Shown here piece by piece: positions 1-37,892 of a stretch of 37,892 bases of DNA. The notes under the pieces are model-generated. The model ran no database searches. It was given only the letters and a program-made list of their open reading frames with translations, and was not told the origin of the DNA. Made by a program: the position numbers and the translations under genes. Position 1 is the stretch's first letter. Each line of letters begins with the position of its first letter. The stretch comes from Oscillospiraceae bacterium (GTDB lineage Bacteria; Bacillota; Clostridia; Oscillospirales; Oscillospiraceae), in the NCBI GenBank assembly GCA_017508045.1, contig JAFVZT010000017.1:1-37892 (forward strand), in the 5' to 3' direction.

Positions 1-50
1 CAGACCCATTGCTTAAAAGGCAATTGCTCTGCCAACTGAGCTAGCGGGTC
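1..50 (-). tRNA. tRNA-Lys (TTT anticodon), cut by window edge
   Basis: Read on the minus strand, the segment starts GACCCGCTAGCTCAG, a typical tRNA-Lys 5' end with D-arm. It continues through an anticodon loop CTTTTAA, giving anticodon UUU (Lys). The T-arm and 3' acceptor strand lie before position 1, so only the 5' two thirds are visible. It follows tRNA-Gln by 2 nt and is probably co-transcribed with it from the promoter at 159-187. Confidence 0.93.
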
Positions 51-52
51 AT

Positions 53-127
53 TGGCTGGGATGGCAGGATTTGAACCTACGAATGCCAGAGTCAAAGTCT
101 GGTGCCTTACCGCTTGGCGACATCCCA
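53..127 (-). tRNA. tRNA-Gln (TTG anticodon), with encoded CCA
   Basis: The minus strand reads TGGGATG as 5' acceptor strand, a D-arm with AAGCGGTAAGG, an anticodon stem CCAGA/TCTGG around loop CTTTGAC (anticodon UUG), a T-arm with GGTTCAAATCC, and the pairing acceptor strand CATCCCA followed by G and CCA. The molecule is complete at 75 nt. It is first in a tRNA operon with tRNA-Lys. Confidence 0.95.
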
Positions 128-158
128 ATGTAGCGCGCCCGGCACAGGCACACGCCGT

Positions 159-187
159 ATTATAGCACGCACTTTATTATTTTGCAA
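159..187 (-). promoter_or_regulatory. Promoter of the tRNA-Gln/tRNA-Lys operon
   Basis: On the minus strand: -35 TTGCAA (187-182), a 17-nt spacer, and -10 TATAAT (164-159) preceded by TGC (extended -10). It lies about 30 nt upstream of tRNA-Gln, as expected for a stable-RNA promoter. Confidence 0.75.
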
Positions 188-238
188 CACCTTTTTTACC
201 CATATACAAAAATTCTTTCCTGTCTAAATAAAAAAGAC

Positions 239-283
239 TTGTAAATTTTGGCTGTTTGGAATATACTTTATTTAATATTCCAA
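239..283 (+). promoter_or_regulatory. asnS promoter overlapping an inverted repeat
   Basis: A -35 TTGTAA (239-244), 17-nt spacer and -10 TATACT (262-267) precede asnS. The -10 sits inside an inverted repeat: TTGGAATAT (256-264) and ATATTCCAA (275-283), 9-bp arms around 10 nt. This could be an operator or a hairpin at the very start of the transcript. No T-box structure fits in the short leader. Confidence 0.5.
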
Positions 284-306
284 TGAGAGGAAGAAAGGGA
301 TAGAAT

Positions 307-1698
307 ATGGAACTGATTTCTGTTCGTACACTTTTCAAAAACGCTGCCGAGTATCTTGGCAAAGAGATTACTCTGGGCGGTTGGGTGCGCAACCGTCGCC
401 CCAGCAAGCAGTTTGGCTTTATCGTGCTTAACGACGGCACTTACTTCACACCGGTTCAGGTGGTCTATAATGATACCCTCTCCAATTTTCAGGAGATTTC
501 TAAAATCAATATCGGCGCTGCACTGATTATAAAGGGTACGGTTGTAGAGACCCCCAACGCCCAACAGCCCTTTGAGCTTCAGGCCAGCGAAATCGTTGTA
601 GAGGGCGCATCCACCGGTGATTACCCCCTGCAGCCTAAGCGTCATACAATGGAGTTTTTGCGGACTATTACCCATCTGCGTCCACGCACCAACACATTTC
701 AGGCGGTATTCCGCGTCCGTTCTCTGGCTGCAATGGCAATTCACCAGTTCTTCCAGGACCGAGACTTCGTGTATGTGCATACACCCTTAATTACCGGCTC
801 TGACTGCGAGGGCGCCGGTGAAATGTTCCAGGTTACCACCTTGGATTTAAACAACGTTCCCAAAACTGAGGACGGCAAGGTAGACTTCTCTCAAGACTTC
901 TACGGCAAGCCCACCAACCTCACCGTTTCCGGTCAGCTTAACGGTGAAACCTTCGCTATGGCCTTTAAGAACATTTACACCTTCGGACCTACCTTCCGCG
1001 CAGAAAATTCCAACACCACCCGTCACGCCGCAGAGTTCTGGATGATCGAGCCGGAGATTGCCTTTGCAGATCTGGCTGACGATATGCGTCTGGCTGAGGA
1101 TATGATTAAATATATCATCTCCTATGTGCTGGAGCATGCTCCCGAGGAAATGAATTTCTTCAACCAGTTTGTGGATAAGGGCCTTTTGGAGCGTCTGAAC
1201 CACGTTCTGAACTCCGATTTTGGTCACGTGACCTACACCGAGGCCGTTGAAATTCTGAAGCAGCATAACGACAAGTTTGCCTACCCCGTTTCCTGGGGCT
1301 GTGATTTGCAGACCGAGCACGAACGTTATCTGACGGAGGAGGTCTTTAAAAAGCCGGTATTCGTTACCGATTACCCCAAGGAAATCAAGGCCTTCTATAT
1401 GAAGCTCAATCCCGACGGAAAGACCGTCGCCGCTATGGACTGCCTGGTACCGGGCATCGGTGAAATCATTGGCGGCAGCCAGCGTGAGGATAATTACGAG
1501 CTGCTGAAAAATCGCATTGAGGAGCTGGGCATGAAGCCTGAGGACTACGGCTTCTACATGGATTTGCGTAAGTACGGCTCTGCCCGTCACGCCGGCTTTG
1601 GTCTGGGCTTTGAGCGCTGTGTTATGTATTTAACCGGAATTACCAACATCCGGGATGTTCTCCCCTTCCCCAGAACCGTGGGCAACTGCGAGTTGTAA
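307..1698 (+). CDS. asnS: Asparagine--tRNA ligase (AsnRS)
   Basis: Charges tRNA-Asn with asparagine in the cytoplasm (class IIb aminoacyl-tRNA synthetase). The 463-aa length is normal. The N-terminal OB-fold anticodon-binding domain covers about residues 15-105 ([19 protein letters not shown]). The catalytic domain follows, with class II motif 2 around [13 protein letters not shown] and motif 3 near the C-terminus ([13 protein letters not shown], then RDVLPFPRT). Asn-type features such as [17 protein letters not shown] are present. The start has a purine-rich GAAAGGG site about 7 nt upstream. A strong terminator follows, so it is probably monocistronic. AsnA (ammonia-dependent asparagine synthesis) is encoded at 12493-13500, giving the cell both the amino acid and its direct charging route. 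Confidence 0.97.
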
Positions 1699-1719
1699 AA
1701 CAAAATATCTTTTTAAGAA

Positions 1720-1751
1720 GCGGCGGGAGATTACTCCCGCCGCAATTTTTT
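1720..1751 (+). terminator. Rho-independent terminator of asnS
   Basis: A GC-rich 10-bp stem GCGGCGGGAG/CTCCCGCCGC with loop ATTA is followed by AATTTTTT. It ends the asnS transcript. Confidence 0.9.
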
Positions 1752-1850
1752 AACAAACCCAAAGCTTTGTCTTTTTCTGCCTGTTTTTCTGTTTTTTCCG
1801 CAGATATTCCATCCCTCTGCGTGCATCCTAGGATAAAGGAGTTGAACAAA

Positions 1851-2264
1851 ATGACAAGGCTTTTAAAGGCATTTATGATACTGTTTCTTTCTTCTGCGGT
1901 GCTGGTCGGATGTGCAAAACAGCCGTCGACACCTATGCCGCGGTATCGAGTGGCAACACAAATAGATATTTACTGCAAGCAGGAGGATTTTGTAATTCAC
2001 AGGCATTATACAAAAGCCAATAAAATGCAGGCCGTTCTGGCCTATCTGCGGCTGTTAAAGCCACAGGGAACGCCTGCTGTAGACCCGGAAAAAGCCGATG
2101 GAGACCTGTATGAAATTACGGTTACTCTTTTGGACGGTCGAAAAAGCATTTATCTCCAAAAAGCCCATCGCTACTTTTCTAAAGGCGCAAACAATTGGAA
2201 AAACATCGATTCCTACAAGGCTGCGGAGCTTTATGCGTTGATGCGATACCTGCCCAGCGACTAA
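1851..2264 (+). CDS. Small putative lipoprotein, unknown function
   Basis: 137 aa. I take the ATG at 1851 because AAGGAG ends 9 nt before it and the protein then begins with a classic lipoprotein signal: Met-Thr-Arg-Leu-Leu-Lys, a hydrophobic stretch, and the lipobox LVGC with Cys at about residue 21. The longer in-frame reading from 1767 lacks a ribosome site and overlaps the terminator region. The mature part (about 115 aa) has no cysteines apart from one near its N-terminal third and no motif I recognise; YEITVTLLDGRKSIYLQKAHRYF resembles a beta-rich extracytoplasmic domain, perhaps of a PepSY/DUF-like inhibitor type, but I cannot name the family. It sits alone between asnS and the Hdr operon. 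Expected on the outer face of the membrane. Confidence 0.75.
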   Translation: MTRLLKAFMILFLSSAVLVGCAKQPSTPMPRYRVATQIDIYCKQEDFVIHRHYTKANKMQAVLAYLRLLKPQGTPAVDPEKADGDLYEITVTLLDGRKSIYLQKAHRYFSKGANNWKNIDSYKAAELYALMRYLPSD

Positions 2265-2341
2265 TATTTACAAAAGGGGCATATCTGTTTTCTTATATTT
2301 TGTGCGAACTGCGGTATTTTATTTAATAATGTAATGTTCAC

Positions 2342-2395
2342 TTGCATTTTGGCGTAAAATCTTTATAATAATATTGATATAATAGTATTGATATA
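2342..2395 (+). promoter_or_regulatory. Promoter of the hdr-flx-frd operon with a direct repeat
   Basis: -35 TTGCAT (2342-2347), a 16-nt spacer and -10 TATAAT (2364-2369). Immediately downstream, around the expected start of transcription, TATTGATATA occurs twice (2372-2381 and 2386-2395), a 14-bp period. This could be a repressor site. No canonical Rex palindrome was seen. Confidence 0.5.
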
Positions 2396-2443
2396 GGCAT
2401 ATCGATTTTGAAATCTTAACTTGCGGGAAAGGATCGTGAAACT

Positions 2444-3235
2444 ATGAACTTTAGTTACTACCCCGGATGCACCCTGCGCAACAAAGCAAAGGAGTTGGAT
2501 GCCTACGCCAGGGCCTCCGCCGAGGCTTTAGGCTTTGCGCTGCAGGAGCTGACCGACTGGCAGTGCTGCGGCGGTGTCTATCCTCTTGGCACTGATGAAA
2601 TTGCCACAAAGCTTGCATCTGTCAGAGCCTTGGCACAGGCAAGAGATAACGGTCAGGATTTGGTGACCCTGTGCTCCGCCTGCCACCACGTGCTGAAGCG
2701 GGTTAACGACGATATGCGTAATAACGCAGATATTCGCACAAGAGCAAATAACTATATGATGCTGGATACCCCTTATGCAGGAGAAACCAAGGTTCTGCAT
2801 TTTCTGGAGGTTATCAGGGATGTAATCGGCTTTGAGGAGCTGAAGAAAAAGGTGGTCAATCCCCTTACCGGCAGAAAAATCGGCGCCTACTACGGCTGTT
2901 TGCTTCTGCGCCCCGGCAAGGTCATGGCCTTTGATGATCCGGAAAACCCCAAGCTGTTGGAGGATTTCATCCGGGCGTTGGGGGCAGAGCCGGTGGTGTA
3001 TCCCTACCGCAATGAGTGCTGCGGCGGTTACATAAGTCTCAAAGAGCCGCAGATGGCTGAAAATATGTGTTCTAACATTCACAAAAATGCCGCAGGCTTC
3101 GGCGCGGAATGTTTGATTACCGCCTGTCCTTTGTGCCGGTATAATTTGAACAAGGCAGAAAACAATCTTCCTGTATATTATTTTACCGAGCTTCTTGCTG
3201 AAGCTCTGGGTGTAAAGGAGGCGGCGCTGAAATGA
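2444..3235 (+). CDS. hdrB: Heterodisulfide reductase subunit B-like protein (HdrB)
   Basis: HdrB is the catalytic subunit of heterodisulfide reductases; its two CCG domains hold noncubane [4Fe-4S] clusters that reduce a disulfide. This 263-aa protein keeps both sets of cysteines. In the first CCG domain these are C9 (YYPGC), C41-C42 (QCCGG) and C77/C80 (CSAC). In the second they are YYGC at about 152, NECCGG at about 192 and CPLC at about 230. The active-site ligands therefore appear complete. It is first in a nine-gene operon and overlaps hdrC by 4 nt (ATGA). The bacterial substrate is not known from sequence; in other anaerobes a thiol/disulfide protein or small disulfide has been proposed. 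Confidence 0.92.
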   Translation: MNFSYYPGCTLRNKAKELDAYARASAEALGFALQELTDWQCCGGVYPLGTDEIATKLASVRALAQARDNGQDLVTLCSACHHVLKRVNDDMRNNADIRTRANNYMMLDTPYAGETKVLHFLEVIRDVIGFEELKKKVVNPLTGRKIGAYYGCLLLRPGKVMAFDDPENPKLLEDFIRALGAEPVVYPYRNECCGGYISLKEPQMAENMCSNIHKNAAGFGAECLITACPLCRYNLNKAENNLPVYYFTELLAEALGVKEAALK

Positions 3236-3618
3236 GTACACAAAACAAAGCAAAATTAGTCCGGGAAATCAGCGGAACAAATCCTTCTAAATGCATGAAA
3301 TGCGGAAAATGCTCCGCCACCTGCCCATCCTTTGATGAAATGGACATCAAGCCCCATCAGTTTGTGTCCTATGTGCAAAAGGGCGACATTGAGGCGCTGG
3401 CAAATTCCAAGTCCCTTTGGAAATGCTTAAGCTGCTTTGCCTGTGTGGAGCGTTGCCCCCGGGATGTACAGCCCGGCCGCATTATTGATGCCGCCCGTCA
3501 AATCGTGGTGCGTCAGCGGGGCGGCAACTACTTAACTGCCGACGAAATCCCCGCCCTGCTGGACGAAGAGCTGCCTCAGCAGCTTTTGGTCAGCGCCTAC
3601 AGAAGATACAAGAGGTGA
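3232..3618 (+). CDS. hdrC: Heterodisulfide reductase subunit C-like protein (HdrC)
   Basis: A small (128 aa) ferredoxin-like electron-transfer subunit that links HdrA to HdrB. It has two complete [4Fe-4S] motifs, CMKCGKCSATCP at about residues 22-33 and CLSCFACVERCP at about 64-75. The start ATG overlaps the hdrB stop, with AAAGGAGG about 10 nt upstream. Length and motif spacing are normal for HdrC. Cytosolic. Confidence 0.92.
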   Translation: MSTQNKAKLVREISGTNPSKCMKCGKCSATCPSFDEMDIKPHQFVSYVQKGDIEALANSKSLWKCLSCFACVERCPRDVQPGRIIDAARQIVVRQRGGNYLTADEIPALLDEELPQQLLVSAYRRYKR

Positions 3619-3623
3619 GTGCC

Positions 3624-5612
3624 ATGCAGAGAATTGGTGTATTTGTTTGCCACTGCGGCAGTAACATTGCCGCCACAGTAGATGTACATAAGGTTGTGGA
3701 GCTGGCACGGCTGGAGCCGGGCGTTGTCCACGCAGAGGATTATCAGTATATGTGTTCCGAAGCCGGTCAGGCAAAAATCGGAGCTGCAATCAAAGAGCAT
3801 CAGCTAACCGGTCTTGTGGTTTGCTCCTGCTCCCCCCGTATGCACGAAGCCACCTTCCGCAAGTGCGCCCAGAAGTACGGTCTGAACCCCTACATGGTGG
3901 AAATTGCCAACATTCGGGAGCATTGCTCCTGGATTCACAAGGATATGCAGGAGGCCACCGAAAAGGCAGTCATTCTGGCCCGGGCAGCCATTGCCAAGGT
4001 TAACCTGAACACGCCTCTGCAGGCCGGTGAAAGCCGGGTCACCAAACGGGCGTTGGTTATTGGCGGCGGTATCGCCGGCATCCAGACCGCATTGGATATT
4101 GCCGATGCCGGTTATGAAGTGGATATTGTGGAGAAAACCCCCAGCATCGGCGGACGGATGTCCCAGCTGGACAAAACCTTCCCCACTCTGGACTGCTCTG
4201 CCTGTATCCTGACCCCCAAGATGGTGGATGCCGCCGGTCACGAAAAAATCAAAATCTATACCTACAGTGAAGTGGAAAAGGTCTCCGGCTTCGTGGGCGA
4301 CTTTACGGTAGATATCCGGAAAAAGGCTCGCAGTGTGGATGCCGACAAGTGCACCGGCTGCGGTGTCTGTCAGGAAAAATGTCCCTCTAAGAAAACCCTC
4401 AGTGAGTTTAACCGGGGTCTGGGAACACGCAGCGCCATCTACACTCCCTTTGCCCAAGCCATTCCCAATGTGCCTGTCATTGACCGGGATGCCTGTATCA
4501 AATTCAAGACCGGCAAGTGCGGTGTCTGTGAAAAGGTCTGTCAGGCCGGAGCAATCAACTACGCACAACAGGATGAAATCATCACAGAAAAGTACGGCGC
4601 AATCGTAGTTGCCACCGGCTTTGATACCATCAAGCTGGACAAATACGATGAATACGCCTACAGCCAAAGCAAGGATGTCATCACCTCTTTGGAACTGGAG
4701 CGTGTTATGAACGCCGCCGGTCCTACCAAGGGACATCTGGAGCGTCTGTCCGACGGCAAGGCGCCCAAGGAAATCGTGTTTATTCAATGTGTGGGCAGCC
4801 GCTGCTCCGATGATCGGGGTAAGCCCTACTGCTCCAAAATCTGCTGCATGTACACCGCCAAGCACGCTATGCTCATTCGGGATAAGTACCCGGATGTAAA
4901 TGTGACTGTGTTCTATATCGATGTGCGTACCCCCGGTAAGAACTTCGATGAATTCTACCGCCGGGCTGTTGAAGAATACGGCGTCAATTACATCAAAGGT
5001 CAGGTAGGCAAGGTTGCACCCCAGCCGGACGGAAGCCTTCTGGTGCAGGGCGTGGACTTGCTGGATAATAAGCAGATTAAAATGAAGGCGGACATGGTTG
5101 TTTTGGCAACTGCCATTGAACCCAACCAGGGCGTACGAAACATCGCCACCATGCTCACCGCTTCCATTGATACCAACAACTTCTTAACGGAAGCCCACCC
5201 CAAGCTTCGTCCTGTGGAATCCCCTACCGCTGGCGTATTTCTGTCCGGTGTGTGCCAAGGTCCTAAGGATATTCCCGAAACCGTTTCTCAAGCCGGTGCG
5301 GCTGCGGTAAAGGTTATCGGCTTGCTGGCAAAGGATAAGCTGACCACCAACCCCTGTACCGCCAAGGCCGACGAGCTTTTATGCAACGGCTGCAGCAACT
5401 GTGCCAAGGTTTGTCCCTACGGCGCTATTACCTACGAAACCTGCCTGGTTAACGACCACGGCATTCGGGAGGAACGCAGAATTGCCAAGGTCAACAACGC
5501 TTTGTGTCAAGGCTGCGGCGCTTGTACGGTCACCTGCCCCTCCGGTGCTATGGACCTGCAGGGCTTCTCCAACAAACAATTACTTGCGGAGGTGGATGCA
5601 ATATGTCGGTAA
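3624..5612 (+). CDS. hdrA: Heterodisulfide reductase subunit A-like FAD/FeS protein (HdrA), probable bifurcating subunit
   Basis: HdrA carries the FAD that splits electron pairs in Hdr complexes. About 662 aa. The N-terminal domain starts with GVFVCHCGSN. A thioredoxin-reductase-like FAD fold follows (VIGGGIAGIQTALDIADAG, about residue 147 on), with the HdrA cysteine loop LDCSACILTPKM. An inserted ferredoxin segment has CTGCGVCQEKCP and CGVCEKVC. A C-terminal 2x[4Fe-4S] domain has CNGCSNCAKVCP and CQGCGACTVTCP. I prefer ATG 3624 over GTG 3615, because GAGGTGAG (3612-3619) is then a well-placed ribosome site. The gene overlaps flxD by 10 nt. Full length for the family, with no missing FAD or cluster motifs. 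Confidence 0.93.
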   Translation: MQRIGVFVCHCGSNIAATVDVHKVVELARLEPGVVHAEDYQYMCSEAGQAKIGAAIKEHQLTGLVVCSCSPRMHEATFRKCAQKYGLNPYMVEIANIREHCSWIHKDMQEATEKAVILARAAIAKVNLNTPLQAGESRVTKRALVIGGGIAGIQTALDIADAGYEVDIVEKTPSIGGRMSQLDKTFPTLDCSACILTPKMVDAAGHEKIKIYTYSEVEKVSGFVGDFTVDIRKKARSVDADKCTGCGVCQEKCPSKKTLSEFNRGLGTRSAIYTPFAQAIPNVPVIDRDACIKFKTGKCGVCEKVCQAGAINYAQQDEIITEKYGAIVVATGFDTIKLDKYDEYAYSQSKDVITSLELERVMNAAGPTKGHLERLSDGKAPKEIVFIQCVGSRCSDDRGKPYCSKICCMYTAKHAMLIRDKYPDVNVTVFYIDVRTPGKNFDEFYRRAVEEYGVNYIKGQVGKVAPQPDGSLLVQGVDLLDNKQIKMKADMVVLATAIEPNQGVRNIATMLTASIDTNNFLTEAHPKLRPVESPTAGVFLSGVCQGPKDIPETVSQAGAAAVKVIGLLAKDKLTTNPCTAKADELLCNGCSNCAKVCPYGAITYETCLVNDHGIREERRIAKVNNALCQGCGACTVTCPSGAMDLQGFSNKQLLAEVDAICR

Positions 5613-6040
5613 ATGAAGAATTTCGCCCGAAAATCGTGGCATTTTGCTGCAACTGGTGCAGCTATGCCGGTGCTGACCTTGCCGGCTCCAGCCGTTTGGC
5701 ATACCCTGCGGATGTAAAAATCATCCGGGTTCCCTGCTCCTGCCGGGTTAACCCTATGTTCATCCTCCGGGCCTTTGAAAAGGGTGCAGACGGTGTCATC
5801 CTCTGCGGCTGTCACCCCGGTGACTGCCACTACTCCACCGGTAACTACTATGCCCGTCGCCGTATGACGCTGCTGTTTAGTATGCTGGACTTTATGGGCG
5901 TGGAAAACGGCCGTACCCGGGTTGAGTGGGTTTCCGCCGCCGAGGGCGTGAAATTCTCTACGGTTATGAATGACTTTGTAGAGAAAATCCGCAGTCTTGG
6001 CGAGAACGTAAGATTGGGGGACTTAAGATGCAAGAACTGA
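5603..6040 (+). CDS. flxD: MvhD/FlxD-like [2Fe-2S] electron-transfer subunit
   Basis: 145 aa. MvhD-family proteins pass electrons from the NADH- or H2-oxidising module to HdrA. The cysteine pattern is typical: FCCNWCSY near the N-terminus, VPCSCRVNP at about 50, and CGCHPGDCHY at about 75. The start is ATG 5603, chosen because GGAGGT (5588-5593) is correctly spaced and the homologous region begins there; a longer in-frame reading runs back inside hdrA. It overlaps hdrA upstream and flxC downstream (13 nt). In D. vulgaris-type FlxABCD-HdrABC complexes the same protein joins the two halves. Confidence 0.88.
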   Translation: MSVNEEFRPKIVAFCCNWCSYAGADLAGSSRLAYPADVKIIRVPCSCRVNPMFILRAFEKGADGVILCGCHPGDCHYSTGNYYARRRMTLLFSMLDFMGVENGRTRVEWVSAAEGVKFSTVMNDFVEKIRSLGENVRLGDLRCKN

Positions 6041-6990
6041 AAGCAAGAGCCTTAGAGCTGCTGAAAAACGGCACTGTACAGCGCGTTCTCGGTTGGCGCA
6101 TCGGCGAAAACACCTATGACCCCGAGCCTGCCTTCTTCGACAGCGAAGAAGCAATGAAGGATTTTGTTTACAACAATTTCTGTGCCGCCAATTTAAGCAA
6201 ATACATGATTGAAGCCTGCAAGCTGGAGGGCAAAACCCTGGTTTGTCTCAAGCCCTGTGACAGCTACAGCTTTAATCAGCTTCTGTCCGAACACCGGATT
6301 GACCGGGAAAAGGCCTATATCATCGGTGTGGGCTGTAAGGGCAAATTGAGCATTGAAAAAGTAAGCCAAGCCGGTGTTAAGGGCATTTTGTCTGTCACTG
6401 ACACTGACCCCTTGCAGGTTACCACCCTTTACGGTGATACCACGGTTGCTTACAAGGATGCGATGCTCAGCCGCTGCCATGTGTGTAAGGGTAAAGACCA
6501 TGTTGTTTATGACGAGCTAATCGGCGAAAGCGAAGATACAGTGGACGCCGACCGGTTTGCAGAGGTTGCCGCCATTGAAGCCATGTCCCCGGAGGAGAAA
6601 TTTGCATTCTTCCAGGCGGAGCTTAGCAAATGCATCCGCTGCAACGCCTGCCGGAATGTCTGCCCTGCCTGCTCCTGCCGTAAATGCGTGTTTGACAGCA
6701 ACAAATTCGACAGCACCCAGAAAGCCAATGTGGACTCCTTTGAAGAGAAAATGTTTCACATCATCCGTGCCTTCCACGTGGCCGGTCGTTGTACCGACTG
6801 CGGAGAGTGCAGCCGTGTTTGCCCTCAGGGAATTCCGCTGCATCTTTTTAACCGGAAGTTTATCAAGGATATCAATAACCTTTACGGTGAATATCAGGCA
6901 GGTGCCGACGTGGAAGCCAAAGGTCCTTTGACCAGCTTTACCACTGAGGATGCCGAGCCCAGTGTGGTTAGCCAAGGAGGTATTCGATGA
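6028..6990 (+). CDS. flxC: Flx-type iron-sulfur protein with FrhB-like domain (FlxC-like)
   Basis: 320 aa, cytosolic. The N-terminal half resembles the FrhB/coenzyme F420 hydrogenase beta-type domain, with scattered cysteines LVCLKPC, GVGCKGK and SRCHVCKG. The second half is a two-cluster ferredoxin domain: CIRCNACRNVCP (about 200) with an extra CSCRKC, and CTDCGECSRVCP (about 252). The position between the MvhD-like and AsrA-like genes matches the four-gene flx set of anaerobic bacteria, here in the order D-C-B-A. The B/C lettering is by similarity and position and could be swapped. The start ATG 6028 follows GGGGG, and the gene overlaps both neighbours, so synthesis is coupled. Confidence 0.78.
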   Translation: MQELKARALELLKNGTVQRVLGWRIGENTYDPEPAFFDSEEAMKDFVYNNFCAANLSKYMIEACKLEGKTLVCLKPCDSYSFNQLLSEHRIDREKAYIIGVGCKGKLSIEKVSQAGVKGILSVTDTDPLQVTTLYGDTTVAYKDAMLSRCHVCKGKDHVVYDELIGESEDTVDADRFAEVAAIEAMSPEEKFAFFQAELSKCIRCNACRNVCPACSCRKCVFDSNKFDSTQKANVDSFEEKMFHIIRAFHVAGRCTDCGECSRVCPQGIPLHLFNRKFIKDINNLYGEYQAGADVEAKGPLTSFTTEDAEPSVVSQGGIR

Positions 6991-8015
6991 AACGGATTGC
7001 ACTTGAAAATCTGCCTAAGCTCTACGCTGTAATCGGGCAAAAGCAGAGCCTCATCTTACCTATCAAAACTGCCGGCAAAACCAATTTCGGTCTATGGACA
7101 GAAACTGCCGATGTGGATTTGCAGACCTTAAAAACCGTCAAATCCGCCAAGGATGCCTTCTTCCCCCAAAGCGAAACCCTGTATACCTGCTACCAAGAGG
7201 GCAAGGCAATTAAAATCCAGCCGGAAGATCTGGAAAACGAAGACTTTGTTGTCTTTGGTATAAAAGCCTGCGATGTCCGTGGAATTAAAGTTTTGGATCA
7301 GGTATTTCTTTCTGACCCGGTAGACAGCTTCTATGCTGCCCGCCGTAAGCATGGTACAATCGTAGCTTTGGCCTGCGGTCAACCGGAAAGCTCCTGCTTC
7401 TGTCATGTCTTTGGCATCGACTGCAAGGAGCCGGAGGGCGACGTAGTTACATGGCTGACTGCCGACTACTTATACTGGAAGAGCGTCACTGAAAAGGGCG
7501 AAGCACTCACCGCATTGGTTGCAGAGCTTTTGCAGGACTGCGACGGCAAAGCAGTTGATGCCCAAAAGGCTTCCATTGCTTCTATTATGGAAAAGCTTCC
7601 CTACGCCAACCTTTCTTTAGACGGCTGGAACGGCGACGCGCTGACTGAAAAGTTTAACTCCCCGATTTGGGAGCAGCTTTATAAGCCCTGTCTTGCCTGC
7701 GGCACCTGTACCTTTGTCTGTCCCACCTGTCAGTGCTATGACATTCGGGACTATGATACCGGCAAAAACGGTATTCAGCGGTATCGCTGCTGGGACTCCT
7801 GTATGTACTCCGACTTTACCATGATGGCCCACGGCAACAACCGTACCTCTCAGCTGCAGCGCTTCCGTCAGCGGTTTATGCACAAGCTGGTGTACTTCCC
7901 TGCCAATAACAACGGTATGTACTCCTGTGTAGGCTGCGGTCGTTGCGTGGATAAGTGTCCCAGTCACTTAAATATTGTCAAGGTTATCAAGGCCTTTGGA
8001 AAGGAGGAAGCATAA
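6987..8015 (+). CDS. flxB: AsrA/HydB-like 4Fe-4S protein (FlxB-like)
   Basis: 342 aa. Resembles the FeS subunits of anaerobic sulfite reductase (AsrA) and sulfhydrogenase beta subunits, which receive electrons from an adjacent FAD/NAD(P)-binding partner. A conserved N-terminal region includes FGIKACDVRGIKVLDQVF. Two [4Fe-4S] motifs follow: CLACGTCTFVCPTCQC at about 231 and CVGCGRCVDKCP near residue 316. The start is coupled to the flxC stop (ATGA) with GGAGG (6976-6980) upstream. Its direct neighbour is the FAD/NAD subunit, as expected for an NADH-oxidising pair. Confidence 0.82.
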   Translation: MKRIALENLPKLYAVIGQKQSLILPIKTAGKTNFGLWTETADVDLQTLKTVKSAKDAFFPQSETLYTCYQEGKAIKIQPEDLENEDFVVFGIKACDVRGIKVLDQVFLSDPVDSFYAARRKHGTIVALACGQPESSCFCHVFGIDCKEPEGDVVTWLTADYLYWKSVTEKGEALTALVAELLQDCDGKAVDAQKASIASIMEKLPYANLSLDGWNGDALTEKFNSPIWEQLYKPCLACGTCTFVCPTCQCYDIRDYDTGKNGIQRYRCWDSCMYSDFTMMAHGNNRTSQLQRFRQRFMHKLVYFPANNNGMYSCVGCGRCVDKCPSHLNIVKVIKAFGKEEA

Positions 8016-8869
8016 TGCACGAGTGTACCTGTTTCCCCGGCTTTGTACATGACACATTAATTCCCAAAGTCGGTATCATCACCGATATTCGCCAGGAAAC
8101 CCCCGATGTTAAGACCTTTCGGGTAAATGCGCCGGAGGGCGGCAAGCTCTTTGAGCATATGCCCGGTCAGTGCGCTATGGTGTGCGCCCCCGGTGTCAGC
8201 GAGGCAATGTTCTCCATTACCTCCTCTCCTACCAATAAGGAATATCAGGAATTCAGCATTAAAAAGTGCGGCGAACTGACCGATTATCTGCACTCCCTGC
8301 AGGTAGGCGACCAGATTACCGTCCGTGGTCCTTACGGAAATAACTTCCCTGTGGAAACCGAATTAAAGGGCAAAAACCTGTTGTTTATCGCCGGCGGTAT
8401 CGGTCTTGCGCCCCTGCGCAGCGTTATCAACTATGTGCTGGACAATCGGGAAAATTATGGCACGGTAGACATCCTCTACGGCTCCCGCAGCGCCGATGAT
8501 TTGGTACAGCTGAAGGAAATCCAGGAGGTCTGGATGAAGGCCGAAGGCGTAAATGTTTACCTTACCATTGACCGCCCCCAGGAGGGCTGGACAGGCAATG
8601 TCGGCTTTGTCCCCGCTTACTTAAAGGAGCTGAATTTCAGTGCCGACAAAACCGCCCTTTTGTGCGGTCCTCCCATTATGATTAAATTCGTTCTGGCTGC
8701 TCTGCAGGAAATGGGCTTCTCCAAGGAGCAGGTGTTCACCACCTTGGAGCTGCGCATGAAATGCGGTATCGGCAAATGCGGTCGCTGCAACATTGGCTCC
8801 AAATACGTCTGCAAAGACGGTCCGGTGTTCCGCTGCGACGAAATTGACCAGCTTCCTGCTGAGTACTAA
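8015..8869 (+). CDS. flxA: FAD/NAD(P)-binding oxidoreductase with [2Fe-2S] site (FlxA/AsrB-like)
   Basis: 284 aa. Ferredoxin-NADP reductase superfamily, related to AsrB and hydrogenase gamma subunits. It should oxidise NADH (or NADPH) and feed electrons to the FeS partner. FAD domain: MPGQCAMV and EFSIKKCGELTDYLHSL. NAD domain: IAGGIGLAPLRSVINY (about 127-142) and LLCGPPIMIKF (about 216). The C-terminal [2Fe-2S] ligands are in KCGIGKCGRCNIGSKYVC. I take ATG 8015, which follows AAGGAGGAAG and makes a 1-nt overlap with the flxB stop. This is the likely entry point for reducing equivalents into the Hdr complex. Confidence 0.86.
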   Translation: MHECTCFPGFVHDTLIPKVGIITDIRQETPDVKTFRVNAPEGGKLFEHMPGQCAMVCAPGVSEAMFSITSSPTNKEYQEFSIKKCGELTDYLHSLQVGDQITVRGPYGNNFPVETELKGKNLLFIAGGIGLAPLRSVINYVLDNRENYGTVDILYGSRSADDLVQLKEIQEVWMKAEGVNVYLTIDRPQEGWTGNVGFVPAYLKELNFSADKTALLCGPPIMIKFVLAALQEMGFSKEQVFTTLELRMKCGIGKCGRCNIGSKYVCKDGPVFRCDEIDQLPAEY

Positions 8870-8886
8870 GAAAGGATGTCAAGAAT

Positions 8887-9561
8887 ATGGAAAATCTTGT
8901 AAATGTCTACTTCTTCGGTAAGCGCTATCAGGTCCCCGGGGATTTGACCATTATGACTGCCATGGAATACGCCGGCTACACCTTGAGCCGTGGCTGTGGC
9001 TGCCGTCATGGCTTCTGCGGTGCTTGCGCCACCATTTACCGCATTAAGGGCTGCAACGAGCTTAAGACCTGCCTTGCCTGCCAAACACAGGTGCAGGAGG
9101 GTATGTACATTGCCAGCATCCCCTTCTTCCCCACAGACAAGCGGGCTTATGAAATCAAGGATTTGAAGCCCAACCAGCAGGTTATGATGGAGCTGTATCC
9201 GGAAATTTACAGCTGTATCGGCTGCAATGCCTGTACCAAAGCCTGTACCCAAAGCTTAAACGTTATGCAGTACATTGCCTACGCCCAGAGAGGCGAGCTG
9301 GAAAAATGTGCAGAGGAATCCTTTGACTGCGTCAGCTGCGGCTGCTGCTCCGTCCGTTGCCCTGCAGAAATCTCCCACCCCATGGTAGGCTTGCTTGCCC
9401 GCCGTTTGACCGGCAAGTACATTGCTCCCGAAAGCCAGCATGTGACCCAGCGTGTTGCAGAAATCAACCGGGGTGAATATGATGCAATGATTGAACAGAT
9501 TATGCAAAAGCCCATCTCGGAAATGCAGGAACTGTACAACAATCGGGATATCGAGAAGTAA
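8887..9561 (+). CDS. Fumarate reductase/succinate dehydrogenase-type iron-sulfur subunit
   Basis: 224 aa, FrdB/SdhB-like. N-terminal plant-ferredoxin fold with Cys-rich [2Fe-2S] region (GCGCRHGFCGAC, then CLAC). C-terminal alpha-helical ferredoxin domain with two motifs, CIGCNACTKAC (about 109) and CVSCGCCSVRCP (about 145). Classical FrdB has a [3Fe-4S] centre because the second cysteine of one motif is replaced; here both motifs keep all cysteines, so two cubane [4Fe-4S] clusters are predicted. No membrane anchor (FrdC/D) gene is nearby, so the enzyme is probably soluble and not quinone-linked. It lies 17 nt after flxA in the same operon and directly before the flavoprotein. Confidence 0.82.
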   Translation: MENLVNVYFFGKRYQVPGDLTIMTAMEYAGYTLSRGCGCRHGFCGACATIYRIKGCNELKTCLACQTQVQEGMYIASIPFFPTDKRAYEIKDLKPNQQVMMELYPEIYSCIGCNACTKACTQSLNVMQYIAYAQRGELEKCAEESFDCVSCGCCSVRCPAEISHPMVGLLARRLTGKYIAPESQHVTQRVAEINRGEYDAMIEQIMQKPISEMQELYNNRDIEK

Positions 9562-9573
9562 GGAGGTTTGTGT

Positions 9574-11172
9574 ATGTTTACGGATTATATGCTGGAATCT
9601 ATTAAGAAGGTAGAAGCCACCCGTGCTGAAAGAATGCGTACAGAGCCTCGCCGTATGACTGCCGAGGAAAAAAGTGAGCTGCTCAAGGCCTACCACCCTG
9701 ACTACCGTCCCGAAGGCTTTGCCGAAATCAAAATCGGTGTAAACAAAGGGCAAAAAGCACCTCTGGAGCTGACCCAGCTGCTGCACAGCAACAGCCGCCT
9801 GCTAAATGAAGACATTGATTTAACTAAACCTGACTACGATGTGGATGTTCTGGTAATCGGCGGCGGCGGTGCCGGCGCATCGGCGGCAATTGAGGCCCAC
9901 GAAGCCGGCGCAAACGTTATGATTGTTACAAAGCTGCGCATCGGTGACGCTAACACTATGATGGCAGAAGGCGGTATTCAGGCTGCCGACAAGCCCAACG
10001 ACTCCCCGGTACAGCACTATCTGGATGCCTTTGGCGGCGGTCACTTTGCCGCACGTCCGGAGCTGCTTCGCCGGCTGGTAATGGAAGCGCCGGATGCCAT
10101 TCGCTGGCTGAATGAGCTGGGCGTTATGTTTGACAAAGCTGAAAACGGCGATATGGTTACCACCCACGGCGGCGGCACCTCCCGGAAGCGTATGCACGCC
10201 TGCAAGGACTATTCCGGCGCGGAGATTATGCGCACGCTGCGGGATGAGGTTCTCAACCGCAAAATCCCCGTTGTGGAGTTTACCTCTGCTGTAGAGCTGA
10301 CAAAGGACGATTTAGGTCAGGTTACCGGCGCTGTTTTGTTAAATATGGAAACCGGTGATTATCTGGTTGCCCGGGCAAAAACCGTGATTATTGCCACCGG
10401 CGGTGCAGGCCGGCTGCACTACCAGGGTTTCCCCACCTCTAACCACTACGGTGCTACTGCTGACGGTCTGGTGCTGGGCTACCGTGCCGGCGCACCTCTT
10501 TTGTATCAGGATACCATTCAGTATCACCCCACCGGTGTTGCTTATCCCTCTCAGATCTTCGGCGCACTGGTTACCGAGAAGGTTCGTTCTTTGGGTGCTA
10601 TGTTGGTTAACAAAGACGGTGAGGCTTATGCCCATCCGTTGGAAACCAGAGACGTTTCCGCATCTGCCATCATTCGTGAATGCGCCAACGGCAAGGGTGT
10701 AGATACACCCCTGGGCAGCGGTGTCTGGCTGGATACCCCCATGATCGAACTGCTCCACGGAGAAGGCACCATTGAAAAGCGGATTCCCGCAATGCTGCGT
10801 ATGTACTTAAACTACGGCATCGATATGAGAAAAGTCCCAATTCTGGTATATCCCACACTGCATTATCAAAACGGCGGTCTGGAAATCGGCGGCGACGGCT
10901 TTACAAAGGCAATCCCCAATTTGTTGGTTGCCGGCGAAGCTGTGGGCGGCATCCACGGCAGAAACCGTCTGATGGGCAACAGCCTGCTTGACATCATTGT
11001 CTTCGGCAGAAATGCAGGTAAGGCCGCTGCTGCCAAAGCAAAGGATGTAACGCTGGGTAAATCCAACCTTGACCACATTACCGCTTATGCCCAGGCGCTT
11101 TCCGAGGCCGGACTGGAGCAGGCCGGGGTTTCTCCCCTGCTTCTTCCCAAGTACGCACGCCACAAAAAATAA
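9574..11172 (+). CDS. Fumarate reductase/succinate dehydrogenase-type flavoprotein
   Basis: 532 aa, FrdA/SdhA/NadB superfamily; the expected reaction is fumarate + 2e- + 2H+ to succinate. FAD-binding VIGGGGAGASAAIEAHEAG starts at about residue 94. Substrate and catalytic residues are present: H318 (QYHPTG), R359 (ETRDVSASAI), H430 (PTLHYQNGG) and R465 (HGRNRLMGNS). Two oddities. The FAD fold is preceded by about 90 residues, much more than in E. coli FrdA. The covalent FAD histidine (SHT in FrdA/SdhA) is replaced by Asn127 (ANT), so FAD is probably not covalently bound. The start is ATG 9574, 7 nt after AGGAGG, rather than the TTG at 9568. Last gene of the Hdr-Flx operon. Alternatives: another enoate reductase, or a thiol:fumarate reductase-like enzyme. 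Confidence 0.82.
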   Translation: MFTDYMLESIKKVEATRAERMRTEPRRMTAEEKSELLKAYHPDYRPEGFAEIKIGVNKGQKAPLELTQLLHSNSRLLNEDIDLTKPDYDVDVLVIGGGGAGASAAIEAHEAGANVMIVTKLRIGDANTMMAEGGIQAADKPNDSPVQHYLDAFGGGHFAARPELLRRLVMEAPDAIRWLNELGVMFDKAENGDMVTTHGGGTSRKRMHACKDYSGAEIMRTLRDEVLNRKIPVVEFTSAVELTKDDLGQVTGAVLLNMETGDYLVARAKTVIIATGGAGRLHYQGFPTSNHYGATADGLVLGYRAGAPLLYQDTIQYHPTGVAYPSQIFGALVTEKVRSLGAMLVNKDGEAYAHPLETRDVSASAIIRECANGKGVDTPLGSGVWLDTPMIELLHGEGTIEKRIPAMLRMYLNYGIDMRKVPILVYPTLHYQNGGLEIGGDGFTKAIPNLLVAGEAVGGIHGRNRLMGNSLLDIIVFGRNAGKAAAAKAKDVTLGKSNLDHITAYAQALSEAGLEQAGVSPLLLPKYARHKK

Positions 11173-11179
11173 TGCAAAT

Positions 11180-11210
11180 AGCAAGACAGGAATACTTTTC
11201 CTGTCTTGCT
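11180..11210 (+). terminator. Hairpin between flavoprotein gene and transporter
   Basis: A perfect 13-bp stem AGCAAGACAGGAA/TTCCTGTCTTGCT with 5-nt loop, but no following T-run. It could be an mRNA-stabilising or processing hairpin, or a weak terminator that lets some transcription reach the transporter. Confidence 0.55.
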
Positions 11211-11230
11211 AATGTCGGGAGATGTTATTT

Positions 11231-12394
11231 ATGGAAATCCTTGATTTTCTCAAAGGCGTTTTCACCAACGATATTATGATCGTTTTCTGTATTGCCGCGC
11301 TGGGTTATTTGCTGGGCAGCATATCCATTAAGGGACTGAATTTGGGCACCTCCGGTATTCTGATTGTCGCCCTTGTGTTCGGTCATTTTAACCTGCTTGT
11401 TCCTGCGGCACTGAAAAATATCGGTCTGATCTGTTTTGTAACCGCAGTGGGCTTTATTGCCGGTCCCGGATTCTTCCGGAACTTCAAAAAATCCGCTATT
11501 TCCTATGTGGTGCTGGGCTTTGTTATTATTTTGTCCGGCGCTGCCACCTGCGTTGCCGTTATGAAGCTGGCAGGTATTGAAACCGACCTGGCTGTGGGTA
11601 TGATGTCCGGTGCGCTGACCTCCACCCCCGGTCTTGCCGCTGCCATTGAAGCCACCGGCAGTGATCTTGCCTCTGTGGGCTACGGCATTGCCTACCCCTT
11701 CGGTGTTGTGGGTGTGGTGCTATTTGTGCAGCTGATTCCCAAAATTCTGAAGATTGACATTGCTGCCGAACGGGAACGCCTTTCCGTTTCCAACGGTACA
11801 GTTGATGCTGACGGAAAACCCGTTGCAAAAAAGGAGTATAAGCACTTAGACGAGTTTGGCTTGCTGCCCTTTGCCGTAGCGGCTGCTTTGGGTGTCCTCA
11901 TTGGAAAGATTGTGATTCCCCTCCCCGGCGGTGCCGAATTCTCCTTAGGAACTTCCGGCGGTCCGTTGCTGACCGGTCTTGTGTTCGGTCATTTCGCCCA
12001 TGTGGGGTCTGTTGCCATTGATGTGCCGAAAAAGACCCTGAATGTGGTGCGGGAAGTTGGTCTTGCCCTGTTTCTGATGGGCGCCGGTACGGAAGCCGGC
12101 AAAGGCTTCCTTGCTGTTTTGGCAGAGCAAGGCGTCGCCCTGTTCCTGTGGGGTGCTTTGATGACCCTTGTTCCCATGGTCATTGGCTACATCCTGGCTG
12201 TTTATGTGTTCAAAATCGATGTGCTCAGCGCTCTGGGTTCTATCTGCGGTGGTATGACCAGCACCCCCGCACTGGGTACACTGATGACAGTAACCAAAAC
12301 AGAAGCAGTTGCCACCGCTTATGCAGCCACCTATCCCATAGCGCTGATCTTCGTGGTACTGTGCTGCCAATTCATCCCGTTAATTTTCGGATAA
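11231..12394 (+). CDS. AspT/SucE-family (AAE) transporter without TrkA_C domains
   Basis: 387 aa membrane protein of the aspartate:alanine exchanger family (TC 2.A.81), which includes AspT and the succinate exporter SucE. It is an internal duplication: each half has the family signature (GALTSTPGLAAA at about 125; GGMTSTPALG at about 340), each ending a bundle of helices. Full-length relatives are about 540-560 aa with two TrkA_C domains between the halves; here only a short hydrophilic linker (about residues 170-200) is present. ATG 11231 is chosen because GGGAG lies 9 nt upstream; an ATG at 11222 has no spacing. Placed after a fumarate-reductase-like pair and before asnA, likely substrates are succinate or aspartate. 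This is inference. Confidence 0.8.
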   Translation: MEILDFLKGVFTNDIMIVFCIAALGYLLGSISIKGLNLGTSGILIVALVFGHFNLLVPAALKNIGLICFVTAVGFIAGPGFFRNFKKSAISYVVLGFVIILSGAATCVAVMKLAGIETDLAVGMMSGALTSTPGLAAAIEATGSDLASVGYGIAYPFGVVGVVLFVQLIPKILKIDIAAERERLSVSNGTVDADGKPVAKKEYKHLDEFGLLPFAVAAALGVLIGKIVIPLPGGAEFSLGTSGGPLLTGLVFGHFAHVGSVAIDVPKKTLNVVREVGLALFLMGAGTEAGKGFLAVLAEQGVALFLWGALMTLVPMVIGYILAVYVFKIDVLSALGSICGGMTSTPALGTLMTVTKTEAVATAYAATYPIALIFVVLCCQFIPLIFG

Positions 12395-12396
12395 AG

Positions 12397-12430
12397 AATA
12401 TCGCCCACTGCATCGGCAGCGGGCGATATT
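12397..12430 (+). terminator. Hairpin after the transporter gene
   Basis: A 10-bp stem AATATCGCCC/GGGCGATATT encloses a smaller stem CTGC/GCAG. The T-tail is poor (TATTGACTTT), so termination may be partial. The asnA promoter begins right after it. Confidence 0.6.
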
Positions 12431-12432
12431 TA

Positions 12433-12462
12433 TTGACTTTCCCTATATTCCCGTGGTATACT
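12433..12462 (+). promoter_or_regulatory. asnA promoter
   Basis: -35 TTGACT (12433-12438), an 18-nt spacer, -10 TATACT (12457-12462) with an extended TGG before it. The leader is only about 25 nt, so there is no room for a T-box. Confidence 0.75.
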
Positions 12463-12492
12463 AGTTGCAACTTTTTCTCAGGAGAGATTGAA

Positions 12493-13500
12493 ATGAACAA
12501 AGTAATTATTCCGGAAGGCTATAAGCCGGTACTTAACAGCTACGACCTGCAGCGGGCCATCGCCCTGACAAAAAAGATTTTTCAAGATGAATTTACACAA
12601 ACTCTGCACCTACAGCGGGTTTCTGCGCCCTTGTTTGTTGCCGCCACCTCCGGTCTGAACGACGATTTAAGCGGCAAAGAACGCGCCGTTTCCTTTGATA
12701 TTCCCGCCATTGGCGACCATGCTCAAGTTGTCCACTCCTTGGCAAAGTGGAAGCGCCTTGCCCTGAAGAAATACGGCTTTTCCTGCTATGAAGGTCTTTA
12801 TACCGATATGAACGCCATCCGTCGGGATGAGGAGTTGGATAATATCCACTCGGTGTATGTGGACCAGTGGGACTGGGAACGGATTATTGACAAATCCGAC
12901 CGTACAGAAGAATACCTCAAAGCTACCGTCCAATCCATTGTAAATATCATTTGCGATGCCAGCGAAGCATTAAAACGGGAATTCCCTCAAATCAGCGTCA
13001 ATCTGTGCAGACAGGTGAGCTTTATCACTGCCCAGGAGCTGGAAGACCTGTACCCGGACAGCACTCCCGAGCAGCGGGAATATCTGTACTTAAAAGAGCA
13101 TAAAACCGCTTTCATTATGCAAATCGGTGACAAACTCCACTCCGGCAAGCCCCACGGAAACCGTGCGCCGGACTACGATGACTGGACACTCAACGGCGAT
13201 ATTCTGTTCTGGAATGATTTACTGGGGATTGCCTTTGAAATCTCCTCAATGGGTATCCGTGTAGACCCAGATGCCATGGACCGCCAGTTAAATGCTGCCG
13301 GCTGCAATCACCGCCGCAGCCTTCCCTTCCACAAAATGCTGCTAAATAACGAGCTGCCCCTTACCATCGGCGGCGGTATCGGTCAAAGCCGTCTGTGTAT
13401 GCTGCTCATTGGCTGCGCCCACATTGGTGAGGTGCAGACCAGTTTATGGGATGAAGACACTCTGGCAATTTCCGGCGCAAACAACATTCCCCTTCTGTAA
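12493..13500 (+). CDS. asnA: Aspartate--ammonia ligase (asparagine synthetase A)
   Basis: Makes asparagine from aspartate, ammonia and ATP. 335 aa, the normal AsnA length, with family features: FDIPAIGDHAQVVHSLAKWKR at about 74-94, MNAIRRDEE, VDQWDWERII, and a C-terminal class II-synthetase-like GGGIGQSRLCMLLI. AsnA is related to class II aminoacyl-tRNA synthetase catalytic domains. ATG 12493 follows AGGAGAG at 12480-12486 and gives the expected N-terminus; a longer in-frame reading runs back into the transporter. It has its own promoter and a strong shared terminator. Confidence 0.96.
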   Translation: MNKVIIPEGYKPVLNSYDLQRAIALTKKIFQDEFTQTLHLQRVSAPLFVAATSGLNDDLSGKERAVSFDIPAIGDHAQVVHSLAKWKRLALKKYGFSCYEGLYTDMNAIRRDEELDNIHSVYVDQWDWERIIDKSDRTEEYLKATVQSIVNIICDASEALKREFPQISVNLCRQVSFITAQELEDLYPDSTPEQREYLYLKEHKTAFIMQIGDKLHSGKPHGNRAPDYDDWTLNGDILFWNDLLGIAFEISSMGIRVDPDAMDRQLNAAGCNHRRSLPFHKMLLNNELPLTIGGGIGQSRLCMLLIGCAHIGEVQTSLWDEDTLAISGANNIPLL

Positions 13501-13501
13501 T

Positions 13502-13544
13502 AAAAAGACCCTGTTGGGCGTCACGCGCCCAACAGGGTCTTTTT
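13502..13544. terminator. Bidirectional terminator between asnA and the repeat protein
   Basis: A 19-bp stem with A-run on one side and T-run on the other (AAAAAGACCCTGTTGGGCG with its complement, loop TCACG). It can end asnA on the plus strand and the convergent gene on the minus strand. Confidence 0.92.
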
Positions 13545-13546
13545 AT

Positions 13547-15715
13547 TTATCTTCTGGTTCTTCTTTTATAAATAATGATAATTACCAATGTAACCAACGC
13601 TACAAACAGCACAACGGTAGCTACTACAATCAGTATATTGTCTTTCAAAAAGTCCAGCCGTTGCTTGCCGGGGAACTCATCCAAATCACACAACGCATAG
13701 CTGCTGAAATGGGACAGCTCCGCGCTCAGGCTCTTGCCGTCCTGGCTTAGGGTAAAGGCTACCTTTTGGGCTTCCCCGGAATCGGTGATATAATAAAGTG
13801 CTATGTTTTCACCCAACGCATCCGGAATGGGAATGGTTACCGTTACTTTGCCGTTGGGCTGCACCACCTTGCCGTTTAGAAGGGCAGAAATATCATAGAC
13901 GGCAAATTTTTCGCTGATTTTTTTCATTGCCTTCCGAACGGTCTTAAAGGTCTGACTATCCTGATCAATTACATTGACCTTCACCTTTGTTCCCGTGGGG
14001 AATACGCCCTCCTGGGTTTCAAAAACAATACCGGTAAGCTCATCCGTCACCTTGCAGGGAAGCTTGGTGTCCTGGACTTCCACGCAGCGGCTGCACTTGC
14101 TCTGCAGAATGCCTTGTGTGCAAATCGTCGGCTCCTGAATAACCGTAGGCTCTCCGAAATCATGGTTCAAAGCAGGCAGGATTTCTGTAACAACATCATT
14201 ACAGTTAGCGCAGGTCTGCGTCCTTGTTCCGTCAGAAACACAGGTTTCGGCCTCTATAATTTCCCAATCACCGTAGTTATGGCCAAGTGCCGGAACGGTC
14301 TGGGTTACTGTCTTTTTACAAACGGAGCATTTTCCCTTTTCGCTTCCGTCCTCGGTACAGGTAACCTGTTTTAAGATTGTCGGCTTGCTGATTTGATGCC
14401 GTCCCAGAGGGACTTCTCCCTTTTCTATAGCATTACAAACTGTACAGGAACGCTCCTGTGTGCCTTTTTGCTTACAGGTCGAAGCCTTGGTCACAGTCCA
14501 ATCGCCGTAAGTATGGGCAACCATTGGGATAGGCTGTGTTGCTTCTTTATTACATCTTGTGCAAAGACCGGTTTTAACGCCCTCTTCCGCACAGGTAGGC
14601 TCTTTGGTTACTGTGGCATCGGAAAAAGTATGACCCAGCGCCGCAAGCTTTCTTGTTTCAGTATGGGTGCATCCGGCATTGGAACAGGCACGCTTTTCCT
14701 CTCCGTCGGCAGCACACTCTGCCGCCTTGGTTACACTCCACTGCCCCATATTATGTCCGGTTGCCGCCAGGGCGGTAACCTCTTTCCCGTCGCAGTCGGA
14801 ACGGGTACACAGAGCTGTCTGCTCTCCTGCCTCGGTGCAGGTAGGTTTTTTTGTGGTTGTGGCCGCGCCAAAGCTGTGTCCCTTTGCGGGGATAGGCTTT
14901 GTTTCAAAGTGCTGGCAGCCGGTATTGGTGCAGGTGCGCTTTTGCTCGCCGGCATTGGTGCAATCCGGCTGACTGGTCGCGCTCCATGCTGTCATATTAT
15001 GACCGCTGGCGAGAATATCCTTTCGTTCAACCTTATTGCAGGTGGAGCAGGTGCGGGTCTGCTGCCCGTTTTCGGTACAATTGGCTACCTCACCGGGTAC
15101 ATCTGCCCAGGCGCTCCAGGTGTGGGCATCGGGGGCGCACTCCTTGGGCGTAATATGCAAGGTAACATTGGGTGTGGAAATGCCCACCACTTGCTTGTTG
15201 GTGTTTACCTTTATTACGCCGTTTCCGTCAGTTTCTGCCGTCAGGTTCTTATCTCCGGGAGCATCGACAGAAATGGTGTAATCTCCCGCAGCTGCATTGT
15301 CCGCCACCTTAAAGGTCAGCTTCCGGATGGTTCCGTTATAAGTAACAAGCTTTCCCTGATCTGTGCCGGTGGGCACATTCATCCAAACCAGATAGGGGTT
15401 AACCGAGGTTGTAGGAGAGTTGCCCCAGTTTGGCTCAAAATCATCGGCAGTAACTCCATTTTTGGACGAGGTCAGGGATATAACGCCAGGATAGGAAATC
15501 TGCGCGCCGGCGCTGATGATACCGGGGTTGTCGGAAAGCTGAACAAACAGCTCAATGGTGTCTCCCGGGTGTGCCGTTATTTCGCTTTTTCCCGATGCGT
15601 CCTTCAGACTGATTGTATAGGTACCGGCCGCAGAAGCAACCGACATAATTCCTGTCAGCAGGGGCAGAATCAGCACTACGGCAAGCAAGATGATAAATGG
15701 CTTCTTTGTTGTCAT
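13547..15715 (-). CDS. Membrane-anchored surface protein with cohesin-like domain and nine Cys-rich repeats
   Basis: 722 aa. Residues 1-30 are a signal peptide (TTKKPF, then a hydrophobic stretch ending ASA). About 32-190 resembles a cohesin-like beta domain of surface proteins (HPGDTIELFVQLSDNPGI; KLTFKVADNAAAGDYTISV). About 200-565 holds nine repeats of 36-42 aa, each with three cysteines (a single Cys, then CxxC or CxxxxC) and mostly ending in Gly-His. A further beta domain (about 570-675) precedes one transmembrane helix (about 692-714) and a KRRTRR tail, so it is anchored by a helix; no LPXTG. ATG 15715 follows AAGGAG. It is transcribed alone and ends at a shared terminator. Substrate or partner unknown; adhesion or cell-surface display is plausible. 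Confidence 0.8.
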   Translation of the reverse strand: MTTKKPFIILLAVVLILPLLTGIMSVASAAGTYTISLKDASGKSEITAHPGDTIELFVQLSDNPGIISAGAQISYPGVISLTSSKNGVTADDFEPNWGNSPTTSVNPYLVWMNVPTGTDQGKLVTYNGTIRKLTFKVADNAAAGDYTISVDAPGDKNLTAETDGNGVIKVNTNKQVVGISTPNVTLHITPKECAPDAHTWSAWADVPGEVANCTENGQQTRTCSTCNKVERKDILASGHNMTAWSATSQPDCTNAGEQKRTCTNTGCQHFETKPIPAKGHSFGAATTTKKPTCTEAGEQTALCTRSDCDGKEVTALAATGHNMGQWSVTKAAECAADGEEKRACSNAGCTHTETRKLAALGHTFSDATVTKEPTCAEEGVKTGLCTRCNKEATQPIPMVAHTYGDWTVTKASTCKQKGTQERSCTVCNAIEKGEVPLGRHQISKPTILKQVTCTEDGSEKGKCSVCKKTVTQTVPALGHNYGDWEIIEAETCVSDGTRTQTCANCNDVVTEILPALNHDFGEPTVIQEPTICTQGILQSKCSRCVEVQDTKLPCKVTDELTGIVFETQEGVFPTGTKVKVNVIDQDSQTFKTVRKAMKKISEKFAVYDISALLNGKVVQPNGKVTVTIPIPDALGENIALYYITDSGEAQKVAFTLSQDGKSLSAELSHFSSYALCDLDEFPGKQRLDFLKDNILIVVATVVLFVALVTLVIIIIYKRRTRR

Positions 15716-15764
15716 AGCGATTACTCCTTCTTTCTATAAATATGGTTTCTTCTTATTCCCCTAT

Positions 15765-15793
15765 AGTATAACAGGAAACCCGTAAAAGCGCAA
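15765..15793 (-). promoter_or_regulatory. Promoter of the surface repeat protein
   Basis: On the minus strand: -35 TTGCGC (15793-15788), 17-nt spacer, -10 TATACT (15770-15765). Confidence 0.65.
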
Positions 15794-15859
15794 GTATTTT
15801 CCTTTTGGCCCGGTTGGAAAGTTCTTACAACATTGTGCCGGATTATACGATAATACGCC

Positions 15860-15888
15860 TTGCGTACCGACAAAAAATATGCTATAGT
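15860..15888 (+). promoter_or_regulatory. Promoter of the deoxysugar gene cluster
   Basis: -35 TTGCGT (15860-15865), 17-nt spacer, -10 TATAGT (15883-15888) with extended TGC. Divergent from the surface-protein promoter. Confidence 0.65.
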
Positions 15889-15923
15889 GTATGTGGAAAA
15901 ATTTAACGACAGAAGGGATTTTT

Positions 15924-17216
15924 ATGAACATCAAGTACATTCATCCCGCTGACCAGTTGGTTATGTTTATGCACCGTATTTATGAAAAGGGCATGACCAC
16001 CACCTCCGGCGGCAACCTCTCCATTATGGATGATGATGGAAATATTTGGATTACCCCTGCCGGTGTGGATAAGGGTACTTTGACCCGTCAGGACATTGTC
16101 TGCATAAAACCCGACGGCACCTGCGTCGGCGTACACAAACCGTCCTCCGAGTTTCCCTTCCATGCCGCCGTTTATAAAATGCGTCCGGATTTACGGGCTG
16201 TGCTTCATGCCCATCCTCCGGCACTGGTAGCCTTTTCCATTGTTCGGCAGCTGCCGGATTTGGATTTGCTGCCCTCTGTGCGGAAGGTCTGCACCAGTGT
16301 GGAAATGGCAACCTATGCCGTCCCCGGCAGCGACAAGCTGGGCGAAAATATCGGTGCCTGCTTTGCTGACGGCGGCGATATTGTCATTCTGGAAAACCAC
16401 GGTGTGTGTATCGGCGCACCGGATATGTTTACCGCCTTCCAGCGTTTTGAGACACTGGAATATACCGCAAATCTGGAAATTCTTGCCAAGCGCATCGGCA
16501 ATGTGCGCAGATTGGAGGCAGACGCCTTCCGGATTACCGAAACCACAAGCCATACGAAGATGGACGACTTTATTCCCAACAGCCATTCCTCCGAGGAGCT
16601 GGCCGCCCGTCGGGATATGATTACTTTCATTCGCCGTTCCTACCGTCAGGGCTTGTTCACTGCGACCCACGGCACCTATTCTGTCCGCTTGTCCGACGGA
16701 AGCTTTTTAATTACCCCCTTCGGTATGGACAGAGCCTATCTGGAGGAAAAGGACTTGGTTCGGGTAAAAGGCGGTATGAAGGAGCTGAACAAAACCCCCT
16801 CCCGCGCCGTAATCCTTCACCAAAAAATTTACGAGGCTCACCCGGATATTCACGCTGTCTTGCTGGCTCACCCGGTAAATGCCATGGCCTTTGCCGTTTC
16901 CGATGCCAAATTTGACCCCAGAACCATTCCGGAAAGCTATATTCTTTTGCGGGATGTAAAACGCCTGCCCTTTGGCAAGATTGATTCCAATCAGGAAGAA
17001 GCCGCCGCAGAGTTTAGTGAGGTTAACCCCGCCATTATGGTAGAAAACGAATGCGTTATCGTTACCGGCTCTACCCTGCTGCAGGCCTTTGACCGGTTGG
17101 AGGTTATGGAAGCCACCGCCCGTTCTATCATCAACTCCGGTGCCATTGGCAATATTGTCCACATTACTCAGGGAGAAGTGGAAGATTTAAAAATTGCCTT
17201 TAATTTAAAAGACTAA
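15924..17216 (+). CDS. Tandem class II aldolase/adducin-domain protein
   Basis: 430 aa with two class II aldolase folds in one chain. The first (about 1-205) keeps the zinc and catalytic set: GGNLS, SSEFPFH (general-base Glu), HAHP and ENHG. The second (about 225-430) keeps the fold (TATHGTYSVR, LAHPVNAMAF) but has lost residues: Arg replaces the catalytic Glu (PSRAVILH), one His of HxH is gone, and ENHG has become ENEC. It is therefore probably a catalytically dead or structural half. ATG 15924 follows AGAAGGGA; the in-frame ATG at 15891 overlaps the promoter. First gene of a cluster with rhamnulokinase and RhaEW, so it probably acts on a phosphorylated ketose or related acid, but the substrate cannot be read from sequence. 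Confidence 0.85.
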   Translation: MNIKYIHPADQLVMFMHRIYEKGMTTTSGGNLSIMDDDGNIWITPAGVDKGTLTRQDIVCIKPDGTCVGVHKPSSEFPFHAAVYKMRPDLRAVLHAHPPALVAFSIVRQLPDLDLLPSVRKVCTSVEMATYAVPGSDKLGENIGACFADGGDIVILENHGVCIGAPDMFTAFQRFETLEYTANLEILAKRIGNVRRLEADAFRITETTSHTKMDDFIPNSHSSEELAARRDMITFIRRSYRQGLFTATHGTYSVRLSDGSFLITPFGMDRAYLEEKDLVRVKGGMKELNKTPSRAVILHQKIYEAHPDIHAVLLAHPVNAMAFAVSDAKFDPRTIPESYILLRDVKRLPFGKIDSNQEEAAAEFSEVNPAIMVENECVIVTGSTLLQAFDRLEVMEATARSIINSGAIGNIVHITQGEVEDLKIAFNLKD

Positions 17217-17266
17217 TAAACTTCAATGCCCCATTTGATTAGGGTAACTGAGAAGGAGGGTTTCTC

Positions 17267-18712
17267 TTGCAATATTATCTTGCTATTGATATCGGCGCAT
17301 CCTCTGGCCGTCACATCCTGGGTCACGTGGATAAGGGAAAGCTTATTTTGGAGGAAATATTCCGCTTTGACAACCTGCAATTACATAAAAACGGTCATGA
17401 TTGCTGGGATATAGACAATCTTTGGAACGGCATTATCGGTGGCTTGAAGGCCTGCAATACCGCAGGTAAAATCCCTGTCACCGTAGGCATTGACACCTGG
17501 GGTGTTGACTTTGTACTGCTGGATGAAAACGATCAGGTAATCGGAGATGCCGTAGCTTATCGGGACAGCCGTACCGAAGGTATGGTGGATATTGTAAATG
17601 CCATTATTCCGGCAAAAGAGTTGTATGCTCATACCGGCATACAGTATCAGTCCTATAATACTATTTATCAGCTTACCGCCTTGAAGCGGGAGCATCCGGA
17701 GCAGTTAAATAGGGCTAAGTGGTTGCTTATGATGCCGGAGTATTTCAACTTCCGGCTCACCGGTAAAAAATGCAACGAATATACCAACGCCTCCACCACC
17801 AATCTTTTAAACGCAGAGGCGAAAACCTGGGATACAGAAATCATCACCCGACTGGGTCTGCCTACAGAAATTTTCCACGAGCTGGCAGTTCCCGGTACAA
17901 GACTGGGTAATCTCCTTCCGGAAATTCAAAAAGAGGTTGGCTTCGATACCACTGTTATTCTTCCTGCAACCCACGATACCGGCTCTGCTTTTTTGGCAAT
18001 TTGCGCAAGAGATGACAACGCGGTATATTTGTCCTCCGGTACTTGGAGCTTGCTGGGCGTAGAGAATATGTTCCCCATCACCTCCGAAGTAAGCTATACA
18101 CAAAACTTTACCAACGAGGGCGGTGCTTGGTACCGCTACCGGTATTTAAAGAATATTATGGGTCTTTGGATGATCCAATCCATCCGCCGGGAGCTTAACG
18201 GCGTGGCCTATGTCCAGGGAAAACAGGCGCGCACCGCCCAGAGCAAGCAATGGAGCTTCCCGGATTTGATTGCCGAGGCTCAAAAATGCGAGGATTTTAC
18301 CTCTGTTGTAGATGTGAATAAAGACTGCTTCCTCTCCCCGGAGAGTATGATTGATGCTGTCAAGGAAGAATGCACCCGTACCGGACAGCCTGTCCCGGAA
18401 ACTGTAGGGCAAATTATGCAATGCGTATACACAAGCCTTTCTCAGTGCTATAAAAATGCCATTGAAGGACTGCAGAAACTTACCGGCAAACAATATACCA
18501 GTATGAATATCGTCGGCGGCGGCTGCCAGGATAATTACCTGAACCTGCGCACCGCAAGGGCTACCGGGCTTCCCGTCTATGCCGGACCTGTAGAAGGTAC
18601 TGCCATCGGCAACCTTTTGGTCCAAATGATTGCCGGTGGAGATTTGGAAGATCTGCAATCCGCGCGAGATGCCATTCGTGACAGTTTTTCTATTCGGCTG
18701 ATTGAGCCTTAA
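17267..18712 (+). CDS. rhaB: Rhamnulokinase (FGGY kinase)
   Basis: Phosphorylates L-rhamnulose at C1 with ATP; a related 6-deoxyketose such as L-fuculose is possible. 481 aa, the usual RhaB length. FGGY-family motifs: YLAIDIGASSGRHILGHVD at the N-terminus, GIDTWGVDFVLLD at about 74-86, YRDSRTEGM at about 98, the ATP-site GTWSLLGVE at about 263 and NIVGGGCQDNYLN at about 412. It starts with TTG (17267), supported by AAGGAGG (17253-17259) 7 nt before it; no in-frame ATG fits. The rare start may lower expression. It lies 50 nt after the tandem aldolase. No rhamnose isomerase (rhaA), transporter or regulator is in the window. Confidence 0.9.
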   Translation: MQYYLAIDIGASSGRHILGHVDKGKLILEEIFRFDNLQLHKNGHDCWDIDNLWNGIIGGLKACNTAGKIPVTVGIDTWGVDFVLLDENDQVIGDAVAYRDSRTEGMVDIVNAIIPAKELYAHTGIQYQSYNTIYQLTALKREHPEQLNRAKWLLMMPEYFNFRLTGKKCNEYTNASTTNLLNAEAKTWDTEIITRLGLPTEIFHELAVPGTRLGNLLPEIQKEVGFDTTVILPATHDTGSAFLAICARDDNAVYLSSGTWSLLGVENMFPITSEVSYTQNFTNEGGAWYRYRYLKNIMGLWMIQSIRRELNGVAYVQGKQARTAQSKQWSFPDLIAEAQKCEDFTSVVDVNKDCFLSPESMIDAVKEECTRTGQPVPETVGQIMQCVYTSLSQCYKNAIEGLQKLTGKQYTSMNIVGGGCQDNYLNLRTARATGLPVYAGPVEGTAIGNLLVQMIAGGDLEDLQSARDAIRDSFSIRLIEP

Positions 18713-18781
18713 AAATGGAAAACAGTTTGTACTGTTGAGAAATATAAAAAATAGTAATATTGAAAAGAGGTTAATACATAA

Positions 18782-20719
18782 ATGAAAGTTACCGGTTTTA
18801 CCCAGCAGCTGAACGAACTGGCTGCTATGTCCAACAAGTACGGTGCCAATCCTGAGTACGTTCTGGCAGGTGGTGGCAACACCTCCTTTAAGAGCGATGA
18901 CTATTTGTGGATTAAAGGCTCTGGCACCTCCCTTGCTACCATTAAGGGAGAAGATTTCGTAGTTATGGAGCGTGCTTTGCTTGCTCAGATGTGGACTGCA
19001 GAGTATCCTGCCGACGAGGCTGCCCGTGAGGCTGCTGTGTTGGAGGATATGATGGATGCCCGTATTCGCGGTGAGAGCCGCCGTCCCTCGGTGGAAACCC
19101 TTCTGCACGACCTGTTCCCCCAACAATATATCCTCCATGTCCACCCCGCCATTGTCAACGGCATCACCTGCTCCAAGGAGGGCGAAGCCGCTATGAAGCG
19201 GCTCTTCCCCGATGCCGTATGGGTAGCTGCCTGCAAGCCCGGATACATTTTGGCTTTGGACTGCAAAAAGGTTATGGACGCCTACAAGGAAGCAACCGGT
19301 AAGGATTGCAGCCTTTTGTTCTTAGAAAACCACGGCATTTTCTTCGCCGGCAACTCTGCCGAAGAGGTTGACGCTCTGGCAGAAAAGACCATGGAAACTC
19401 TGAAGGCCGCTGTTAAAAAGGCACCTGATTTGGAAGCGGTGGACTATGACCTGGAAAAGGTTGTCGCCATCAGTCCCGTATTGCGCGCCCTCTACGGTGA
19501 AGGTCAGCCTGCCACCGTAAAATTCCTTGCCAACAAGGAAATTTTGGCTTATGACCCCGCTACCGAAAGCCTGTCTCCTGACCATATTGTTTACTGTAAG
19601 GCAAAGCAGCTGATTATACCTGCCGATGCTGACGGAGATAAAATCAAAGAGCTGTTTGATGCCTTCACTGCCGCCAACGGCTACAAGCCTAAGATTGCCT
19701 TTGTCGAAGGTCTTGGTATGTTCGCCTGTGGCAGCACGATGAAAGAATCCGTTACCGCCCAGACCGTTATGCTGGATGCCATCAAGGTTGTAGCATACGC
19801 AAAATCCTTTGGCGGCGTGTCCCCCATGCCCCAGTTCCTCATTGACTTCATCGTCAACTGGGAGGTAGAAAGCTATCGCTCCAAGGTCAGCCTCTCCGGC
19901 GGCACCGCAAAGCGCATGGCAAACAAGGTTGTGGTTGTTACCGGCGGCGCCCAGGGCTTTGGCAAGGGTATTGCCGATGCGCTGTACGCTGAGGGCGCTT
20001 ATCTTGCTATTGTCGATATGAACCTGGACGGTGCTAAGGCCGCAGCCGCTGAGTATGGCGATACAGGCTTTGCCGTATTTGCCAATGTTTCCGATGAGGA
20101 CTCCGTCAAGGCCATGATGGATCAGATTGTTCTGCATTTTGGCGGCGTGGATGTTTTCGTTGCCAATGCCGGCATTGCCAAGGCTGGCAGCCTGGATGTT
20201 ATGACTAAGTCTGTGTTTGAATTGGTCACCGCCGTAAACTACACCGGTTATTTCCTGTGCGCCAAGTATGCTTCCGCCGTTATGAAGCTTCAGCACGCCT
20301 ACGCGCCCAAGTATATGATGGATATTATTGCTATCAATTCCAAGTCCGGTCTTGCCGGCTCCAATAAGAACTTTGCCTATGCAGGCTCTAAGTTTGGCGG
20401 CATCGGCCTGACCCAGTCCTTCGCAATGGAATTGGCAGAGTACAACATCAAGGTCAACGCCATCTGCCCCGGCAATTATCTGGACGGTCCTCTGTGGTCC
20501 GACCCGGAAAAGGGTCTGTTTGTCCAGTATCTCAACGCCGGTAAGGTGCCCGGCGCAAAGACTGTCGACGATGTCCGTCGGTTCTATGAGTCCAAGGTGC
20601 TTATGAACCGTGGCTGTCTGCCCATCGATGTTGCCCGTGCAATCTTCTACATTACCGAGCAGCTTTATGAAACCGGTCAGGCTGTGCCTGTCACCGGCGG
20701 TCAGGAAATGCTGAACTGA
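18782..20719 (+). CDS. RhaEW-type bifunctional rhamnulose-1-phosphate aldolase/lactaldehyde dehydrogenase
   Basis: 645-aa fusion. The N-terminal class II aldolase (about 1-260) has AGGGNTSFK, the zinc ligands HVHP (about 120) and ENHG (about 182), and should cleave rhamnulose-1-phosphate to DHAP and L-lactaldehyde. The C-terminal short-chain dehydrogenase (about 380-645) has the Rossmann TGGAQGFGKGIA, NAGIA and the catalytic Ser with YAGSK (YxxxK), and should oxidise or reduce lactaldehyde with NAD(P). This architecture is known in Bacilli and some Proteobacteria as YuxG/RhaEW. ATG 18782 is preceded by GAGGT. Completes the cluster begun at 15924; a strong terminator follows. Confidence 0.9.
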   Translation: MKVTGFTQQLNELAAMSNKYGANPEYVLAGGGNTSFKSDDYLWIKGSGTSLATIKGEDFVVMERALLAQMWTAEYPADEAAREAAVLEDMMDARIRGESRRPSVETLLHDLFPQQYILHVHPAIVNGITCSKEGEAAMKRLFPDAVWVAACKPGYILALDCKKVMDAYKEATGKDCSLLFLENHGIFFAGNSAEEVDALAEKTMETLKAAVKKAPDLEAVDYDLEKVVAISPVLRALYGEGQPATVKFLANKEILAYDPATESLSPDHIVYCKAKQLIIPADADGDKIKELFDAFTAANGYKPKIAFVEGLGMFACGSTMKESVTAQTVMLDAIKVVAYAKSFGGVSPMPQFLIDFIVNWEVESYRSKVSLSGGTAKRMANKVVVVTGGAQGFGKGIADALYAEGAYLAIVDMNLDGAKAAAAEYGDTGFAVFANVSDEDSVKAMMDQIVLHFGGVDVFVANAGIAKAGSLDVMTKSVFELVTAVNYTGYFLCAKYASAVMKLQHAYAPKYMMDIIAINSKSGLAGSNKNFAYAGSKFGGIGLTQSFAMELAEYNIKVNAICPGNYLDGPLWSDPEKGLFVQYLNAGKVPGAKTVDDVRRFYESKVLMNRGCLPIDVARAIFYITEQLYETGQAVPVTGGQEMLN

Positions 20720-20731
20720 TTTTCAACGAAC

Positions 20732-20764
20732 AAAACGGCTCCCGAACAATTCGGGAGCCGTTTT
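20732..20764. terminator. Terminator after the deoxysugar cluster
   Basis: A 15-bp stem AAAACGGCTCCCGAA/TTCGGGAGCCGTTTT with a 3-nt loop. The A- and T-ends allow it to work in both directions, so it may also serve the converging pncB transcript. A smaller palindrome, ATGTTAA/TTAACAT, lies at 20771-20787. Confidence 0.9.
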
Positions 20765-20864
20765 ATTCGTTTATGTTAAAGCTTAACATCCAGCAAAGGA
20801 AATCTTTTGCCCATTGGGCAACATTCGGGTGGACCTTTTGGATTCCCTTTCGTTTCTACCATTT

Positions 20865-22064
20865 TTAATAGTCTCGTTCCCGATTCAAGCGGAACTCCAC
20901 TGAATTGCGCAAGTAATCGAGATATGCATCGTCCTGACACATCGCCTTGCCCGGAACATCGGAAAGCTTCGCAACCGGACGCCCGTTGACATATTGCAGC
21001 TTAATCACAATATTTAAGGGTGCTTCGCAGGTGTCGTTGGAGCAGAAGGTGCCGATGCCAAAAGCAACCTTGATCCGATCCTTAAAATGCTCATAAAGAT
21101 GCTGCGCCCGGTCAAAATCCAGGCTATCGCTGAATAAAAGCTGCTTATGTTTGGGATCAACGCCGTAATGGGCGTAGTGGGCAAGAATTTTTTCGCCCCA
21201 TTCGTATGGATCGCCGCTGTCGTGACGGACGCCGGTGTAGTTGTTGACCATGGAACGGTTAAAGTCCATTAAGAACAAATCGGTGGTCAAGGTATCTGTC
21301 AGAGCTGTTCCGTTATCTCCGTCATACTCTGCGTACCAGTCCTGCATAGCGTAGTGGTTGGTATAAGCCAGCGGAATAGAATCGATGCCCTGATACATCT
21401 GCACAAATTCGTGGGCATAGGTACCGATGGGTTTAATGCCGTATTTTTTTGCAAAATACACATTGGAGGTGCCGACACAGTTCTTTGTTTCCGTGGTCAG
21501 GCGATGGATAACCACATCCTCCCACTGCCTGGAAAGCCGTCTGCGGCAGCCGAATTCTGCAAAGTTGAAGGTATAGGTGCCGTCCTGAAAGCCCCGAATT
21601 TTGGCGTCCAGGCGGGTTTCCGCGGATTTGCGCAGCTGCTCATAATCGTACTGCATCCGGAAATACACCTCGTTGATGATTTCCAGTAGATAAATTTCAA
21701 ATTGCATGGCGGAAAACAGCGGTCCGTTCACCACAACCGTCAATTGGCCATCCTCCGTCAGACCGGTGGTTACATACTCACGAATGGGATGCCACAGCCG
21801 CAAAAACTCCACATAGTCACTTTTAATAAAGCGAATGGATCGCAGATAGTCAAGCTCCTCCTTCTTAAACCGAAGACGGCACAGATGGTCAATCTGGGCA
21901 TTGATTTCCTCCAGCATCTCCTGGGTAAATACAATATCCTCATTCCTGCACTTAAAAAAGTACTCACCGTTTAAGTCTGTGTGCTTATGAAAAATAACCT
22001 GATTCATATTGAATTTATATAAATCAGTGTCCAGTAAAGATATAATAATCGGCTCGAGTTTCAT
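20865..22064 (-). CDS. pncB: Nicotinate phosphoribosyltransferase
   Basis: Makes nicotinate mononucleotide from nicotinate and PRPP (Preiss-Handler salvage). 399 aa, E. coli PncB-type length. Family marks: LLDTDLYKFNMNQ at the N-terminus, FAEFGCRRRLS (about 175), GTYAHEFVQMYQ with the phosphorylatable His (about 212), VRHDSGDPYEWGEK (about 282) and FGIGT. I choose ATG 22064 because AAAGGTGG is then 8 nt upstream; a GTG at 22076 lies inside that site. Last gene of the minus-strand NAD operon, starting 16 nt after the adenylyltransferase stop. Confidence 0.95.
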   Translation of the reverse strand: MKLEPIIISLLDTDLYKFNMNQVIFHKHTDLNGEYFFKCRNEDIVFTQEMLEEINAQIDHLCRLRFKKEELDYLRSIRFIKSDYVEFLRLWHPIREYVTTGLTEDGQLTVVVNGPLFSAMQFEIYLLEIINEVYFRMQYDYEQLRKSAETRLDAKIRGFQDGTYTFNFAEFGCRRRLSRQWEDVVIHRLTTETKNCVGTSNVYFAKKYGIKPIGTYAHEFVQMYQGIDSIPLAYTNHYAMQDWYAEYDGDNGTALTDTLTTDLFLMDFNRSMVNNYTGVRHDSGDPYEWGEKILAHYAHYGVDPKHKQLLFSDSLDFDRAQHLYEHFKDRIKVAFGIGTFCSNDTCEAPLNIVIKLQYVNGRPVAKLSDVPGKAMCQDDAYLDYLRNSVEFRLNRERDY

Positions 22065-22079
22065 GGTATTTTCCACCTT

Positions 22080-22634
22080 TTATATACTGTCTGTATTTAA
22101 ATTCTCTCTGCTTATTTCAACCTGCTGACGCAGGGCTTGGTACATCGGCCAAAGCTTAGGGTTGGTCTGAGCGCGCCAGGAAGCCTCGTCGTTATCCAGA
22201 AAATACTGCCGCATTTGGGTGGCAGATATGGGATTTGTTTTGGGGATATACAGCTCAGAAATTTCCAAACCATTAACACCGTCAAACCAGGAAACACGCC
22301 GGCTTTCCTTGGCAGAAATCAGCAAATCCGGATACTGCCCAAGCCTTTGCATCACATTTTCCAGCACATAATCGCCCCATGTTGCGTTATTGCCCACACC
22401 AATATCCGGCAAAGGAAAAATCAGGATTTCCGCGCCGAATACTCTGCGCAGCATCTCCTCACGCAGTTCATAGCAAAAGGGGTTTTTCGCTGTTGACGAT
22501 TCCTGGGAAGAGCCTACCAAAATACACACCTTTTCGCATATCTGCAAAGCTTTTCGTATCATGTCCTCATGGCCTGCATGGAGGGTTTGAAACCGACCCA
22601 CCATAACACCCAGGCGATAGGGTTTGTTTTCCAT
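22080..22634 (-). CDS. NMN/NaMN adenylyltransferase (NadM/NadR-type nucleotidyltransferase)
   Basis: 184 aa. Transfers AMP from ATP to a nicotinamide or nicotinate mononucleotide. The nucleotidyltransferase signature GRFQTLHAGHEDMI (HxGH) at about 13-26 and the C-terminal ISATQMR (ISxTxxR) match the NadM/NadR branch rather than bacterial NadD. It lies between nadE and pncB with almost no gaps (1 nt after nadE), so its substrate here is most likely nicotinate mononucleotide, giving the deamido-NAD that NadE amidates. The substrate choice is inference from context. Confidence 0.85.
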   Translation of the reverse strand: MENKPYRLGVMVGRFQTLHAGHEDMIRKALQICEKVCILVGSSQESSTAKNPFCYELREEMLRRVFGAEILIFPLPDIGVGNNATWGDYVLENVMQRLGQYPDLLISAKESRRVSWFDGVNGLEISELYIPKTNPISATQMRQYFLDNDEASWRAQTNPKLWPMYQALRQQVEISRENLNTDSI

Positions 22635-22635
22635 A

Positions 22636-23397
22636 TCAATCCTCCGGCTGATACTCGAAGCAGGGCATCAGCTCCAGCTTAAACAGGTTGCGGTTATGCA
22701 GGGTATCAATCCGCTGCTTCACCGCCGGGTCTTCGCAAATACCGGTGCGGATATATTTATCCAGAACCGCATAGGTAAAGCCCAAATTATCCTCATCGGT
22801 CTTTCCGCACAGTCCGTCTGCCGGAACTTTATCTACCAAAACAGCAGGCAGACCCAGCTCTGCGCCGATGGCCTTAACCTCTGCAACTGTCAGTCTGGAC
22901 AAGGGACTAAAGTCGCCCACGCTGTCGCCGTAGCGGGTGGAGTAGCCAACCCAATCCTCCGATAAATTGCAGGTATTGACCACCCGTCCGTTGACGCTCT
23001 GACTGACGGCATAAACCGTAGACATCCGCAATCTGGGAGGAAGATTGGCAACTGTCTGTGCCGTAGGCTGTACAGACTCCATACCCTCCAGAAGCTCCCC
23101 GGCATTGATTGCGTTTAAAATTCCCTGAAAGCCTTCTTGAATATTGACCACAATACTCCGAATACCCAAATGTTTTACCAAAAGCCGGGACATATCAATA
23201 TCACTTTGTTCTCCGTTTGGCATCAGTACACCGATAACCCGGTCACGACCCAAGGCTTCTACACAAAGAGCCGCTGCAACAGAGCTGTCCTTACCGCCGG
23301 AAATACCCAGCACCGCGTTACAGCCCGGGCCGTTTTTCTCAAAAAACTCCCGTATCCAAGCAATGCAATCCCGGGAAACCGCCTTTGCATCAAACAT
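22636..23397 (-). CDS. nadE: NH3-dependent NAD(+) synthetase
   Basis: Amidates deamido-NAD to NAD with ATP and ammonia. 253 aa with the PP-loop LGISGGKDSSVAAAL (about 30-44), NLPPRLRMSTVYA, NTCNLSEDWVGYSTRYGDSVGDFSP and the KVPADGLCGKTDEDNLGF loop. There is no N-terminal glutaminase domain, so it uses free ammonia. I choose ATG 23397 (AGAGGAG 8 nt upstream) over GTG 23406. First gene of the operon nadE - adenylyltransferase - pncB. Confidence 0.96.
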   Translation of the reverse strand: MFDAKAVSRDCIAWIREFFEKNGPGCNAVLGISGGKDSSVAAALCVEALGRDRVIGVLMPNGEQSDIDMSRLLVKHLGIRSIVVNIQEGFQGILNAINAGELLEGMESVQPTAQTVANLPPRLRMSTVYAVSQSVNGRVVNTCNLSEDWVGYSTRYGDSVGDFSPLSRLTVAEVKAIGAELGLPAVLVDKVPADGLCGKTDEDNLGFTYAVLDKYIRTGICEDPAVKQRIDTLHNRNLFKLELMPCFEYQPED

Positions 23398-23483
23398 ACG
23401 ATTCACTCCTCTATCCCATCCATCAGAGGCATTTTCACAGCATACCTATTCTTCCCCATAAATGGGTGTACATTCCAACGTCC

Positions 23484-23512
23484 ATATTACCACGGAGGAC
23501 AACCACAGTCAA
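23484..23512 (-). promoter_or_regulatory. Promoter of the NAD salvage operon
   Basis: On the minus strand: -35 TTGACT (23512-23507), 17-nt spacer, -10 TAATAT (23489-23484), extended by TGG. The leader is about 80 nt and contains a small CCCAT/ATGGG hairpin. I did not recognise a known NAD riboswitch. Confidence 0.7.
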
Positions 23513-23515
23513 GGA

Positions 23516-23549
23516 AAAAACAGCAACCGCAGCTGCTGTTGCTGTTTTT
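23516..23549 (-). terminator. Terminator of the two-component operon
   Basis: A 12-bp stem AAAAACAGCAAC/GTTGCTGTTTTT with a 10-nt loop. It lies 24 nt after the histidine kinase stop. Confidence 0.85.
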
Positions 23550-23572
23550 AACACCACACTGTCTTTATATAA

Positions 23573-24784
23573 TTATAAAAAATATGCATAGCAAGGCAGC
23601 TGAACATAAAAGCAATTCCCGGTTTCATTGCTCTTTACCCAGATTTTGCCGCCGTGCTTTTCCACATGGCTTCTGGCAATAGAAAGACCTAGTCCAAAGC
23701 TGCCGCCTTCGGTACGCGCCCGGTCTGCCCGATAAAAACGTTCAAAAACCCGCCGCAAATCCTCCTGCGGTATGGGATTTCCTGGGGTAGCAACGGTCAA
23801 CAGGCAGGTGTCTTTTCCTTGCCGGCACAGCTTTACCTCCACTATTCCCGACGTGCCATACTTCGCCCCGTTGTCCAGAAGGATTTCAACCACCTGCCTT
23901 AAATACTGGGCGTTTCCTGTAAGGAAAATCTGCTGTTCAATATTGTTTTGCAGCATCTGTCCTCTTTCAAACATCACAGGCTCAAAGGGAAGCAAGGCAT
24001 CCGACACCAATACGCTGTAATCCAGTCTTTCAAAGGTGCTTTGCGTATACCCGTTGTCTGCCCGGGCAAGCTCCAAAAGTCCCTCAACCAAATGACGCAT
24101 CCGGTGGGATACGGTTACGATATTATCCGTAAATTGCGATCTGCTTTCATCGTCGCAATCCGGGCTTTGCAAAAGCTCGGCATTGCTCATAATCACGGTC
24201 AGAGGCGTTTTGAGCTCGTGGGAGGCATCGGAAATAAATTGCTGCTGCTGAAGCCAAGCCTTTTCCACAGGCTTAACCGCCCAACGGGCCAGCAATACAC
24301 TGATGCCAAAAAACACCACCAGGCTGACAACACCGATTAACACACAAACTTGAATCAGTGTTGTAAGGGCCGCCAGATGACTGGAGATGTCTACGAAATA
24401 TATGGTTTGCGTTCCCACAGAAGATACGGTTTTATACCGCAGGTTATACGCTTTTATCTCACCGGTGCCGGACTTAGCTGTATAAACATAGGTAATAAGC
24501 TCCTGAATAAATGCTTCATCCGTCAAATCATAATAGCTGTAGCCACTGGCAACAACATTGCCGTTAAGGCTGATTTTTACGGTAAAGTACGGCAACCGAA
24601 CATCTCTTCCCGGCTCTCTGCCGGGTTGCTGCAGACTTTTGGACATATTATCCAAAGCCGCTGTGCTTTGGTTTTCCAAGTCCAGCCGGGTAAAGTGGTA
24701 CACCGTGGCAAAAATAATCATCAGCATACAGGCAACAATGCCCATATTAATGAGAATAAATTTCAGGCGTAGCTTTTTCAGCAT
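23573..24784 (-). CDS. Membrane sensor histidine kinase (CssS-like by context)
   Basis: 403 aa. TM1 at about 9-31, an extracytoplasmic sensor loop of about 110 aa, TM2 at about 143-166, then the kinase core. H-box SDASHELKTPLT with phospho-acceptor His189; N-box region LLDNGAKYG; G-boxes SFGLGLSIARSHVEKHGG. No obvious HAMP domain beyond a short linker (AVKPVEKAW). It overlaps the response regulator gene by 7 nt. The shared operator at its own promoter and at the HtrA gene (28650) suggests it senses envelope or secretion stress, as CssS does in Bacillus subtilis. The sensor loop itself shows no motif I recognise, so the signal is unknown. Confidence 0.9.
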   Translation of the reverse strand: MLKKLRLKFILINMGIVACMLMIIFATVYHFTRLDLENQSTAALDNMSKSLQQPGREPGRDVRLPYFTVKISLNGNVVASGYSYYDLTDEAFIQELITYVYTAKSGTGEIKAYNLRYKTVSSVGTQTIYFVDISSHLAALTTLIQVCVLIGVVSLVVFFGISVLLARWAVKPVEKAWLQQQQFISDASHELKTPLTVIMSNAELLQSPDCDDESRSQFTDNIVTVSHRMRHLVEGLLELARADNGYTQSTFERLDYSVLVSDALLPFEPVMFERGQMLQNNIEQQIFLTGNAQYLRQVVEILLDNGAKYGTSGIVEVKLCRQGKDTCLLTVATPGNPIPQEDLRRVFERFYRADRARTEGGSFGLGLSIARSHVEKHGGKIWVKSNETGNCFYVQLPCYAYFL

Positions 24785-25455
24785 ATCTCCGCCACCTCCA
24801 AATGGTATCCCAGGCGGCGAATGGCAATTATCCGCAAATCAGAGCCTATGGATATCAATTTCTTTCGCAAAAAGCCTACATAAACCTCCACATGGTTTTC
24901 CACCGCATCGGAATCATAGCCCCACACACGGGCAAGGATGACCTCTTTGGACAGATTTTGCCCCTTGGATTGGAGCAAAAAGCGCATTACATCAAATTCC
25001 CGGGCAGACAGACGCACGCTTTTTTCGCCGCACACCAAAGTGCCGGTGGACAGGTCTAAGGCCGTGTTTCCGTATACCAATTCGTCCACCTGTCCCCCCT
25101 GCCGGCGCAGCAAGGCGTTGATGCAGGCGAGCAATTCCCGGCTGTCAAAGGGCTTTGTTAAGTAATAATCCGCCCCGGCATTCAGCCCCTGAATACGGTC
25201 CTCCAAGCCGGACTTGGCAGTGAGCATTAAAATCGGTGTGGCGCACCGCTTGGCACGTACCTGACGGGCAACCTGATAGCCGTCCATTTTGGGCATCATC
25301 ACGTCCAAAATCAACAGGTCATACACACCCATTTCCGCGTACTCCGCCCCAGATTCCCCATCATAGACCACTTCCACATCAAAGCCCTTTTGGGTCAGCA
25401 GGGTCTTTAACGAATCTGCCAGAAGCTTCTCGTCCTCTACAATCAGTATTTTCAT
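24778..25455 (-). CDS. OmpR/PhoB-family response regulator (CssR-like by context)
   Basis: 225 aa. Receiver domain with acidic pocket VEDE (7-9), phospho-acceptor Asp51 (LILDVMMPKMDG) and the conserved Lys in LTKPFD. Winged-helix DNA-binding domain from about 125 (VRLSAREFDVMRFLL; ILARVWGYD; VEVYVGFLRKKL). It binds DNA as a dimer, and this family typically uses 11-bp-period direct repeats. Exactly such a repeat is in its own promoter (25497-25514) and upstream of htrA (28587-28604). ATG 25455 follows GGAGGG. First gene of the operon with the kinase. Confidence 0.94.
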   Translation of the reverse strand: MKILIVEDEKLLADSLKTLLTQKGFDVEVVYDGESGAEYAEMGVYDLLILDVMMPKMDGYQVARQVRAKRCATPILMLTAKSGLEDRIQGLNAGADYYLTKPFDSRELLACINALLRRQGGQVDELVYGNTALDLSTGTLVCGEKSVRLSAREFDVMRFLLQSKGQNLSKEVILARVWGYDSDAVENHVEVYVGFLRKKLISIGSDLRIIAIRRLGYHLEVAEIC

Positions 25456-25478
25456 TTCCGCCCTCCTGTCTATTTTTA

Positions 25479-25514
25479 ATTATAATACATTCTAAGGCTG
25501 AAATAAAGCTGAAA
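25479..25514 (-). promoter_or_regulatory. Two-component operon promoter with direct-repeat operator
   Basis: On the minus strand: TTTCAGC (25514-25508), 4 nt, TTTCAGC (25503-25497), 12 nt, -10 TATAAT (25484-25479). The -35 position (TTTATT) lies across the repeats and is a poor match, as in activator-dependent promoters. An 11-bp period of 7-bp half-sites fits an OmpR/PhoB-family dimer. Confidence 0.7.
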
Positions 25515-25537
25515 TTTTACAGTGTCTGCCCCATACC

Positions 25538-25566
25538 TTGACACTATGTCGGATATGTGCTATAAT
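25538..25566 (+). promoter_or_regulatory. Full-consensus promoter of the small membrane protein
   Basis: TTGACA (25538-25543), 17-nt spacer, TATAAT (25561-25566), plus extended TGC. All 12 consensus positions match. It diverges from the two-component promoter, with its -35 beginning 24 bp from the TTTCAGC repeats. Confidence 0.85.
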
Positions 25567-25590
25567 TAAAACAAAGGCGTAGGGAGTTCT

Positions 25591-26001
25591 ATGATGAAAA
25601 GGTATATCATCCTTCTAAGCATCTTAGTTGTAATTATTTGCACAGCCTTTATTTTTGCCATTGTACATCACTACAATAGGTATGAAGAGAGGATGTATGC
25701 AACTCTGTATATCAACCAGATTACTGAAAAAAGCCAAGCTGACGGTACGTATTATCTAACAATAGTGCTGGATGACTATACGGTAGAAGAATGCCATCTG
25801 TCACACAACACCCTCAAGCTGAAAACAACCGAAGCAATTTACAGCAAAATCGATACCAATCTTACATACATCGGTGTATCTCTAAAAATAATGCCCTATG
25901 ACCCGGCAGATGGTGATATCGGCTTTATGCTATACACACAAAACACCCAGAACTGGACAATAATAAAAGTATTTACTGATAAAAACACCTCAATATCTTA
26001 A
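25591..26001 (+). CDS. Small membrane-anchored protein, unknown function
   Basis: 136 aa (135 if ATG 25594 is used, which gives a 7-nt spacing to GGGAG; 25591 gives 4 nt). The N-terminus is Lys-Arg followed by a single hydrophobic helix (about 5-27) without lipobox or clear cleavage site. The rest (about 110 aa) should be outside the membrane and beta-rich, with YLTIVLDDYTVEECHLS and a LTYIGVSLKIMPYD segment. I do not recognise the family. It is driven by a full-consensus promoter and diverges from the two-component system, so it could be an accessory sensor or a target. It ends at a hairpin shared with serA. Confidence 0.75.
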   Translation: MMKRYIILLSILVVIICTAFIFAIVHHYNRYEERMYATLYINQITEKSQADGTYYLTIVLDDYTVEECHLSHNTLKLKTTEAIYSKIDTNLTYIGVSLKIMPYDPADGDIGFMLYTQNTQNWTIIKVFTDKNTSIS

Positions 26002-26009
26002 TGCACAAA

Positions 26010-26036
26010 CCCCGGTGTCCGAAACGGACACCGGGG
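26010..26036. terminator. Hairpin between small membrane protein and serA
   Basis: A 12-bp GC-rich stem CCCCGGTGTCCG/CGGACACCGGGG with loop AAA. Short A/T flanks on each side; probably bidirectional. Confidence 0.8.
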
Positions 26037-26043
26037 AAATCTA

Positions 26044-27207
26044 TCAGCGAATAACACGAACGCGGAAAACGCCTTCCTGTTTGCCAAGCTCCTGAACAAT
26101 AACCTCAGGGGTCGGCTCATCCAAATCCAGCATTGTGCAGGCATACTCACCCTTGCTTCGGTTAAGCATATCGGAGATGTTGATGTTGTGACTTGCCACA
26201 ACCGTTGTAAACCGGCTGATGGTGTTGGGAATGTTCTTATGCAGAACTACAATTCTGCCCGGCTTGGTGCAGATGCCCATGTCAACTGCAGGGAAATTGA
26301 CGGAATTTTTGATATTGCCGTTTTCAAGATAGTCCATAACCTGCCGTACCGCCATCTTGGCGCAGTTATCTTCGGATTCCTCGGTAGATGCACCCAAATG
26401 GGGAATGGCAACAACACCCTGCATACCGGCGGTTTTCTCATTGGGGAAATCGGTAATATAGCATTTTACCTTGCCGGATTTCAGGGCAGCCTCTATTGCC
26501 TCGTCATCCACCAGCTTATCCCGGGCAAAGTTCAGCAAAATGACGCCGTCCTTCATCTTTGCCAGAGTTTCAGCGTTAATCATGTGCTTGGTATCCTCCA
26601 CCAGAGGCACATGAAGGGTGATAATGTCGCAATTTTCGTAAATTTCCTCGCGGGTCTTAACCGGAATAATGTTGCTGTCCAAATGCCAGGCGGCACTGAT
26701 GGAAATATAGGGATCGCAGCCGTAAACCTGCATGCCCAAGCCGATGGCAGCGTTGGCAAGAGGGCCGCCGATAGCACCCAGACCGATAACGCCCAGCTTC
26801 TTGTTCATAATTTCCGTACCGGCAAACTGAGACTTACCCTTTTCAACCTTCTTGGCAATGTCTTCCTCATCTTTAATAGAACGTACCCATTCGATACCGC
26901 CCACGATATCACGGCTGCCCAAAAGCATACCGCAAAGAGCCAGCTCCTTCACGCCGTTGGCGTTTGCGCCGGGGGTATTGAACACCACAATGCCCTCTTC
27001 CGCGCAGCGATCCAGAGGAATGTTATTTACACCGGCGCCTGCGCGGGCAATTGCCTGCAGCTTATCGGAAAATACCATATCGTGCATGGCTGCGCTGCGA
27101 ACCAGAATTGCCTCTGCGTCATTGATCGCATCTGTGGCCTGATAATCCTGAGTAAACAGCTCCGTACCCTTGGGGGAAATTTTATTTAAGTAATGTACCT
27201 GATGCAT
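26044..27207 (-). CDS. serA: D-3-phosphoglycerate dehydrogenase
   Basis: First step of serine synthesis: oxidises 3-phosphoglycerate with NAD. 387 aa. Substrate-binding RAGAGVNNIP at about 54-63, Rossmann LGVIGLGAIGGPLAN at about 137-151, catalytic-type ARDKLVDDEAI (Arg) and PHLGASTEESEDN (His), and a C-terminal ACT domain (about 315-387, GRIVVLHKNIPNTISRFT) that may mediate serine feedback. The usual FEQEP stretch is replaced by FPNEKT, a variant seen in short anaerobe SerA types. ATG 27207 is chosen because AGAAAGGA is 8 nt upstream; an ATG at 27216 lies on that site and would overlap the apgM stop. Second gene of the apgM-like/serA operon. Confidence 0.92.
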   Translation of the reverse strand: MHQVHYLNKISPKGTELFTQDYQATDAINDAEAILVRSAAMHDMVFSDKLQAIARAGAGVNNIPLDRCAEEGIVVFNTPGANANGVKELALCGMLLGSRDIVGGIEWVRSIKDEEDIAKKVEKGKSQFAGTEIMNKKLGVIGLGAIGGPLANAAIGLGMQVYGCDPYISISAAWHLDSNIIPVKTREEIYENCDIITLHVPLVEDTKHMINAETLAKMKDGVILLNFARDKLVDDEAIEAALKSGKVKCYITDFPNEKTAGMQGVVAIPHLGASTEESEDNCAKMAVRQVMDYLENGNIKNSVNFPAVDMGICTKPGRIVVLHKNIPNTISRFTTVVASHNINISDMLNRSKGEYACTMLDLDEPTPEVIVQELGKQEGVFRVRVIR

Positions 27208-27212
27208 AGAAA

Positions 27213-28415
27213 TCATCCTTTCTCAAATAAATGGTCAATCAATTTAAAGCCTTCCGGCTGGAAAATCTTCGTTGCGGCAGCATCTTTTTCGCTGTAACGG
27301 GCAATCGTTTTGCGCTGGGCGGTGCTGTCATATAAAATATATGGAACCGGGTCAGCGGTGTGGGTACGGCAGCGAATGGGTGTGGGGTGATCGGGCAAAA
27401 TCAGCAGCCGATACGCTTCGCAGGAAAAGTCCATTGCCTGCTTAATAGGAGCAATTACCCGGCTATCCAAATACTCTATGGCTTTGATTTTATTTTCAAT
27501 ACTGCCCTGATGTCCCATTTCATCCGGCGCTTCCACATGGACATAGGCAAAATCACAGCCGTCCTCCAAAACTGCCCGAACAGCCGCCTGCGCCTTACCC
27601 TCATAGTTGGTATGCAGGCCACCGGTAGCACCGGGCACATCCACCACGGACATCCCTGCTCCCACTGCAATACCTTTAAGTAAATCCACCGCAGAAATCA
27701 TTGCGCCTATTTTTCCGGTCTTTTGGGTAAAATTGGCAAGAGAGGGTTTTGTGCCTGCACCCCAGAACCACAGGGAATTTGCTTTATTGACGCCCTGCTC
27801 CTGGCGTTTTTTATTCAGCGGATGGGTATTTAATAAGGAAAAGCTCTTTTCCATCATATCCCGAAATGCCGGATGCTGGGGAAGATACGGCCCGATTTTC
27901 TGACCCAAATGGTCATGAGGCTGAGCCATATCCAGCACTTTGCCATGCTTCCACACCAAAATGTGCCGGTAGCTTGTGCCGGTAAAAAAGGAAAATTCCT
28001 CAGTAGAAAGATTTTGACGGACGGTGTCTATCAGTATGTCGGCATCCTCTGTGGAAATCTCACCGGAGCTGTGGTCAAGTATGGTCTTTTGCTCAAAGGG
28101 TGTTTCCTCAGTTAAGGTAACAATATTGCTGCGGAAAACCACATCATCCTCCGCCATATCTACTCCAACGCTCAAGGCCTCCAAGGGGGAGCGTCCGGAA
28201 TAATTACAGGTTGGGTCATATCCCAAAACAGCCAAATTCGCCACATCACTGCCAGGCTTCATAGCGTCAGGGACGGTTTTTACCAAGCCCATTTCGCCTT
28301 TGCCTGCCAAATCGTCCATAACCGGTGTTTTGGCATATTCCAGTGGGGTTTTGCCCCCCAGCTGCACCAGAGGCTCATCTGCCATACCGTCGCCCAGTAT
28401 TACAATATATTTCAT
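27213..28415 (-). CDS. apgM: Archaeal-type cofactor-independent phosphoglycerate mutase family protein (ApgM-like; possibly homoserine kinase)
   Basis: 400 aa, alkaline phosphatase superfamily. N-terminal metal site YIVILGDGMADEPL, then PGSDVANLAVLGYDP and SGRSPLEA, and C-terminal metal ligands in EAPDEMGHQG and LPDHPTPIRCRTHT. Archaeal members interconvert 3- and 2-phosphoglycerate. A bacterial branch has been proposed as homoserine kinase (TIGR02535). The adjacent serA, which uses 3-phosphoglycerate, fits either a glycolytic or an amino-acid role, and sequence alone does not decide. ATG 28415 follows AAGGAGG. Confidence 0.87.
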   Translation of the reverse strand: MKYIVILGDGMADEPLVQLGGKTPLEYAKTPVMDDLAGKGEMGLVKTVPDAMKPGSDVANLAVLGYDPTCNYSGRSPLEALSVGVDMAEDDVVFRSNIVTLTEETPFEQKTILDHSSGEISTEDADILIDTVRQNLSTEEFSFFTGTSYRHILVWKHGKVLDMAQPHDHLGQKIGPYLPQHPAFRDMMEKSFSLLNTHPLNKKRQEQGVNKANSLWFWGAGTKPSLANFTQKTGKIGAMISAVDLLKGIAVGAGMSVVDVPGATGGLHTNYEGKAQAAVRAVLEDGCDFAYVHVEAPDEMGHQGSIENKIKAIEYLDSRVIAPIKQAMDFSCEAYRLLILPDHPTPIRCRTHTADPVPYILYDSTAQRKTIARYSEKDAAATKIFQPEGFKLIDHLFEKG

Positions 28416-28447
28416 AAAAGCCTCCTTTTTTCTGAAAGATTATTAAC

Positions 28448-28476
28448 ATAATAACACTTCTCAACATGAAATACAA
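28448..28476 (-). promoter_or_regulatory. Promoter of the apgM-like/serA operon
   Basis: On the minus strand: -35 TTGTAT (28476-28471), 17-nt spacer, -10 TATTAT (28453-28448). Confidence 0.65.
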
Positions 28477-28586
28477 TATAAAATATTGGAAGATTTTTTC
28501 CTTTTTCCTGACAGATTTTCGTGTAAAATGTATGGTTTTCCATTTGTGGCACAGGCTAATGAAAATCCCTTTGAAATACAATCGGC

Positions 28587-28622
28587 TTTCAGCACAATTT
28601 CAGCAACCTATGATAAGATAAT
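28587..28622 (+). promoter_or_regulatory. htrA promoter with the same direct-repeat operator as the two-component operon
   Basis: TTTCAGC (28587-28593), 4 nt, TTTCAGC (28598-28604), 12 nt, -10 GATAAT (28617-28622). Half-site sequence, half-site spacing and distance to -10 are identical to the promoter at 25479-25514. No good -35 hexamer, which suggests activation by the bound regulator. Confidence 0.7.
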
Positions 28623-28649
28623 GCCACAAACAAATAAAGGAGAAACGCT

Positions 28650-29927
28650 ATGAGCTATGAAGAAATGAACGAATATGGGACGTATGATGCCGAGCCGCAG
28701 CCGCCCCGTTATGAGCCGAAGCCGAAAAGAAAATCCACAGGCTTCGGAAAAACCGTCGCCTTGGCGCTGTGCTGCTCTTTGTTGGGCGGTGCCGTGGGTG
28801 CAGTGGGAAGCACGCTGCTGCGATTGCCTGAAGCAGCAGTTACCCATTCCACCACAATTTTAGAGGGTCAGCGAGAAAACACTGTTATTGATATTATGAA
28901 AATTGACACCAGCAAGCTTATGACCCCGGCCGAGGTCTACGCAGCAAATGTAAACTCCACCGTAGGTATTCAAACCGCCATCACCACAAATTTCTGGGGC
29001 TTTCAAACTACCTCTGCGGCCTCCGGCTCGGGTTTTATTATTTCCGAGGATGGCTATATTCTGACCAACTACCATGTTATTGAAAATGCCAATGCTATTT
29101 CCGTTTCCTTTTATGACGGCAGTAATGCCGATGCCAAGCTCATTGGCTACGATACCGGCAACGACATCGCCGTGCTTAAGGTAGCCAAAACGGGGCTTTC
29201 TCCGGTCGTTCTGGGAAATTCCGGTAATTTAAACGTGGGTGACACGGTGATTGCCATTGGAAATCCTTTGGGTGAACTGACCTTTTCCCTTACAGCCGGC
29301 GCAATCAGCGCCTTGGAACGGGAAATCACCACCTCCGCCGGTGTAACTATGAATTTAATGCAGACAGATTGCGCCATCAACTCCGGCAATTCCGGCGGTG
29401 CGCTGTTTAACCTCTACGGAGAGGTAATCGGCATCACCAATGCAAAATACTCCAGCAACACAAGCACCGAAGCCTCTATTGACAATATCGGTTTTGCCAT
29501 TCCGGTAAATCATATTCGCAACATTGTAGAAAGCGTTATTGAAAAAGGATATTTTTCAAAGCCGTATATCGGCGTATCCGTTTCCGATGTCAGCAGTGAG
29601 ACCCAAAGCTACGGTCTGCCCCAAGGTGCTGCGGTGAAATCGGTGGAGGATGACTCTCCTGCTGAAAAAGCAGACCTGCGGGTAAATGATATAATCACAC
29701 AGGTGGACGGAACACCCATTACCGGTTCTTCTCAGCTTGTTTCCCTTGTAAAAACCTGTACAGTCGGACAGGTGCTGAAGCTGAAGGTTTATCGGCAAGG
29801 TGCTTATCTGGATTTGGAAATTACCGTAGGAGAGCAAATTCAATCTGCCACCGCAGATAAAAACAATTCCCAGCAAAGCAGCAGCTCCCAGTTCCCCTAC
29901 TGGGGCAACGGAAGCGGTAATCGCTAA
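28650..29927 (+). CDS. htrA: Membrane-anchored HtrA/DegS-like serine protease with PDZ domain
   Basis: 425 aa. A short acidic/proline-rich cytoplasmic N-terminus (about 1-33), one transmembrane helix (about 34-57), then a trypsin-like domain with the triad His142 (TNYHVIE), Asp172 (GNDIAVLKV) and Ser248 (NSGNSGGALFN). A PDZ domain (about 300-392, PYIGVSVSDV to ITGSSQLVSLV) follows, and a Ser/Gln/Asn-rich low-complexity tail. It degrades or refolds misfolded exported proteins at the outer membrane face. ATG 28650 follows AAAGGAG at 7 nt. It is monocistronic, and its promoter carries the operator also found at the two-component operon, so it is predicted to be stress-induced. Confidence 0.94.
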   Translation: MSYEEMNEYGTYDAEPQPPRYEPKPKRKSTGFGKTVALALCCSLLGGAVGAVGSTLLRLPEAAVTHSTTILEGQRENTVIDIMKIDTSKLMTPAEVYAANVNSTVGIQTAITTNFWGFQTTSAASGSGFIISEDGYILTNYHVIENANAISVSFYDGSNADAKLIGYDTGNDIAVLKVAKTGLSPVVLGNSGNLNVGDTVIAIGNPLGELTFSLTAGAISALEREITTSAGVTMNLMQTDCAINSGNSGGALFNLYGEVIGITNAKYSSNTSTEASIDNIGFAIPVNHIRNIVESVIEKGYFSKPYIGVSVSDVSSETQSYGLPQGAAVKSVEDDSPAEKADLRVNDIITQVDGTPITGSSQLVSLVKTCTVGQVLKLKVYRQGAYLDLEITVGEQIQSATADKNNSQQSSSSQFPYWGNGSGNR

Positions 29928-29937
29928 CTTTACAAAA

Positions 29938-29966
29938 ATACCCCCTGATTAAACATCAGGGGGTAT
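29938..29966 (+). terminator. Terminator of htrA
   Basis: A 12-bp stem ATACCCCCTGAT/ATCAGGGGGTAT with loop TAAAC, followed by CATTATAT. Confidence 0.8.
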
Positions 29967-30020
29967 CATTATATCCAAGAGAAAATACGGCGTTAACCAT
30001 GTCGCATAATGTAAAAACAG

Positions 30021-30049
30021 TTGACAGTCTTTGTTTGCTGTGATAAAAT
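30021..30049 (+). promoter_or_regulatory. Promoter of the lysine biosynthesis operon
   Basis: -35 TTGACA (30021-30026), 17-nt spacer, -10 TAAAAT (30044-30049) with extended TGA. It starts the riboswitch leader about 10-15 nt upstream of the aptamer. Confidence 0.8.
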
Positions 30050-30068
30050 ATAGTAAATTCATATTGAA

Positions 30069-30245
30069 ACACTATAGAGGCGCATTGCATCATTAGTAGC
30101 CTTTGCTTCACGGCTTTCGCAGAGCCTATGCAAAGAGGAAAGGGATCAGTGCCGAAGGGGGGCTGAGGCGAAAAGCACTCCTGGTTGCACAAATAAGATT
30201 TGTTCGACTGTCGCACGGTTTGCCGTGCGGAGAGCTATCTGTGTT
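30069..30245 (+). ncRNA. Lysine riboswitch (L box) aptamer
   Basis: The 438-bp gap before dapA contains the L-box conserved core: AGAGGCGC near 30076, GGAAAGGGATCAG and GTGCCGAAGG near 30140-30160, then GACTGTCGC and GGAGAGCTATCT (30229-30240). The outer helix P1 can form between ATAG (30074-30077) and CTAT (30235-30238), with ACAC/GTGT extending it. Lysine binding should stabilise P1 and favour the downstream terminator, lowering dapA-ddh-lysA expression when lysine is plentiful. Confidence 0.92.
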
Positions 30246-30299
30246 CCGTGTTTTTCCTCAGTTTGCGGACCGGGGAGACTGGGTAAACTCGGGTCGAGG

Positions 30300-30328
30300 T
30301 AGCTGATGGTATGCATCAGCTATTTTTT
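30300..30328 (+). terminator. Riboswitch-controlled terminator before dapA
   Basis: A 9-bp stem TAGCTGATG/CATCAGCTA with loop GTATG and six T's. It lies between the aptamer and the dapA ribosome site, so it is the expression platform. Sequence from 30246 to 30299 can fold with CCTC.../...GAGG and AGTTT/AAACT pairs, possibly the competing structure. Confidence 0.88.
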
Positions 30329-30365
30329 ATGAAAAAACTATTTTTTATCATAAAGGAGAATGTTT

Positions 30366-31265
30366 ATGAGACAGCCTATTTTCCGGGGCGTTGCAACTGC
30401 CCTGATTACGCCCACCACAAAAGACGGCGTTGATTTTCCTGCCCTTGAAAAGCTTATAAACTGGCAGATTGAAGAAGGCATTAACGCTCTGGTTATTTGC
30501 GGAACTACCGGCGAAAACTCCACCCTTACCGATGCAGAGCATCGCGCAGTCCTGGAGTTTGCCATAAAGGTGGCCGACCACCGCATTCCTATGATTGCCG
30601 GCACCGGCTCTAACGACACTTCCTATGCCATCAGCCTGACCCGGTATGCCTGCGAGCTGGGCTACGACGGCGTTTTGGTGGTTACGCCTTACTATAACAA
30701 GACAACCCAAAAGGGCCTGGTAGCTATGTTCACCGCCATTGCCGACGCTTCAACCATTCCGGTTATTCTTTACAACGTTCCCTCCCGTACCGGTGTGAAT
30801 ATCGAGCCTGCCACCTATGCAAAGCTGGCTGATCATCCTATGATTGCCGGCATCAAGGAGGCAAACGGCAATATTTCCAAAATTGTGGAAACTGCTTCTC
30901 TTGTAAAGGGCAAGCTGGACCTTTACTCCGGCAACGACGATCAAATTGTTCCTTTAATGGCAGTGGGCGGACTGGGTGTCATTTCTGTTCTGTCCAATAT
31001 CGCTCCGAGGCAGACTGTAGAGCTGTGTAACCGGTTCTTTGCTGGTGACCTTGTCGGTGCAATGCAGCTGCAGAGCAAATTCCTGCCCTTAATTAACTCG
31101 CTGTTCTGCGAGGTCAACCCCATTCCTGTAAGAGCCGCTTGCGCTGCTATGGGCTATTGTGAAAACTACCTGCGTCTGCCGCTGGTTACGATGGACGAAG
31201 GAAAGCGTCAGATTATGCTGCAGCAAATGCGTGATTTGGGCCTTGTTCTCAAGGAGGACGCATGA
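30366..31265 (+). CDS. dapA: 4-hydroxy-tetrahydrodipicolinate synthase
   Basis: First committed lysine step: condenses pyruvate with aspartate semialdehyde. 299 aa, a TIM barrel of normal length. Active-site Lys in AGIKEANG (about 163), Tyr in VLYNVPSRTG (about 137), and the GTTGENSTL motif (about 45). ATG 30366 is 7 nt after AAAGGAG; an ATG at 30360 is too close. First gene of the riboswitch-controlled dapA-ddh-lysA operon; overlaps ddh by 4 nt (ATGA). Confidence 0.97.
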   Translation: MRQPIFRGVATALITPTTKDGVDFPALEKLINWQIEEGINALVICGTTGENSTLTDAEHRAVLEFAIKVADHRIPMIAGTGSNDTSYAISLTRYACELGYDGVLVVTPYYNKTTQKGLVAMFTAIADASTIPVILYNVPSRTGVNIEPATYAKLADHPMIAGIKEANGNISKIVETASLVKGKLDLYSGNDDQIVPLMAVGGLGVISVLSNIAPRQTVELCNRFFAGDLVGAMQLQSKFLPLINSLFCEVNPIPVRAACAAMGYCENYLRLPLVTMDEGKRQIMLQQMRDLGLVLKEDA

Positions 31266-32245
31266 TTAAGCTGGGAATTGTAGGCTACGGAAACTTGGCC
31301 CGGGGCGTTGAATGTGCCATTGCCCAAAATCCCGATATGGAGCTTTCTGCGGTGTTTACCCGCCGTGACCCGTCATCGGTGCGGATTTTAACTCCAAATG
31401 TTCCTGTTCTGCCGGTTGAAGATGCGGAGACCTTCTGCGGCAAAATTGATGTGCTGCTGTTATGCGGCGGCAGCGCCACAGATTTGCCTGCTGTGACCCC
31501 GAAATTTGCAAAGAAATTCCATGTGGTCGACAGCTTTGATAACCACGCCAATATTCCTGCCCATTTTGCAGCCGTTAACGCCGCTGCAGCCGAAAGTGGA
31601 CACGTAGCTTTAATTTCCACCGGCTGGGACCCGGGCTTATTCTCTGTAAACCGCTTATATGCCTCTGCCATTTTGCCGGAGGGTAAGGATTACACCTTCT
31701 GGGGCAAGGGTGTCAGCCAGGGTCATTCCGATGCCGTCCGGAGAATCCCCGGCGTTCTGGATGCCCGGCAGTATACCATTCCCGTCCCGGAAGCGATGGA
31801 TAAGGTCCGTCGGGGCGAGAATCCGGATCTGACTACCCGGCAAAAGCACACCCGACTTTGCTATGTGGTGGCAGAACCGGAAGCGGACACCAAGGCAATT
31901 GAGCAAGCAATTAAAACCATGCCTAACTATTTTGCAGACTATGATACCACTGTGGTATTTATAACTCAGGAAGAAATGAAAAACGACCATTCCGGCTTGC
32001 CCCACGGCGGCAGTGTCATTCGCAGCGGTGTCACCGGTTGGGACAAGGAAACCACACAAACCATCGAATACAAGCTGAACTTGGGGTCTAACCCTCAGTT
32101 TACCGCCAGCGTATTGGTGGCCTGCGCCCGGGCTGTTGTCCGGATGGCAGAAAAAGGAATTACCGGCTGCCAGACCATTTTTGACATTGCACCGGCAGAC
32201 CTGTCCATCCTGAGCCGCGAGGAACTGCTTTCTCATATGCTGTAA
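31262..32245 (+). CDS. ddh: meso-Diaminopimelate dehydrogenase
   Basis: Makes meso-diaminopimelate in one NADPH- and ammonia-dependent step from tetrahydrodipicolinate, replacing the four-step succinyl/acetyl routes. 327 aa, normal length. Rossmann GIVGYGNLARGVECAI (5-20), NADPH-site FTRRDP (about 32), LLLCGGSATDLP (about 65), substrate-site STGWDPGLFSVNR (about 119) and GKGVSQGHSDAVRRI. Coupled to dapA, followed by lysA 13 nt later. The product feeds both lysine and peptidoglycan. Confidence 0.97.
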   Translation: MIKLGIVGYGNLARGVECAIAQNPDMELSAVFTRRDPSSVRILTPNVPVLPVEDAETFCGKIDVLLLCGGSATDLPAVTPKFAKKFHVVDSFDNHANIPAHFAAVNAAAAESGHVALISTGWDPGLFSVNRLYASAILPEGKDYTFWGKGVSQGHSDAVRRIPGVLDARQYTIPVPEAMDKVRRGENPDLTTRQKHTRLCYVVAEPEADTKAIEQAIKTMPNYFADYDTTVVFITQEEMKNDHSGLPHGGSVIRSGVTGWDKETTQTIEYKLNLGSNPQFTASVLVACARAVVRMAEKGITGCQTIFDIAPADLSILSREELLSHML

Positions 32246-32258
32246 CAGGGAGAAAACT

Positions 32259-33554
32259 ATGTTATACGATAACCTTTCCGTAAGTGAAAACGGACACCTT
32301 TGCTTTGCCGGCTATGATACCGCCGAGCTGGCAGCCCGGTACGGCACGCCGTTAATGGTGTTGGATGAAGACCGGATTCGCAGCCGCTGCCGTGTGTACA
32401 AGCATGCTATGAAAGAGCACTTCCCTGCCGGATCGATGCCGCTGTTTGCCAGTAAGGCCCTCAGCTTTAAAGGAATTTACGCCATTATGGCCCAAGAGGG
32501 CATTGGCATCGACGTTGTTTCTTCCGGAGAGCTGTACACCGCACTGGAGGCAGGCTTTCCCCCGGGGCGAATGTATTTTCACGGCAATAACAAAACGGAT
32601 TTTGATATTCGGTTTGCCATCCAAAGTCATATTGGCTATTTTGTATGCGACAATATTCCGGAATTGGAAGCCATTGAACAGGAGGCTGCCCAACAGGACG
32701 TAACCCAGAAAATCCTTTTGCGGTTAGCCCCGGGCATCGATGCCCACACCCACGAAAAAATCAACACCGGCCGCATCGATTCCAAATTCGGTGTTGCCAT
32801 CGAAACCGGGCAGGCAGAGGAGCTTGTTGCATTGGCGCTTCAAAAGCCCCATATCGCCCTTTGCGGCTACCATTGTCACATCGGCTCTCAAATTTTTGAA
32901 CATACACCTTTTTGCGATGCTGCCGTCATGATGCTGGATTTTATGGCGCAGATGCAGCGCAAATACGGCTATCAGGCAAAAATTTTGAATCTAGGCGGCG
33001 GTATGGCTGTTCCTTACACCGAAAAAGACCCAACTGTTGACTACAGCGAAAATATCCGCAAAATCAGCGCCCTAATTCAAAAGGTTTGCCGCGAAAAAAG
33101 CTTAGATGTTCCCGTTGTTCTAATGGAGCCGGGACGCAGTATTGTAGCCGATTCCGGCATAACCTTGTATACCGTGGGCGGCGCAAAAGTTATTCCGGAT
33201 CTTAAAAACTATCTTATGGTAGACGGCGGTATGACGGATAATCCCCGGTACACCCTATATCAGTCCGAATACACGGTATGCGCCCCGGAGTATATGCACG
33301 ATACCCCGGATATGCACTATAGCATAGCCGGTCGCTGTTGTGAAAGCGGCGATTTGATACAGGAAAATGTTCCTCTTCCTAAGTTGAACCGGGGTGATTT
33401 GCTGGCTGTTTTGACAACCGGTGCTTACAATTATTCCATGGCTTCAAACTATAACCGGTTAACCCGTCCGGCAGTTATCCTCATTGGTGATGAGGGGCCG
33501 AGGGTTGCTGTCCGTCGGGAGAGCCTTTCCGATTTGATACGAAACGATGTATAA
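32259..33554 (+). CDS. lysA: Diaminopimelate decarboxylase
   Basis: Decarboxylates meso-diaminopimelate to L-lysine with PLP. 431 aa, fold-type III. PLP Lys in FASKALSFKG (about 65), CGYHCHIGSQI (about 206-216), LNLGGGMAVPY (glycine-rich phosphate loop, about 246), MEPGRSIVADSG (about 288), and the partner-chain Cys-type AGRCCESGD (about 357) and TTGAYNYSMASNYNR (about 387). Last gene of the lysine operon; terminator directly after the stop. Confidence 0.97.
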   Translation: MLYDNLSVSENGHLCFAGYDTAELAARYGTPLMVLDEDRIRSRCRVYKHAMKEHFPAGSMPLFASKALSFKGIYAIMAQEGIGIDVVSSGELYTALEAGFPPGRMYFHGNNKTDFDIRFAIQSHIGYFVCDNIPELEAIEQEAAQQDVTQKILLRLAPGIDAHTHEKINTGRIDSKFGVAIETGQAEELVALALQKPHIALCGYHCHIGSQIFEHTPFCDAAVMMLDFMAQMQRKYGYQAKILNLGGGMAVPYTEKDPTVDYSENIRKISALIQKVCREKSLDVPVVLMEPGRSIVADSGITLYTVGGAKVIPDLKNYLMVDGGMTDNPRYTLYQSEYTVCAPEYMHDTPDMHYSIAGRCCESGDLIQENVPLPKLNRGDLLAVLTTGAYNYSMASNYNRLTRPAVILIGDEGPRVAVRRESLSDLIRNDV

Positions 33555-33592
33555 AAACACGCCTTCCGGTATTTATCCGGAAGGCGTGTTTT
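33554..33592. terminator. Bidirectional terminator between lysA and icd
   Basis: A 16-bp stem AAAACACGCCTTCCGG with its complement around TATTTAT, flanked by A- and T-runs. It serves lysA (plus) and icd (minus), which end 53 bp apart. Confidence 0.9.
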
Positions 33593-33607
33593 GTCAGTAT
33601 ATAACTT

Positions 33608-34822
33608 TTAAGCCAGATAGGCTGCAAGCTTTTTGGCAATTGCTTTTAAGAAATCCTCGCTGTTTACCTTCTGCTTGTTTTCCAAGGTGGACATAGTATA
33701 CAAATCACCGGTCATAATGCCGCCCTCGATGGTATCGATGGTAGCTTTTTCCAGCATATCCGCATAATGCACCAGCGCCGGCAGCTTATCCAACTCGCCA
33801 CGCTTACGCAGCGCGCCACTCCAAGCAAAAATCGTTGCCACGGAGTTTGTGGAGGTTTCCTCACCCTTGAGGTATTTATAGTAGTGCCGCTGTACCGTAC
33901 CGTGGGCAGCCTCATACTCATAATTTCCGTCAGGAGAAACCAACACAGAGGTCATCATTGCCAAAGATCCGTAGGCGGTTGCCACCATATCACTCATAAC
34001 ATCGCCGTCGTAGTTTTTACAGGCCCAGATATAGCCGCCCTCAGAGCGAATGACTCTTGCCACTGCATCATCAATGAGGGTATAGAAATAAGAAATCCCG
34101 GCCTTTTCAAAGGAAGCCTTATATTCCTTCTCAAAAATCTCATTGAAAATGCATTGGAACCGCTGGTCATATTTTTTGGAAATGGTGTCCTTTGCAGCAA
34201 ACCACACATCCTGCTTCGTATCCAACGCGAAATTAAAGCAGCACCGGGCAAAGCTGGCAATGGAAGTATCCTTGTTGTGCATACCCTGAATAATGCCGTC
34301 AGAATCGGAGAAATTGTAAATCAGCTCGCGGCTGGTCGTACCGTCGGGGTTTTCGCAGGTCAGATAACACTTTGCTCCCTTTTTCGCGGAAATTTCTACG
34401 TTTTTATACACATCGCCATAGGCGTGACGGGCAATGGTAATGGGCTTTGTCCAGGTAGGAATGTAGGGAACAATGCCCTTGACCAAAATCGGAGCGCGGA
34501 AAACCGTACCATCCAAAATTGCCCGGATTGTCCCGTTGGGAGATTTCCAGATTTGCTTTAAGTTATACTCCTCTTTTCTGGCGGCATTGGGAGTAATAGT
34601 GGCACACTTAACAGCAACGCCGTACTTTTTGGTAGCTTCAGCGGCATCCACCGTTACCAGATCATCCGTAGCGTCTCTATGTTCAACGCCCAAGTCATAA
34701 TATTCCGTTTTCAGATCCACAAAGGGAATAATGAGTTCCTGCTTAATCATCTTCCAGAGAATTCTGGTCATTTCGTCGCCATCCATCTCAACAAGAGGTG
34801 TGGCCATTTGAATTCGTTCCAT
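33608..34822 (-). CDS. icd: NADP-dependent isocitrate dehydrogenase (eukaryote-like subfamily II)
   Basis: Oxidises isocitrate to 2-oxoglutarate with NADP. 404 aa, homodimeric type related to eukaryotic cytosolic/mitochondrial [19 protein letters not shown] at the N-terminus, [16 protein letters not shown] with substrate-binding segment [18 protein letters not shown] (about 88-105), a metal/catalytic region [15 protein letters not shown] (about 267), [16 protein letters not shown], and NADP-site [17 protein letters not shown] (about 305). ATG 34822 is 7 nt after AAAGGAG; the longer in-frame reading to 34864 covers the -10. No citrate synthase or aconitase gene is in the window; its job is probably 2-oxoglutarate/NADPH supply. 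Confidence 0.96.
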
Positions 34823-34852
34823 TGGTCGGCTCCTTTTTATATATTTGGGTTG

Positions 34853-34881
34853 ATTATAACACATTGTGCCGGCAAAAGCAA
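34853..34881 (-). promoter_or_regulatory. icd promoter
   Basis: On the minus strand: -35 TTGCTT (34881-34876), 17-nt spacer, -10 TATAAT (34858-34853), extended TGT. Confidence 0.75.
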
Positions 34882-34932
34882 ATTAGAACACCTTATCTGC
34901 ATTGTTAATAAATCTAAATCCGAATAAAATAA

Positions 34933-34952
34933 GGGGCTGCTACAACAGCCCC
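34933..34952 (-). terminator. Terminator of the Cys-rich membrane protein gene
   Basis: On the minus strand a stem GGGGCTG/CAGCCCC with a 6-nt loop is followed by TTATTTTATT. Confidence 0.75.
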
Positions 34953-34962
34953 CCTTTCAAAA

Positions 34963-35349
34963 TTAATTATCGCTTAAGCAATTGGTCAGACATACCAAGC
35001 TGCCCAGCAGTAAAACCAAAAAGAAGGTTACAATACCCAAAATAATTGCAACCGCCGTTGTTGCGGCAAAGGGCGCGGCAAGCAGTCCGATAACCCCGGT
35101 AACCACCGTACCGATTGCACCGGAAAGCACCAAGCAGCGATAGCGAGCAAAACAGCAACGCCCACCGCAGGAAATGCCGGTGGCGTAAATCGGTGCCAGC
35201 AATATGCCCAAAACCCCAGCCGCCAAATACGCCCAGAAAACAATCCCGGCAGACACATAGCCAAGTGTATACAAAATTCCTAACGCAACGCCTGCTAAAA
35301 TGGCAGCAATGACAGTCACATAGGCGCAATTGTATTTGCAACAGCTCAT
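34963..35349 (-). CDS. Cys-rich four-helix membrane protein, unknown function
   Basis: 128 aa. N-terminus MSCCKYNC, then four hydrophobic segments (about 10-28, 33-54, 73-95, 98-120), with a Cys/Arg-rich loop between helices 2 and 3 (ISCGGRCCFARYRCLV) and a C-terminal CLTNCLSDN. Nine cysteines near the membrane surfaces suggest metal binding or disulfides, but I know no family for it. A very strong ribosome site (AAGGAGGTGA) precedes ATG 35349. A reading of the same length in another frame begins 4 nt earlier; it is not hydrophobic in an organised way and I consider it a shadow. Own terminator; last backbone-like gene before the accessory tail. Confidence 0.75.
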   Translation of the reverse strand: MSCCKYNCAYVTVIAAILAGVALGILYTLGYVSAGIVFWAYLAAGVLGILLAPIYATGISCGGRCCFARYRCLVLSGAIGTVVTGVIGLLAAPFAATTAVAIILGIVTFFLVLLLGSLVCLTNCLSDN

Positions 35350-35353
35350 ACAT

Positions 35354-35555
35354 TCACCTCCTTCCTGTTTAATCTATGTCGAAGGAGGTCGTTTTGTGAT
35401 GTTACTACATTGCGCCGTACCGGCATATGCCTGCAAAAGATGCGTTCCGCTTTGTTTTATAATATTGTTACATCTTTGAAAAAGACACAGGCTCCTTAGC
35501 CCCTTGCTTTCGGTGAGATTTCATTCCAGAGCGTAAAGCCCAGAATCAAAATGCC
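35354..35555. other. Non-coding stretch upstream of hairpin array 1
   Basis: No long reading frame. It holds the 10-bp palindrome GGCATATGCC (35421-35430), and near 35513 a fragment CGGTGAGATTTC that resembles the linker of array 3. A 26-codon frame with four cysteines (35399-35479) follows an AAGGAGG on the plus strand but is too short to trust. Confidence 0.4.
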
Positions 35556-35682
35556 GCATATCATCAAGCCGACAGTTATTGATACACGCTAAAGCGTGAT
35601 GATATACGCCTTCGGCGATGATATGCACGACTACGTCGTGATGATATGCCAAGTCTGTCGGCTTGGATAAAAAAACTCTCGT
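35556..35682. repeat. Micro-hairpin array 1 (linker ATGATAT)
   Basis: An outer 11-bp inverted repeat, CAAGCCGACAG (35565-35575) and CTGTCGGCTTG (35655-35665), encloses three small hairpins: CACGCT/AGCGTG (35585-35598), CGCC/GGCG (35607-35617) and CACGAC/GTCGTG (35626-35640). Each is followed by ATGATAT. Left of the outer arm the linker appears reversed (ATATCATC). The whole 127-bp unit recurs at 36431-36556 with only about five differences. Confidence 0.9.
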
Positions 35683-35703
35683 TCCTAAGAACGAGAGTTT
35701 TTT
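35670..35703. terminator. Terminator after cassette gene 1
   Basis: A 9-bp CTCTCGTTC/GAACGAGAG stem with flanking A6 and T6 runs and loop CTAA. It ends the minus-strand gene at 35754-36344. Its left arm is part of the repeated unit; at array 2 only that left arm is present. Confidence 0.85.
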
Positions 35704-35753
35704 GGGACCGATACTCAAAATGGAAGCTGTCGAAAAACCTAATTTTCTATATT

Positions 35754-36344
35754 TTAGTTGTTATTACAAAAACTTTTTAATACTTCTTCTCTATTATCAT
35801 CATAAATCAAAAATTTGTTTTCACTTTTTGCAAACTCTACATTTTCGATACAGTTCGCATCAATCAATACAATCGCTTTATCACAAATATTATCTCCTGC
35901 AAGTTCATTTGCCTCTTCAACTTCCGTTTCAATATATTCATCAAGTGACATTATAATTCTTTTTTCAGTATCATCATCTTCTACAACTTCACAACAATAA
36001 TTCCACTTTTTCGTTTCGGTGTTATATTCGAAAGAAAAAACATTCGGAATAATAAGTGTATTATTGTAAACAAACCAACCACATTCCAACGAATCATCGT
36101 TTGGGTTATAAATGTACTTTATAGGCAAATCATTCTTAATAATTTCATTATAGATCTCAAAATTAGTGCCGGACCCTGCATAAAGTCTATATTTTTTACG
36201 TTCAGTTTTATAATAAAATGACCGCTTGTACTTAATGTAATCTATCGGCAGCAAAAATATAACGCAAACAGCTAAAATTAACGCTAATAATATACCAAAT
36301 AATGTTCCAAAAAAGTCTCCAATTTTGCTTAATATCTTTTTCAT
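35754..36344 (-). CDS. Membrane-anchored orphan protein in hairpin-bounded cassette 1
   Basis: 196 aa, very AT-rich compared with the backbone (many Asn, Lys, Ile and Glu codons ending in A/T). One N-terminal transmembrane helix (about 15-34), then a soluble part of mixed charge with an acidic stretch (VVEDDDTEKR; EYIETEVEEANELAGD) and five cysteines. I recognise no family. ATG 36344 has a weak GGTGGTGAAAGA site; the promoter segment at 36364-36393 fits. Base composition, isolation and flanking arrays suggest recent transfer. Roles such as immunity or phage defence accessory protein are possible but unsupported. Confidence 0.65.
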   Translation of the reverse strand: MKKILSKIGDFFGTLFGILLALILAVCVIFLLPIDYIKYKRSFYYKTERKKYRLYAGSGTNFEIYNEIIKNDLPIKYIYNPNDDSLECGWFVYNNTLIIPNVFSFEYNTETKKWNYCCEVVEDDDTEKRIIMSLDEYIETEVEEANELAGDNICDKAIVLIDANCIENVEFAKSENKFLIYDDNREEVLKSFCNNN

Positions 36345-36363
36345 TCTTTCACCACCATGGGTG

Positions 36364-36393
36364 TATTATAGCATAAAAGCGCTAATAAATCAA
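36364..36393 (-). promoter_or_regulatory. Promoter of cassette gene 1, shared 18-bp module
   Basis: On the minus strand: -35 TTGATT (36393-36388), 17-nt spacer, -10 TATAAT (36370-36365) with extended TGC. The 18 bp at 36364-36381 (plus-strand TATTATAGCATAAAAGCG) are identical to those upstream of cassette gene 2. Confidence 0.7.
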
Positions 36394-36556
36394 TGTGAAG
36401 CATTGTATCCCATCAATTCCGTAAGGAATTGCATATCATCAAGCCGACAGTTATTGATACACGCTAAAGCGTGATAATATACGCCTTCGGCGATGATATG
36501 AACGACTACGTCGTGATGATATGCCAAGTCTGTCAGCTTGAATAAAAAACTCTCGT
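36391..36556. repeat. Micro-hairpin array 2 (near-identical to array 1)
   Basis: 36431-36556 matches 35556-35682 in the same orientation: same outer CAAGCCGACAG arm, same three hairpins and linkers. Differences include ATGAT to ATAAT after the first hairpin, CACGAC to AACGAC, and CGGCTTGG to CAGCTTGA. Two further hairpins lie to the left: CAATG/CATTG (36391-36405) and CAATTCC/GGAATTG, each followed by a TATC(C/A)ATC-type linker (reverse of ATGATA). The match ends in ACTCTCGT, the left arm of the array-1 terminator. Confidence 0.88.
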
Positions 36557-36592
36557 GTCCAAAAAAGAACTGGGTGAAAACCGAGGAATTTC

Positions 36593-37138
36593 TTAATAAA
36601 TATCAATATTTGCACATTTTGTTTTTATAAATTCAAAGAAACTATCATATTGCTCTTTTGACTCAAAAGAAGATAAAGGTAACATATATGACATAACATT
36701 GTTGACATGAATATAAATCATTTTATTATCAACAACACTTATTCGTTCTATTGCAGAATATTTATGTTCCGTTTTATTTTCAGGTGTGGTTTCTACAAAA
36801 CTATCTTCATAGAATTCAATAATAGACTCAGGCGAATATCCCATTTTTCCGCTTTTCTTTAGAGTTTTGATTTGACCTTTTAAAGACCACGAAAAGAATC
36901 TGGTCAAGAAAATTTGAGCAAAAGATAAAATAATTAACATAGGAATAACGCCTAAAATAGATTCGAGCGAAAAGCCACCACTAAACAAAGAAATTGAAAT
37001 AAATATTACAAATAAAACTGAAATTGTTATTCTAAAAGTTTTAATCTGTTTTTTACCATAAGGAGACCTAATCATCCAAAAGGTGTTATAGTCTAAATAA
37101 TCTTGGTCGTTAAATTTTACATTAAATTGAAATTTCAT
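36593..37138 (-). CDS. YcxB-like family membrane protein in hairpin-bounded cassette 2
   Basis: 181 aa. Charged N-terminal segment (about 1-33, MKFQFNVKFNDQDYLDYNTF), two transmembrane helices (about 36-54 and 59-82) and a soluble C-terminal domain (about 100-178) resembling the YcxB-like C-terminal domain (IIEFYEDSFVETTPENKTEH; YSAIERISVVDNKMIYIHV; LPLSSFESKEQYDSFFEFI). The function of that family is unknown. AT-rich like cassette gene 1. ATG 37138 follows AAAGGAGTGATAAT. Its downstream side has array 2 but only half of a terminator. Confidence 0.75.
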   Translation of the reverse strand: MKFQFNVKFNDQDYLDYNTFWMIRSPYGKKQIKTFRITISVLFVIFISISLFSGGFSLESILGVIPMLIILSFAQIFLTRFFSWSLKGQIKTLKKSGKMGYSPESIIEFYEDSFVETTPENKTEHKYSAIERISVVDNKMIYIHVNNVMSYMLPLSSFESKEQYDSFFEFIKTKCANIDIY

Positions 37139-37156
37139 ATTATCACTCCTTTAATT

Positions 37157-37186
37157 TATTATAGCATAAAAGCGGCGAAGCCGCAA
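37157..37186 (-). promoter_or_regulatory. Promoter of cassette gene 2, shared 18-bp module
   Basis: On the minus strand: -35 TTGCGG (37186-37181), 17-nt spacer, -10 TATAAT (37163-37158), extended TGC. 37157-37174 equals the module at 36364-36381. The -35 hexamer overlaps the outermost hairpin of array 3 (GCGGC/GCCGC, 37172-37184). Confidence 0.7.
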
Positions 37187-37370
37187 GAGATAATGAAATC
37201 GTTGGCTTATGCTCACGGTGAAATCAAAGGCTTACGTCTTTGGTGAAATCGAAACCTTATGGTTTCGGTGAAATTAAATCCGTCCCTAACCCGACGAAGT
37301 CGGATTTCACCCCGAAGGGATTTCACCCAACAAAGTTGGATTTATCCCGTCCAAAAGGACGGATTTAGTT
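37172..37370. repeat. Micro-hairpin array 3 (linker GGTGAAATC / GATTTCACC)
   Basis: Left half: linker (G/A)(G/A)TGAAAT(C/T) at 37192, 37217, 37242 and 37267, an exact 25-bp period, alternating with hairpins such as CAAAG/CTTTG (37225-37242) and GAAACC/GGTTTC (37251-37266). Right half: the reversed linker GATTTCACC at 37303 and 37319, a variant GATTTATCC at 37339, alternating with CCGAC/GTCGG, CCC/GGG, CCAAC/GTTGG and CCGTCC/GGACGG. An outer 11-bp inverted repeat, TAAATCCGTCC (37275-37285) and GGACGGATTTA (37357-37367), encloses the right half. Confidence 0.9.
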
Positions 37371-37371
37371 G

Positions 37372-37409
37372 AAAAAGAAAGACACGATGAAAATCGTGTC
37401 TTTCTTTTT
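37372..37409. terminator. Terminator-like hairpin beside degenerate tRNA-Asn end
   Basis: A 17-bp stem (AAAAAGAAAGACACGAT with its complement, loop GAAA) with A- and T-ends, so it works in either direction. It directly precedes the first tRNA-Asn 3'-end copy. Confidence 0.8.
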
Positions 37410-37436
37410 GGCTCCCCTTGTTGGACTTAAACCAAC
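37409..37436 (-). pseudogene. Degenerate tRNA-Asn 3' end (older attachment scar)
   Basis: 28 nt covering CCA, discriminator, 3' acceptor strand and T-arm, matching 37715-37742 at 27 of 28 positions. Beyond it the similarity is lost before the anticodon arm. It cannot be a functional tRNA. Confidence 0.75.
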
Positions 37437-37679
37437 AGCTATTGCCCGCACTATACAACTCAAAATAATTGGCTGCTACTATGAACGTTTGCGGTACCCG
37501 AAAAATTCTGCGGGCTTACGCTGATCCTTGAATTTTTCGACCGCGGCACACGCTGCGCCTGCGCTTTATCTGCCACCGGCAGCGCGCAGGCTCGCGGCTA
37601 CCTCCTTCGCTACGCTCAGTCGGTATAGCGACGGTGCTGACAATCGTAGTTCTTTGGTGTGAATATACCAAAGAATGCC
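37437..37679. other. Non-coding remnant between two tRNA-Asn ends
   Basis: No credible gene. It contains nested GC-rich hairpins (GCCTGCGC/GCGCAGGC around CTGCC/GGCAG near 37560-37600) and a TTCTTTGGT/ACCAAAGAA hairpin (37650-37675). It is GC-richer than the cassettes to its left. Probably what is left of an earlier insertion. Confidence 0.5.
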
Positions 37680-37715
37680 AAAAAGAACACCACCCATATG
37701 GGTGGTGTTCTTTTT
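37680..37715. terminator. Perfect 36-bp palindromic terminator next to tRNA-Asn end
   Basis: AAAAAGAACACCACCCAT and its exact complement without loop bases other than those of the stem tip. It lies just 3' of the tRNA-Asn fragment on the minus strand and has T5 there. Confidence 0.85.
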
Positions 37716-37760
37716 GGCTCCCCTTGTTGGACTTGAACCAACGACCTGCGGATTAACAGT
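37715..37760 (-). pseudogene. tRNA-Asn (GTT) 3' half: probable attachment site
   Basis: On the minus strand: anticodon loop with GTT, 3' anticodon stem, variable loop, T-arm GTTGG...CCAAC with TTCAAGT, acceptor strand AAGGGGA, G and CCA. The match to tRNA-Asn stops at about 37760 in the anticodon loop; the expected 5' half is replaced by unrelated AT-rich sequence. Anticodon-loop crossovers are typical of tyrosine-recombinase integration into tRNA genes. Confidence 0.8.
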
Positions 37761-37892
37761 TATCGGAAGAAATTCTCCACTAATTTTTTTGCGTCCATTA
37801 TCTCAAATTTCCCCTGTAATAATGGACTTATTCAAAGTAATGGATTAATTTCTATTCCATTATTTTTACAGCGTCCAAAAAGTTTTACACCG
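37761..37892. other. Probable end of an integrated element with arm-type repeats
   Basis: AT-rich and without a gene. GTCCATTAT (37793-37801) and ATAATGGAC (37819-37827) are inverted, then TAATGGA (37838-37844) and TCCATTA (37856-37862) again; GCGTCCA occurs at 37791 and 37871. Such clustered short repeats next to a tRNA fragment look like integrase/excisionase arm sites. The element would extend to the right, out of view. Confidence 0.55.

Follow-up and report, generated by a model that had tools for sequence, protein, structure and literature searches.

Hairpin arrays with opposed heptamer linkers belong to a recurring gut-bacterial element that tends to follow tRNA genes and often carries an S23 gene

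In REP/BIME repeats a GTAG-type tetranucleotide stands at the foot of the hairpin, and proteins of the S23 or IVP family (PF05635, 23S rRNA intervening-sequence protein) are four-helix-bundle relatives of Avd, a protein of diversity-generating retroelements (DGRs). To our knowledge, no catalytic activity has been described for PF05635 proteins. The arrays reported here resemble REP/BIME sequences with their RAYT transposase in being intergenic fixed-foot hairpins that occur in opposed orientations and in many copies, but they lack the GTAG foot, their stems are not conserved in sequence and no RAYT-like gene lies nearby in the loci tested.

Three further systems come close. The excerpt of PMC10053308 likewise states that PF05635 proteins resemble Avd, the accessory of a reverse-transcriptase system. 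The solved relatives 2rld and 2gsc have five chains each. According to the excerpt of PMC4990558, the intervening sequence (IVS) of Coxiella 23S rRNA carries heptameric repeats just upstream of an S23 ORF, lies inside a hairpin, is sporadic and is called a selfish element. The same excerpt places IVSs in 23S rRNA helices, from which RNase III cuts them out, describes S23-type proteins as having no known function and notes that, over 25 years since these sequences were discovered, their functionality and origin are still unsettled. The recurring elements to which the arrays belong share with this IVS the S23-type gene, the upstream heptameric repeats and the hairpin setting, but they are intergenic, often stand behind tRNA terminators and place their linkers between hairpins in two opposed blocks. 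Finally, Gut-1 RNA (Rfam RF01706), which the excerpt of Weinberg et al. (2010, PMC2864571) lists among non-coding RNAs that have no affiliation with mRNAs, shares sequence and structure with one half of our A3-type array; the full element differs from what that excerpt describes in being bipolar, in using many linkers outside the model and in being linked to S23 genes.

Three arrays and their surroundings

The window, that is, the whole stretch of 37,892 nucleotides that was analysed, contains three hairpin arrays, all assigned to the minus strand: A1 (35556–35674), A2 (36431–36549) and A3 (37193–37371). They are intergenic and do not lie in 23S rRNA. A sequence-only reading had pointed out these arrays; they are confirmed, and all three fold well. 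As single-stranded DNA they gave z values of −4.1, −3.9 and −4.6 respectively, and none of 200 dinucleotide shuffles was as stable as the array in any of the three cases. The minimum-energy folds are mixtures and not simply the hairpins as drawn, and a local hairpin in the right arm of the outer repeat competes with the outer pairing.

A1, annotated over 35556–35667, consists of a first hairpin (hp0, CCAAG..CTTGG), three linker-hairpin units, a copy (X*) of the outer repeat and one inverted linker. Read by eye, its ATATCAT linker (35558–35564) stands opposite three ATGATAT linkers (35599–35605, 35618–35624 and 35641–35647), and its hairpins occupy 35585–35598, 35607–35617 and 35626–35640. X* is the distal arm (35565–35575, no strand assigned) of an 11-bp outer repeat that encloses three hairpins, and it pairs with 35655–35665 both by direct reading and in the centroid fold. 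A2 is a direct copy of A1, 97% identical and 875 bp away, and most of the second half is absent from both. A3 is a full bipolar element in which, again by eye, four xTGAAAT linkers (37193–37274) face two ATTTCAC and one ATTTATC (37304–37346), and an 11-bp outer repeat (37275–37285 and 37357–37367) encloses three hairpins. The inversion of linkers across each array is borne out, but the linkers are not strictly constant, with the variants ATAATAT in A2 and ATTTATC and ATGAAAT in A3. The outer repeat has one mismatch in A2. The plan does recur with several linkers, as the sequence-only reading had suggested from two unrelated sequences; the two linkers of the window, however, share the core RTGAWAT and both score against a single Rfam model.

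That model is Gut-1. The right half of A3 (37299–37371, minus strand) matched it with 59.5 bits against a gathering score of 50, so part of the array was already catalogued, though as RNA. The other half of A3 (37191–37279, plus strand; 37.7 bits), A1 (28.9 bits) and A2 (25.4 bits) scored below that threshold. The whole unit, in which the sequence-only reading had seen a possibly poorly described repeat class, was not found described in a search of mainly openly available literature. Nothing was found under the name "Gut-1 RNA", and among papers on PF05635, TIGR02436, Avd or S23 no title or abstract opening linked S23 to hairpin arrays. The Gut-1 match, the tRNA context and the link to S23 genes had all escaped the sequence-only reading.

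The arrays alternate with two AT-rich genes on the minus strand. A3 is headed by a terminator-type hairpin with 17-bp perfect arms (37372–37409), immediately preceded by a tRNA 3'-end fragment comprising the T arm and acceptor strand (37410–37436), which ARAGORN did not call and which we read as tRNA-Asn; both lie on the minus strand. Between A3 and ORF2, direct reading gave a promoter-like TTGCGG-17-TATAAT (37158–37186, minus strand). ORF2 (36593–37138; 181 aa, 26% GC) is YcxB-like (PF14317, E 3e-8) and is probably a passenger gene, as is ORF1 (35754–36344; 196 aa, 28% GC), which had no Pfam match at E ≤ 1. A second promoter-like sequence, TTGATT-17-TATAAT, was read directly between A2 and ORF1 (36365–36393, minus strand), and a terminator-type hairpin with 15-bp perfect arms stands behind ORF1 at the head of A1 (35670–35703, minus strand). 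No S23 gene lies beside the window arrays. The host genome, 76% complete, yielded one S23 gene, of the TGATG clade and not of the clade of A1/A2 or A3, and it contains a locus (L199) with the array plan and an S23 gene. Two-linker patterns matched 7 and 3 times in this genome and the reversed control 0 times; in a scan of 300 genomes of the family, two-linker ATGATAT matches looked mostly chance-like by eye.

S23 genes, linker classes and tRNA genes

Arrays restricted to this locus, or stems that lose their pairing in other copies, would have spoken against the sequence-only reading; neither is the case. Arrays were found far outside the window locus and their stems stay paired: in an alignment of 18 sequences, both sides of 23 of 39 consensus pairs have changed at least once with pairing intact, which agrees with the proposal that structure rather than stem sequence is maintained. 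In this consensus the two linker blocks, which do not vary, are likewise paired to one another. In related Clostridia the plan runs from a terminator through hp0 and three linker-hairpin units to a second hp0 arm, then through inverted linkers and hairpins to a promoter and a gene, and that gene is repeatedly a PF05635 gene.

S23 loci were fetched from a family sample (30 loci, 37 places) and from the best 80 of 583 confirmed matches. Of these, 100 were analysed by script, and in 94 at least 280 nt of sequence preceded the match. Controls were regions before ORFs of at least 180 aa, coding sequence included, and numbered 143, 120, 124 or 120 per test according to sampling and distance limits. 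A count of recurrent heptamers (M7) with a "bipolar" cut discriminated poorly (89/94 S23 genes against 104/120 controls), hence a strict bipolar-array call was used instead. It was satisfied upstream of 61 of the 94 S23 genes and of 4 of the 143 control ORFs at the same loci, the latter counted without inspection. At least four perfect hairpins preceded 63/94 S23 genes and 15/120 controls, and a run of three linkers lay near S23 at 68/94 loci. These proportions are shaped by sampling, which leans to one S23 branch, since 70 of the 94 regions come from the 80 best matches to a TGATG-type query, 56 of them meeting the strict call. Nor are all rows independent, L209 and L259 representing a single locus. 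Among the 24 S23 regions of the evenly drawn family sample, 5 satisfied the strict call, 8 showed an array by eye, 15 were tandem by eye and 1 was neither. Among 206 hairpin-to-hairpin gaps of up to 25 nt the commonest length was 7 nt (47), followed by 5 nt (26).

The repeat matches the clade of the gene. On a tree of 91 of the 94 proteins (those of at least 85 aa; the L194 branch is very long), ten linker classes required 14 changes, the minimum being 9; shuffled labels required 58.8 on average and none of 200 shuffles was as low as 14. Eight labels were set by hand, and 4 of the 91 rows show neither repeat. TGAAAT, CTAAAT and TCGATAT needed one change each, TGATG two, tandem three, and TGAAG and TGATAT four each. 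Two genomes carry S23 genes of two clades, each with its own repeat: tandem (L201) and TCGATAT (L222) in G062, tandem (L205) and TGAAAT (L217) in G001. This match could reflect plain co-inheritance of the gene and its upstream region. Tandem-type genes, named by eye (20 on the tree; 27 genes, with 21 named rows, in the lag analysis), have a heptad period: lag-7 self-match was 22.1 of 28 in 27 genes against 12.9 in 120 controls, and the best lag was 7 in 25 and 14 in 2.

The elements also have a characteristic position. A tRNA gene on the same strand within 450 nt upstream was found for 35/63 hairpin-type and 7/19 tandem-type loci (42/82 combined) as against 3/124 controls, and never on the opposite strand only. 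Among 57 linker clusters, from 83 loci chosen for Gut-1 or linker-pattern matches, 20 had a tRNA gene within 220 nt, transcribed toward the array in all 20. A promoter with at most two mismatches was present in 30/67 hairpin-type regions, 1.7 being expected from mononucleotide shuffles; the −35 distance was taken from 50 regions with a recognised linker and a promoter of up to four mismatches, which admits chance promoters. Taken together, the hairpin arrays are part of a recurring, little-described gut-bacterial element that tends to follow tRNA genes, often with the gene of the ring-shaped protein S23, and the data point to an element with a tendency to lie downstream of the terminators of a wide range of tRNA genes.

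A proposed small selfish DNA element and its rivals

In our view it is more likely than not that the arrays act in cis within a small selfish DNA element whose recurrent protein is S23/IVP, with the linkers as putative S23-binding sites and the window arrays as S23-less copies. The plan of such an element comprises a terminator hairpin, three or four linkers of about 7 nt between hairpins, the second arm of the first hairpin, three or four inverted linkers, a promoter and S23 or another gene. Folding of its single-stranded DNA would loop the hairpins out, so that the linkers would remain as unpaired sites at even spacing, each bound by a single S23 protomer; relatives that lack hairpins simply have their heptamers in tandem. 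The protein-DNA complex would mark both ends of the element, may exert autoregulation at the promoter adjoining the last linker and may support copying or insertion at terminator hairpins, chiefly those behind tRNA genes. A1–A3 would then be S23-less copies that now adjoin AT-rich passenger genes. The strand-transfer enzyme that cutting and joining would need is missing from this model because no catalytic activity of PF05635 is known. A clade-specific short repeat in fixed geometry turns S23 function into a direct binding test, and an Rfam gut RNA is seen in a new light, as one half of an apparent DNA element.

A bolder extension, which we hold only tentatively and think somewhat doubtful, is that S23/IVP proteins are rings that read single-stranded nucleic acid in heptads, one protomer per 7 nt, and form with their clade repeats minimal mobile elements invading terminator and rRNA hairpins; Gut-1-like arrays would be a variant whose heptamers are kept at their spacing by structured DNA. 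If true, heptad reading would bring rRNA intervening sequences and Gut-1 under a single explanation.

The hairpin string might instead be a transcribed non-coding RNA, as in the Rfam view of Gut-1 (Weinberg et al. 2010), with S23 as a possible RNA-binding partner. The A3 match above the Rfam threshold, the compensatory changes in the stems and the resemblance to Avd of a reverse-transcriptase system (excerpt of PMC10053308) fit this view, but covariation looks the same for DNA and RNA. Moreover, a terminator before the array and a promoter after it leave no obvious transcript over it, and 35 of the 57 linker clusters run > then <, which places the two Gut-1 halves on opposite strands, facing one another. 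We judge an RNA-level element, one candidate of the sequence-only reading, to be unlikely.

Mobilisation in trans of REP/BIME-type hairpins by RAYT or another Y1 transposase, a form of the REP/RAYT candidate named in that reading, appears less plausible still. RAYT-like Y1 genes occurred in 15/20 Gut-1 genomes and 10/81 others (Fisher p 9e-8) in a set of 25 genomes chosen by weak E-value and length that includes two borderline proteins (G020, G084), and the host genome has one (G000:C24). Fixed-foot hairpins do resemble REPs, and action in trans needs no linkage. However, a run of three linkers lay within about 2 kb on each side of 0/20 RAYT-like loci, as against 68/94 near S23; by eye, several RAYT-like genes adjoin GTAG-footed palindromes, whereas the array feet are RTGAWAT and other linkers without GTAG. 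RAYT/Y1 was thus rejected as the linked gene on physical linkage despite the genome-level association, and co-occurrence alone proves little here. The same applies to S23: at least 20 of 101 genomes had Gut-1 and 22 had S23, both being present in 12 (p 2.8e-5; Gut-1 counts are lower bounds from 41 scored candidates per genome), but this is confounded by phylogeny because the association of Gut-1 with RAYT-like genes is just as strong or stronger. As a control of the search for Gut-1 across the family, 14 named genomes were scored, of which one gave a match, below the cut-off.

That the arrays are cassette-type (attC-like) recombination sites gathering individual AT-rich genes downstream of a tRNA gene is very improbable. 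Genes of 26–38% GC do lie between or beside arrays in the same direction in the window and at three other loci (L104, L105, L118); their neighbours have 52–58% GC in L104/L105, and the L118 locus averages 44%. But homologous recombination between copies explains such chains equally well, and a second linker run downstream at only 5/55 hairpin-type S23 loci weakens them as a general rule.

Copies and flanking sequences

Behind the terminator, the tRNA 3' end recurs as an inverted copy at 4/71 array- or S23-linked tRNAs, 3/79 other tRNAs and 2/4478 cross-pairs, and such a copy is thus not a general scar. In 41 loci the tRNA end was compared with the 400 nt that follow the S23 gene; arms or direct repeats linking the two showed little excess over cross-pairs by mean score (8.0 vs 7.2, 8.6 vs 7.2 and 7.7 vs 7.1). 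For two copies in G061, no orthologous site was present in the 20 genomes searched for an empty site. This genome holds nine complete copies at unrelated sites. Complementarity between the flanking arms of a copy averaged 11.1 there, against 6.2 across copies (0/20000 permutations); three of the nine scored 5.5, 7.0 and 7.0, close to the cross mean, and in the other six the flanks clearly form complementary arms rather than direct repeats.

Hairpin arrays of the window and their relatives

The three hairpin arrays described in the sequence-only reading were confirmed at positions 35556-35674 (A1), 36431-36549 (A2) and 37193-37371 (A3), and all of them out-folded 200 of 200 shuffles. A1 and A2 are 97% copies of each other, 875 bp apart, and A3 has a different linker. 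Stems differing among hairpins and linkers (short spacers of about 7 nt) set in two opposed blocks were found in each array as claimed, except that A1 and A2 have a single inverted linker. Likewise, the 11-bp outer repeat encloses three hairpins in each array, with one mismatch in A2. Its right arm doubles in A1-A3 as the local first hairpin, hp0, so that two pairings compete.

The right half of A3 matches the Rfam family Gut-1 RNA (RF01706) above the cut-off (59.5 bits), and A3 is, by score, a Gut-1 element. Its left half, on the opposite strand, reached 37.7 bits, under the cut-off, and A1 and A2 gave weak matches. The 2010 paper (PMC2864571) gives Gut-1 as restricted to the human gut, known from environmental sequences only, and most probably a non-coding RNA not associated with mRNAs. 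Among 101 genomes sampled from the window's family, 20 contained Gut-1 matches (14 above cut-off), with up to 30 per genome, many of which, by eye, form pairs that face each other. Of 14 named control genomes, 1 matched, under the cut-off. At one locus (L114, G072:C2), several near-identical copies of a CCGTAGGGGCGACC..GGTCGCCCG repeat adjoin the Gut-1 arrays.

The 83 loci scanned for clusters of at least four linkers (the window, L070, L071 and L104-L183) yielded 57 such clusters, in which linker orientation was > then < in 35, < then > in 4, mixed in 3 and unipolar in 15. By eye, the plan is a terminator, hp0 with three linker-hairpin units, a second hp0-arm copy, inverted linkers with hairpins, a promoter and a gene. 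The commonest gap between array hairpins was 7 nt (47 of 206 gaps of at most 25 nt), followed by 5 nt (26). The stems covary: in an 18-sequence MAFFT alignment analyzed with RNAalifold, 23 of 39 consensus pairs showed at least one pair-preserving change on both sides, variable stems containing gapped or broken cells; 13 of the 39, almost invariant, connect the two linker blocks. Terminators preceding arrays often share an apical TTTGTC..GACAAA with differing lower stems (L104, L118, L121, L156, L199, L228).

Between the window's arrays lie ORF1, without a family match, and the YcxB-like ORF2, probable passenger genes of 28% and 26% GC, respectively, in surroundings of 39-55% GC; by eye, a TATAAT with 17-bp spacing stands behind A2 for ORF1 and behind A3 for ORF2. 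AT-rich single genes also adjoin arrays in L104, L105, L118 and L123. Array chains are not the rule at S23 loci, where they occurred in 5 of 55. Two 3'-end fragments resembling tRNA-Asn (putative; 37645-37755 and 37410-37436) each stand beside a terminator-like hairpin, the outer one within an inverted repeat of 53 nt (74%); position 37892 is the last of the contig. A lysine riboswitch is found at 30067-30245 (Rfam, 82 bits).

S23 genes and their upstream repeats

Two of ten array-adjoining genes tested belong to PF05635 (S23, the 23S rRNA intervening-sequence protein). This family was found in 22 of the 101 genomes, 12 of them also Gut-1 carriers (p 2.8e-5, confounded by phylogeny), and in 0 of 14 control genomes. 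A strict array call (at least three hairpins, at least four linkers of one class, both orientations) was obtained upstream of 61 of 94 S23 genes versus 4 of 143 control ORFs from the same loci, in a sample that is uneven: the 70 genes from a TGATG-type query scan gave 56 calls, and the 24 from an even family sample gave 5. By eye, 8 of the latter have hairpin arrays, 15 have tandem repeats and 1 has neither of the two. Regex matching distinguished a series of linkers (TGATG, TGAAG, TGATAT, TGAAAT, CTAAAT, TCGATAT and TGAATT), and two further classes were recognised by eye. On a 91-protein S23 tree, of limited resolution with 118 columns, the classes required 14 changes (minimum possible 9; shuffles 58.8), a clustering favoured by near-copies. 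The host genome itself has a unit (L199, G000:C27) composed of tRNA-Ser, terminator, TGATG-linked hairpins, a promoter-like site and S23.

S23 genes without a hairpin array, picked by eye, have tandem repeats upstream. Among 27 such regions, 21 of them in genomes and 6 on viral contigs, self-matching peaked at lag 7 in 25 regions and at lag 14 in the other 2. Lag-7 scores averaged 22.1 of 28 versus 12.9 in 120 controls, and scores of at least 22 were reached by 15 of 27 versus 0 of 120. Viral-contig S23 genes had repeats by eye in 7 of 7 cases, one (L324) being a TGAAAT array. PMC4990558 describes, in a Coxiella rRNA intervening sequence (IVS), tandem heptamers directly upstream of the S23 ORF, in strain-variable number. 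The array/S23 set resembles 23S IVS elements in its gene and its heptamers, and differs from them in location.

Because each S23 clade keeps its own short repeat, tandem or hairpin-spaced, before its own gene, the sets are most simply read as a protein with putative binding sites. The entries of the solved relatives 2rld and 2gsc contain five chains apiece, and PMC4990558 gives the Xanthomonas protein as a homopentamer; one protomer might bind per heptamer. Of 67 hairpin-type upstream regions, 30 had a promoter with at most two mismatches, where mononucleotide shuffles predict 1.7. In 33 of 50 measured cases, some chance promoters included, the -35 began no more than 4 nt from the final inward linker. 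Since the array mostly lies between terminator and promoter, a DNA site fits better than an RNA.

Position after tRNA genes and proposed insertion

Among hairpin-type S23 genes 35 of 63, and among tandem-type ones 7 of 19, had a same-strand tRNA within 450 nt upstream, versus 3 of 124 control ORFs; a tRNA solely on the opposite strand was never found in this set. In linker clusters, a tRNA lay within 220 nt in 20 of 57, transcribed toward the array in 20 of 20. The terminator-like hairpin begins in the first few nt after the tRNA CCA (by eye, 41 listed cases). A near-identical terminator-array unit follows, by eye, tRNA-Gly (G052, L104), tRNA-Leu (G061, L154) and tRNA-Arg (G021, L135, truncated where the contig stops), a distribution suggestive of transfer between genera.

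Genome G061 carries nine complete copies of a 273-310-bp hairpin-element variant at unrelated sites (L106-L113). Flanking arms were complementary in 6 of 9 copies (scores 9.5-20); the other three (5.5, 7.0, 7.0) did not stand out from cross-pairs, whose scores averaged 6.2 and reached 10.5 at most. Own-flank pairing exceeded 20000 of 20000 permutations. Insertion in host hairpins is therefore supported for most copies, not all. Neither this weakened point nor that affected by S23-sample bias is the main support for the overall reading. In L111 and L113, flank arms of 24-26 nt exceed the usual terminator stem.

The element would move by insertion at terminator hairpins, for which an outside enzyme would be required. 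The arrays probably do not belong to the REP/RAYT class proposed earlier as a candidate, with linker runs near 0 of 20 RAYT-like loci. Separate from the arrays, some RAYT-like genes of these Clostridia (loci L344, L348, L349, L337 and L346) have palindromes of the kind TAG-GGGCGGCC..GGCCGCCC on their flanks, resembling a classical REP/RAYT pairing.

An inverted tRNA 3'-end copy follows some tRNA terminators, giving a long fold-back (L138, L200, L248, L253, L271); such copies are rare (4 of 71 linked and 3 of 79 other tRNAs).
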